DNA of 64,000 nucleotides from Mesaphorura yosii (lineage: Eukaryota; Arthropoda; Collembola; Poduromorpha; Tullbergiidae): contig WIXG01000163.1 of assembly GCA_009869945.1 (NCBI GenBank), positions 1-64,000 on the forward strand, given 5' to 3'. Both the position numbers and the translations under genes were made by a program. The notes beneath the pieces were generated by a model. It had not been told where the DNA came from and did not search any database. It saw only the letters and a list, made by a program, of their open reading frames with translations. How positions within the stretch are numbered: the first letter of the stretch is position 1; every line of letters starts with the position of its first letter. Shown one piece after another: positions 1 to 64,000 of the stretch.

Positions 1-211
1 CCGGAAGCGGAACCGCGGGTTGAGGCCGAGGCAGCAGTGCCCGCAGGTGCAGTTCGTCGTCGTCATGAGAAGTAGCACGAGTCCGAGGAGGTGATTGGAG
101 TCATGCGAGGAGGACGAATCCTCCGAAGTGCACTCTCGCGTCGATTTGCCCCGTACATACCCGATTTCTTCAGCGTCGGGCAAATCGCGCGTCTTTTCAA
201 GTAGACTCAAC
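1..211 (-). CDS. Possible partial exon of a minus-strand gene cut by the window edge
   Basis: Reading the minus strand from a plausible acceptor (CAG at 214-212), one frame stays open for 70 codons to the window edge. The peptide has an acidic, Ser-rich stretch with a run of four serines, then a hydrophobic patch LLGLVLLLM and a Cys-rich piece CTCGHCC, which would suit a membrane-anchored or palmitoylated protein. I do not recognise a family. The support is only the open frame and the splice-like boundary, so this could be chance. The rest of the gene, if real, lies left of the window. Confidence 0.22.
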
Positions 212-1189
212 CTGAGTTGGTGAGTTTGTGTAGTCTTGTCGCCCTTCTTTGTCTTAATACTATTCCTCTGTACTTTCTGGGTGTGACAGACTTCTTCTTC
301 TTCTGCCTTAAGCAGCGTAGATTAATTAATTTCGAATTCACACTCTGAATTCTGACATTGTCATTGCCATTGCTAGCTGCTAGTTTCATAAGAATACGAT
401 ACTTGACGTGAATAAAATTGAATTTGGATGCAAATACAGAGCTGTTAATGCAACAATGACGACAATGAGCTGCTGTGTCGATGCCGAGTGACGGCGTGTG
501 GCCGCTGCTGCTGATGCTGCTCCGAGTGCAGGCGTGCCGAGGCGAGTTGTCGGAGGGACACTCCCACTTTCTGCCTGCAGCAGCAGTGCATCGCTTTGCT
601 GCTCCTGCTCGTCTTCACTTCCCACGTACGAACACACGACACAACAGACGACGACGAAGAGGACGACTGCTCTCACAAAATAAATCAACCAGTATTAAAT
701 CCTAACGCGATCTTAATCACAGTCACAATCCGAATTCCGCCACATTCCCACATTCCCAGCCCGAATTTGTTATCTGAGACGAATCTGCTTAATTTCGTTG
801 CGTCGGGCATCGGAGTACAAAATTTTGCCAGTGTTGTTCTGTGCCAGTGTTCTGCTTTTATTCTGGTCTGCCGCCGTGTGCGTGTACTCAAAAAGAGAGT
901 GGCATCTTCGCCGCAGTAATTGCCCAATTGTCGACTCGTCTTCAATCGCCTGTGGCCTTGGTGGCTGACTCCTCTCGAGTCAGATCGCGTGCGTGAAAGG
1001 AGCACTCACGGCCCACTTTGCAAACGCTGAGGACTCAGCGATCAGCGCCAGCGCTGCTGGCCAGCGTCAGTGCACGGTGAAGACTCCAAACGCCCTCGCT
1101 ATCGCTACCAACGCTCATCCCATCCTTAGATCGAGTAATATTAGTAATATACTAGCTGATTTTGTGGGTAGCACACTCCAGGCTCAGCC
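212..1189. other. Upstream region of the KLF gene, no coding gene seen
   Basis: No frame here has recognisable protein content. It probably holds the promoter and 5' UTR of the KLF gene starting at 1190, but I cannot place a TATA box or start site with confidence. Confidence 0.4.
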
Positions 1190-2549
<1,360 letters not shown>

Positions 2550-2818
2550 CGGCCCGGCTCAGCCAGCGCACAGCACCGGCACTCAAAACCAACACAACAA
2601 AACTCAATCTCACAGTCGGTCTTCCTCGCCACGTCAGCCAAGTGCCTCGCCTCCTCCCGTATCGTACTTACTTACACTCTCCGGGGAACTCCGCACTTGC
2701 CCCCGCCCCCTCCTCCGATTTTAATAGAAACAGTCCTGTTTCATTTGTACGACTTGTAGAAATTCGTTCCTGATTGGCCAGCGTCTGTACTAATCAATTG
2801 TCAATTGATAAGTGTCAC

Positions 2819-2824
2819 AATAAA
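2819..2824 (+). promoter_or_regulatory. Poly(A) signal of the KLF gene
   Basis: AATAAA lies 270 bases after the KLF stop codon. A short perfect inverted repeat (GAAACAG / CTGTTTC, 2727-2742) sits in the 3' UTR before it. Confidence 0.6.
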
Positions 2825-2879
2825 ACAATAACACAAACTACAAACTCTATAAACCCCCTCTCAGCCGTCTAAGCCCTTA

Positions 2880-2885
2880 TTTATT
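2880..2885 (-). promoter_or_regulatory. Poly(A) signal of the desaturase gene
   Basis: TTTATT on the plus strand reads AATAAA on the minus strand, about 75 bases after the desaturase stop at 2961. The two convergent genes therefore end within about 60 bases of one another. Confidence 0.6.
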
Positions 2886-2960
2886 GGCTAATTTCTATAT
2901 TTTGCGTATTGGAATTTTGGAATCTTGTCCTACTGATTTCACGTTGCCCTCTGCTTCTCT

Positions 2961-4682
2961 TCATTCTGGCTTCCTGTCCCTCCGTGTAAAGTCGTGTCGA
3001 GTCTGCCGGTTGAGTTGTCGGTGGATGCCTGCGTACTTCTCCAGACTGGAGAGCGTGCGAATCTCCTCTCGGAAATCGGCGAGCACAGCGTCGACCGTCG
3101 GCTGGAGGGCGTGGAGCTTCGAGTGGCAGACTGTGGGGAAGAGGTGGTGGAGAGGATGCTCCCCGAAGGTCACGCAAGCCACGAAGAGGTTGTGTGCGAC
3201 CGCCCCCTCGCTGTCCTTCACCACGTCAAGCTGACAGAGCCCAAAGTCCGTCTCCCTCCGCACAACGTCCCCCTCGTGGAAGGAGTCTGGGTGGTGGTGC
3301 GACGCCGTCGCCGTCCCCACGCACGCAAAGTAGAAAGAGGCTACAGAGTGGATCACAAACGTCGTCCGGATGCCACCCTGAACGGAAAAGTCAGGCGAGG
3401 CTTTACATTACGCAAGTCACTTCAGACGCGCCTCTTGACTTGGCTTACCAGCACGGAGCCCGCGAGGTACACGTTGAGGAGAAAGTGGACGAGTGGTAGG
3501 AAGTTCTCGGGGCGAGCCGGCTGCGAGCGCCGGACGAAGACGGCCACGATCCGCTTCACGAGTTCCATGCCGAAGAACTGGCTGTAGATGATGTACAGGT
3601 ACGCGTGGCTGAGGGTCCGCTGCGGAAGAGTCCGCCGCTTCCCCGCGCCGAGCTCCGTCCAAGGCTCCATCAGGTACACCTGTTTCAATGAGAAACAACT
3701 GGTGGCATAATTGACCGCGCCGTGCCTTGCCGTCGAGGACTGACGTACCTCGTAGTCGAGCACAGTGTTTGGGAAGAGGTGGTGGCTGAGCGAGTGGCCG
3801 AGCCTCCACTCGAACGAGGAGACGAAGGAGAGGTCGAAGTAAAACTTGCGCCAGTTGTCTCGGATGTGGAAAAAATTGTGAGCGCACACGATTGTCCACG
3901 CCAACGCAACGCCGGTCAGCGCCTGCAGCCAGAAGGAGTCCAGGCTCACGCTGACCACGGACAGGAGGACGAAGAAGGCGGCCAACGCGTCCTGCAGTAG
4001 CACCACCGTCGGACGGGGGCCCGTCCCGCCCTCCACACGCAGAACGGGCGCGACGGCCCGCTGCAACGTCCTGTAGAAACCGTCCTCGGCGAAGGTGAAC
4101 GGCGAGTTGCGGGGGCCGTCCGCCGCCCGCACTCGATACTTGCTCAGCACAGCACGCACTGCCTCTGCGTTCAGGGTGTGCGAGGTCTCGAAGGCCTCTG
4201 TGATGTCGGTGCCCTCGGTCATGCTGATCCACTCCGAGCCACCGGGGTGCAGGCGCGCAAAGGGCCGGAGGTCGTAGAGCCAGTCGTGCACACGCCAGAG
4301 CCCAGGCCCGAGCCCCTCGTCACGACGCTTGGCTGCGAAAACCAACAAAGAAGCAGAGATATAAACATCACAACAGTACGTTTGTAATGAAGCGAAGCAG
4401 TAAAATGTGAGGCGCGAGCCCGCCAGATGTTGCTGACTCCGGGTCCTCATTTTCTTGGCTAAATCTTGTTCGGAGTACGAAATGCCCACGCTCACCCGCC
4501 ATGTAGTCCACTGCGTTGTGGAAGAGGGTTTTCCTGTACGAAGGGAATCTCCAAATGCCGCCGTAGCTCGAGACGCTGCCATTCTCCTGCTTCTCCGACG
4601 GCTTGGCGGCCGCGCCTGAAGTCGTCGGACTCCAGCGTTCCTCGCCCGTGCCCGCCACCGCCTTGTTTGGATTTGGAGCCAT
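2961..4682 (-). CDS. Cyt-b5-r: Cytochrome b5-related fatty-acid desaturase-like protein
   Basis: An ER membrane protein that fuses a cytochrome b5 domain to a fatty-acid desaturase/hydroxylase domain. Exons are 4682-4496, 4332-3749, 3679-3449 and 3377-2961, all in phase, for 472 residues. The b5 domain shows the heme motif HPGG (His 91) and the second heme ligand in FETSH (His 114). The di-iron boxes are HNFFH (214-218), GHSLSHH (His 242, 246, 247) and EHPLHH (His 408, 411, 412), with an extra [11 protein letters not shown] stretch near 361. This arrangement, and the run HHLFP repeated after boxes 2 and 3, matches insect Cyt-b5-r rather than front-end desaturases. All metal and heme ligands are present, so it should be active. 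The natural substrate of this family is not settled. The start was chosen as the Met beginning MAPNPNKAV in the first exon; longer upstream reading is not family-like. Confidence 0.9.
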
Positions 4683-7600
4683 GTTCCTTGCCTGCGTCCT
4701 CTCCGTTCGAGTCTTCGCAACAAAGTGGCGGCGTGAACATTTCCCTGCGCGCGTTGAAACAGGTTGGTCGTTTGCGCAGAGACTTTGTCCTTGGCCGTCC
4801 TTCGCCTTCGCCTTCGCCTTGAACGCCCTGCAACTCAAACGAGTAGCAGCGAGCAATTGACAATGAAGATCCTGTCAAAAATAGTTTCACACGCCTGCCT
4901 GTTTGCTCTGGACAATTCCGCTCGCATAATTGGTTTAATGCTCATTCGCTAGTTAATTGACTGCGCAACCTTGCACCAGTGAGCCAATCGACTAGTTCGC
5001 CTCCAAACAGGCAGCCAGTATTCTTCCACAACAATTTGATGACTTGACTTGGGTGCTCGGCTGGCTGGCTTCTTTCCTCTTTCCTTCCCGCCAGCGCAGC
5101 AGTTGCACGTTGAGAGCACGTCCGTCCGTCGTCAAATCAAAGCGAGTAAAACAGGCGTACTGACTGCGCTGTCTCGTTAGTCTGACGGGAGAAGAACTCA
5201 TTAGCCACTGACAACTTCATCCACAGACGAATGGTCGGCAGGCTGGCAGGCAAGCACGCAGTTGATCCCACGCTCGCTCATTTCCCTAATCCACCAATCC
5301 AGGCTCCGTCCATCAATCAGCAACGCAAACGCAAGCGCAAATATTTGACTTTGACCGACAGCAGCAGCAGCAACAGCAGCCTTGAGACACTTTCCTCAAA
5401 AGCCGTCCAGCCCCTTACGCATTGACCGTTCGGTCCCTGTACAAAAGGGCCACTCCGATCTCCCTGGAATAGGCGGCTGGCGGCTGCCCGCCCGCCTGCC
5501 ATAATTGTAAATATAACCGAGACTGAGGTCGGAGATGGCAGCGTGGCAGTGTGCTTACGCCATGCAAACGGGATTCAACGGCTCGGACGTGCGCTGCTTC
5601 ATTTACTTCGTTCGGTTGATGGAAAGTGAAGGTGAAAGCAGAGTGAAAAGTTTATGGTATGGCTGCTGCGCGAGGCGAAGGTCACGTTCTTCTGGCAGGC
5701 AGCTCGGCCAGGCTGCCATGACGGTAGACATGACGCAACGAGTTTCTTGTTGCGTCTAATTGCAAAGTTGGGCGACAAATTACAGGAGCAGCGTTACTGG
5801 ATACAGCACGGCGGAGCACGTCACACGAGCGCAGGCAGTCACGGCGAGTTTTATGGGCCGAATATTTTATGAGCCGTCAACGCAAGCCAAGCCAAGCTAA
5901 ACGCTAACAAACTGAACTTTTCGTTCACACTTTTGGCCTGCAATAAAGAAGTGGGATGTTGGGAGCTTGCATCTGCCGTGTGCAGTTCGAAATAAATTTC
6001 TAATTAATTTATCTGCGAAATAAACTCCCAAATCTGCTCCTGCTTTATTGTGCTGGTGCTTCTCGCAGGCAAAAATCGAAAATCCAGTGCGGTGACTCTC
6101 CTCGCTTTAGGCTCCGCTTCTGGGCTGGCTTCTGGGCAAGCTTCTGGCTTCTGGGTATTCGCATTAAGACGCGTGTCCGCCTGGGCGTCTGGCGATGAAG
6201 GCTCGGAGTCCCGTCAGCTAATGAGACCACCTGTCAATAAGTCGACTGTTCTGCTCGTGACAGGACAAGCCAAGGCAAACAGCTCATTTTGCTGGGCGCT
6301 GAATGCTGGCCTGGGGATGGCGCGTGTTTGTTTGCTTGCTTGCTGTTCCTGAGTCGCAGTCTTAGTCGCAGTCACAGGGGCATAAATCACTCGAGAGTTC
6401 TGCTCAATTCTCGCTACTCGCTTGCTGTGCAGCGTGCGTTGGTTGAGAACGATTAACTTTTCATGTACCAATTTCCGAGGCGCGTGCCGACTTTAAAATG
6501 CGAAATGCCAATGCAATGCAATGCGGAGTTTGTTTGCTTTTCTCGTACACGTATAAGCGTATTGCTTACAGAACTCTTTGAGTTTGAGTGGGAATTCCAT
6601 TAGCAACTATCCACTATCGATCCAGCCGCGACTCGACTATCGCAGATTGCATGCCGAACGAACGACAGACGACGAAGGAGCTGATGCTGCTGTTGAGTTT
6701 AGTTTACGAGGACAGTTTGATCAGCCACAACTCAGGCTCATGTCCGACTCCAATTCGGAGCGGGTGCGAATGTCAACACGAACGAACGGGGTCGTCAGCT
6801 GACAAGCGAGTCACGGCCACACCATAAAATCGACAAAGAAATGCGGGGCACCACACGACAGCTTTCAGCTTTCGCTCTTAACGTTCACGCACCGGAGGCT
6901 GTCGCATTCCAAAGAAAAAAAAGCCGTGAAGAAAGCGCGAGAAAGCGAAAACAGCCTGGCCGTGGCTTAGCGTGGCGTGGTGTGACGTTTTCCATCTTTC
7001 TTTCTGGAGGCTAATCGTTGCTTGCTTGCTTCGTTGTTGGTGTCCCACGAGAAACGACGCTCGATTTGCCTTGCCATTTGCATCCGCTCAGGAGCCAATT
7101 TAGTCTGCAGCAACAACAGCACAGGATTGCGCGTTGAAGGTTGCTCGTGTGATGAGTCGACTAATGCGCCACAGTTAATCCAAATTGGAATCTGATGCTG
7201 AGAAGCAATAGCGGAGGAGCAGTGCGGGTGCGGGCCCGCGTGGGAAGCGCCAAGCGCGTTACCCGCCTCAGTGCAGTTCAGTGCACACGGTTCACAAAGC
7301 TCGTACAACGCCGTAGCGTAAACTCCGCACAAACGCGGGCTTCATCAATTCGAAGCTGCCAAGACGCCGCACCGAATCGGAATGACAAAGCAAGACAAGC
7401 ACGAAACACGAAATGCAGGAAAAGAAAATTCCAATTTGGCGATGTACGACTGTTTACTCGGTTTGACTGGTTCGCTGAAGCTTAGCAGATGGCCAATGTC
7501 ACTCTCAAGGCTGGGCCCACGGTGGCTCACGGCCCACCTGCACTAAAACAACTCCTCCACTCCGCTGGCTTGCCTCGTAAACGTCCGGTCCAGTGCATCC

Positions 7601-10183
7601 GATTTTAGACCCGGACCCGGGCCCGATTTCTCAGTTTCTCTGCTCTGCTCTGCTGTTTCTGCTCACTTCGATTAGCGAGTGTGTGGCCGTGGCCATGACG
7701 AAATTCAGAAATTCGGCACGCGTCACTCGCAGGCTCGCCCGACCATTTGCAAGCTACGAGCTGCTACTCTTCGCCTACCTCTGAAATATGGCCACTCGAC
7801 ATTCGCGCGAGTCTTTCTGTTCCGTGTGGAAATGCAAAGTGTCCCACATTTGGAAAGTGTCTACTCGTTATAGAAGAGCCTCTTTTATTGCTGCCTGTGT
7901 GGGTCAATCGCCTCAGACAAATCATTTCGCATTTCGCAACTCGCAACATTTGCACGTACGCAGGGCCGAGACGAGAGGAAGAAAGCGTCTCGCAGTCGAA
8001 TGCGAACCAATTTCGCATTTCGCATCTTATGCTAAGTGACTGCTGCTACGCACTTCATTCACTCGTCCATAAGGAGAAGGAGAGAATGCGAGTGCGGAGT
8101 GGGCGGATTCAATTCATAAATTAGCCACAATCGAAAAAGTTTTGTTGAGAGGCCCTGACACGCTTCCGCACGCACTCACTCGACCCAAGGGGACTCGAGC
8201 TCGAGTATGTCGCGATTGAGAATACGACATTCGCGAATCGACGCGGAGAAGATTTACGGAGATGCAATGCAAATCGGACGGCCACCTTGGCATTTGGCCT
8301 GGCGAAAGCCACTCTACTCCGTCACGAATCTCAGGATCACGGGTCATTTGCGGTAGCATTTGGAGCAGCAGCAGCAGCGCTGCTATGCCATAAAGGGACA
8401 AAACTCCCCAAACACGCATTTGCAGGCCGAAATTATGCTCGAGAAAAACAACAAACAAGAAACAGGTTGTCAGGCGGCACACCGTAGAGGGGCACGATTC
8501 CATGAAAACATTTTGTCAGGCTCGAATTTCTTTTCGGATTCGGGTTCAGGGGAACGGCAACAGGTATTTTGCAACAAATGACGGGATGACGGCGGCGTAC
8601 TTTTGTTACCGGTTAATTGACAGTGCATTAGCGGTAACCCGAGCCGAGCCCAGTGCCAGCCTGCCACTGCCCCTCCGCTCCGTTTGGAAATTCTGAGATG
8701 GTAACAGTGACAGCGTGACATTTCAATGTGAGTCGGTCGTTGCCGAAGCCGAGCCGAGAATGCGGAGTCGTGGCATTCTTTTACGTGACTTTGACGTTCT
8801 AAACAACGCAACGGGTTGATTGTGGTTGGTGGCTGACTCCTTCAACGCTCGGCCTGATTAATTGTCAGTGCAGATCATTAATGCGGGTCCGTGTCTCATT
8901 ATGCCCGGATCACACGCAGCCCCACGAACAAAACACAAAACAAATCGCCATGCCATGTCAGTTTATCGCATTGTGATTCGAGGCTGGCGTGTGCGGAGTG
9001 CGGCCTCGTAACGACAACGGGGCTCGGATTCTGCTGCTGAATGCTAAATCTGCATTCTATGCTGTCCCGTCTCGGGATTCAGGATCCTCTCTTCTCGGCT
9101 TCTCATTTTCACTCCCGCTTACGTTCAGTTCGGCTCCAAACTCCGTGGCGCGTGCAACAAGCGACACACAGAACGCAGCACAGCCTCCGTCGAAGCTGCT
9201 CTCTTCGACTTCTTCGACTGCTCCGCTCCGCTCGGTTCGTTCGTTCGTGTTTGGTGCCCCGAGTCGGGGCAACGTGAGACGTGCCAATTTGAAGATTGAA
9301 AGTGCATCCGAATGCAGACGCGACGGCGACGCACGAGTGTGTGCCCGCATTAATTGTGGCCAACGAGAGCAAATTGTTGAGACCGAGTTTTTGTTTGTGT
9401 TTGTGATCCGGTGACCTCGATCCACGACGAAGACGAAGAAGACGGGCACGGAATCTTGAGCTTTGGCCAAGGCGATAGGCGATTGGCGATAGGCGACTGA
9501 CTGACGACGACGACTGCGAGTTTCTAATCGGTAAATCACTCTTATCACGACGCGCGACACGCGACACGCGTCGATGAGCAACAGTAAGTCTCCTCCAGAC
9601 ACTGCTCCTGCATTCTCATGTCACTGCTCTCGAACCGAATTCGCATGCTGACCCAGAAACAAGCATCGAAATCCGAGACTGCGAACTGCGAGCGCTAGCG
9701 GAAAATGCGTATCAGATTTCCCCGCATCAAACTATTTTTATCAGCGCGGTCGCGGTCCCAAAACTTGTACCCGACTCATTCGCTCGCTCGGCAGTCTTCT
9801 ATCGTATCGGGCCAGAATTTTCGGACACTGGCCACGGGTAATTAAATGTAATGGCAGAATTCTCGCGAGGAGCTCAGTTTGTTTACTGGTGCTGGCAAGG
9901 GCATTGCTTGCCTGACAAATAATACCAAGGCAATTAGGCAATGTGAACCGAAACCTCGGTCGCATGAAATGTGTTTATTTTCTGCTGGCATGACAAAGTC
10001 GAGTTATAAAGCAAAATTCAAAAATATGCCGAACAGATTCGAGATTCGAGGCTGATCAGCTGGGCCTCATAAAAGTCAGAGCCAGAGATAAGACTAGCTT
10101 GCCCACTCCTTCGTCGCTGATAACGAAGCTTGGGTCTAACTTGCAGGACCTGCTGCATTCAGCGACGTTTGCCAGTGTTCGGG
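4683..10183. other. 5.5 kb without a recognisable gene
   Basis: This is AT-mixed non-coding DNA with no ORF resembling a known protein. It lies between the divergent 5' ends of the desaturase (minus) and the GPCR (plus), so promoters for both are expected. A plausible GPCR 5' UTR intron runs from a GTAAGT donor near 9585 to the acceptor TTGCAG at 10141-10146. Direct copies of a TTTCGCATTTCGCA-like word occur near 7925 and 8010. Confidence 0.4.
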
Positions 10184-11702
10184 ATGGGAGCCACGCAAGA
10201 TTTCTATGAGCTGTGGAGCACCTCCGCGCCCGACACCCGTGCAGGCGCCGGCGGGAACGAGAGCTACGAGCCTGGGGACCTGAGCAACGGGACGGCAGAG
10301 GCAGATTTTGAGGACAGCGGCGGCGGTCTCTCGACGGACTTCCTCATCAACGGCGTGGGCATCACGGTCGTGGCCTCGCTGGGCATCGTGGGGAACGCCC
10401 TGAGCGCCGTGGTGCTCTCGCGGCCGCAGATGAAGAGCTCCGTGACGTGTCTACTGCTGGGCCTTGCCTTCTGCGACACGCTCCTCATCTCGATCTCGAT
10501 CCTTATCTTCGGCCTCCCAGCGATCGCCGGCTTCTCCGGGGCACTCAGACCCTTCCACCTGGTGTACTACCCACTCTCGGTCCCCTTCCTCTTCCCTGTC
10601 TCCATCACGGCGCAGACAGGCTCCGTGTACCTCACCCTCGCCGTCACCGTCGAGCGCTACATCGCCGTCTGCCACCCGCTCCGCGCTCGCTCCCTCTGCA
10701 CGCACCGCCGCGCCCTCGTCTGCGTCCTCACCGTCCTCGCCCTCGCGACCCTCTACAACCTCCCCCGCTGGTTCGAGATCTGCACGCGGGCCGACGGGTT
10801 CGTGGTGCTGGACGGCGGGCAGAACGTGACCGCGTACGCGGCGACGATGTGCGCCATGCGCGAGTCGTCGCTCTACAAGCTGGTGTACATCAACTGGCTG
10901 TACTTCATTGTCATGTACCTCCTCCCCTTCTCGGGGCTCGCGGTGGGCAACTGGGCCATCTACCGACAGGTTAGTGGGGGCATGGTACGTACGCGATAGA
11001 TCCAACCCCGCCGCGTCGTATTTATGCCTGACTACCCCTTTCGCTCTCTGTCCTCTTTCTGCAGGTGCGCAAGGCGAATCGTGAGCGGGCGGTCATGTCG
11101 AAGCTGCAAAAGCGCGAACTCGGGCTCGCGACGATGCTCCTCTTCGTCGTGGGCGTGTTTCTCCTCTGCAACGTGCTCCCGCTCGTCAACAACATTCTCG
11201 AGTCCTTCTACGACCACTCCGTCGACGTCCTCGTGCAACTCTCCAACTTTCTCGTCATCCTCAACTCCTCCGTCAACTTTGTCATTTACTGCTCTTGTGG
11301 AGAACGCTTCCGCAAGCTCCTCCTGCGCATGTGCGCCGACTGGGCCCCCTGTCGCCAGAACAGCCGCACACGCTCGCTTAATCGCAAGACGAATTTCTAC
11401 CGCGGCGGCCGACACGGTCAGTAATACACATGCGAAGGCATTGAATATTGAATTCTGAGATCATTTGACGAGAGCTTTGACGAAGGCGTTTGTTGGTTTT
11501 TGCAGTCGGTGGGTTTGAGGAGGTGAGTCTGGCCTCCGTCGCGGCCACCAACTACACCTGCGTCACGGGCGCCACGGCGACCACGGGTAGTGGTGGCTCC
11601 AACGGCCAGCTCCGCAAGTGCGGGAACGGACACGGGCACGGGCATGGGTCGGGCCTGCAGAATGGCGTGTGTCCAAACGGTGGGGGCGCCACTGCCCGGT
11701 GA
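10184..11702 (+). CDS. FMRFamide-receptor-like peptide GPCR (rhodopsin class)
   Basis: A plasma-membrane neuropeptide receptor. Exons are 10184-10969, 11065-11416 and 11506-11702, in phase, for 444 residues. The N-terminus is extracellular with possible N-glycosylation at NES (25) and NGT (35). Seven membrane segments follow. Class A landmarks are GN in TM1 (70-71), LAFCD in TM2 (Asp 98), the ERY motif (157-159, in place of DRY) followed by IAVCHPLRARSLCTH, FLLCNVLP in TM6 and NSSVNFVIY (329-337) in place of NPxxY in TM7. The words ERYIAVCHPL, ARSLCTH and NSSVNFVIY are what I expect from Drosophila FMRFaR and its arthropod relatives. The third exon adds a Gly/His-rich tail with no known role; the frame would otherwise stop at 11424, so a short-tail isoform by intron retention is possible. 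G/C-ending codons are extreme here. Ligand specificity is inferred from family likeness only. Confidence 0.87.
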
Positions 11703-11976
11703 TCGGGATTCAGTACCGCCAAACTGAGCCAAGTCCCGTTGCCATTGCTTTTAAGGCCGTACCTGACCTGAGTGTTCGTGATCGCTGTCCTCCTCGTGCT
11801 TATTTTGTGTGGAAGAAAGTTTTTGTATCTGAGAGCCACGCCAGTTTGTGAGATTAAAGTCGACTGTGTATTGTGTACTGTGTTTTGTGTTTTGTCTCAG
11901 TCTCGAGTCTCAAACAAGAGGAGCGAGCGAACGAGCGTGCAGCATCTTTGGGAAGTTATTGCGATTTTGAGCCGAC

Positions 11977-11982
11977 AATAAA
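11977..11982 (+). promoter_or_regulatory. Poly(A) signal of the GPCR gene
   Basis: AATAAA lies about 275 bases after the GPCR stop and is the first clear signal on this strand. Confidence 0.5.
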
Positions 11983-12132
11983 GCGTTTATGCTTTATTGG
12001 AGTTTGTTTCATATTTCATGCGTCGCACTCCTCCGATAAGCCGTCTGACATGATCGAATCGGGCTCCGGGGACCCACTTTCCATTCCAAAGGCAAACGCC
12101 AAACATCGCAACTCACATTTCAAAGGCAATTC

Positions 12133-12171
12133 GCAAATTCACTCGCAAATTCACTCGCAAATTCACTCGCA
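12133..12171. repeat. 12-base tandem repeat, about three copies
   Basis: The unit GCAAATTCACTC is repeated three times head to tail, with a degenerate copy (GGCAATTC) just before. Confidence 0.75.
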
Positions 12172-15100
12172 ATGACGTCTGAAAGCGGCAAGCGGGTTCG
12201 CAATGAATTGGCAATTCCACATGCCGAGTGCGGCATGGCGGCCGATTCAATTCGTGTCAATTTGCGAGTCGAGGTTGACCAGGTATACGAAGAACAAGAC
12301 AAGACGAGACAAAGATTCTTCTGAGAGAAAGGCAAGACAAGGCAGAATTGCATGCAGAATGAATCTCACATTAGTGGAGAAACAGAAATAAGCATTCGCA
12401 TTGTTTATGGAGGAAGCTCATCCGCTGCCCTCGCCGACGCCGCGGCCGTGCCGTGGCAGCCTTCCAAACTCTCGTCGTCTTGTCTTTCGTGCTTTGTGTT
12501 GTCGTTGTGGGTGCATCGGCGCGTGTCATTCCGCTGTAATTCCCGTCTTGTGACAAACGACGGAAGCACATTTTCCACATCACAAAACAAACAGACGGCG
12601 CGCGGCGATCAAGTCAAAGAATGGTGGAGCTCCATCGAGAATGACTGCGACTCAACACAATGCCGAGGAAAATGAAGAAGCCAAATTCCGAAATCAGTGG
12701 AGGAATCTCCATCTCGAAATGATTCTCTTGACCTCTGCTCAGACCGCTGCTGGTCAGCAGCTTTTTTCTACACGCACGCACGCATTTCGTCATTCCGCGG
12801 TCGAGGAAGGCTATCGCATTCGCTTCTCCAATTTGAGAAGAACAAGATGAAGGCGAGTTGAGATGGCGAGTGTGGAATTGGCGCAATAAAATGCAATCGT
12901 TCCCAACTCGGCCGCCGCACTCTCGCTAACGAGAAAAATGAGGGAATCTCTCCTCAGTTTCCAGTTTTGCATACGCAGCGAATTTCATGCGGAAGAAAGC
13001 AGAGCGAAGACTCTGCTCCAGATTCCTTCCAGCACATTTCTTTTCTATGCGAGATGCTGGTTGCGTGTGTGGGTGGTCCGCAGCGCAGCGTCGGGGCGAA
13101 CCGAGACTCTTCGCACATTGCAGGGCGATTGCGACTAGCGAGACTCGTCGTCGCTCTTCATTTGCGTTTACAGTGGTGTTTGGAAATTAATTAAGAAGTT
13201 TTAAAGTCTGTTGCGATAAATCTCCGCGACTCGCACTCGTAAAGACGAGTTTGTCACGGGAGTGGAGGCTCAAATTGGCAACGCGACGCAACACAGGGCA
13301 GGAAAAGCAATGAAACTTGGAGTCCAATTAAAGCGAAAGAAAGAAAATCGAACTTTTATCTCTTGCAAACTAAACTTCAACTTCTTTGCAACTTTGTTGT
13401 ACTTGTTAATGGGTTTATTTGCCATTTACTCCTCAACACACTCGTCCGCAGGCGCCTTCCAAACTCACGGAGCAGCAAGCACGAAACACGAAACAAGAAA
13501 CAAGCGCTAGCAGCAGCCAGAAAATTGGAATAAAACGGTGGATGGGAATTGAGAATTGCGTTTTGATCCACCGAGCCAATCCAAGCCTACCACAACAACC
13601 GTTTTGTCGTGTCGTGTCGTACAGATTCGTTCTCAATCCTGTGATGGATGACTTGGCCCGGGCACAGGGCGAAGGCACAAGCGTCGGCGCCAGGCAAACG
13701 CCAAAACCACACGCAATGCAGCGAGCGTTTGCATTTGGCCGGCGCAGTTGAGTGAAATCGGCGAAATGGGTGAAATCAGTGAAATGTGCTGATTGGAATA
13801 AATTCTCCGAACGCGAACAGTCGCCAATGAAGCGTAGGAGCACAGGTAGGCATCTTTGTCATCAAATTCCGCTCTAATGGGCCGAGTAATGGCGTGCTGA
13901 TGCTAATGCGAGCAATCAGCAAGTCGACCTTGGACTCAAGCGGTCGTGGTCGCGGTGATGGCGATGGGCTCCCGAAGGCCTCGTTGAGGCGAGTGCTGCT
14001 GCTGCCGTCATCAGCCAACTCGATTACGAGTCCCCGTCGACCACTCGCGCCAAGCGCGTTAATGAGACACGCTCATTTTGGCCACCTGAACACTGACGAG
14101 CGCGTTCCGACCCACCACACCGCACTTGAGCACCACCGCGGCTGATGAATGCTTTCCCCGCTGCTTTCTCTTCTCGTTTTATGAGCTGTCAGCTGCATCG
14201 CGCGTAAAACCACAACCACGACAAAAACACACTGAGCAGCCAAATGCCAAGCACGCAGACCGTTTTATGCAGGCCCAGGCGGGGCTTTGGACACGCGCGA
14301 GCGGATGCACAAAGTAATTAAATTGGTGGCAATGTTTGTGGATTCATGAGCAACCGGCACTCTGCATTCTGCTGAAGAGATCGGGCACGCGGATAAGTTT
14401 CGCGTGAGCAGAAAGTTTTAATGAAGTCTCGCAAAACGACCATATTTTCCACTCGACTGGTCCACGCAACGACGCACACGCAACGCACGCCGGATAATGC
14501 GCAAAGTCGGACGGAGCCGACAAGCGACTGCCCCACTTCCAGAATCAAGACACAAATCAAACCACCAGAGCCACGGAGATCATTTCGGGCGCTCCGCTCC
14601 CGAAATGGAGCGTCCGCGTCGAAGTCGTCTGTCGTCCTCGTGGAGGAGCGGGACGGCAGAATGGCTGGAAAAGAAAATGCACAATCGTGCACGGTACGGG
14701 CGGAGAAGTCATAAACCGTAAACTGCAGAAGGATTCCACGTCTACGTCCGGCTTGGCTTGGTTTGAGAGCGGTCGGGCCTTTACGCTTTGAAAGAAAATT
14801 AGGAAAGGCACAGGCATTCGGAGTTTGCTCTTTTCGTGGGCCGCAGTAGGCAGTAACACAGCGACAGCGGCGTGATTGAGTGTGTATAAATAGACTCACG
14901 GAATGATGTCGGGGAATTCTTTTGTGCTGGGCAGCGATAAACAGCCACAGAGAGTCAAGACTCGTTAAACCATCAAGGGCAATAAACACGGACTCATCCC
15001 AGTGCAGCAACGGCAGCAGTGCAAAGGCCAAGAGCAGAATTGGGCTGCTGGGAGAAACTTTTCAGGCCGATAATCACCAAATGCGGCCTCAAATTGCGAC

Positions 15101-18100
15101 ACGACACAATAACGACTTTGCACTTTGAGCGCGCAAGAGTTCGAAGTCAATAAAGCCCGTATCACGATTCGCGATTCATTCGCATGCGGGCTTCGTCTGT
15201 CACCCGGATTGACAGCCCGCGCCCATCCCACAATTCTGGCTCGACTCACGACTCATGGGTTTCGATTTCGATTTCGAGATGTTTTGTGTTGTGGAACAAA
15301 AGGAATCAATTACAACGTCCGTCTGCAATATGAAGATTACGTTTTGTCTTTGCCTTTGTATTTCCACTTCAGTCCGCTAATTCCTCCCAATGCCTGCTTG
15401 CCAAATCAGACTCGCAATCTCAGCGTAGCTGAATACAGAAGAAGAAAATTTACAAAATGAAAGCAAGCAAAGAGCATCGATCCGCTCTTCCGCTCCTCTT
15501 CGTCTTTTGCTCTCGCGATGTAATCTGTAATTCTTCATCTCCACATGCAAATCGAGTTACGTTACGAGTTACAAAAGAGAAAGAAACGTGAAGCGGCGCT
15601 GCTGCTGCGGGCCACACAAAGTACGGAAAGAAACTCGACAATGACAAAAATGACTTTGCTCGGGTGTCCATCTTCCAAACTACTGCCATGTACTCTTAAC
15701 TATCTTAACTGCTTCCAGTCCAAAAGTCCAACCCCGCAGTCGAAACCCAAATTTTCAGTCACTCGCTCTTCATCCTGTCGCAAATTCTTCTGTTGTCGAC
15801 GTCTTGCCTGGCGTGTGCACTCTTGGAAAATGGAAAACATGGTTTGCGTAATCAAAATCGTAATGGCCACTCACGTCATCTGACAGACTGTAAGAGTCGC
15901 TCTCCACTCTGTCCAATCATTCTTAATTTAGAACGCAAAGAGACTGACGGAGACTGAGTTCGGGTTCAGAGTTCAATTACTGGGTAAATAACTCTTCTCG
16001 TCTGTCGCCTTCCTCATTCGTCAGTAAGACGACCGAAGCTTTTATCCGAACGTGCTCAAGTGGCCGTTCCCGCCGTTGTCGCTGTGGCAACGCGTGGCGT
16101 CAACGGCTCCCTGGCGAGGGATCCACGCAAATCGGCAAACCGGCAAATCGGTGTTGATCGTAAACAAGCTCAATGAGCGGATAAAATCATCGAGCCGATG
16201 CCGTTCTTCAACCGCATTAAGCTAACCGAAGCAAAGATGCGGTTGCTTTTCTTACAGTATTTCATACAGTATCAGGCATCAGGCAGACTTCTGAGAATGA
16301 GCAGTGTTTCGATGCAGCAGCAATTCGATGGAAGGGAATGGAATTAGGAGGAATCTGCCCGCATCCTCCGGGAAATCAAATCTCGCATTGTGATTCTAAT
16401 TCGCATCTCCATTTCCGACTCTCCAATCGCAATGCCCCGTCAATGCCAATGCAGTACGCGGCAGGAGGCAAAGGCAAAGGCAACGGCCAACAACGTGTCT
16501 TGTGATCGTGCTCGGTCGTGACGCTCGCGATCGCATTTGCAAATTCGCTCTTGATCCGCTTGGATTAGCAACGAACGGGCGGGCGGCGATGAGGAGGCCA
16601 TTCAAAGGCGCTGCATTTCATTACGCTAAAAGCAGGCCGATTTCCGATGGCGACTGCGAAATTACGATGTGATCGAGGCTGAAGTCGTAAACAAGGCGTG
16701 AAAGCAACAGCAACAACGACAGCGGCATGGAAAATTTCGAGGAGGCGCAGGCGAAGGAGTGCGTGCGTGTTTGGCAGGCACGCTGACGCACGGCGCGTGG
16801 TGGACGTGACCGAGGCCGGTGGGCCATAAATCCAGGGCGCCTCACCTGAGCAGTCAAATTTATTAGGCATCGCTTGTCACTCTGAACGAAAGAGCAGAAG
16901 CAGGCCGACCTTGGTGGCCGGCGCAACACACGCCGAAGAGAGGCAGGCCAGGCCTACTTCGTCAGGTCTCTTGATAAAAATGCAAATGCGAAACGCGAAA
17001 TGCGAATTCGGTCGTCGCGATTTCATTTTTTGATTAAATCGCGGTCGTAAAATGCAAATCGAATCGGAGCGGCTCACCTCCGCTCAGCTAAGCAAGACTC
17101 GACAATGCCAAAGCCAAAGTGCCACGACAACGAAAGTATTGCGAAGGCTGCGCTGATGAAGTGCAGTCGCCATTAATCGATTTGAGTGTCGCACAATGGC
17201 ATTTAATCGAATGTCAACGTCAGACACGAGAAATCTCGAATTTCGCTATCGATGTCTAATAAGAATAATTTGCTTGGAAAGCCAGGTCGGCCGGCCCAGA
17301 TTAAGTAAATATTTTCATTGTGTTAATTCACACGCATCTCGCAAGCTGGGCTTGAGGAGGATTAACTTCGTCCTAGAATGCGTTATCTCCTGAAAAGTGG
17401 AAAGTGGAAGCGACGGTGCTGTCAGCTGAAATCGCCTACCAACCCGACACAAAGCAAAGCAACGCATTCAGACTTTCCGGACTCTGCATCATCAAAGTTC
17501 CTTGCGGAGATGAGGAGCGATGCGAAAGTTGGAGATTCTCTCGTTTATTGGCCCATGAATGTTCATAACTGCAATGGAATGGACTCTCTTATCATGAACG
17601 GGCCAATTTGTACGACTCCGCACAATGCTCAATGAGTGCTATCATCTGGCTGCTCGCTCGCTTAAATGGGCCGTAAAATATTATGATCTCCTTTTAAATT
17701 GGGACGCGTGACGCTCGACGTGAGCGAGCTGGCTGGCCAGATGAACATCATCGCATCGTCCGATGGCGCGGCTGATTAGCGATACGGTGTGGTGCAGGCG
17801 GGTGAAGAATTCGCCCACTTGCCACTTCCGGACGAGGAGCGAGCCGACCCAACGCCAAAGCCAAGGCCACCACCGAGTTGGGTGCACGAACGCTGTGCTG
17901 CTGGTAGGAAGTCTCGAAATCTGTGTCCGTGCCTGTCGCCCATTTCCCATTTTGGCGTCCTCACGCCTGAATAATTCCCAAACTCAAACAAGCACGGAAA
18001 CTTTCCTTTCATTTTGCGACTTTCGACTTGCGACTTGCACTTCCGCTCCATAGCCTCGGCGCGCTTCGCGCTTTGTGAAAACAGCAAGCTAAACAACTCA

Positions 18101-18801
18101 CAAATGGCACCAAACAATGCTCCAAGCAGGACAGGGCTTACTTGGAGCCCTCCACGGCGGAGTGCAGCTGCCGCCGTGGCTCGGGCTTGGACCAGACCAC
18201 CTTGAACTAATTTATGGACCAGCAGCACGACACAAGGAGAAGTAATTAAATATGGGCATCTCAATGCCATAAATCATGCCACGGTATGGCACAGCACGGC
18301 ACGTGCTCACGCCAACTGGCGTCATGGAGCTGGCAAGTCGGAAGTCGTGGAAGAGCGTCAGCACGGACGCACGCACGCGGTCTCTCGCGTCGTGAATTCA
18401 CACAACACGACGGCGACAATGTAGTGCAGTAGAGCCTTTCACAGATTCACATGCGATATGCGGCTCTCCTCGCTCAGCTGACCGACCCGGCGATGCGAAA
18501 GAGCCTGGCCTATGCTTCTTTAAAACTCTGGCACACCGGAAGCGACTTTGGATCAGGCGGTCATCTGCAGAAGTGGATTATACTGCACAAATCTAAAAAC
18601 TCAAAGCCGCACCGGACAAAGCAAGCAAGAAAGCAGCAGCAGCATTTAAAGCCAAGAAGGGCAAAGATTTTGACTGATTCAAGGCTGTTGTGGTCATAAT
18701 CTCTCTCCAATTATGCTAATTATATGAGGTAATTAAATTAGGAGCAATTAATGCGGCGGCTAAGGCGGTGGGTGGATCTGCAGCACAAAGAGAAGAAGGC
18801 A

Positions 18802-18824
18802 AGCCTCATGCCTCATGCCTCATG
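18802..18824. repeat. 7-base tandem repeat
   Basis: The unit CCTCATG occurs in three perfect copies, about 300 bases upstream of the TBC1D start codon. Confidence 0.6.
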
Positions 18825-19115
18825 AGTCACCACTCCACACGGCGCCACATTTCATCTGCGCAATCCGATCGCACTCGGCCAAGCAAGAAGCAACTCCCCT
18901 CTGCATTTGCCAAATCGAGTCCCAGCCACTAAGTGCCTTCCAAACAACTTGCTTTTCAAGTGCCATAGTGCCTTCGTCCCCTTCCCCCTCCACAATCCAC
19001 TCGTCACTCCGACTCCGTTCATTGTCCATCTCCACCACCGTTTAATCAGTGCTTTCTTAATTAGTCAGTTAGTTAGAGAGATTAGACACTAGACTAGTCA
19101 CTTAATTGCTGCGCG

Positions 19116-22100
19116 ATGGACGGACTCCTCTCCGCAGGCGCCTCCGCCGCCACTGCAGTGGCCCCCACGTCGCTACTATCTCCCTCACGGACCACTCCCG
19201 CCGTAGCCAGCTCAGGGGAGGGCTCCTTCGTGCTGCGGTACCTCGGAGCCACGATGCTCGACGCCAAATTTCAGTACACTGACCCGATGATGCCCTGGCT
19301 GGTGGCCGAGATCCTTCGCTTCACGGAGGACGTGCAGGCGCTCTTGATGATCAAGAACCAGGCCGTGGTCGCCCTCTGCGCTCGGACCGGACGTCCCCTC
19401 TTTGAGCACCACGCCACCGACTTCCTCCGCCAAATGACCGTCGTGAGCGACGTGCGAGGGAGCGGGGCGGTGGACGGGCGCTTCTACTTCCTCAGTATCT
19501 TCCGGACCAACGAGACGTACCTTCACTGCAGACTGCTCTCGGCTTCCAGCCACCAGCAGGTACGGAAACAGCTCTTGGCATAAATCATCGCAGGCTATTT
19601 TTAGAGATCAGATGTTGCCAGACGGAGTGCACGTGTTTCGCTCACTCTCACGCTATCTGTCATTCCGTACGCAGGTGACCGAGATCATGAACACCCTCCG
19701 CGAGTCAGCCCGGGCCGCCGCCAACCGCCCAAATACGCCAACCACCGTCAAACACCTCACCGACCTCCCCGCACCAGGTGAGTCTGTGTCCTTCGAAGTA
19801 TTTTATCTCGGCAAGCTCCGCATGTCCACTCGCAAGGCGCCCGCCTCATTTATCGACGACGCCATCGAGCAGTTCAAAGCCCACGAGCAGAAGCGCCTCG
19901 AGGAGACACGCGCCAGCAGCATACCCGAGGGAACCAGCACGACCACAGCAACAGCAGCTTCCAACATCAACGCCGTCGGCTCTCCGTCGTCGACGCCGAG
20001 CATCTCTGTGTCGACCTGCGAGAACAACAACTCGCTGGCCTTCAGCCACCCGCTCCAGGAAGACGTCCTGTCGCCCCTCGCCACAAAAAACGTACGTAAC
20101 CGCAACTCTTCGGGGGAGGGCGGGGGCCTGGTGAAGAGTCTCTCGTTGCCCGTCGAGCCGATGCGCTCCCGCGCCCTCTCCGCCGGCCACTCGCCTCGCA
20201 CCCCGCCCTCCCCGTCCCTCCCGACGAACCGGACGATGCTCCTGATTCTCTGTCGTGCTGAGGTGCGGATCATCTCCCCAGACGCCAAGAGCGTCCTTCT
20301 CAACAAACCCCTCGCGGACGTGTGCCACCTGGCGCGGGGCGTCAAGAGCCCCGCCTGCTTCGGGTTCATTTGTCGCGAGGCCGAGCGCGTGTCGCACTCG
20401 TACGTGGGCTTCGTCTTCCGATGCGAGTCGCCGTCCGTGGCCGACGAGGTGCTGAAGGTGCTGCGCCAGGCGGCGACGGTGACGCAGGCAGAGGTGCGGA
20501 AGGAGAGCGGCGCCTGCGAGCACTGCCCGATGCTCTTCTTCCACCGCCTCTGCGTGGAGCTCGAGGGACTGTCGGAGGAGCGTCAGCTGGCCACCATCGC
20601 CCGTCGCGTCGAGTCGCTGCCCGAGGCGGAGCGAGCCTCCATCCTGGCCAAGTTCGAGGGCGCCGAGCCGCAGAGCGCTTCGGAGCAGGCGGAGCTGTAC
20701 ATGATGCTCCTCCGTGCCCACTGCGAGAGCCGACAGCACAAACACATGCACGACTCGGAGGAAGGACGTGGCGAGTTTCTCCAGCAGGCCCTCGGCGGAG
20801 GGACCATCCTGCTCAAGGCCCGTCGGTCCATCGCGCACTCCTTCGACCAGCTCCTCAAGCCAAGGAAGCCAACGGCGGCCTCGAGCCCACTCACAACCGT
20901 AAGCACAGCACAAATTTTGCACAAAGTGCAATTCCAGTCAGCACTGCAATTTTCCACTTTGCTGCTTTGGATTTGCAACTTGCGCCGCGTCAGCTGTTGG
21001 CTGTTGCGCGTGAATGTGTTTGAGTGGCAAGTGGCAGGTGTCGAAGGCCGTTTATGCCTCCGAGCAATTCGTGCGGCTGAATACGTCTGTTCCCTTGCGC
21101 ACTTGCTCCTCTGCCATGTGCATTCCGTGCACGCACAGACTGCCTGCGCACATTCCAGGAGAGCGCGAACGAGCATTGCGCCCTCAATTCACAGTTCGCA
21201 GCTCCTCAATTGTGCTGTGCAATTGATTTTCTGCTGCTAATTCAGGTTGAATTGTTGCGTTGCAGGATTCGCCACAGCAGCGCCAGAGCTCCGTCATCGT
21301 TTCCGACTCTCCGCTTGCTGCCCCGCCAACACAGCGGCCCCGCTCCTCGACCATCGGCGCCCTCAGCAACGAGCGTGTCCGCTGCGAAAACATGCGCATC
21401 AGAAAACACACGCCAGCCTCCACCAGCGGAAGAGAAGAGCCAGCCACAACAATCACAAACATGTGAGCTCAATCGCAATTACTAATTCCTAAGCAAAGCC
21501 TCGAAATTGCCTACGAATTGTCTCAACCATCTTATTTACTGATTTCCTTGTCTTTAGATTCGCCAAGCAGACTCCGGCCAAGCACATGCAGTCGCCCTCT
21601 CCGCTCGTCCGCCGCCAGGGCTGGCGTCAAGCCATCTTCAAGCGTGTCGTGAGCCCGCAGTCGGGGGGTGGTCTGGCGAGCCCGGCCGTCTCCTTCGGCG
21701 GTTATCACACTCCCGGGTCCAAGGTCCCGCCGACCCCCCGCACTCCGGCCACACCGCCGCGGTCCCGTGCCGAGCTACGTGAGTTGTGGCGGACAGCGAT
21801 TCGTCAGCAGATTCTGCTGCTCCGAATGGAGAAACAAAACTTTATGCTCCGGGCTCAGCAGGAGGAGGCGACCGTCAAGCGGAGCAAACTGCACTACGCC
21901 GAGCTGGGCACCTGCGACGAGGAGGCCACCGAAACGTGGGACCTCCTCATCAGCCAGTGCGGAGGGAGGCGCGCGGACACGCAGATCCTCGCCTCGGCGC
22001 TCCGGCGGGGAGTTCCCAAGACGAAAAGGGGCCAAGTCTGGCAGCTCTTCATGCAGCAGAATCGTCTTGGGGGCATGTCCTACGCTCCCGCCCCCGACAC

Positions 22101-23171
22101 GCCGTACGAGGAGCTCCTCCGTCGCCTGACTTCGCAGCAGCACGCGATCCTCATCGACCTAGGACGCACGTTCCCCAACCACGAGTACTTCAGCGGGCCA
22201 CTGGGCTCGGGGCAGCTGGCGCTGTTCAATCTGCTCAAGGCTTACTCGCTCCTCGACCCCGCGGTGGGCTACTGTCAGGGACTCTCGTTCGTGGCGGGGC
22301 TTCTGCTGATGCACATGGAGGAGGAGGAGGCCTTCGAGGCCCTCCGCTACCTCATGTTTGAGTTGGGCGGCAGAGAACTCTACGGTGCTAGCATGGAGGT
22401 AAGAAAACCAACGCGACGCGACTTGAGCTTAAGCCAAGCCACCTCATGATTGCCAAGTGTATGGCTCCATTTTCTATTGTGTAGGGTCTGCAGGTGCGGA
22501 TGTACCAGCTGACGCGTCTGATCCACGACCACGACGCGGACCTGCACCTGCTCCTCCACCACAACGACGTTCCGCCGTCGCTCTATGCGGCGCCGTGGTT
22601 CCTGACCCTCTTCTCGTCACAGTTCCCCCTCGGTCTCGCCGTCCGCGTCCTCGACCTCGTCTTCCTCCTCGGCTTCGACGTGCTCGTCCCCTTTGCGCTC
22701 TCGCTCGTCCTCGCGCGGCGCTCCTGCCTCCTACAGTGCTCCGGGCTGGAGGCGGTGATGGAGTGCTTCAAGACACAGCTCACGCGAGTCTCCTCCGACG
22801 AGCTGGACGACCACCTCCGACGCGTGCTGGCCCTCGACTGGGAGAAGCAGCTGCTCACGTACGCCGTCGAGTACTCCGTCATGCACGACGACTCCTTCAC
22901 GACCCTCCAGGCGCTCTCCCACGAGAGCACGTGCGCAGGGCGGGTCGAGCCGCGAACGAGAACCCCGCAGCCAGCCATCAAGGAGGAGGCGACCACCACC
23001 GTTCTTGAAGACAATTTTGACAAACTGCTCCAACACGTCACGCTCCTGGAAGGACTTCTCCTCGGCGCGGGGCTGTCCGTCCCCGCACGCCCCAAACTGC
23101 TGGCTGCGGACGAAGAGAGCAGTGGCTCTGAGGAGAGCCGCCGGAGCATGAGCAAGTCGCCGACCCAATAA
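19116..23171 (+). CDS. TBC1D1/TBC1D4-like Rab GTPase-activating protein (AS160 family)
   Basis: A cytosolic GAP that switches off Rabs controlling vesicle traffic (GLUT4 vesicles in mammals; Drosophila pollux). Exons are 19116-19559, 19675-20898, 21266-21462, 21558-22398 and 22485-23171, all in phase, for 1130 residues. Residues about 30-150 (SFVLRYLGATMLDAKF) and 180-450 (SVSFEVFYLGKLRMS) read as the two PTB domains. The TBC domain begins at RGVPKTKRGQVW (about 772). It carries both catalytic fingers: ILIDLGR (Arg 825) and YCQG (Gln 862). The C-terminal half of the domain, MYQLTRLIHD and SLYAAPWFLTLF, is typical of TBC1D4. Two RxRxxS/T Akt-type sites sit where the family is regulated: RSRALS (Ser 317) and RPRSST (Thr 585). 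The long C-terminal coiled coil of the vertebrate proteins is shortened. Start: first Met ahead of PTB1. Confidence 0.93.
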
Positions 23172-23200
23172 TTTTGTGGCATCGTCCACCACAAAATAAT
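23168..23200 (+). repeat. Inverted repeat overlapping the TBC1D stop codon
   Basis: ATTTTGTGG (23171-23179) and CCACAAAAT (23189-23197) are perfect inverted arms around a 9-base spacer; the arms extend by a further mismatch-containing triplet. The UAA stop (23169-23171) sits at the foot of the stem. Confidence 0.6.
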
Positions 23201-23272
23201 CGAGTGATAAACTGATAGAATAAGCAGAGATCTGATTTAAGCATCTGTCACCCGTACTTAAGGCAAGTCTTG

Positions 23273-23278
23273 AATAAA
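23273..23278 (+). promoter_or_regulatory. Poly(A) signal of the TBC1D gene
   Basis: AATAAA lies about 100 bases after the stop codon at 23171. Confidence 0.6.
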
Positions 23279-26200
23279 TGCAAAGAGTGAATATACGACT
23301 GGGGTCATTAAGTCGAGGGTTATTAAATTTTATACGGCACGGGAAATGATAAATAGGAATTGCTCGTCAAGTGCCCTGTCCTGTCAGCCGTCGTGTCTGC
23401 CGAAAGAGTGCATTTTACCAAATACGCAAGCGTTGAAATCTCATAAATTCTCACCATTCGCGTTCTGGGCAGCCTTCACCTCTCATTATTGTTTACTCGC
23501 TTCACGCACGCGTTTTTCTGCTTATTATTCATAGCAGAATTAGCCTGGCCTGCGTTATGATTATTTGCCTTATCGAGCGCGAGCGAGAATTGTGTGAAAC
23601 AACACAGAGTCATAAAACTGAGGCAAATTCTCTTTCATCAACAATGCGCAATGAGTTTTGTAAATTACATTCGGGAAAATCACGTGGCGATGGCGAAGGC
23701 GATTGTATTAAATTCATTAACTCGCGACTCGCGACTCGCGTCTTTGTCTTTAGAGCATCTTCGTCGTTGCCAGGCATTTCAAGCACTGCGCTGAGCTTAG
23801 CTAATGCTGATGCTGAGTGAGAGGAGGCGGGTTCGGACAATTTAATGATAATGTAAACACGTTGGACGTTGACGCGAATCACTTTTGACTTTTGACATTC
23901 CTGCCTGCTTGCACAGCGAACGGCACGGCGTGGATACACGCCGTTGAATTACGAAGGGAAAGGACAGGTTACAAGACAAGACAATTATTACCTATAAAAT
24001 GTAAAATGCACTGTTTTAGCAACGCATTTAGCATTTAGAATTTAGCAATCGCATCGCTCAGGCTAGAAGTCCTTTCAATTATATTGGACTCACGAGCTCC
24101 GCTTTGATTCGCATTTTCTTTGTTGGACGGATACAAACCCATAAAATTGTAAATAATTTTATTTTCTTGTCCGACATGCACAAAACAGCAATAAAATGGT
24201 CGTAAAATCCTGCACTGCTCGTATTTGGTGCAGCCGTGCACATGTGCAGAAGTGCAAAGGGCGAATTGGCGAGTGCAACGCTGCAGCGCGACTCGTTGAC
24301 TGTTGGCTCGTAACTGTACTTTTATTTAATTAACAATTTTGGGTACAAATTGCTCGGAGTCAGAGGGCAGAGCAGATTTGTAAACTTGTCAATAAAACGC
24401 CAACAAGTAAGAAAAAATGACAATTTTCGCGAAGCATTTTGCCAAGGGTCGGCTCATGAATTTACAAATTGCAGGTCGAAATGTGGCGACTTGTATGGAA
24501 ACGGAGAGAGATTTGGTATTTTAATTGAAACACTACCAAATAAATCGTTAATTGACGATGGCAAAGGGCAATTCCCAAATTACAACTTGGGGTTTTGTAA
24601 TTGCCATTGTTGCGCTGCTTTTACAACGAGACGCTCATACGCTGCGTTTTGCGTTTTGTCGAGATGAGAGAACTGGCGATTAGTATTCATGAACGGTCTT
24701 CAATCACACTCGCACCAGAAATGACCACAGCCAAATTGCAATTTGCAGTTCAGTGCAGCTCAAAACGAATGACACCCAAATCGATGCCTCACGCATCTCC
24801 CACTCAGGGCGCCCTTCGCCCGTGTATCAATTACGATTTCGCATTATTGTCATCATTATTGCGGTTCTGTTGTGGTTAATTAGCTGATAAGCGAGTACGA
24901 CTTAATAACAGCAACAGTACAATAACCAATAACGTTTAGCCATCAATCCCTCGACCGTCTCGCGCTTATCTAATCTCATCTTTCTCCAAAATCGCCATTG
25001 CGTACGTGATCAGATTTCTGAATTGAGTCATTTTAATTGCCAAGGCGAGGAATTCATCACATCGCAGCTCAGGGCAACGAAGCAGCGACGACGACTGCTT
25101 TTTGGAGAGTGTTGAGTGCTGGCATGATCGTTTGAGTTGAGTTTGTTGTTGCTGTTTTGGGTGCTGCGGTCAGTAGGTGGGTAGTTTAGCCTTTATAGTG
25201 CGATCGTGATGATACGCATCCTCCCTGCCTGCCTGCCGCCTGCCTCTGCCGCTGGCCCATTGATGAATTCACGCGATAACAGGCAGCAGAAATGAATCAG
25301 ATCATGAATGAAAGAATGAATCGGCCCATTTCGCCCATTTCGCTCGAAGAGATGGATTTTGTAATCTCAACGAACGTTGAAAAGAGACCGCACACGCTCA
25401 ACGCTCAACCTGCGCCCGCACCGCATGTCAGAATGACTGTAATTATTGTCGGTTTAATTATTAAAATCAACCCCGAGCCCTGTCTTCAATTTGGAAACCG
25501 TTTTCCCTGCATGCAATGCAAACTTTCTACTGCGCTTGCATTCTTACATGGAATTTCTACCGATACGGAAAGTGTATGAGTGAGTTGAGAGAAAAGACAG
25601 ACTTCCATAAAGCACGAACCACGATTCATGTCATTTATGCAAATTGCATGCAAAATGCAACATGCAGCATTCTGTTATAAACACATAAAGGACTTGTATG
25701 GTCTCAAAATGTCTTTACTCCTCAGCTAATGATGCGCATAAATTCTGGGACGAAGCTTCGCTTCGCCCAGAATATGACGTGGACTTGATTTAGAATTAAT
25801 TAATAAAATGACAAATACGATGACGCGAGCCACACACAAACAATGGGCAATGAAACCCCAAACGCAGCGTCGTCGCCAGTAAGTACGAAATCGTGTCCAA
25901 GAGTGAAGATTTTTGCAAGCAGCGACAAGGCGCAGAATCGTAATTAGACTGATAAGCGCTCAGCCCCGTTTTGGGAAGGGCAAGCAGGGAAGAGGAAAAT
26001 GGCAATTACACGTACGAAATTGATATTACGGGCATGCTTTTCCCCAAAAGAGGCAAAACAGCAATAATCACCGCAACAATGCGTCGTAAATAAGCGACAA
26101 GGGTCGCGTCGCGATAATGTTTTGACAAATGTTTCAAATGTATCGCGTTGATGGTGGCGATAATTTCGAGAAGGCGCGCGACTGTGACTGTATTAATTAC

Positions 26201-29200
26201 AATTGTGGGTTTAATTTGTAAATCACACCAGAAAAGAGCAAAAAGAGCAAAAGCAGCAAGTAAAGGTCGTCCGGTCACCAAAACCGGAGCAGGGTGCCGT
26301 CGAATTTTGTCGAATGCGATAAGACGAGACGATGGAATGTGGCCGTATTTTGTCCATTGATGGTAAAAAGCAATGCTGTGGGTTCTTTCATTTCGTGGCG
26401 CAGCGCATGCAAATGGTGCAATATTTCTTTTTGGTATTCATCTTCATTATTATTATTGCTATTATGCGGCCGAGTGCCGAGTCGAAATACAAAAAAGTTC
26501 TCAATAATTTAAAAAGACGAAAAGACAACGACGTTGCTACACAAAAAATAGTTCCAATCATGGGCAATTTCTGAGCTCCACCCAACTCGCTTATAATCAG
26601 TTTTTTACGTCTTGGTGGTTTTATTTCCATTTCGACGCTGAGTTTGCGAGCGATGTGTGCTAGCTGTCTCTTTTGGATATGATGGGTGGTGGTTCGCTGC
26701 TGCGATGCGAGCGAGAGCGAGGCCTCGCTCGTGTTTCTCAGCCCAATTGCTCTTGTAGCCAAATGCCTCCTGCCTCGCTACGGCCACGCAATGAAAACAA
26801 AATTCTCCACTTAGTGAAATTTTATAGCGCTGAGCCTTGCGAATGTTGACATCGCCGAACTTTCGCGTGTGCAGAGTCAGATTCCATGCTAACGCCACAC
26901 ACTTGAACTCTTAATTCTGGGCAGTGGCGAGCGACTTGCGATTTTGTAACTAAAATTGAGCTTCGTTCCATTCAGCTTTTCCTTCCATGGCAAGAAATTC
27001 GATCCATAAAAATCATACTGCTTTAAAGATCAATGTGAAATTCGAATTTCGAAATGAGTACAATCCGTTAAGGTTAAGCTCTAAGCTCATTAAGTTCGAC
27101 GGTAATAAAAACCTCTCTTTTTAGTGCATTGGGCTCAACCTTACTCAATTACCGGCCGACCTTTCGGGCGTTGGACCAAAATTGGAATGAAAACCGTTCC
27201 GTTCTGGTCTAAGTAACGAGCGATAAAATGTGTGATTGCAAAAATTAAGTGGCAAAGAGCAAAGAGCAAGCGAATTGACGAACGTCAGGGTGAAAGTTCT
27301 CTGCTCTCTTTGCAAAAAATGTGAGGAGCCGCGCCGCGAAATGAGAATTTAAAAGGGGTCTTTACACGCTTGTAATACGCGCATTAAATCGCAATAATAC
27401 GTGATAATGGGCTCCTTTACAAGTCATCTCGCTCTTGCATAATTTAATCGCGTCGTCGTCTGCGGACGTCGTAGGAGTCTATCGTAATTTATTGGCGAGG
27501 TACGCAAGCCAAGAACGATCCAGGCTGGCATGAGCCGGCTCGCGTTCGCGTTCTCGCGTAACGACTCGTCGTCGTGTAAAGTGTAATGACGATGACGATC
27601 CATTTCAACTTTATACGTCGTATAAAGCCATTCATTTGACTTCGACTGCACAAAAGAACCACCAAACAGGGAGGCATTGATTTGATTGTTGTTCCTGCTT
27701 GTTGTATGGGTGTTGCTGTTTGCATTGTTACTCCGTCGTCTCGTCAAGAGATTGTTGGGGCCACAAGACATCAACGTCAACATCAACGTACGTTCAGCAT
27801 ATTCGTTCCTTCGATCGAATAAAGTATGCACGGCAGCTGCTTATATCTAGAGAATTTGTTCAATTTCTCGATGCTCTGCATGGCCGTAGCCATAAATAAT
27901 GGAGCATCTTAATAATGACAGCGGAGGCAGTGGTGTAATGGATGATGAAGGGTCAGGGCAGGGCTTTGCCTGTGTCAATTTGGCGAGGAAAATCAAATTA
28001 AGCATCATCGTCGTCGTACAAGTACGTACGTAGACATTAAATGAAATTGCGCCCATAAATAATTTACTTTATTCCATTATTTTTACCCTTGTAAGTACAC
28101 GTAGTGCAGCCAAGAACGATCCTCAATTTGTAATTTGCATATATTGATTGCGATTGCGAGATGCTTCTTCGAGCAGGGCTGAGATTTGACTCCGACTTTG
28201 ACTTTGTTCCTTACCTGCCTTCACCCGCCCGACTCACCGATAAAATCCGTCCGTCACCATGCATTTCTTGTAGCTGTGTAGACAAATCATTAATTAAAGC
28301 AATAAGCAATCAAACGCTCGGTTCGAAGGTCTCCGTGTAATTTATGAATGAGGGAGCAAATTTTGGCAATGTTGTGCCTGCCGAGACTACAAACGGGTCG
28401 ATTATGGATGACTGATCTTGATTCCTGATTCAACGACTTATTGAAAATTGTAATTTTACATCCCTCTACTATTTTGACAAGCTCATCGACGAGTCGACAG
28501 TCGACAGGCTGGACTACCGTTGCTTTGCATTTCATTTAAAAGGTTAGGCTCGACAAATACTCGTCTCTCTTCTACATTCTGTGGACGGGTCCACACCCAA
28601 GCGTCACCATAATAAACGGAAAATATTTATAATTTATGATGCTGCGCGGTGTGCGCTCGCGCTCAGCGAAGAGAGCGTTCAAATTCAATTTACAAACGAT
28701 GTTATTACGGTTACGGCCCCGCATCGATTTCGTTCCGATCCTTTAATGTGGAAAAGTCGTCGTAGTCGTGAGGCTCAAAACATGGTATGGATGGTAATTA
28801 TTAATCCTGCGTTATAAAGCGATTTGAAAGGCCGGTCGGCCCTCGGAATCTGCAATCTGCATAATCGAGCACTGCTGATGCTGCGAGAGACGAAAAGAGA
28901 TCAGTCCGAATATGGCAGAATCAAAGGCATTTATTATTGAGAGCTGCTACCAACCAAATCATTACGAGCCGAGCTGATCCTTCGATCACTACTACTGCTC
29001 CTGCTGCTGCCGTGCCGTGCTGTGCCGTGTTGACGATGATGATCATCATCATCTCGAGCGTCGTCTCACCCACCCGAAATATTGCAGATTATGCCATTAT
29101 TGCAATTACAAGATGTAACTTTATGATTGTATTTAGTTACTTATACGGACAAAGGAACGCTCAATCATTCATTATTTGGTCCATTTTACAAATCATCAAT

Positions 29201-30430
29201 AAACTCATTTGCCAAGCCAAGCGGGGCCACGCACTGCTGTGAACTGTGAACAATGCACCCTCCGCCAAATTGGACGGCCAAGAATGCAACAACGACGAGA
29301 GTGGCAACAAAAGTTCAAGTGGTTTATGGCAGCATCAGAGGGCCAACGAAGACGCGAGAATGAATGAACGAATGGAGTCAGAAAGAAAGAAGCTGAAACA
29401 AATTTCATTGTCTTTGGCTCAAATGCATTTACTCATACTCGTGTGAGCTTTGGGTCCTTAACAATTCGTACTCAGGTTGCTTTCTTTCACTTAAAACTAC
29501 AAAACAACAAATGAGTAAAGAACACACGCACGCGACTACTGCACGATTTAAGCACCATCGATTCCAGATTTCACATTTCACATCTCATAAGTTTCGTACT
29601 CGCGAATTTGAATTGACACTCCCGTCGTTCTGCTTTCGGTATTCGGTTCTTATAAGGCCATAAAATCCGATCGGCAACGTTGCCGAGGCTTCGAGGCTTT
29701 GGATTCTTCGACTCTGCTCAGAAATACGCGAACGCAAACACATGTGAGCGACAAATCAGTCGACATGTGTGTCTCAACTCGCCTCGCCTCTTCCTTTTTT
29801 TGCATTGCTTCTCCATTCTGCATGTCTAATTTTAGCAAAATAATATTTCGTACAATAATATTAGATTACTGCTCCAAAAGACGTTCGGTTTGCATTTGCA
29901 GCATTGCAGCAAGCCGAAAGCCGAGAGCCGAAGCACAGAATCGCTGAAGCACAGCTGAAGCTCCTCTCGAACAGTCTCGATTTCTATTTCTGTTTTCGGT
30001 GTGTTTTTTCGTGTGTTCCTTCTCTGAGATTCAGATTTTTGGCACATTCTGCAAACTTTGTTTTTTTCGACGAAAATGGTAACTCTTGAAAATTCGTACT
30101 TTTCTGGCCCGACTGGCATGGCGCACGTATAAAATTACAACGTTGTAAAAAGGCAAGGCTCGCGCTCACACAGACGCGAGCACGCAAAAGTACGAGCACG
30201 CCTTAATTTTTAATACTTCAAAATTTGCAACGGTGAATGGCGAATGCAGAACGCAGCAGATGAACTCAAATACGATTGGTGATAATGTCACTAATGTCTG
30301 TCTAAATATCTGACGAACTTGAATTGACTAGATTAAAGCACTTGATTCCGAATCTCGAACTTCGAACGAAAATGAACGCACACGCACACGAACGTGGAGG
30401 AAAATTGCAACGTCCGCGTCCACTCACAGC
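23279..30430. other. 7.1 kb without a recognisable gene
   Basis: No coding region is supported on either strand. The DNA is AT-richer than the gene regions around it. It holds a strong hairpin at 25742-25773. The right end should contain the 3' UTR of the minus-strand gene that stops at 30431; I see no unambiguous poly(A) signal for it. Confidence 0.4.
25742..25773. repeat. Hairpin-forming inverted repeat with 3-base loop
   Basis: The arms ATTCTGGGACGAAGC and GCTTCGCCCAGAAT are complementary over 14 pairs with one bulged A, separated by TTC. It lies far from any coding region. Confidence 0.75.
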
Positions 30431-33400
30431 TCACACGTCGATCTCTTCATGTTCATCTTCAGCTTCTTCCTGAGCCAGAACCTGGTCCTCGTACTGATCC
30501 TCCTCAGGCTCGATCTCGATCTCGTCGTCTTCGAGAGGACCGGCATCCTCCCTATCCTCCCCCTCTTCCTGCTTGATGACCGCAACCGTACTTTGTCGCC
30601 CTGCACCGCCTCCACCACCGCCGCCGCCGCCACCGCTGATGACGATGCTGTCCTTGACCGCCTCCGGCAGATAATCCTTCCAGCTCCGAAACAAGTATCG
30701 AGTAAACTTTTTCAGCTGCCGAAACTTGCAGTAGGTCACGCCTTCCGACGACTCGAGCTGTTGTGTCTGAATGAGGAAGCCCTTCTCCTTGAACGTCTTC
30801 TCGAGATTTTCGCGAGCCACAGACTTTTTCGTCCTCCGGCGGCTGTTGCTGCTGCTGCTGCGGTGGCTGCGGGCGAGAGCGTGAGCGTGACTGCCGTGTG
30901 GCCGTAGCCGTGGCGGACTTTTCCTCGAGGCACACGGAGGACACGAAGACGAAGAGTTGGCGTTGGGTCTTTTCGCGGCTGAGGAAGACAGCGACAGCGC
31001 CGACGCGCGATTGACGTGGAGTGACAGCGGCACCTGCAGGAGGCCACTGCTGTTTTGGCCGTCCCCGTCATCGGCCTCGGCCTCCGAGTCGCTTCTCGAA
31101 CACGAACTCCTACAGCTGCCCGCCGGACTGCTCGCCCGGCTGCTCGAGCAACAGCTGCTGCGGCTGTGGTCGCTGTTACAGCAGCTTCCGCTCTTCGTGC
31201 TCCCGCAACAGTCACCGTCCGGCTCCAGATGACGGCTGTTGTTGCTTGGGCAGGCACTGATTGTGATGTCGGGCAGGATTATCGGCGAAATGAGCGACTT
31301 GCCGAACACCGCCGACGCCAACGATGTCGACGACGTCGAGGCGATGGGCCCTGGCACCGACGCCGGGGAAACTGACGCAGAGGACCCCGTTGGCAGCATA
31401 CACATCGACATGGACTTCGCGCTTTTCGGGAGCGCCAGCAGCGAGTTTGTGGTCGTCACGTTTCCGCAACTGGCCGCCTTGCTCCCGCCATCCGCCTTTC
31501 CTCTCTGGTGATGAATGCTTTTGTGCGGAGAGGTTTTGCAGTTGTTGCTACTGCTGCCCATGCCGGGCCCACAGTTCCGCTGCTGATGTGCTGCGGATTC
31601 GCTCATACGAAACACGCCTCCCGGCGCGACGCTGCTGTTAACGGCGGCAGGCTGCAGTGGTTTGTCAGTGTAGAACCGGAAATTCCCACCCGAGTCAAGC
31701 GACAGCATTTTCTTCTCCTGCAGCGTCGGCTTGACACCACCTGTGAACTTGAACTTGCAAATACTGACTTGGGCGTTGTTGGAGGCTGCCACGGCGGCAG
31801 AAACGGCAGCTGCGGCAGACGCAGACGCAGTCGACGCAGACGACGTGGACGGGTGGTCTTTCTTCACCATCCTGCTTCGGCCCCGACCTCGTGAGTTGCG
31901 GTCTCGCTGGCCGCTGCTCTTGGGTCTTGACTTGTCTTTCGCGGCGCTTCGAGTGGGCGGCACGAGCTGATGGTGGTGATAAGACCATTGTTGCTGGTGC
32001 TGGCTAGGCGCAGCAGCGGCTTGTGATTCGGAGGGCTTACGAAGCGCCAGCGATCTTTCTTGACTCTGCTGCTGCGGTCGAGAGTTTGCATTTGCACGCG
32101 TGCCACGACGTCGTTTGCTTCTACTTGGATTTTCGACTCCTAGACGGTCAAACTTGCTTTCCTCGTTTCTGTCTTCTACGTCGACGTCGATCTCTTCGTC
32201 AACCCCATCGTCGTCGCTGTTGCAAAGAAAGTGGTTTTTGACTAGAAATGAACTGAATTTATGCGCTTGGCCTGCCGTGGCCCTGGCATTTCTTTTGACT
32301 GCATCGCGGTCGTTGCGAAGAGAATCCTCATCGTCGTCTCCGCCGTCGTCGTCGCCGCCGCCAATTAGCATTACCGTCTCTTGTCCATCATTTTCATTCT
32401 CATCTCCACTGCCGTCTCCGGTCTGGCCCTCGCCTTCCTCGTCCGCATTTGTAGCCGCAGGCCGCTTTTTCTGCACAACCGTGATGACAGTCTTCGGTTT
32501 ACCGTGCCTTTTGTTCTTCGCTTTATTATCGTAACACTCGTCTTCCGCACAACTGCCCAGCCAACTTCTGATGCTATTGTTGTTGTTGTACTCTTCTTGC
32601 GCCTCTTCCTCGCCTTCTTCGCCTTCTGCCACTGCGCCTTCCGTATCTTCTGCATCTTCTATTTCCAAGTCTCGCGTGCAGAGATTCAACGGCTGTGAGT
32701 CGGTCGTCGCGTCGTCGTCAGTGAACGCTTGACTCGGGCGGCTGGAAAGGCTGAACGCCGAGAATTTTTGCTGGTAGAGTTTCTGGAGGGTGACCAACGA
32801 AGGAGGCGCTGACGCTGGCGCCGGAAATGAAGGGTCATGACTAGCGTACAAAGAATTGGGACCGTAAAGCTCGTGTGAGTGCGTGATTGCCGGCCCATCG
32901 ACCGAATGCGATGGCTGAAGCTTCTTCCTCTTTGGAGCAGGCAATGGCAACGGCAGTGGCAGTGGTAGAGGAGGCAGTGTGGACGGAGCAGAGGCAGAAG
33001 CAGACTTTGGAAAGTGAATTCCGTAGTTCTTTGAGATGAGGTGACAAATGTCGGCCTTCTTCGGTTTCCTCCCCCGTCGAGGTCTCGAATCGAAAGTCAA
33101 CTCACCCATGTAAGGCAGATTACTCATGAAATTCCTCTGCGATGACGCGCACGATTCGTGGATGACTTGTGTCTGAGACTGGGACTTCTTCGACGCTGCA
33201 GAGACAGAACTTTGGTGGGAACGGCCGGCTTTCGACGGCGGTTTGTGACTGTGACTGCTTCCCGCTTCCGGCTGCTCATGTTCCGTTCTCGGTCTCTTAA
33301 TTAGTGTGATGGACACCTGAGGCAATTGTTGAGCCAGCAAAAGCTGCTGCTGCTGAGTCGTGCCACGTGTTTGTGGTCGCAAGCGACTGCAGCCCGGGTC

Positions 33401-33691
33401 TTGAGCAGCATTTGTTTTGTTTGTACCTGCACCTGTGCCTACGCCTGCATTTCCTTCGCCCTGGACAAGACCGGCGGTCCTTCGACGACCGTGACGTTGG
33501 GTCGCCGCCAACAGCGCGGTCGCGGTCGTGTTCTGGCCTCCCACATTGGAAAACGGTTGACTGCTCGCTGTGGCTCGCTCGACGGCGGCGGCACTCGCCG
33601 CTTTGTTTCTCAGTCTGTGCTTCACCGACCCGCATTCACTAATTGCTGGCACTGCACTGGCACCATTGTAGCTGTCATTATCAGAGATCAT
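30431..33691 (-). CDS. Large intronless, mostly disordered nuclear regulator with a CtBP-type motif
   Basis: I do not recognise the family. One uninterrupted frame of 1086 codons starts at the first Met after an in-frame stop. Most of it is low complexity (Ser, Gln, Ala, acidic and Gly runs), but islands look conserved: 196-224, a basic AT-hook-like RRGRKPKK followed by ADICHLISKNYG; 334-338 PLNLC, close to the PxDLS/PLNLS motif that recruits CtBP corepressor; 646-674 with KFKFTGG, KPTLQEKKMLSLDSGGN and FRFY; and 955-1015, a predicted folded or helical segment rich in basic and aromatic residues (KKFTRYLFRSWKDYLPE). Many basic clusters (KRKK, SKRRRG) suit nuclear import, and the tail is acidic. 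I infer a chromatin or transcription cofactor. The large gene-free flanks on both sides fit a developmentally regulated gene. Confidence 0.8.
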   Translation of the reverse strand: MISDNDSYNGASAVPAISECGSVKHRLRNKAASAAAVERATASSQPFSNVGGQNTTATALLAATQRHGRRRTAGLVQGEGNAGVGTGAGTNKTNAAQDPGCSRLRPQTRGTTQQQQLLLAQQLPQVSITLIKRPRTEHEQPEAGSSHSHKPPSKAGRSHQSSVSAASKKSQSQTQVIHESCASSQRNFMSNLPYMGELTFDSRPRRGRKPKKADICHLISKNYGIHFPKSASASAPSTLPPLPLPLPLPLPAPKRKKLQPSHSVDGPAITHSHELYGPNSLYASHDPSFPAPASAPPSLVTLQKLYQQKFSAFSLSSRPSQAFTDDDATTDSQPLNLCTRDLEIEDAEDTEGAVAEGEEGEEEAQEEYNNNNSIRSWLGSCAEDECYDNKAKNKRHGKPKTVITVVQKKRPAATNADEEGEGQTGDGSGDENENDGQETVMLIGGGDDDGGDDDEDSLRNDRDAVKRNARATAGQAHKFSSFLVKNHFLCNSDDDGVDEEIDVDVEDRNEESKFDRLGVENPSRSKRRRGTRANANSRPQQQSQERSLALRKPSESQAAAAPSQHQQQWSYHHHQLVPPTRSAAKDKSRPKSSGQRDRNSRGRGRSRMVKKDHPSTSSASTASASAAAAVSAAVAASNNAQVSICKFKFTGGVKPTLQEKKMLSLDSGGNFRFYTDKPLQPAAVNSSVAPGGVFRMSESAAHQQRNCGPGMGSSSNNCKTSPHKSIHHQRGKADGGSKAASCGNVTTTNSLLALPKSAKSMSMCMLPTGSSASVSPASVPGPIASTSSTSLASAVFGKSLISPIILPDITISACPSNNSRHLEPDGDCCGSTKSGSCCNSDHSRSSCCSSSRASSPAGSCRSSCSRSDSEAEADDGDGQNSSGLLQVPLSLHVNRASALSLSSSAAKRPNANSSSSCPPCASRKSPPRLRPHGSHAHALARSHRSSSSNSRRRTKKSVARENLEKTFKEKGFLIQTQQLESSEGVTYCKFRQLKKFTRYLFRSWKDYLPEAVKDSIVISGGGGGGGGGGAGRQSTVAVIKQEEGEDREDAGPLEDDEIEIEPEEDQYEDQVLAQEEAEDEHEEIDV

Positions 33692-35191
33692 ATTTCTGCT
33701 GCTGCTGCTGGTGGTGCTTTGTTACTCTGTTACCTTGTCATTACACAGGGAGCACGAGCACGGCTTAAATTAATGAACATTTTTGGCACGGCTTTCGTGG
33801 GGCATTCAGAGACTCGATCTCAATCCAACTGTGAACTATTCACTAACGCAGCGCAGCACACAGCTCACAGAAATGTCCAAAAATAGATTTCTTTTATCGC
33901 ACAGAACACACACAAAGATTGCGTTACAACTTACAAGTCGGGTAATTGCAAAAATTCGAGATTCGACTGCAGATACTCACACTGCACGACGCACGACTTG
34001 AAAAGGACACTTTCGTAGGGCGAAAATTGAGACGAAGTCTGGAGATTACGAAAATTTTACGGTACGGCACGGCATGGAGAAAATTTCGATGCGTTTTTTT
34101 CTTGAATCTTGAGATTCTCAGTTTTCTGAATTCACCAGAAAAGAAAATCACAAATTGTGGGTATTGCTGAATATTGCGACAGTTAGCTCGTTATTGCGGC
34201 TGCTGGTTGAAGTCTGTCACTTTTCACTTGCACTTAAATACTTACTTAAAAACTGTAACGTGAACACCGCGGGCTCCGACTGATAGGACACGAGGGCACG
34301 ACACACGAGCGAGTTGCGATTTGCGAGGAGCACCAGCGTCCTTCTTTCTCCTTTGCTTTCCAAGCGAAGAATGGCTCAAAGACGAGAGCAGTCGACGAGA
34401 ATGATCGCAGAAAGAAATCAACTGACGAGAGGCGAGAGTCTTCACGTGTTGGTGTCTGGCACTTGCTCTTTGCTGCCACATCGTATCATCTGCATTTCGC
34501 AATCAACAGTGCACGGCAGTTTCTGCACAATGCACACGAGTGCTCCCTGCAAACTTGCAACGGAATCACGAAGACGGCGTTCGTTCGTAGTAACAACTGA
34601 TCGGACCCTTTCATTAAAAACGTGTTTAATCGTTTCGTTTCGATCTCCACAGACCTGACCTGCCCTACCCTGTCCTGCTCTGTGGGATTCCTACCCGTGA
34701 CGATCTAGAATTTCAATCAGCAATCTCCGAGGAATGAATGCAAGGCTCCTTCCAATCGAAGAAGAGGTTTGGAAAAGCGGATTCGTTGCTCTCGATTTTT
34801 TTATTTCCATGACTTGACGACCGACCTCCTAAGAAAGTGCCCGATTGAGGAGCGACGACGATGGGGGTACTGGGTACTGTGTGCCTCATTTGTCAAGCGT
34901 CGTCATCATTTGATGGCTTGTGTCATGGTCATGCGGCGGTGGCACGATTGTGACGTGCGTGATACAAAGGAGCCGTGCAGCGGCCTGTCTCCTCGCGTCT
35001 TTTCGTGTTGCTGCAAGGGAATGCTTGCATTGCAACTCGCGAAATCACATTCAAAGCAGAGCGGAGTGCGAACGTACGTCTGTCAGAACCTGTCAAAAAC
35101 ACAACCTTGAATTGTTGGGCTAACAAATCACTACTACAGTTATTTTAAATTTTAATTCACAAGTTGGAATTGTAAATCTGATACTGATATC
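33692..35191. other. Gene-free spacer between two divergent genes
   Basis: It lies between the start of the 1086-residue gene (minus) and the SPRY gene (plus), so it should hold both promoters and 5' UTRs. I see no coding exon and cannot place core promoter motifs. Confidence 0.4.
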
Positions 35192-36124
35192 ATGGCTTGG
35201 ATCAGCGACGGCTCTCCAGAAATCGAATCCAGTGGAGCCGAGGTCTCCTGCACGAAGGATAGCCCATCTGGCAACGTGTTCAACGCACTATGGGAAGACA
35301 GTCCTGGATCAGGTGGAGTGAAGGATGGACAACACTACTGGAAACTGGACATCAAGGCTCTCGGGTCCTCCGTCTTTGTGGGAGTCACTGATAAGGCCAA
35401 GTTCAAGCAAGGTTGGGCTATAAAAGCTCTTCTCTACGGTGGAAACTTGTCGGATGGGAGCGGACTTCTGGTTGGCGAATTTGGACCCTCCTTGAAGACT
35501 GGCAACCAAGTTGGAATTTTCGTGTCATTTGAGGGCGACCAGGTCAAGGTGTATCTGGAGCTAAATGGAAATCCACTTGGTCTGGCGTTTGATCTTCCGA
35601 AAACAGCCTTCGATGGCGTCTTCCCCGTCGTTCATTTCAGTGGCCCAGGAACTGTCGCAATCCAGAAGATAAGCGGCGCTCCGTCAAGTTTGGTCCGTCC
35701 AGCTCCAGTTCACGTTGGCATTGAGGGCGATTGGCGTCTGATTCCGAACGAGTTCAAGATAAACGGAGCCGTCACTCCGGCTCCAGTCACTGTAACGATG
35801 CGGTTCACCAAGACCAGTGGAAATGATCCGAACACCGAAAGTTACTCGATAAGTGTCCACGTGGTGAATCGAATCGGGTTCTCCCTCTCACGCACAACCG
35901 ACAGCGGTGTTTGGACGGCCAGCCCTGGCATGAGCACCCTGATGGGCGGCTCCCCTGAATGTATGGCGCTGGAAGGGCAAATTAATCAGCTTACGGCCAA
36001 CCCGGGAAAGGTGGAGTTGGAGGGCGAAATTCTGGTGTGGAACAACACAGCGTCGGCGATGGAGAGCAAGTGGGAGCGATACGAGATTGTGAAGGAGCCC
36101 GTGACGAAGAATCCATTCCAATGA
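35192..36124 (+). CDS. SPRY-domain protein with a META-like C-terminal domain
   Basis: Single-exon gene of 310 residues, no signal peptide or membrane segment, so probably cytosolic. Residues about 1-155 form a SPRY/concanavalin-like fold: HYWKLDIKALGSSVFVGVT, then KTGNQVGIFVSFEGDQV, LELNGNPLGLAFDL and FPVVHFSGPGTVAI follow the usual order of SPRY strands. Residues about 170-300 look like a META/HslJ-type beta domain: EGDWRLIPNEFKINGA at the start, GMSTLMGGSPECMALEGQI in the middle and VELEGEILVW near the end. SPRY domains bind protein partners; a META domain has no settled function in animals. The domain pairing is an inference from pattern. Start: the only Met consistent with a complete first SPRY strand. 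AATAAA follows at 36231. Confidence 0.82.
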   Translation: MAWISDGSPEIESSGAEVSCTKDSPSGNVFNALWEDSPGSGGVKDGQHYWKLDIKALGSSVFVGVTDKAKFKQGWAIKALLYGGNLSDGSGLLVGEFGPSLKTGNQVGIFVSFEGDQVKVYLELNGNPLGLAFDLPKTAFDGVFPVVHFSGPGTVAIQKISGAPSSLVRPAPVHVGIEGDWRLIPNEFKINGAVTPAPVTVTMRFTKTSGNDPNTESYSISVHVVNRIGFSLSRTTDSGVWTASPGMSTLMGGSPECMALEGQINQLTANPGKVELEGEILVWNNTASAMESKWERYEIVKEPVTKNPFQ

Positions 36125-36230
36125 ACGTGAACCCTTGCTCGAAGTAATCAGTCTTAAACGCCTACTGGAAAACTGAAGATCAGATCAGAATGGCTTGAGA
36201 TTAAAGATACGGTAACTGTAAGCGGGTAAC

Positions 36231-36236
36231 AATAAA
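36231..36236 (+). promoter_or_regulatory. Poly(A) signal of the SPRY gene
   Basis: AATAAA lies about 107 bases after the SPRY gene stop codon. Confidence 0.6.
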
Positions 36237-37155
36237 ATAACTAAACAACCATGTACCATTGTATTAATTGTAAATGGGGATTTTTCACTTATCACCTGCG
36301 CAAGGCAGCTTCAAACTTCAATTTTTGCAATTAATTGTGCAATCTTAGACTTATGCTTAGTCTTCTTTTTTAACATCATGGCAAAGGGTGACGTGGCCCG
36401 TTCTCGGGAATTTTAGCTCGGAATGTGCAAACTCACTTGGCCTTAACTTTAACTTTAAATTGGTGCTGTGCTGTAGAACTACGAATAAATATAAATACTT
36501 CCCGTCATTGTCAACTTTAGCATTTAGCTGAGAATTAAATAAAGACACGTTCGTTGAAGTTTAGCTTTGCAATTTGCTGTCTGCTTTATTTTACTTGATC
36601 TTAATGTTCATTTCCAATCAATTTCTGGAAATTCGTATCATTTGAACATGACAAAATCACAATTCCGCTTATAAAGAGTAACATAAGTCATTTTAAATAA
36701 GTCATATTGAGAATAAACATCGAAATTTGTGTACGCTCCTTACAAAAAACCGGACATTTCGTTTCAAGTTTAGTTAAAATTCGTTAATGCGACGAGTAAT
36801 AATAATAATTGAGTGGAAGGCACTTGTCATACTTTGTTGTGAGTTAAAATATAGCTTAGCACAGTAATTACAACAGAGTACAGAGACAGCTCCCAGATAA
36901 AGGATAAGAAGGTAACAAAATATGACATGCACAACCAGCGTCAAATATTATTATCACTATGCGTTAATAATTAAAATAAATATGTAGGTTTTTTGTAAGT
37001 GTACATTGTCTAAGTACATGACTTGTAACCAATCGATGGATTATATTTAATTCACTTGGGGCGAATAATTTTAATCTTTATGTAATTTTGTGCGCATAGC
37101 ATTCAGTTCTCGTATTTAAATTTTTAAATATTTCTAGACGTAAATGAAAGTTCTA
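36237..37155. other. AT-rich spacer between two convergent genes
   Basis: It includes the 3' UTR of Nup50 (minus). No coding content is seen; A+T is clearly higher than in the neighbouring exons. Confidence 0.4.
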
Positions 37156-39286
37156 TCAAGACGAACGTGTGGAATTGTTGTTGTTGTTGACGCGCTTCTT
37201 CTGCTTGAGCTCGTCCAGTTTGTCCTTCAGTGCCGTGGCAGCTTCTTCGTTCTTCACTCGAATCAGGTATGTCGTGCCCTTACCATTATTTCCAAGCGGA
37301 TCAACAGTCACAACATTGTTAGTCTTTCTATTCAATGGAATCTTCTCAGTTAGAATCATGTTCACCAAAAGCGTCCCCAGATTGTTTTCAGCTCGAACAA
37401 ACAAGTGATGACCTTTCGCGTGATCCTTCACGTACAGTCTTCCAAGGCCGAGGTCCTTGAAGTCTTTCTCGGATCTCTCGAAAACTTTGACCCTTAAACA
37501 ACGGAACAGAGATTAGATTAGACTACTCATCTGAGTAGGAGCATTTGCAAAAGCAAAGGGAGAACATGCCAAAGATAAATGTGGTTGCTACCTCGTCTCG
37601 TAAATCACATCGGTCTCCTCAACTGGCTTGAATTCATTTACCGGTGGTGGCCCATCCTCCTCCTCGTCATCATCGCCCTCTTTACTTGCAACGTGATTCG
37701 TAGGAGGGGGAGCTGTTGTGGCGTTGCTGAAGAACCCAGCAAAGGCTGGTTGGGCACCAAAAGCAAACTTCGGAGGCGCTGCGTTCTGCATTGGAGTCGA
37801 TGTGCTTATTGGCGGCGGCATAAAGAGCTGCGAGGACCCAAACGTCGGCTTGGGGTTAGTGAATGACGTCGACGTCGTCGATGGCAGTTTAATCAAGTTG
37901 TTATTCGATTCTGTGGTTGTGGTGGCTGCAGAAAGCGCACCAAAGTCCTTCCCACCCATTGAACCAGCCCCTGTTTTGTCGACGAAGCCGAATGGAGTTT
38001 GAGCAGGAGGCTTGTTCTCAGGAGCTGGCGCTGTTGTCGATGTAGGAGTCACACTGCCACTGTTGGCTCTGTTGACTCTTGGTGTATCGACAGCATCGAA
38101 TTGTAGCTTCGTCGGGGCAGGAGGAATCCCAATTCCGATTGACAGCGGAGTACCGAATGGGGTCACAGCGTTTGGGTTTCTGAAAGCAGCCTTCCCCTTG
38201 TCAGCAGGTACACCCTCATCAGTCCTTCCTCTCTTTCTGGAGAATGAGTTGTCCGAGTCACCCAATCTCGGCGTTTGTGGAGTATCTTTTTCTTTGATTG
38301 CCAAAGGCGTGCTTGGCCACTTTGCAAAGTCCGACACGAAAGGTTGTGGAGTGGCAGGTTCTGGCTTTTCACTTACAACTGCTGACTGACTTGATGGACC
38401 GGCTAATTTTCTTCCTTCTACCGCAGGCATCGCATGTGGTGTTGCAATAAGAGTGATCGAAGGATACTCTTCTCTGTCCCTGTTCTGCATGCTTTGCAAG
38501 AGATCATGCCTGGTCCGAATTGATAGAGCCTCCATTGACAGTTGCAGAATGGAAGCTTCAATATCATCCAAAAGATGCAGTAGATTCAGGCTTGGATCAT
38601 CTTCTTCGTGCTCCAGAATTATCTTCAAAGTATGTGACACGTAATTTAACGAAATCGGGACCAACGAACTTCCTGGATCTCCCCGTGAACTGTCCGTTGT
38701 GTTGGCGCACTTTTTGATAAAAGATTTATTCAGACTTGTCATACTCCTCTAAAATTATAAAAATCACACACAAAACATTGCATTATAATGCGCCTTGAAA
38801 TATTGAAACAAATTAGGAATTTTAGCAAGAGTTTTTAAGCTTTCACTGGAAACTTACATGTAAGTTTGCAAGTTTTGGACTTCTTCCAGACTGATCCTTG
38901 TTGTGTGTAAGACGCACAGAAGAACCGAAGCCAGAACCTAAATGCATGAACCATATTTATTAGCATAGCAAAATCGGCTGAAAAACCTAATCCACTTAAG
39001 CCATGCAGCCATTTACGGATCACAGAGCCAAGCCAAAGTCCTCACCTGACACGGATCCGGAGAACGGACGAGAGTAACTTTGACCAAGAGATCCAGGTGG
39101 CTTGTTATACAGGCCATAAGGTACACTTCGACCAGGTGGAAATGGAGTGCTGTTTAAGTTTGAACTCAAATCGTATCGATAGGGAGGTCTTGAGATAGAC
39201 GCAATCGCAGATCTCCCTCCTCCAGACGGGCTCGCTGAAATCCTCCCTTCCAATTCAGCTAATTCTTGAAGCTCTCGACTTGCCAT
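37156..39286 (-). CDS. Nup50: Nucleoporin Nup50 (Ran-binding, FG type)
   Basis: A mobile nucleoporin of the nuclear basket that helps importin-alpha/beta cargo release and binds Ran. Exons are 39286-39046, 38937-38858, 38748-37592 and 37492-37156, all in phase, for 604 residues. The C-terminal Ran-binding domain begins near residue 490 (RVKVFERSEKDFKDLGLGRL) and continues with HHLFVRAENNLGTLLVNMIL and TTYLIRVKNEEAATALKDKL; both stretches are close to the vertebrate Nup50 pattern. A middle segment (LHRSMTSLNKSFIKK ... LVPISLNYVSHTLKIILEHE) matches the Nup50 block before the FG region. FG dipeptides occur in PFGTP, PFGFV, FGAL and AFGAQ. The first 80 residues lack the usual N-terminal importin-alpha binding motif and are instead Ser/Pro/Tyr-rich. 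Start: first Met of the first exon (MASRELQELAELEG). Confidence 0.88.
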
Positions 39287-40947
39287 GATTGGAGTTTAAA
39301 CAACCCGATTTCTTCCTTTGCTGCTCAGCCAGTTATAATGCGATTCCAAGACCACCAGCTTCCAACACACATGCAAGATTAGCAACTCAATTCTAGTTTG
39401 CTCACGAGCGACGAATCTGCAAATACGCAAAACGCAATTCGCACATGAAGCAATTGGTCATAGATTCCTATCAGCAGAAGTCGAGCGTCCACTTCAACTA
39501 CTTCAACTTACCAGTGAACAGATTCTGCTAACCGATCACGCTCCGTCGAGACTTAATTTAGGAACCACTATAATACGAATACGAATATGATCTGTCTACC
39601 ACACAAACATTTGCTGCGTTAGTAGAAAAATACCGACTATCAATTTTAATTATTTCCAGTTTGAGTTAACCGGTTACTTGAGTAGAATATAAATTTAATG
39701 GAATTTTCACTAAAAATATAGTTCCGGTTTTAAATTCCCAGTAAAACAGGACCGAAGAGGTGGTGGCGGTCTTACTTTATATGCCTTATAATAACGGCAT
39801 GTGGCTTTTCTTCGATGCTGCATGCGCGTACGTACGTAGCGCTAGTGCACAGGCATTCGTACGTGCAAGCGCAAGCGGTGTAGGTCTTCTCCTTGCAGCA
39901 TCTCAAGTAAGTCTTGCTTCTACCGTATTTACTACGGTATACTTCGCCTCTCAGGCAAATTCGCAAAATTTGAAGCCTTGAGGTCAGGTCAGGACCTGAC
40001 TCAGTGAATCCCCTTGAAATTCAGCATTTGAAATCCTACAAAGTTGGATATTAGAGTCATCAATTTCTAATGCATCAAATTTGAACGATTGCTTAATAAA
40101 AAAAATGAAAAAAGAGCATAACATTGCGTTCAGGGTGTTGTCTTCAACATGAGCACAAACGGTATATCTAACTAATATTTAAAGCGGGACTTGAATCTGT
40201 ACAGAGATTGAAATTGCAGGAGGCCCAGGATGAGTATTCAGTGCCTGAAGCCTCCTGGCTCCTGACTTGACGTTGACTCCAAGATTTGCGAGGGTTGTCA
40301 AGGTCGGGCACAAGAATTTCCGACGACAACGACGACTGTACACGCAAGTGGTTGCATTTGCATTGGGCAAGAATGTAAGATGCTTGTCGACTGTCGATAT
40401 TATTTCCGAACAACGCAACGTGCAGGAAGAGGAGACCCATAAAATGCAAGTGCAACAAAGCTGGATGCGGAAAATGCACAAGAGATCATGCAGTTCGGAT
40501 TATGGATCCAGCGATCCAAGCCGAGTGTTTCCAAGAATTCATGCAGTGCACACATTTTCATTGTCTGGTTAGAATTGAATTCGTTACAATCGGTAAGCTT
40601 AAACTTTGCCCAAATTCTCCATTTTTCTAGAAGTCAATTAGTCAATTCAATTTATGTAACAATTAATTACTGGCTTAACAAAGGATTTTGTTCTAATTCC
40701 AGTTTCCAGTGTGGCGAATGTGTTCTAAGAAATGGGATTACAGCACGTAAGATTGCAGCGTCATTTGAATATGGATAAAATGGATAATTACCAAACGACG
40801 ACAAATATTTACAGATAGATAGATAGAAGGTAATTTCCTTCCAGGGAACATTTGGTCACAATACTTTTTTAAATTAATGTTGATGTCAAAATCCTTGTCT
40901 AGCTACTTCCAAGATTTACTGATTCACGCTTTTTCCTCGGTGAAAAG
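39287..40947. other. 1.7 kb without a recognisable gene
   Basis: This spacer separates the divergent starts of Nup50 and the helical-protein gene. It contains a 20-base alternating purine-pyrimidine run (39819-39838) and the inverted repeat TACCGTA / TACGGTA (39921-39939). No ORF is convincing. Confidence 0.4.
39819..39838. repeat. Alternating purine-pyrimidine tract
   Basis: TGCATGCGCGTACGTACGTA alternates Y-R for 20 bases without a break. Such tracts can adopt Z-DNA. Confidence 0.6.
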
Positions 40948-41514
40948 ATGGATTCACTAAGTCAGAAAATGGCTCGACAACAAACGGCATTATATTCCCA
41001 TGGTGGGTGGCAGGCCCAGCGGGACAAATTGGCAGGCTTACCTGCGTCTGAGCCCAATTCACATTTGAGGAAGGACCCCAAAAGCCGTGCCCTTGAAATT
41101 GGGCATTCGGATAATCAGCAAAGTGTTCAGAATTTATTTGCCTTGTACTTGGACAACTACGCAGTTTTACAAGCCAAATTTCAGGTAAGCATTCATACAC
41201 CTATCCTACCATGCTTCTCTGAAATTCAGTTGTAAAATTGTAATGAATTTTTTTTTCCTCAGGCTCTGTTGGACGTCAAAATGGCTCTGCTCCGACAAGA
41301 GCATGCAACAATTGCTAGCATAGAACGAATTCAAAGCATCGCAAAACTGTACAATCTCTCGATTCCTAGTGTGGATGCAGATCTCATTGAAGAACTGAAA
41401 AATCAGCACGCGTGGGACTTTAGTGTATCTATGCATAGCGTGTCAAATCGTTTCGGTTTCCTAGATCGCCCTCACCCGAACTCGGCGTTAGTCTCGGGCA
41501 ACGTTGCTATTTAG
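40948..41514 (+). CDS. Small alpha-helical protein of unknown family, two exons
   Basis: Exons are 40948-41184 and 41263-41514, in phase across a 78-base intron with good GTAAGC and CTCAG signals, for 162 residues. The middle (LFALYLDNYAVLQAKFQ then ALLDVKMALLRQEHATIASI) and EELKNQH read as long amphipathic helices typical of small subunits of coiled-coil complexes. No signal peptide or membrane segment is visible. I do not recognise it. The consistent splicing and an AATAAA at 41797 support a real gene. Confidence 0.68.
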
Positions 41515-41796
41515 CTAGTAGAATGGTTAAATCTTGAACGCACACTTTCATATCTAATTGGCTGTATGTTCATTCTGGAAGCGACAGATAAAATTGTTAG
41601 GATAAGCATAATTGCCATAATTTGCGAACCGTCTTGTGGGTAGTGACTGGTAACGTAGCAGCTTAATGCATCGATAATTTTAAGTGTTATGTACGAAGGG
41701 CTTTCCTGGTGTCACTAAAACTGCCTACTCTCAATTTCAATTCTTATGTGTAAGATTTGCAAGTATTTTGTACATCTTTCGATATTTCTCATGTTT

Positions 41797-41802
41797 AATA
41801 AA
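41797..41802 (+). promoter_or_regulatory. Poly(A) signal of the small helical-protein gene
   Basis: AATAAA lies about 280 bases after the stop codon at 41514. Confidence 0.5.
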
Positions 41803-42269
41803 AATGAACCTCTTTCCTATCGCGTACTGATACTAATATGGGAATCACGCTCGTCAAATATATGAAGAGTAGGCTAGGGTTTCTTTAGCATTACGTGCTA
41901 CCTTCCCATTCTCGCCTGTTCGTTCAATTGATAAGGTACTCATATTTTAAAAAGCGTCTTCGCGATCACTTCCTTCCTCGAATTCACGCTCGGTGTACCG
42001 ATTTTCTTCCTGGTAGACTTCCCTCGTGGAAATTCAAAATTACGCGTAAAATACCTGAGTTAAAATTTTACGAAATTACTACTTGATACCTAATACGTAA
42101 ATTTCAAATTCAAGTTGTTATCGGAAGTGAAAAAATCTGGGATTCACTTGGTAAGTCCGGCTTAATCAGTAATTGTTCATCACAGGAGAATCGAACTATC
42201 TCTATTAATCTTTTGATCCCGACCTTATCAATCAAGAGCATGAACAATTATTTCGGTTGACAGCCAGAA
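41803..42269. other. Short spacer before the basic-protein gene
   Basis: No coding content is seen. A CAG acceptor-like site lies 8 bases before the ATG at 42270 (GGTTGACAG), which may end a 5' UTR intron. Confidence 0.35.
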
Positions 42270-43637
42270 ATGGGAGATCCAAACGTTGTCAACGATGGGG
42301 CTGGTTCATCGAAGGGAGCCAAGAAAGATATTCAAAGTAAGGTCAACAGCGGAGCTAGACAACCGAAATCGATTCTTAAGAAATCTGCTAAGAAAGAGAG
42401 CTCCACCAATGGCACAGAAACAAGCTTTCAAGAGGAAGTTGGAAGTATTCTCAAGAAGGGAACCAGCGGAACCGAACCTCGTGTGAAAGATAAAGAATTT
42501 ATTACATTATATGTCAACTGTAAAACCGAAAACAACACTTATTCCAGTCCATTAAATTCACATGCACGAGTCACTCGCACTCGCAGCGTTGTCAGGAGAA
42601 ACTGGGCAAGACCACACAAGGAGGGCAAAGAATGTCTAACCGTCTACAAGAATCCAAGCAACTACGATTCGGCTCAGCGTGCTGACCTTCAGGAGTGCGT
42701 TGCAAAACGCGGAGTGGCTCCAAAGAAGAAAGCGCAGCTCAGCAGCGAGAATGATAATCGGTCAGGTCAGCTCACCCGTGCCAATGCTAAGCGAAGCGTT
42801 CCGGAACCGAAGAAGGACAAGATGAAGTCTACGCCAACGTATCTCCCAAAATGCCGTTTGGGCAGGAACAGCAATCTACTGGAGACCGCAGAAGCCGATG
42901 ACAGCGCCACCGGTACCGCCACCACCGTAGTTCATACAACACCTTCAGACGAAGACCTCGACGATAGAAAAGGAGTACTTCTGGCGAGGCTCAGCAGTCC
43001 ATCTTTGGAACTCTTCCGGGGCAACAGTTACGACTCTCAGACCCAGGCGATTCGGGCCTATTCGATGGACGTTATTAAGGCACCCGTTGGAATTGGAAGC
43101 AATGAGATTCCTTTTGATGCAGGAGTTCTGATTGTTGATACTACTGCGAACGAGAAGTTCTCCGCCTACCCGGAAAAAGTTCACAGGATGGTGTTGGAAC
43201 GCTTCAAGAAGTATGTTGCTGAGGATCAAGACCGGCGGGAGAGAACGCCACCAGCATCGACGAGGGGTGGCACAGGAGCAGACCAAGAGGGAAGTCCAGC
43301 ACACAAGACTTCGTCGGTGCCGGTTGAATACCCGGCTCGCAGACACGTCTTGCAAGCAGGCGCCTCCTACTGCCTTGCTCGCTACTCACGCGGCGTCACG
43401 TCTGGTTACATGGATCATCTTGGAATTGGTTCCGTAACTCTACCACTGCCGACCGCGCGAGCGGTTCCTGATCGACCCAAGAAGAAAGAAGCCACTGATG
43501 AGGATGATCCTCGCTTCCAAGTTGACGCCTATTTTCATCCCCGACCCCGACCATCAACGAGTGTTCACGCGTCGATCTCTTCAGAGCGCAAGGACGCTGC
43601 AAACTCAGCCCGTCGGAGCAAGGGCAAGGACAAATGA
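42270..43637 (+). CDS. Uncharacterised basic, disordered protein (455 residues)
   Basis: A single open frame of 455 codons. I do not recognise it. The N-terminal third is Lys/Arg-rich and carries the word SILKK twice (KSILKKSAKK and GSILKKGTS, about residues 34-63), a possible internal duplication. A central, less disordered stretch (ARLSSPSLELFRGNSYDS through YPEKVHRMVLERFKKYV, about 240-320) could fold. The C-terminus (about 345-400) has GYMDHLGIGSVTLPLP and a basic tail. No signal peptide or membrane segment is present. Many basic clusters make a nuclear or cytoskeletal role possible, but this is only inferred from composition. Confidence 0.68.
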   Translation: MGDPNVVNDGAGSSKGAKKDIQSKVNSGARQPKSILKKSAKKESSTNGTETSFQEEVGSILKKGTSGTEPRVKDKEFITLYVNCKTENNTYSSPLNSHARVTRTRSVVRRNWARPHKEGKECLTVYKNPSNYDSAQRADLQECVAKRGVAPKKKAQLSSENDNRSGQLTRANAKRSVPEPKKDKMKSTPTYLPKCRLGRNSNLLETAEADDSATGTATTVVHTTPSDEDLDDRKGVLLARLSSPSLELFRGNSYDSQTQAIRAYSMDVIKAPVGIGSNEIPFDAGVLIVDTTANEKFSAYPEKVHRMVLERFKKYVAEDQDRRERTPPASTRGGTGADQEGSPAHKTSSVPVEYPARRHVLQAGASYCLARYSRGVTSGYMDHLGIGSVTLPLPTARAVPDRPKKKEATDEDDPRFQVDAYFHPRPRPSTSVHASISSERKDAANSARRSKGKDK

Positions 43638-43914
43638 CACGAATGAACCATGGCAAGACTGAAGACTGGCTACCATCACACTTCCTGATTTATTTCGAGC
43701 TAGGCATTCGACTCGGTATTTACCTCCTGCATTTTCAAAATTATAAACAATTAAATTCTTGTAAAATCCCATTTCAAAATTGTACAATTTCAAAATTAAC
43801 TGTAAAATTCTACATTCGATGAGTAAAATAGGGAGCAAATATTTTAGAGGTTGTTGATAAGATTTTATTCCTTCGTGCACCGACAATTAAATTTTGACAA
43901 TTCGTGGATGTCAT

Positions 43915-44469
43915 TTACAAATACCCAAAGTAGTACCAGTTGAGAATTGGACTCAAAGGTCCTCGTAGGCGTCTGTAGTACTTCTTGCCCCCGTAACCAT
44001 ATTTGGTGGGCGGGTGGTGGCCAGGTTGATAGTGCGCGCTGCTTCCGTAACCCCCACCGCCGCCGTAACCGCCATTTCCATTGCTGGTCCCGTAACTTGC
44101 ATAGCCCTTCTTGTGCCCGTAACCGTGGTCGCGGTCGTGGTGGTCGTCTTCAAAGTCGAAATCTGGATACACAACAATGATCCGTCGATGCCGAGAATGC
44201 GGAGAATCCCCCTCGAGATCCCCTTTTGCGCTGGTCACAACGGGGTTCAATCTTTCATCGGAGCTGCTCCAAGGAAAGGAGGGGCCTGGGTTGTTGGCGG
44301 TGCTGGCCAGAAAACTCTCTTCTCCAACCGGCAGAATTGGAGGAGTTCCTAATTCAGAATTTGCTGTCTCGACGCCAGGAGTTTGATTTGATGGGTTTGA
44401 GGAGCTGACGAGGAGGACCGAAGCGGCGAAGAATACAATTTTGACCTTCCGGAAATTAAGATAAGACAT
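43915..44469 (-). CDS. Secreted Gly/Tyr/His-rich protein or peptide precursor
   Basis: 184 residues. The start is taken at MSYLNF because a classical signal peptide follows (VKIVFFAASVLLVSS, residues 9-23); an in-frame Met nine codons earlier is the alternative. A Ser/Pro-rich spacer leads to RHRR (94-97), a furin-type cleavage site. The part after it is rich in Gly, Tyr and His: HHDRDHGYGHKKGY, GNGGYGGGGGYG, YGYGGKKYYRR, ending NWYYFGYL. Such composition is seen in cuticle-associated proteins and in GY-rich secreted peptides of ecdysozoans; I cannot choose between them. It would be exported. A minus-strand AATAAA at 43869-43864 lies about 50 bases after the stop, and a TATAAA-like word lies on the minus strand near 44697. 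Confidence 0.7.
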   Translation of the reverse strand: MSYLNFRKVKIVFFAASVLLVSSSNPSNQTPGVETANSELGTPPILPVGEESFLASTANNPGPSFPWSSSDERLNPVVTSAKGDLEGDSPHSRHRRIIVVYPDFDFEDDHHDRDHGYGHKKGYASYGTSNGNGGYGGGGGYGSSAHYQPGHHPPTKYGYGGKKYYRRLRGPLSPILNWYYFGYL

Positions 44470-45621
44470 TATTATTGCACTTGCCGGTATACCCATTCCT
44501 TAACTCAGAAAATGCACACTCTCAGGTTTACCGTTTTCATCTTGACTCCACATACGATGCACTCCTCAAATCTTAGTCGCTTAGTCCACCTGCACTAATC
44601 TTTAAACCATGTTGTGAGCTGACCTCTTAAACTCAGCAGCATAAAATTCCAACCACAGACTTAAACAGACTGAAAATTCTTCGGTGATGTTCAAATTTAT
44701 ATCCCCCCAAACCATGACTTTTGCACTCTACAAATACCACGCCACGACACTATTTTGAGCCACGTGCAATCTGTGCCGTGGAAATTATTGGCAATTACGG
44801 GCGAAAGTGAAAGTGGTGAGATTCTGTAAACTGCAACTTTGCACTTTTGCCGTCATAACGGGCCAGAATTCAATACCTGCAAAGTGCAAATACAAACCTG
44901 TCGACACTCTCGACCCTCGCCGGAAACACGCCAAATTTAACGCATGCATGCGAAGGGACTCCAAATATTTGCATTCACGCTACGATTAATTTGTTACATC
45001 CAATCTTTATTTTCCCGTTTCACTCCTCAAGTCAGAAAACACATGTCAGTATTAATGTTAAGTGTAACGTAAATCCCCCAAATTGTTGCGCAAAGTAAAT
45101 TAAAAATTGAATGTGAAAATGTATGAGTAGAATTCGAATTCGGACAGCATATTCACATGATTATGAACATATTAAAATATCCCTTAAAATATTCAACAAA
45201 TCATTTCATGTTTCATGTCTTACGACATGACACATTAGCAGATAGCAATAACCAAACTTAAATAGCTTCTACTTGATTAGTGATGACGTAGTCTTAATTG
45301 AATCTAGATTAGCTACAGCAAACAAACTCTTGACGATTGAAATCAGTGCTCTTCGCTCAAAACTTATTTCCCATCAAGCCCTCACCCTGCCATATCCCAA
45401 GTGGTTGACTAATACGATTAATAAATTACCTTTCCAATTAATTAGTACATATTTCACGGTATGAAGGTTAAACAATGTATTACAACGCATTGTTGCTGCT
45501 TAATGCAGAGTAGCGAGTCACTTGTCGTAGTCGTGTAATTAAATTAGCAAAAATATGTTTCTTGAGCTCGTAGAAATCTCTTGTCATCGGGTTCCTTAAT
45601 TTGTTTAAGTTTCACCCGACA
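44470..45621. other. Spacer of 1.1 kb, no gene seen
   Basis: It contains the promoter side of the secreted-protein gene and the 3' side of the FGFR1OP2-like gene. No coding region is supported. Confidence 0.4.
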
Positions 45622-46517
45622 TTATTGTACCAGCTCACTGGACTTTGTCTGAACCTCCTTGTCTTCCTGCTGAACCTTCTTTTCTGGCAAGGAAATTGGC
45701 ATTGACCCGTACTTCTCTGAAATCTGCAAAATCTCGCGAAGGCCCTGCAGGAGGAAACGAGCAATTAACACGATTAAACACCAACGCTTATGCAGTTGCC
45801 GCATTGAGCTAACGAACTGTGATTTTTTAAGTTGCTTACTCGGTTCTCTGTGCGTAGACGACTAATTAACTCCTCCTCTTTCACGATTGCCTCCTCGTCC
45901 ATTTCAACTGACTTGGCCATGACCAATTTCATTTCATTGATTTGCTCAGCGTTACTTACTGCACTCTAAATGCGGACAAAGATGCAAAACAAGATGAATT
46001 TCAATTCAGGTAACAAAATATATCAAAGGATTACTAATTTGCCGCTTGGACTTACTTTTGTGTTGGCTTCGATCAATTCGAAGATTTTCTTATCCAAATC
46101 ATCACAATGAAAAAGTCTTGAAACGTTTTGTCGATATTTTGTCATTATTAGATCCAATGCATTTTGTTGCTCTTCTATCAGGACACGGAGCTCCCGATTT
46201 TCTTGCTGCAAGTCAGTGATGTTGCGATTTTCTTCTTGGATGTCTGCGATGAGTGCCTGTCGTGGTTTCTTTGAGGCTGGGTCGTTTAGCTGCGAAATGT
46301 CTTCATGATACTAAAAATTGCAAATTACATTAATCAGTGTCAAGGCGTTAATAAAATCTCCAATTTCCATATCTCTGGTTACCTGTTTCATAGCCTCGAC
46401 TTGGTTGTAGACAGCATCCATTTGGGAGACCAAACTGTCCAAGCACGTCTCGTCTTCCTTAAGCTTCGTGGATAACTTCTTTGCATCATTTAATACTTCT
46501 TGCAGAGTCAGGGACAT
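45622..46517 (-). CDS. FGFR1OP2/SIKE family coiled-coil protein (STRIPAK subunit)
   Basis: A cytosolic coiled-coil adaptor. In mammals FGFR1OP2 and SIKE1 bind the STRIPAK phosphatase complex through SLMAP/striatin. Exons are 46517-46383, 46310-46056, 45965-45840 and 45744-45622, each ending in phase 0, for 212 residues. Diagnostic runs are QQENRELRVLIEEQQNALDL with MTKYRQN (about 88-115), nearly the family consensus, EQINEMKLVMAKSVEMDEEA (third exon) and GLREILQISEKYG (fourth exon). The first exon (LQEVLNDAKKLSTKLKEDE ... VEAMKQ) matches the family N-terminus. Almost the whole protein is predicted coiled coil. It is slightly shorter than the vertebrate proteins. Start: the Met in MSLTLQ fits the family N-terminus better than an in-frame Met three codons upstream. 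Confidence 0.9.
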
Positions 46518-47913
46518 CTTGACCACTTTCCTAACTGTACACTTGGGTAGCTGATAAATCGGAGCTCAAACTACTTCTACACCAAACGGCTGACCAGCGA
46601 AGAACGTGGGCCCAGATGTTTGAGAACGGCAGACACTAATGGATCATTTTAAGCACTGAAAAAGGCTCAGGCTGCCCTTAATTTAGGTCTTGTATTACTT
46701 TTAGTCTACAAGCAAGACCACCAACGCAATTTGCAGACTGGACGACAGCGAATTAATTAATATTGGCTGTTACAGTTTATTCCTTTTGAATCGCCAATTG
46801 CAACTTTCAACAATGTAAGAGTTCAAAAAATAGATCGCCAGCAGATAACTTGAGGCTCAGAGTAATGCTTTACAGTGCCAAGTGAGTGGTTTTTGAATTC
46901 CATTCATTCCACAGCAGAAGAGAGCAGCTATACGAAAATTCAAAACGAAATACCCCACTGCACTGCAAGTCCGCAAGCATCGACGAGACCAACTCGATGG
47001 TGTTGCAGAATTTATCGCCTCTTTTACCTTGCACCTAGACGGTATGGTTTTGCGTAGCAGGCTGGTCATAGCCCCGGCTTCGACGGCGGCTACGAGCATC
47101 AAAATTTTGCTTTCACCGCAATCTTGGCAAAATTTTCGTATCCAAATCCGTGCTATTATGCATAACAACAAATTATGCAAATCTGAAATCTATGGAAACG
47201 CTGATACTTAAACTCAGCGTCAAGATTTAACACAGACGGCTAGTGGTCCCAACTGAGTAACATGGGCCATTAGCCGTTAACCTTGCGCTTTCTCCTAAAG
47301 TCTTAACCTAACCTAACCCATCCCCATCGCATGCGCAAAGTCATAACATAAATGGCCAATCCTACAAACCGGACTGGAAGTGGATTCGAGTACATAACTT
47401 ACTCGCGCAAAATGAAGCCGATTTCTAACAACACGCCAGTATTCTTGCATGTAATCAGAATTAAATGGATGAGCTTATCAGTTGCTCACAATTAACACTT
47501 TAAGACCAAAACTTATCCCATTTAACCGTGCATCATGGGCATACACGTTCGCAATATTAATATGTAATCTATATCCACCAATGTCATGCAAATTGTCAAC
47601 CATGTCTGCCAGTTCGGATAAAACGATAAACAAAGCAAGATTCACGAAATTGTAGCTTCAGCTAATTTTTTCGTTTAAATCCTTCACTTAAAATACCATG
47701 AAACTTCTCACTCAATCAAGTCGACACACTTGTCAAACTCGACTGAATTTTTTAGCTCCTCTACCACGCGATCGCGGTCCACATTTTCTGGATTATTACA
47801 TTCTAAGGTTTCGTGATTAAATGTAACTTGAACAGTCTACCACTCAGATTTATAATAAAGCATTCGCATTTCGTCCCGTACTCATCCTATTGGTTCACAA
47901 CTCTCACTCCAAA
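46518..47913. other. Spacer of 1.4 kb, no gene seen
   Basis: No coding exon is supported. It contains a short CCTAA-type run (47303-47319). It should hold the promoters of the divergent FGFR1OP2-like and adhesion-GPCR genes. Confidence 0.4.
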
Positions 47914-50900
47914 ATGATCCGACACATTTCACGGCATGCCATGCTGGTGGTGTTGGTCATCTTCTCCCTATCCGCTCATGCAGCAGTCACGCCTAATCCA
48001 GCTCTCGTAAGCTTGACGCTTCTCTGCTTAACTCCTAGGTTGAGGCGTTCTAATTTTGGCACACGCTTCTGATTTAAGCTTGGCGTTTCTTACATTTGCC
48101 CTGCTCCACATTACAATTCCACTGCGAATGGTGCATTTCCACATGAAACCGATTGCGAGTACCTTTACGACTGTTGGGAAGGTGACGCAACACTTGGAGT
48201 CTGCACTGACATGGAATTATTTGACCTGAGGTGGGAAGGATGCAATATAGCAGAGGACGTTGATTGTGGAGACAGGGTACGACCAACAGGCTACCCGGGC
48301 ACAATCACACCACCAATGACGGAGCCCACGGTGAACCTATCCGCTCCTACAATTGGACCAAGCACTTTGACGGAACCTAGTACAATTATTAAGACAGAAG
48401 AATCACCTGATATTGTAGAATGTCCCAGCGAGGAGGCCGTGATCCCACATTGGAATTGCTCCCTGTATTGGTATTGTTTAGATGGCATACCGTTATTACT
48501 AGTAAGGCTAACCTATTAATTGGTCCCTTTTACTTTCATTCTCTAATCTTGAATGTGTTACAGGAATGCCCACCCCAATTATACTTCAATCCAAGGGCTC
48601 TTTTTTGTGATTATATGGATCAAGTCCCCGAATGTCAGGGAGGTAAGAATTTTAGCAATGTATCTCGCCAGTGAACATCAGAATGGTACATTTCTAGGTA
48701 CCAGACCTCCTGATGAATCAACCAGAACCACGATTGAGGACCAGACAACAACACAGGATCCTTCGACAACGAAAGATCACACCACGACAATGGAGGACCC
48801 CACAACGACGACAGAAGAACCCACCACGACTACAGAGGATCCGACCACAACTACAGAGGAAGCAAAAACTACGACAGAAGATTCCACAACCCCAACGGAG
48901 GACCTCACCACTACGACAGCGGGAGACCCCACGACCATTACTGAGGAGCCTACGACAAATGATTCTACAACGCCCGAGCCCAGTACCACGACACAGAACA
49001 CAGTGACCACTGAAGACGCCAGTAGCCCCAGCACAAGTACCCTAGACCCAAGTATAGCTACAGGCGGGCCCTCTACAACTACCAACGAGCCTACGACTGA
49101 AGAACCTGCAATCCCCACCACACCCGAAGTAACAACGACGACGGAAGATCTACGACCACCAGGTAAGGACACATTGAAGGAGCAAGGAGCACCAGTTTGA
49201 TTGCAAGATATTTATGAAACGAGCTTTTTAGATTGCAGTGATCGCGACAAGTACAACGTGTTGTACGAAGCTCAAGCTGGAGAGTACGGCCGACACCGGT
49301 GTCCAGGTGTGAATTCAATGGGCATGACTTCTTGGTACTGCCTCCCAGAGGGTGGAGTGTTCAATGGCTCTAATCCAGACTACAGTAATTGTCGGAGTTC
49401 ATGGCTGGGTGATATTGAGAAGGAAGTGGAAGAGGGTGCTCCTATCAACTCAACCGTCGCTGAACAACTTTTGCAGTCAATGCAAGAGAATGTGCAAAAG
49501 GCTGCAGACAACTACACAGGTGAAGTTACGTATTTTGGACATGAAATTCAAAAGCTCTTCTTTTTGGGCCAACAAATTCTGGCGCTCGTCACTGATGCAA
49601 CGGATTTGACGCAGTTGGAAGTACTCGCAGGGAACACGGTTCAAATATTTGAGGACATTCTGAGTTTTGAAGACCCCTGGCATGAATTGGAGCCTCCTGA
49701 GCGTTCGGAGGCTGTGACAAGTTTCCTAACCGCGTGTAACAATAATGGAATTCGTTTGGGTAACAAATACAAGAACGAATCTGTGCCACGAGCATGGGGG
49801 GCTGTAGCGACTGATCCATACAGAAAAATATACGATGGGGCACGCCAGTTTGAACTGATGGCCAGCATGGAAGCGACGTCGGTAGAAAATCCGAATTCGG
49901 TGATATTTCCAGAAGACATGAGCCCGGCAAGGATTCTCATATTGCCCTGCCAACTGATTGGGTCTCCTATTTCCCTGGGCAGGAACACGTCTCATTTGCG
50001 GGCCTTAGCCTGGACGCCGAATACGTGAACAAACTCCTGCCACCTGAGGGGGAGCGCAAAATCGTGAACGGGCCACTGATGTCATTTGCATTTGACGAGA
50101 CCACCAGAGCAGCAGCAGCAGCCGAAGGCTCTCGGGTGGCAATCTCCATCCAACATGATGTCCCAGCCTGGGGAGAGCAATCCTACAAAATCAGACGACG
50201 ACTTCATCCTGGAGAACGACCTCAAGCTGTACTCGATTCTGCACGTTGTGTATTCTGGCACACGGCCCACCTTCAATGGTCCAGTTCTGGTTGCTGGTTG
50301 ACCCTTCGTGGATCCACGCGTCCAGAGACAGTATGCGAATGTAACCACTTGACATCCTTTGCGGTCATCATGGACATGCATGAGTACGTGGGGAAAGAGA
50401 AGGTCTTGGAGATCCTGACACTCATTCTCAGTCCGCTGTCCATTCTGGCGCTAGCAACCTCCATCTTTGTTTTTGTCTACAATGGTCGACGTGGGGGTCA
50501 TGGGAGTGGTCGATCACAGCTCGTATCAAGTCACCCACGTAATGAACTCACACTCCACCTTTGAATCGCTCTGCTAGTCGCGAACGTCCTCATCCTGGTC
50601 GCAATGGACCAAAAATTACCTCCACTTATCTGAGGCGGGGTGTGCAGCCTCGGCAATTGCTCTACACTACGCGCTTCTTTGTGCATTCACGTGGATGACA
50701 CTAGAGGGTGTCCTACTCGCAAGAAGGCTTTTTATCGACGTTTATCATAGGGGACACGAACGCCGAGCCTTGTATTGGGTCGCAGGTTATCTTCTACCCG
50801 CTATAATTGTGGGGGCAACGCGCGCGGTGAATTACGCACGTGCAAATGACGACGAACCCTCTGCTTATGGGAAAGACGAATTCTGTTGGCTTCATGGGGA

Positions 50901-51327
50901 TTACTTGTGGGCCTTCATTGGACCAGTTGCCCTAGCAGTTGCGTTTAATACGATCGTACTCTCTGCGTCCATTCGTAAATCGTACAGGCTTCAATACTAC
51001 TCGAAGGTTGCAGTCAAGCGTGAAGCGAAATCTGTAAGATTCTTGATTCAAGGTTCAATGAATCTAACTGCGATCATGGGACTGACTTGGGTTTTCGGGT
51101 TCTTGATGCTTATACGCAACGTAAACGTGGCCCGCTTTGAAGCGTACGTGTTTACATTATTCAATGCGAGTCAGGGGCTGTTATCTTCATATTTCATGTT
51201 GCATCCAATAAGAAGGTTCGGTCACACTTCTCCAGTATGGTCAGCCGGTCAAGATCGGATGGTAAGGGAGAAACAGGCACAACAAATGCAAGTAAATATT
51301 CGAGAAAAACATCACGACCTAATCTAA
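47914..51327 (+). CDS. Adhesion GPCR with two chitin-binding domains; frame broken in the C-terminal half
   Basis: Exons 47914-48006, 48079-48501, 48564-48642, 48698-49162 and 49232 onward join in phase. Order: signal peptide (residues 1-23); CBM14/peritrophin-A domain 38-94 with six Cys spaced 18-5-9-12-7; a second CBM14 domain 146-196 (11-5-9-12-8); a Thr/Pro/Glu mucin-like stalk to about 350; a hormone-receptor motif (DCSDRDKYN to NCRSSW); a GAIN region; a GPS motif (CVFW, GCW, CECNHLTSFAV, cleavage expected between L and T); and seven membrane segments (SPLSILALATSIFVFVY to QGLLSSYFMLHPIRR). The extracellular part would bind chitin in cuticle or peritrophic matrix. Downstream the frame breaks near 49921, probably twice within 50155-50245, at an in-frame TGA (50562-50564, TM2) and near the A5 run at 50611. 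It is either a recent pseudogene or locally mis-sequenced. Confidence 0.75.
48715..49150 (+). repeat. Degenerate Thr-rich codon repeat encoding a mucin-like stalk
   Basis: About 145 codons of imperfect units such as EDPTTTTEEP and EDPTTTT encode a Thr/Pro/Glu-rich linker in exon 4 of the adhesion GPCR. Such stretches are normally densely O-glycosylated and length-variable. Confidence 0.8.
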
Positions 51328-52389
51328 GTCGTTAAAAATTTTAAAATGTCACAAAGAGCAATTAAATTGTCCAGACAAATTTTGTCCATTAGCTGAAAAC
51401 ATTGTTGACGATTTGGTCGTACTTGGATTTGTGAATTTTTAAACCCTATTCACTGATTGAATGGTCGAATGTTTGATGTCAGGTTTCAGATTGAGAATGT
51501 CTTTGAATCGAATGGAAGCGGACATTTTCTACCGTTCTTCGCTTTAGTTTGGGCTACCCGTTGATTGGAATCCAAAGACACAACAATCGTTGACAAAATC
51601 AAAATGAAAGATAGTCTTATATATTGTTGTATTCCTCATCAATATTTCGTACTGTATTTTCTTGTTATGCTTTGGTTGGCCGTACACACCTGCGGACACA
51701 AGACATTTCTGGACAATTAAAGATATTTGTTCATGCTACTCTCATCGTGCTTGCATATGGATGCTCAGCACAGAGAAGGGAGAGGAATTCTTCATATTTA
51801 TCAAACTACTTGAAAGTCTAAGTCTGATGACGATGACCAGTGCCGGTAGTACAGTTACAACGGTTCATAAGCGTGAGAAACAGACACGCCTATTCCAAGC
51901 AATATATTGGGGTCTTACAACAATTCATGCTTGTGGAATCTTGACTGGCTTTCTCAACAAACGGGCTCCATTTCATCTCGATTCTTTTCTTCCCGAACAG
52001 TGTACATAGGTCATTTTTCTTCATTTTCCTCCTTTTCAGGTCGCTTGGTGATTGGACGTTAATTTGGACTCAGTTCACAGTTTCTCTCACGCTTGTCCCT
52101 CGTGGAGGCAGACATGATTATAAATCAACTGATTTTGCACTTTAATCAGTGGTTTGATTAACGAAAACTGTCAAATTAGTAGAGTCGAGTCGTTTGAGAT
52201 GCAAACGATCCATGAAAGTAACGTGAAGATGAAGAAAAGTCACGTTTTCTTTTATAATCCTAGTTTTTGAAAGTAAACAGTGGCCATTCGGACTGGCTAG
52301 GGGCCGTATTTGCGAAAACAATTGCTACAGACTTGCGATCGCTCTGGCAACTCCAAAATAACAGACCTCTGTTAACTACAGACTTAACA
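51328..52389. other. Spacer after the adhesion GPCR, no gene seen
   Basis: ORFs present on both strands lack family-like content. No clear poly(A) signal for the GPCR was found. Confidence 0.35.
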
Positions 52390-52878
52390 CACAAGGTCAG
52401 ATTAACCTTCCTGTATCGCAAACCCTGAAGGGCCACGGTGATGGCCAGCATCGCATCAACGAAAAGAAGGTAAATCAGGACGGAGGATCAGGCGACGATG
52501 CAGGAAAAGACAAGGAACAAAAGGTTATAGCAGAACCAGTGGTGGCCGTCGAAGCCTCATTGAGTCCCCGTGAAGCAGAAGAGCACTCAGAATGAGCTGC
52601 AGCAGAGTCAGGACGAGTCTGACGCCAAAAACAACCAGCAGGGGCACCTTGTTTCTGGTCACGGTCCAATACCACCAGCAGGTAGCTCACTTCCTGCCAG
52701 ATTGCGAACATGCCTCCAATCTACAAGACAAACTTTTAATACTTGTCGCAATCTGTATTTGATTCCTGCTCTCGCTCTTCTCACACAATGGAAAGTAGGC
52801 GATGGTCCCTTTGCCTTTGTGCCTGTCCCAAATTGAACAGGAACCACAACAGCATCTGGCTCCTCCCTCTTCTCCCAT
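52390..52878 (-). pseudogene. Decayed copy of the four-pass membrane protein gene
   Basis: The minus strand starts MGEEGGARCCCG, almost the same as the intact gene at 53764. An intron-like gap with GT and TTGTAG is kept at the same place, followed by IGGMFAIWQEVSYLLVVL, which aligns with IGSVYTIVTQIASLVLL. Further on, LVLTLLQLILSALLLHGD aligns with LVLALVQLILSGLLLHGA, and WFCYN and YLLFVDAMLAI also align. These pieces fall in different frames, an in-frame TGA interrupts the third membrane segment, and about 30 residues of the first extracellular loop are missing. Confidence 0.75.
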
Positions 52879-53143
52879 TTTTGTACTGTGGCTTCCAGTT
52901 ACTTCCACTTTGTACCTCACTCTGCAGCAGACTGAATGGACAACGGATTTTGAAATGCTCAACGAGTTGCTGCTTCAGGTGAAGGAAGAAGGCTTACGAA
53001 ATATCTTGTGACGTACGTGAAAGAAGCCTGAGCAGAATGAAAGCAGTTTGCAGAAGCGATCCTCGTTATTTTCTTCTGATTTCCCAATCAATATTTTATT
53101 TAACATTAAACATTAAACTTGTAGTTTATTTCAAGATTCATAT

Positions 53144-53764
53144 TCAGAATTCGGCGTCAACCTTGTTCACAATGCCACTAACCTCCGTAGCGCCGGTGAG
53201 TTCCTCCGTAAAGCGTGCGACGACGACCAGAAGGTAGCCGTTGATCGTAAGTCCGACCACAGCACCAATGGCCAGGTAGATGGCCAGCATTATATTGATG
53301 AAGAGAAGGTAGACGAAGGCGATGAATAACATGACGCAGAAGACCACGAAGAAGAAGTAATTGTAGCAAAGCCATGGGCGGCATTGGCGCTCCTGTCCCG
53401 TATGCGCCCCATGGAGGAGCAGGCCACTCAGAATCAGTTGCACCAGCGCCAGGACGAGTCCCACAGCACTGCGGGCTATCATTGGCTCTCGGTATCCCCT
53501 GAACGCCTCCTTCAACTGTGCCACGTGTACGGTGTAGGCAGCAAACTCTGTCGAGTCACGGGACAGGAGCACCAGGCTGGCAATCTGGGTGACGATTGTG
53601 TACACGCTCCCTATCTAATATGCACGTTGAATTAATCAGTGACTAACTGACTTATCACTCGCCAGTCGCTGTAAACTTACAATGCAGAGTACGGCGATGA
53701 TCTTGGTGCCGGTCCGTACGGTGCAACAACCGCAGCAGCATCTCTGTCCACCTTCTTCGCCCAT
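53144..53764 (-). CDS. Four-pass membrane protein with Cys-rich N-terminus (intact copy)
   Basis: Exons are 53764-53681 and 53614-53144, in phase, for 184 residues. The cytosolic N-terminus carries CCCGCC (9-14), a likely palmitoylation cluster. Hydrophobic segments lie at about 20-46, 75-97, 111-134 and 136-162. The pattern (short Cys-rich head, RTGTKIIA, four membrane spans, CRPWLCYN before span 3) resembles the arthropod four-pass families that include pasiflora and LAPTM-like proteins; I cannot assign it to one. It could act in epithelial junctions or endomembranes. It lies between two broken relatives on the same strand (52.4-52.9 and 54.35-54.7 kb), so it is the surviving member of a tandem array. 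Confidence 0.8.
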
Positions 53765-54352
53765 TCTTATCACCGGTGATCTGTCAATCAATTACAAATT
53801 ATTTAATTCAAAGTTAAATTAATTAATGTGGTTAAGATTCTAGAGCACCTCTTCACCCACTTCAAAGTTCAATCAGCAACTGCGTTCTGTGGCTTCCGAT
53901 TTCTTAGCTTATGTCTCAATCACAAATAAGGAGAATTATCATCCGATGAGCGTCATCAATTTGAAATTCTTATGAACCCTTGTACGTCCTCAAAACGTAC
54001 GCGTACATAGAATTGCGCTTCAATCGTGGGCCGACCGAACTGATAGGCAAATGAGCTTAAGATTAATAAACGAGTCGAGGGTAAGACTACTCTGCACGGC
54101 GCGTGTACACGACTCTGTGCTTGATCTCACTGTCCTACGTAAGCGCGACGTTACCTTGCACCTTCGTTCTTCACTCATTGGCTTGGATAGTGCCAGCCAC
54201 TAAGTGACTGGCTAAGCGGCTAGTTAAATTTAAGCGCGAGTAAGGAATTCGTAAGCTTCTGGGTGCTGATATAGTCGCTGATGAGTATTAAGGTCGTGGT
54301 AGACTTTCAGAGCATGTTGTGCTGTGAATAACCTGAGCCACCAGCGCCTCCG
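53765..54352. other. Spacer between the intact copy and a decayed relative
   Basis: No coding content is seen. It should include the promoter of the intact four-pass gene. Confidence 0.35.
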
Positions 54353-54720
54353 TCAGGCACCGAGTGCACTTAGCCTCCTTGCAGCGCCGCTCCGGCGGTC
54401 TCTCGCCGTAATTGGAGTACGTAGAGCCTGACGACGTTCAGCAAGTAGCCAATAATTGCCAAAAAGATGGCTACGACGAGCGCACACAAGAACCTGACGA
54501 GCACATCGATGAAGATGCACCAGGATGGAGTGAGTAGAGGACAAGGACAATCGCGAAAGAGACGAGATTGAAGTACAGCCATGGCTTGCATCGGGACTCC
54601 CGATTAGTTTAGTAGAACGAAGCGTTGATTTCCTGAAGGAGGAGAAGGATGCAGGGACAGACTAGGAAGAAGTCGGAGACGAGAATGAGAAGGGGTTGGA
54701 GAGGAAGCCAGCGCCTTTAT
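54353..54720 (-). pseudogene. Second decayed relative of the four-pass membrane protein
   Basis: Pieces in different minus-strand frames align with the intact protein. SRCKPWLYFN matches ERQCRPWLCYN; CIFIDVLVRFLCALVVAIF followed by IGYLLNVVR matches the fourth span and NGYLLVVVAR; and LLILVSDFFLVCPCILLLLQ, further upstream, matches the second span. A TAA lies between that piece and SRCKPW, and a frame change is needed within the third span. No recognisable first exon remains. Confidence 0.6.
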
Positions 54721-55234
54721 CGCCACCGGACACCCCTCCACCGCCTTTTCCGAGAAAGATTCACTTCATAATTGACAGAATCTGTGAGCTGCGCCTGGCA
54801 TAACTCGGTCGGGGAGACGTGGCGATTTACGGCAATCTTCCGGTTCCGGTCCAAGGCCAAATCCCGTAAGAAACGCTGGGAAGTGAAGTGAGCCCTGAAA
54901 AGCATTCTTCTTGAAATTATTCATTTTTAATTTTTAAAAGTTTAAAATATCAAAATTCAAATTTATTATCAAATGATTTACATTAACTGGGAACAAATCT
55001 TGACCTTGCCTTTCTTTTAGTGGTTTAAATAAAAACTCTGTTGCATTCGAGAGGAACAGCTGAAGGTCAGAAGAGGAGACCTGCTTATTCATTCGATGCA
55101 TGTGCAGTGATTACTTGGGCTTTTATGTGCACATGTGCCTTTGTGGGGAGGGGGGGTTTGAAATCACCACCACGCCATTAATTAAGGTCACAGCAGAGGA
55201 GAAGATTGTAGCGAAGTACTCGTGTAGCCGAAGA

Positions 55235-55240
55235 TATAAA
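55235..55240 (+). promoter_or_regulatory. TATA box candidate
   Basis: TATAAA lies about 30 bases before a TCATTCT initiator-like word (55267) and 135 bases before the ATG at 55375 of the small hypothetical gene. Confidence 0.4.
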
Positions 55241-55374
55241 ATCAGGGTGATTTTCAGACGGAGCTCTCATTCTCGCTTCAGCTTCTGACCGCCGCATTGA
55301 AGCTGGCTTCCAGTTGCGACTGACTGTCCACTCTTTCTTTGTCGTTAACGTACGTAGACTTTGGAATCGCTTCG

Positions 55375-55873
55375 ATGGGCAACTACTTGAACACTCTGGC
55401 TGAGGAAGTCCCTGAAGAAGAGCACGCCTACAGGAGGAATCTGACTGTCTGGACGACTTTCAAGGCGCCACCAGCGCCGTAATGATTCCACTCTTGAATA
55501 TAGCCCTCGCCCTAAATTTCTAAGAGATTGCTTCAATTTCAGGGACAACAAGCGCACGTACATGCAGAAGGTCAACGGATTCATCACCCGTAAGTCACAA
55601 CGTGATGCTCAGGCAGGGCGCGTCCGGCTGCTGACTACCATCGGCAGCCAGCGACCGACTGCCTATCTTCCGCCGGCACGTCAAATGGTCATCTCGCGCA
55701 TTCGAAAACGCAATTCGGAAACAAACACTTTCGTCTACATGACTCTGGTCACCAGGCTAGAGACTCAGGCGTTCTTGCTGTCGACGAGCGAGCGATCATC
55801 CCACCCTTTCTCGGTCCTTCTTCGCTTCGTCAGTCGTGTTTACGGCCGGGAGTTGCATTACATCAGCTGTTAG
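55375..55873 (+). CDS. Small hypothetical protein, two exons
   Basis: Exon 1 (55375-55478) encodes MGNYLNTLAEEVPEEEHAYR and a Trp/Pro-containing tail. A GTAATG donor and a TTTCAG acceptor at 55542 join it in phase to an exon beginning DNKRTYMQKVNGFITR that stays open to 55873, for 144 residues in all. A second donor-like GTAAGT at 55590 may end the exon early. I do not recognise the protein. The upstream TATA-like box and coherent phase favour a real gene, but the second exon is basic and lacks obvious structure, so the 3' end is uncertain. Confidence 0.4.
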
Positions 55874-57647
55874 CGGTGCAGATTCACAAGTTACGGAAGC
55901 CATTCGAAGTCCGGTGTTTATTAACACAGTAGGAATCCAGAAAAGAGGAATCAACTGGTTACTGGATTCTGAAATGCATAACTGAAAATGGGACTTAAAA
56001 TAAATCGAATCAGTCACCACGTGGACTGCAAGATAGTGCAATGTGCTACTAAAATATAAGTGCGGATTATGAGCCCGTACCTTTCTGTGGCGACTGACCG
56101 TGGCCGATCGGCGGCTAGTGAGAGGTTGTCCGCATCCGTGATCAGACGAACTCAAACTCTACAGGGCACTAAATTCAAAGAAGTCCTGTATTACAATCGC
56201 AGAGGAACTAAAGAGTTAAAAGAGAGGCATTATCTCTTCTGCAAATATGAAAAGTAACAGCAGTACGAAATTTATAAGAGTCGTAAAGTCTCGTGGAAGT
56301 ATTTGGCTCATACGTGTACATGCTCTCCAATAATGACACTTGATACTTTTACGATGTCAGCAAAAACTCTCGAATTATTCATATAAAGTCCCTCGTGACT
56401 TCTGTCTAAGAAAGGACAGGTAGACCGAATATGAATAGCTGTGATTATCCCCTTTTGTCCCACGAGAAAATTACCCATCCAATGAAGATTGTCGTCCTAG
56501 CTGGTTGTAACTATCTGTATTTCCAATTTCCAATTACCTCTTTGCTTCCAATTCTCCAGTGGGACATATTCCAATCTTTCTCGAATTAGTTGTCTTGCTT
56601 GCTTAGACGATTCAAAACGAACCAACAAAATGCTGATGATTCTTAGCTTCTTCTGACAATTATGCACAACTCGTTCTCAGTTGTAAAGAATGACATACTT
56701 TCTTGAAAGATGCTCGTGGCGAGTCGCGAGTGTGAGATTTTGAATGACTCATTGCATTCCACTCTCTCAGACCAAAACAAAAATCACCTGACCACTCGGC
56801 TCGTTGACTCGTTGCGTTGCTCAACCGAGAGTGTTTTACTATGTGAATGTGAATGTGAATCAAAACGAGAATGAATCATAACCAACCACACTCACTTTCA
56901 GTCTTTCAGGATCGGATCATACGAGATGAGATCATCTAATCACTTGCGGCTACTTTGTGTAGTATTGTATATTTGCCTACTGCTTACAGTTAATTCTTTG
57001 CTGCACAGATAACCAAACCAAACAGTACAATACACAAAGACACGTGTTGTAGTGAAGTGAACGATAACTGAGATGAAGTAATATTCAGAGCCCATCCACT
57101 CCATCAACGTCTTGTCAGTCTATTTTTCCATTATCATTAAATTAGTCGGATGAGGAAAATCGTTTGCCGACTCGCGAAACTTCCTCTCATCCCTGGTAAT
57201 TTAATTCAAGTAACTCGAACCAGATCTGATCAAAAGTCTGCGCGACAAAGTCTGTACAGCAATTCAGTGAATCTCGACTTCTCGACCATCTCTTTATCAG
57301 TAAATTAAGTGATTTCGTCGTCGTCTTCGTACTACAAGTGCACCGTCAATAAGCCTAATATGGCAATTACTCCGATTGAAACCGTCCTTCATTTCACCGT
57401 GTCTTCCAAGATTCAGTATTAAGCGTAAGTACCTGAATAGGTGAACTGATTTCGCCACCAAAATTAGGAGAGTGCACTGCCTTCCTTAATAACATCCCCG
57501 GTAAATTAAGATCTAAATTGAATCTCGTCAACTCATCTGAAGAACGACAAGCCGAATTCACGGTAGGTAGGATTTGTAGGCTAGATACCTAAACCACAAT
57601 TAAAAACTCGAATTGTAAACTTGTCATCCTCATTTCAGAGGCAGATA
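55874..57647. other. Spacer with a likely spartin 5' UTR intron
   Basis: No coding region is seen. A GTAAGT donor at 57425 and a TTTCAG acceptor ending at 57638 would form a 214-base intron just before the spartin ATG, making the sequence upstream of 57424 a 5' UTR exon. A GTGAAT tandem (three units) lies near 56842. Confidence 0.4.
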
Positions 57648-60189
57648 ATGGAGCGGTCCAGAGACACGTCCCGAGCCAACGGTCCCAGCTCCATGAGCAT
57701 GATGGGAGTGCTCGGGCCAGGCACAAACTCCTCACCGGAAGCCTTCACTCCGGAAGAACGCGTGAGAACATTTCGAAGGATGTCAAAGGATGCGGTGACA
57801 GCGACCTACACTGCAATTGCTAGCGACAATGATCAACAGAAACAACTCGCTCTGGTTCAGTACAATCACGCAATGGGTCGACTGGACCATGCAATTTCAT
57901 GTGCAAAGAGTTGGGAGTTTCCAGAAAGTGAGAAACAGGACGTTGCTTTAACGAGGGTTAAGTTGGAACAACAACGGTAAGTTAAGCATGTCAGTTAACC
58001 TTGCAACGGGTGGCGGAGCAGAAACTAATTAAGTTTGCCCGTGACGTGCAACAGGGACAACGTCTTTGAGAGAATGAAACAATTGCAATTGGAAGCAGGA
58101 GCTCCTGATTCCATCAGTTATTTATTGGGACCTCCAGATGATCCGCCATCGGCCTTTACTCCTAATGGCGGTCCAATGTCGACACCACACCGAAGCATGA
58201 GTGGTAAGTTACAAACATTTTTATAAAACTAATACACGTAGATCGTGATTTTGAGTACTTTTAAATATTTAGACCCACAGGTCAACGCGTTTGGCCCGAT
58301 AGAATTAACTGAAGATCCAAGTCTTGCCAATGGAAGCGAAGTTTTTGCCATCCCAAACAACATTCAGATTTACTATATCGATCACAGCGATCACAACGTC
58401 GATGCACCAAGTTACCCGTCATTTCTTCGAATTGTGGTTCTGAATCCAATAGGTAGGAAACCGAAATCATAAAGTATTCCAGTATTGCAAATTCTGTCGT
58501 GCGCTGATTCTAAGACAAAGACATGTTGCTCAATGCAGACGAATCCGAAGAGTCACAGGAGCCAACCACTTCCACTCGTCGGCCGAGTCCTCCAGCCTTT
58601 CTGCAGGTCGGAGACTGGACGTATCCGTTGATTCCGGGTCAGTCTCCTGTCCACAAGGCTTCGTTTGGGTCCTACATTTTTCCTGATCTGAACAGAGAAG
58701 GTGGGTCCTAAAAGAATCTACCGCAATTCTGCAATAACCTTCGTCAGGCTAATTGAACTTTGATGCCTGCAGGTGCGAGTATTGGTCTTGTTTTTCCGCC
58801 TGAAGTGACAGAGACGCAGCGCGCGACGTTCGATGAGATTCTTCTGCAGTTGTTGGGCCTCACCCAATTCCCAACCTCTACCACGTTGGACAAGGTTCAG
58901 GCTACAACAGTGGAGCCCGTTGCAGCCGTCGCCGTTGCAAGTGCCGCTCGTCCCTGCAATCTTGCGTCGCCAACAGTTGAGGAAGCTGGTGGTACTCCAG
59001 CGTCAAGATCAAGTGAGAAAGGCGTCGTCACTCAAGCTCTGAGTAGATTTGCTTATATGTCAGGCTCAGTTCGCGACGTTCCTCTGAACCTTGTTTCAGG
59101 TCTGAAGGAGCGACTAGTTGTGCTTGCTTTCTTATACATTTGATAAAAATTACGTACTTCTTTTGCATCTGAATGTCTGTTGTTGCATGTTGTTGCATGT
59201 TATGTGATTATTGAAATTGCAGTAGTCGAACTTTACGAACTCTGAAATGGTATATTGTAATGGAATTTTTTCTCATTTAGGAGCCGAAGCGATTGCCCAA
59301 GGTCTTGTGTACGGTGCCCAGAAAACATCAGAGTACATAAGTGCCGGTGCTAATTACGTTGTGGACCGGATGCAGCCCACACAAACTGACGCTGTGATTA
59401 AACCTGAAGTGAAGAAGGGTGTTAAAACGGCCAAATATGTCAGTGGAAAGGCCGTGCGGGTCAGCGGATTTTTGGGTAAGATTAAAACTTGGGGTATTTG
59501 TGGAGGTGTCTACTACAAATAAATGTAACGGTGAAGATATTTCCGGCAGTGTCTCAAGTCGGCCGTGGAACTCTGGCGCTGGGTCGCACGCTCGCGCCGT
59601 ACATTCACTCAACCACCGCTCGCTTGGTTGCGAGAACTACAGAAAGATCGGATGAAGACGCCAGAAAAGCTGTGGACGGTGCTTGCGAGGTCACGGGTGC
59701 TGTGATTGTTGGCTTAAGCACAATTTATGTGGGTCTCGAGGAAGCGGCAAGAATTATGGCCAAGTCCATTGGAGAAAACACAGTTCGAATTGTTGATAAG
59801 CGGTACGGCGTAATTTAAAGGGCGACTGATTAATTCTTGTGTCGTAGAAGACAGCTTAAGAAAGTATTAATGATGCATTAATGGTTTTCAGGTATGGACA
59901 ACACGCTGGTGCTCTCGCGAGCGATACCGTCAAGACAGTTGGCAATGCCGCAGTCGCCGGATACAACGTTCAATGTCTAGGCCCAAAGTCCATGGCCAAA
60001 AGACTGCTGAAGGACACTGGGAAGACGGCCATCTTGGTGAGAGGTGGCCAGGCCTCGTCACCGGCATCAGCAACCGTGCCTCCTCTGCGATCAGTTTCAA
60101 CTCCTGCGGATTTAAGCTCTGCGGGTGAATCGACTTCCACTCCCCGCGAGAAAGCTCCTCCGAGGCCCCCGCCACCGAAGAAACAATAG
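57648..60189 (+). CDS. Spartin (SPG20 homologue), eight exons
   Basis: A cytosolic adaptor for endosomes, mitochondria and lipid droplets; in humans its loss causes Troyer syndrome. Exons are 57648-57976, 58055-58203, 58273-58452, 58539-58700, 58773-59099, 59281-59475, 59550-59802 and 59892-60189. All phases agree, for 630 residues (human about 666). Residues about 35-105 form the MIT domain (VRTFRRMSKDAVTATYTAI ... HAMGRLDHAISCA), which binds ESCRT-III. A middle region (VNAFGPIELT, SFLRIVVLN, WTYPLIPGQSPV) matches the conserved central part. The senescence domain starts near 383 with GAEAIAQGLVYGAQKTSEYI and ends after YNVQCLGPKSMAKRL; its short helical repeats rich in Ala and Gly suit lipid binding. 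The tail is Pro-rich (PPRPPPPKK). The donor of exon 5 (GTCTGA) is weak. AATAAA follows at 60202. Confidence 0.93.
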
Positions 60190-60201
60190 TTATCTCTGTC
60201 T

Positions 60202-60207
60202 AATAAA
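60202..60207 (+). promoter_or_regulatory. Poly(A) signal of spartin
   Basis: AATAAA lies 13 bases after the stop codon, which is unusually close. Confidence 0.55.
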
Positions 60208-63200
60208 TTCGCTTGTGGCGCAGCCCCTTCAGAGTAACATTTGTTTGCTACTTAAGCGCAATGCCAACGTTCTAAAGAAGCTTTATTAAATTGTAATCTC
60301 GTGCCTAATTATACTGTGCTAATTGCTGATGCTATACTTCTGATGTAAACAAGTAAAATCGATACATGTCTAAAAATTTACGTTATTAGTGAGGAAAAAT
60401 CTCAAAAAATACTCGGAGAATGAATCTACGTGTTTAATAGACAATAAATTTTGTATTTGGCATAATTTAGTACCCTACGTCTTAGTTTACCGAGCTGGTT
60501 GACTATCCCCATCAAATAATTGAGGTACGCTTTACGTTACAACAGTGCGACTTTTGTCAGAATAAAATAAGAATGAACATCCTTATATTGAGGCCGGTGC
60601 CGTGACTCGAACATCTCCATCCCCATGCGGCATTGTACTGCCATGTCAAAGCATATCAAAAATCTCAATTTCACACAAGGCCGATTTAAAGCCGACCAAG
60701 CGAGCAGGCTCAAATCACAAAATGAACCTGTAAAGCCTGACTTGACTGTTGACTGCGTATGCATTCAGGTACAAAATAGCTTTGGATTCGAAAAATCGGC
60801 CGACGGACGAAATTGAGGTGATTTTCGCAATTTACGAATTTACCTGAGAATCGGAATGTGCAGTGTGCATGCGAGACTGCTGCGAGCCGAGACAAATGTA
60901 CACTGAATGCATGTGTGTGCGGTTGCACGGGAGCACCGAGCTACACGGTGACAATGGAAGCGCAAGCGTCAAGCGTGTTTTTCTCAGAAATTTCATTGAT
61001 CTATTTTCTCTCACATGCCAAGCTCGCCATGCTGTTGCCTTGCCTTGCTTCGCCTATCGTCTTTTCTTCTCTGCATCTTTACAAGTCATGCGAAAACCTT
61101 TCGTTCGTTCATTCGTGCACTCTCGAGGACTTTCCCCGAAGTATTTTATTTGATTTCGGACGACTTCGACTTTTAACAAGATTACGTTTTACGTACGATT
61201 TGAACTATAAACTGAAATCAACTTAATTCGCAATCCGTTCTCGGTCTCCGTTTACCTGTGCTGTGATAATTTACATTAAAGCTTCCGAGAACGATCGACA
61301 TTTCCTGCACTGGGATCGTTTATCATCGCACGCACGCACGTGACGTTTACTGCATTAATTAACTTTTGCTTAACGCAAGGCACCGAAGATATTCCGCGGT
61401 CCACGACGAAGGTTGTAATTGCTCCGAGGACCATAGCAATAGCAGCGTAAAAGAAGCACCCGTATCGAAAAACAGCTATTTTTGTACCACTTCTTTCTAC
61501 TTCAGCCTCGTAGGAATAAACAGCAATATGGAAATTTACTCTCGGTGATCTTTGCTCCAATGTGCACGAATTTAAGTTTAAGTTTAGTGCTTGAAATTAT
61601 TCCTGGTGATACATTTATGCTTTCTGCATTTGAGACTGATTCATCGTTCGTCATCGTAAATCCATCGCCAAACCAGTGCAGTAATGATTTGGCAAGGCAC
61701 AGCTGGAGATTTGGAATGATTCACTCATTGCCTCTTCATCTTCAAGGTAATTCCGGGATTATTCATGTTGTTGCTTTTATAGTCAAGTCGCCAGTCGCAT
61801 CCCAAATCCAATTTTAACAATCATCGCGTCGAGAAGCACGAGCGTTTTCTGTTTGTAGAAGGCCAAGCACGGTAATAAACGCGAGAGATTTCCATTGTAG
61901 GGAGGAAAATCTCTCGTAGCACCGCACCGACCCATCTTCCCACATGCGTTGGGTGACTCATCTTTATGATGCGACGGCGACGCGTTCTTTTTCATTTCAT
62001 CGTTCACCCGCACGCATTTCGGCTTTCACTGTGTACGAATCTGTGTGATCAATGATGAAATGATTTCATGTATCAAAATTCATACGCTGCGTTTCCGTGA
62101 GTTTCTCTGCCCGCATGTGTCTGGTCAGCGCATATTTCGTGATTTTGTTCTAAATTCTCCGGCTCTGATCCAGATTCGAAGGAGAAGAGTTAGAAATACA
62201 GTAATGAGATGTAAGTTGGCCAGGTTAGGGCCATTCTAAATTTAGACCCCACTGCGAGCTCTCTGATTGACTTTGTCTATGTCTGTGCAGAGGCAATTAG
62301 TTCAACTTCTGCTCTTTGTCGCTGAGGACACGAAATGAGGCGACTGACAAATTTTTCCAGTCTCTATTTTCGAATGCCAAGGAGCTGTGAACGACTGCAA
62401 TAATAAAATAATCTCAATCTTCTTTTACGACTTCAGCTCAGTAGCCCACACATAATGATCGTTCACATTTGTACCAAACACATACAGCTCGGCGCAGCGT
62501 GAACAAACCCAAACTTTTTGTAAGAATTTCCTGTTGCCGCTGCTCTTCTTGTTCTCGTCCATCATCATCATCAAGTATCTTTACTATTTTAAAGCTTTCT
62601 GTGGGGATATGAACTTGAAATTTGAAATTTGCTGCTGCTGCTGGTGGTACTTTAAAATTACTGCACCTCAGCGTGCCTGCGTGTTGAGTGCTTTACCGAG
62701 AATCGAGTGAGCATCAGCCTTTGAGACAGCCAAGCCGAGTTGAGCACTGAGAACTGAAATTGCTAAATTGCTTTTGCTTTTATTACCATTGCATTGTTAC
62801 GTAACGTAACGCAAAGCCAAGCGACGGAACGCAATGTGATGTGCATCTGGCTGGGTTCATTTTATTTCTGTACACATTAAAAATCACGGTATCATCGCAC
62901 CTGAGAAAAGTTCAATGTACCTCACCTCGCTGCGTTTGCAGACTGGGCTGTGTTCCCGTGTTTCTTGCTGTAAAATCATCGCTGCTGCTATTACATTTTG
63001 TATTCCATGGGAATTTTAAGTGCTTAGACTTTTAAACTGCTGCTGCAGAGACAGCAAGTAATCATTTTTGAGATGGTTTATCATTCATTCAGCCTCAAGT
63101 GCAGTACCATTAATCATTTCCCTGTGCCAATGTCTGTTCTCTGCCTTGCCAGTAGATTAATTAGTGTAAGACGCTGTAGGTCTCAATTAAGACAGAATTT

Positions 63201-64000
63201 ACAATTCGCGATCCACAATGCAGTACAAGGAAAATACCGTTCGGCCGTCGTGTTCATCCGTTTATTCGCACAAGCACTTCCCCGACGAGGTGCACCGTGC
63301 ACTGCGGACCCAAATTGTGTGTTGGGTTGCGATCGCGTGACTTTTCTAAAAACGTGTTACCGCAGCACTCAGCCTTATAAAATGCCAGGCCCAGGCCGGG
63401 GGATTGCGTAAAAGAAGTGCATATAAATTACATGGGAGTAACAGCCCAAAAGGGTTTTTCGTTTCTCTACGCTTTCAGTTCATCCGATTCTCATTTTCTC
63501 ATTCACGACTCGAGTCTCGGCTTGTTGCTACTGCCACTATTGCTACGTTATTAAGACAGCGATCAGTTTGCGTTTTTATGCCCGATCCGGTGCGGCGAGC
63601 AATCGTGCGCCGAGACTGTCGACGAGACGACGGGTTCTCATTTCCAGCAATTTGTCATAATTGATAAACTCGAACACGTGCACTTGTGCTCGTGGCACAG
63701 GCATGACTGAGCTCGTTTGTGAGTGGCCAAAGGTGTTGAAAGAAGTGACAGGATAACAACAATAACAAGGACGTGTACAAATTCATCAGTGTTTCAAGGA
63801 ACAGGCACACGAGCACTACGGGAAAGGCATCGTGACTGAAGTGTGTGAAGTGTGTGCTTGGTGTTTATGATGATAAACTGCTCACTTTGACGGCTCCAAA
63901 TATGGAAGCGTCGCGTAATTGAACCAAAGACGAGTGGGAAGTCGGGAGGGAGACTGTGCAAGGTAAATCGTAAAAAGTAAAGCAAATTAATCACCTGCAA
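60208..64000. other. 3.8 kb to the window edge, no gene recognised
   Basis: No coding exon is supported on either strand. A TATAAAA word near 63374 and a GTAAAT donor-like site near 63965 could mark the promoter and 5' UTR of a gene beyond the right edge, but this is speculative. Confidence 0.35.

Follow-up and report, generated by a model that had tools for sequence, protein, structure and literature searches.

A possibly head-swapped adhesion GPCR gene with two CBM14 domains and a broken reading frame in Mesaphorura yosii

Introduction

Adhesion GPCRs are thought to sense force through an anchored N-terminus, and to our knowledge few have a defined solid as their anchor. A receptor with a CBM14 head would be tied to chitin, a main polymer of the cuticle and the gut lining, and would offer a simple assay. 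A sequence-only reading of a 64,000-nucleotide stretch of the collembolan Mesaphorura yosii (contig WIXG01000163.1, assembly GCA_009869945.1; hereafter the window) had joined five exons at 47914-51327 into such a receptor and had suggested that it reads the state of a chitin matrix. The question raised by this locus is whether it is a working chitin-reading receptor, a receptor that has been lost, or two adjacent genes taken for a single one.

The latrophilin/CIRL-type adhesion GPCRs resemble the locus in its putative hormone-receptor motif (HRM) and GAIN domain, its GPS and its seven-segment membrane region (7TM), and in the mechanosensing on an anchored N-terminus that it would be expected to show, but their heads consist of RBL/olfactomedin domains and contain neither CBM14 nor kelch domains. 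The sequence-only reading knew of no described receptor with a CBM14-headed architecture, and none was found in the accessible parts of the literature searched, which was mostly non-subscription, so that this is weak evidence of novelty. The same holds for the kelch-headed adhesion GPCRs presented below, for which no description was found in the accessible parts of the same literature. Neither architecture is described in the parts available of PMC13322756, PMC8418000, PMC12492102 and PMC7379565. The available text of PMC12716839 does not mention kelch, chitin or CBM, that of PMC2396169 does not mention kelch, chitin or peritrophin, and that of PMC6208332 treats an adhesion GPCR as distinct from the kelch genes.

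Materials and methods

The genome searched comprises 93 Mb in 1127 contigs and contains 51 matches to 7tm_2 on 28 contigs, from which 20 regions on 18 contigs were compared with the locus. Intact reading frames were assessed with a spliced aligner that allows introns, using as query the 708-residue HRM-to-tail protein of contig C464. Ten close paralogues, including C464 itself, were defined as those of the 13 regions with any HRM-GAIN match in which the start of the HRM exon was well matched. The genome search for CBM_14 yielded at least 144 matches, with the best 150 of 207 candidates scored; CBM14 domains that are split by introns could escape such searches.

Results

Layout of the locus

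The locus at 47914-51335 on the forward strand runs from two CBM_14 domains through a stalk rich in Thr and an HRM-like exon to a GPS and then a 7tm_2 region. The features are:

47914..48006, + strand: exon 1, with the start codon and, judged by eye, a probable signal peptide; donor GTAAGCTT
48079..48501, + strand: exon 2, first CBM_14 (Pfam 48121-48267), linker and start of the second CBM_14
48564..48642, + strand: exon 3, remainder of the second CBM_14 (about 48421-48635 over exons 2 and 3; Pfam, residues 146-196 of the joined exons)
48698..49162, + strand: exon 4, Thr-rich mucin-like stalk, from the translation
49232..49929, + strand: beginning of exon 5, with an HRM-like domain (about 49264-49398) and the initial part of GAIN; frame open until the first lesion
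49920..49932 (approximate), + strand: frame lesion 1, within GAIN (alignment to C464, spliced aligner)
49932..50561, + strand: remainder of GAIN, GPS (50244-50369, HL/T point at 50351/50352) and first membrane segment
50562..50564, + strand: TGA stop in frame, at the position of a Cys codon in C464
50565..50630, + strand: second membrane segment and frame lesion 2, near 50609 (alignment to C464, spliced aligner)
50611..51180, + strand: membrane segments 3-6 and start of segment 7 (7tm_2, Pfam E 7.1e-30; borders by eye)
51175..51190, near 51179-51182, + strand: frame lesion 3, within segment 7 (alignment to C464, spliced aligner)
51183..51335, + strand: remainder of segment 7, then the cytoplasmic tail and a TAA stop at 51333-51335; identical to C464 at 43 of 49 aligned residues

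The first four exons lie where the sequence-only reading had placed them, with GT/AG sites and running phases of 0, 0, 1 and 1. Likewise, its two CBM14 domains were recovered by Pfam as two stretches in the joined exons (CBM_14, E 1.5e-18), each with six Cys by reading, and the first of them was also found in the six-frame genome search (E 1.0e-5). Chitin binding by these domains is putative. The Thr-rich stalk is present in the translation of exon 4, which matches the beginning of the C464 stalk (74.5% DNA identity over 102 bases of low complexity). A splice between exons 3 and 4 is predicted; if exon 3 is left unspliced at 48643, its frame runs into a stop at 48672-48674.

The receptor half begins with exon 5, the start of which is 60% identical to C464 over 227 residues, and the intron before the HRM occupies the same place and phase in both copies. 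The proposed hormone-receptor motif corresponds to an HRM-like exon, at a score (19.1 bits, E 0.0018) that does not reach the Pfam cut-off of 26.2. Only one of six scanned copies, C1065 (29.5 bits), exceeds this cut-off, C464 scores 15.7, and the window copy is absent from the matches listed by the whole-genome HRM profile search. The Cys and Trp columns of the region are invariant in eleven family copies. The putative GAIN region gave no Pfam match in the window pieces nor in C464 and aligns with the paralogues. The GPS was confirmed (Pfam E 5.5e-13), with CNHLTSF read in the sequence and the HL/T at 50351/50352, which we take to be the cleavage point. The 7tm_2 match spans profile positions 71-249 only, and segments 1 and 2 were placed by the alignment to C464, to which the stretch with segments 3-6 and the start of segment 7 (50611..51180) is 64% identical over 198 residues. 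The 7tm_2 homology is real, but the seven membrane segments exist only as pieces across two frames. Homology to C464 moves the end of the gene from 51327 to 51335, and an ATTAAA at 51361 is the first AATAAA or ATTAAA past 48401.

A broken receptor frame

Exon 5 had been read as one open frame over 49232-51327. This does not hold, since a frame read from its start stops at 50026-50028. The receptor half instead passes through frames 1, 0, 1 and 0 in succession, and the stretch from GAIN to 7TM contains three frameshifts and one TGA in total. Introns were considered as the cause of the frame changes and rejected: the aligner placed introns in the paralogues and still needed frameshifts here. The product of the proposed splicing would be 618 residues long and would end before the GPS and any membrane segment. 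As read from the sequence, it is possibly a secreted, chitin-binding, mucin-like protein of CBM14 domains, stalk and HRM without membrane segments. A stop in the last exon lets a message escape decay, and this could apply here because the stop of the 618-residue frame lies in the last exon.

Kelch-headed relatives of the receptor half

The receptor half is most closely related to C464, with which it shares 65.2% identity over 679 residues. The two copies are sisters in the tree with a support of 0.994, and both are without introns at query positions 361, 553 and 573, which are present in five, eight and six of the nine other close paralogues, respectively.

Like the locus, the receptors on C464, C543, C810 and other contigs have a Thr-rich stalk, an HRM-like domain, a putative GAIN region, a GPS and a 7TM, but their head consists of kelch repeats, whereas the locus has two CBM14 domains and a broken frame. 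Kelch repeats were identified with Pfam upstream of the stalk in all nine close paralogues with a head on the contig, eight of them above the curated cut-off and C264 slightly under it (E 6.7e-8); the contig of C1065 stops within the stalk. The frame is continuous from kelch to HRM in five of these heads and interrupted by an intron in three, and in C559 kelch and stalk lie in different frames. In that receptor (L030, about 6201-6250), the kelch and stalk frames overlap, which may reflect a small intron or a lesion. The plan of the family is a signal peptide, apparently one or two kelch propellers, a Ser/Thr stalk, HRM, GAIN, GPS and 7TM, and regions L021, L026, L027, L030, L032, L033, L037, L038 and L039 belong to it. 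The relatives thereby point to an expanded kelch-headed receptor family. No kelch remnant was found in the window, the best match to the C464 kelch having an E of 6.8.

Secreted relatives of the head

Among the loci compared, those closest to the first CBM14 exon are C963 (74% DNA and 80% amino-acid identity over 71 residues) and then C768 (58% amino-acid identity over 71 residues), which contain five and two CBM_14 matches, respectively. C768 resembles the locus in its order of CBM14, Thr-rich linker and CBM14, and exon 1 is similar to the first exon in C963 (...SVTHNPVL and ...AVTPNPAL, compared by eye). In contrast to the locus, the frames in C963 and C768 stop a few residues past the last CBM14, and no 7tm_2 match occurs on either contig. 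Exon 2 and C963 differ with a pN of 0.119 and a pS of 0.744 over 70 codons. At window positions 48097-48120, the first CBM14 domain has its first Cys at another place than C963 and C768 do, with one Cys gained and one lost, so that six are kept.

The sequence-only reading had held that orthologues with the CBM14 and the 7TM exons in separate genes would speak against it. Within the same genome this is partly what we see, in C963 and C768 on the one hand and C464 on the other. Taken together, the kelch repeats on all nine paralogue heads and the grouping of the CBM14 exons with C963 and C768 indicate either that the locus is a chimera with a swapped head or that two genes have been read as one.

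Lesions and constraint

The ten close paralogues have 35 introns and neither frameshifts nor stops over 652-708 aligned residues each, that is, no lesion in 6806 codons as compared with four in 680 codons of the window copy. With equal rates, the probability that all four would fall in the window copy is about 7e-5. Of the 35 introns, six occur in only one close paralogue, and such an intron can hide a lesion. Among five more distant copies aligned in the same manner, three copies on C117 show no lesion (665, 639 and 668 aligned residues) and a fourth has one frameshift (654 residues). The fifth, on the minus strand of C989 (L028), has two frameshifts and a stop over 632 aligned residues with large, doubtful introns, and is possibly a second broken copy. 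The lesion calls in the distant copies are weaker because their identity to the query is only 35-46%. When these copies are added, the window copy, with 680 of 10744 codons, accounts for four of eight lesions, for which the chance is about 1e-3. The window copy is thus not the sole possibly broken one in the wider family, and the pattern fits either gene loss in the family or scattered assembly errors.

Between the window copy and C464, pN is 0.214 and pS 0.763; synonymous sites are saturated and provide no dating. At 383 conserved sites where the other paralogues mostly agree, 36 changes are confined to the window copy, 30 to C464 and 70 are found in both, and at the 135 sites where the other paralogues fully agree, each copy has nine changes of its own. 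The dN to C543 is 0.439 for the window copy and 0.479 for C464. Counted by segment between the lesions, window-only and C464-only changes number 10/3 (before the first lesion), 11/11, 1/4, 14/10 and 0/2, and the tree branch is longer for the window copy (0.341) than for C464 (0.269). The receptor half is therefore about as constrained as the intact C464, also beyond the last lesion, which implies either a recent break or a local assembly error. Judging from these substitutions, it seems to have remained under constraint up to a recent time, any acceleration having been mild at most.

Discussion

A proposed head swap in a receptor gene and a probable recent loss of its frame

Our favored hypothesis, held at roughly even probability, is that of an adhesion GPCR gene with a swapped head whose reading frame was lost recently, and the sequenced copy is most likely a young pseudogene or a null allele. 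With the receptor half broken at four places, a recently lost receptor is likelier than a working chitin sensor. Of the chitin-reading receptor proposed earlier, the domain order is thus right, but three frameshifts and a stop preclude a receptor from the sequenced copy. A longer window branch, the 10 versus 3 changes before the first lesion and the lesions in C989 and C117 count against this hypothesis, and so does the C464-like constraint, which would also be compatible with a functional gene that is locally misassembled.

Such a working CBM14-headed adhesion GPCR, with all four lesions introduced by the assembly, is the strongest competitor, although we consider it rather unlikely. It would explain why the GAIN-to-7TM half is about as constrained as in C464, with 43 of 49 residues still matching past the last lesion, and why the first CBM14 domain is constrained at the pN and pS given above and has kept six Cys in spite of its moved first Cys; moreover, two of the lesions adjoin short runs of A or T. 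However, the same assembly yielded clean frames in all ten close paralogues, albeit with lesions in two of the five distant copies, and one of the four lesions is a substitution that creates a stop codon and not an indel. The loci compared included no second, near-identical copy against which the sequence could be checked.

It is improbable that the locus consists of two genes, a working secreted protein with two CBM14 domains ending at 48674 and behind it a headless, decaying copy of a kelch receptor, for while the C963 and C768 frames end in the same manner on contigs with no 7tm_2 match, the unspliced exon 3 frame has its stop there and the receptor half is broken, there is no AATAAA or ATTAAA from 48401 until 51361, splice sites in phase are available at 48643/48697, and the persisting constraint on the receptor half would be unexpected in a long-headless copy. 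The same unspliced stop, together with the low complexity of the stalk match, counts against the head swap.

The history that we propose for the head-swapped gene would start with a duplicated kelch-headed receptor that is the sister of C464. Its kelch repeats would have been replaced by the signal peptide and the two CBM14 domains of a secreted protein of the C963/C768 type, joined via the Thr-rich stalk, and in the simplest history this would have happened after the window and C464 copies had split. The homologies of both parts are seen directly; we infer the joining event and the splice between exons 3 and 4. From general knowledge of the receptor family, the CBM14 domains of the intact form would anchor the N-terminal fragment to chitin, the GAIN domain would cleave itself at HL/T, and a pull, a release or a loss of the matrix would expose the tethered agonist TSFAVIMDM and thereby drive the 7TM. 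Surface expression, autocleavage and signalling of the intact form would be expected by analogy. The three frameshifts and the stop would then have prevented a receptor in the sequenced copy. Even in its broken state, the locus, together with its relatives, suggests that heads have been swapped between receptors and secreted chitin-binding proteins.

Possible exchange of kelch, CBM14 and receptor modules

Proteins with kelch and then CBM14 in a single open reading frame were found on at least six contigs. Two of these were confirmed with Pfam (L049, C1034:9000-10700, and L050, C507:5200-6900), and C919, C880, C298 and C442 have kelch and CBM_14 matches on the same strand about 1 kb apart, in open frames of equal length. 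The C1034 kelch domain is 35% identical over 261 residues (E 1e-40) to the kelch head of the receptor on C536, which is within the range of 23-42% for pairs of receptor kelch heads among the matches listed. The best match to the C507 kelch domain among those listed is C559 (27% over 227 residues). These proteins suggest that kelch, CBM14 and receptor modules have been exchanged in this lineage, which makes a head swap less odd. They also hint that the kelch-headed receptors may work near chitin. One speculative and rather doubtful extension is a whole set of receptors reading the chitin matrix, with kelch heads related to the kelch domains of the secreted kelch-CBM14 proteins and one CBM14-headed member that is intact in other individuals or species.

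Among the matches listed, three of the 28 contigs with 7tm_2 also contain CBM_14, namely the window's own, C80 and C559. These searches did not reveal a second CBM14-headed receptor: the two domains on C80 are 22 kb apart, and on C559 the CBM_14 is on the opposite strand and the receptor is kelch-headed. A local CBM14 model (10 training sequences, one from the wrong strand), which covered regions on 18 of the 27 other 7tm_2 contigs, again identified C559 among the compared loci, along with weak matches in L022 (E 0.94) and on the minus strand inside the window (E 0.0097). The C559 frame, on the minus strand at 4130-4462 of L030, lies head to head with the kelch-headed receptor, about 0.8 kb upstream of it. 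The genome furthermore contains 66 matches to Chitin_bind_4.
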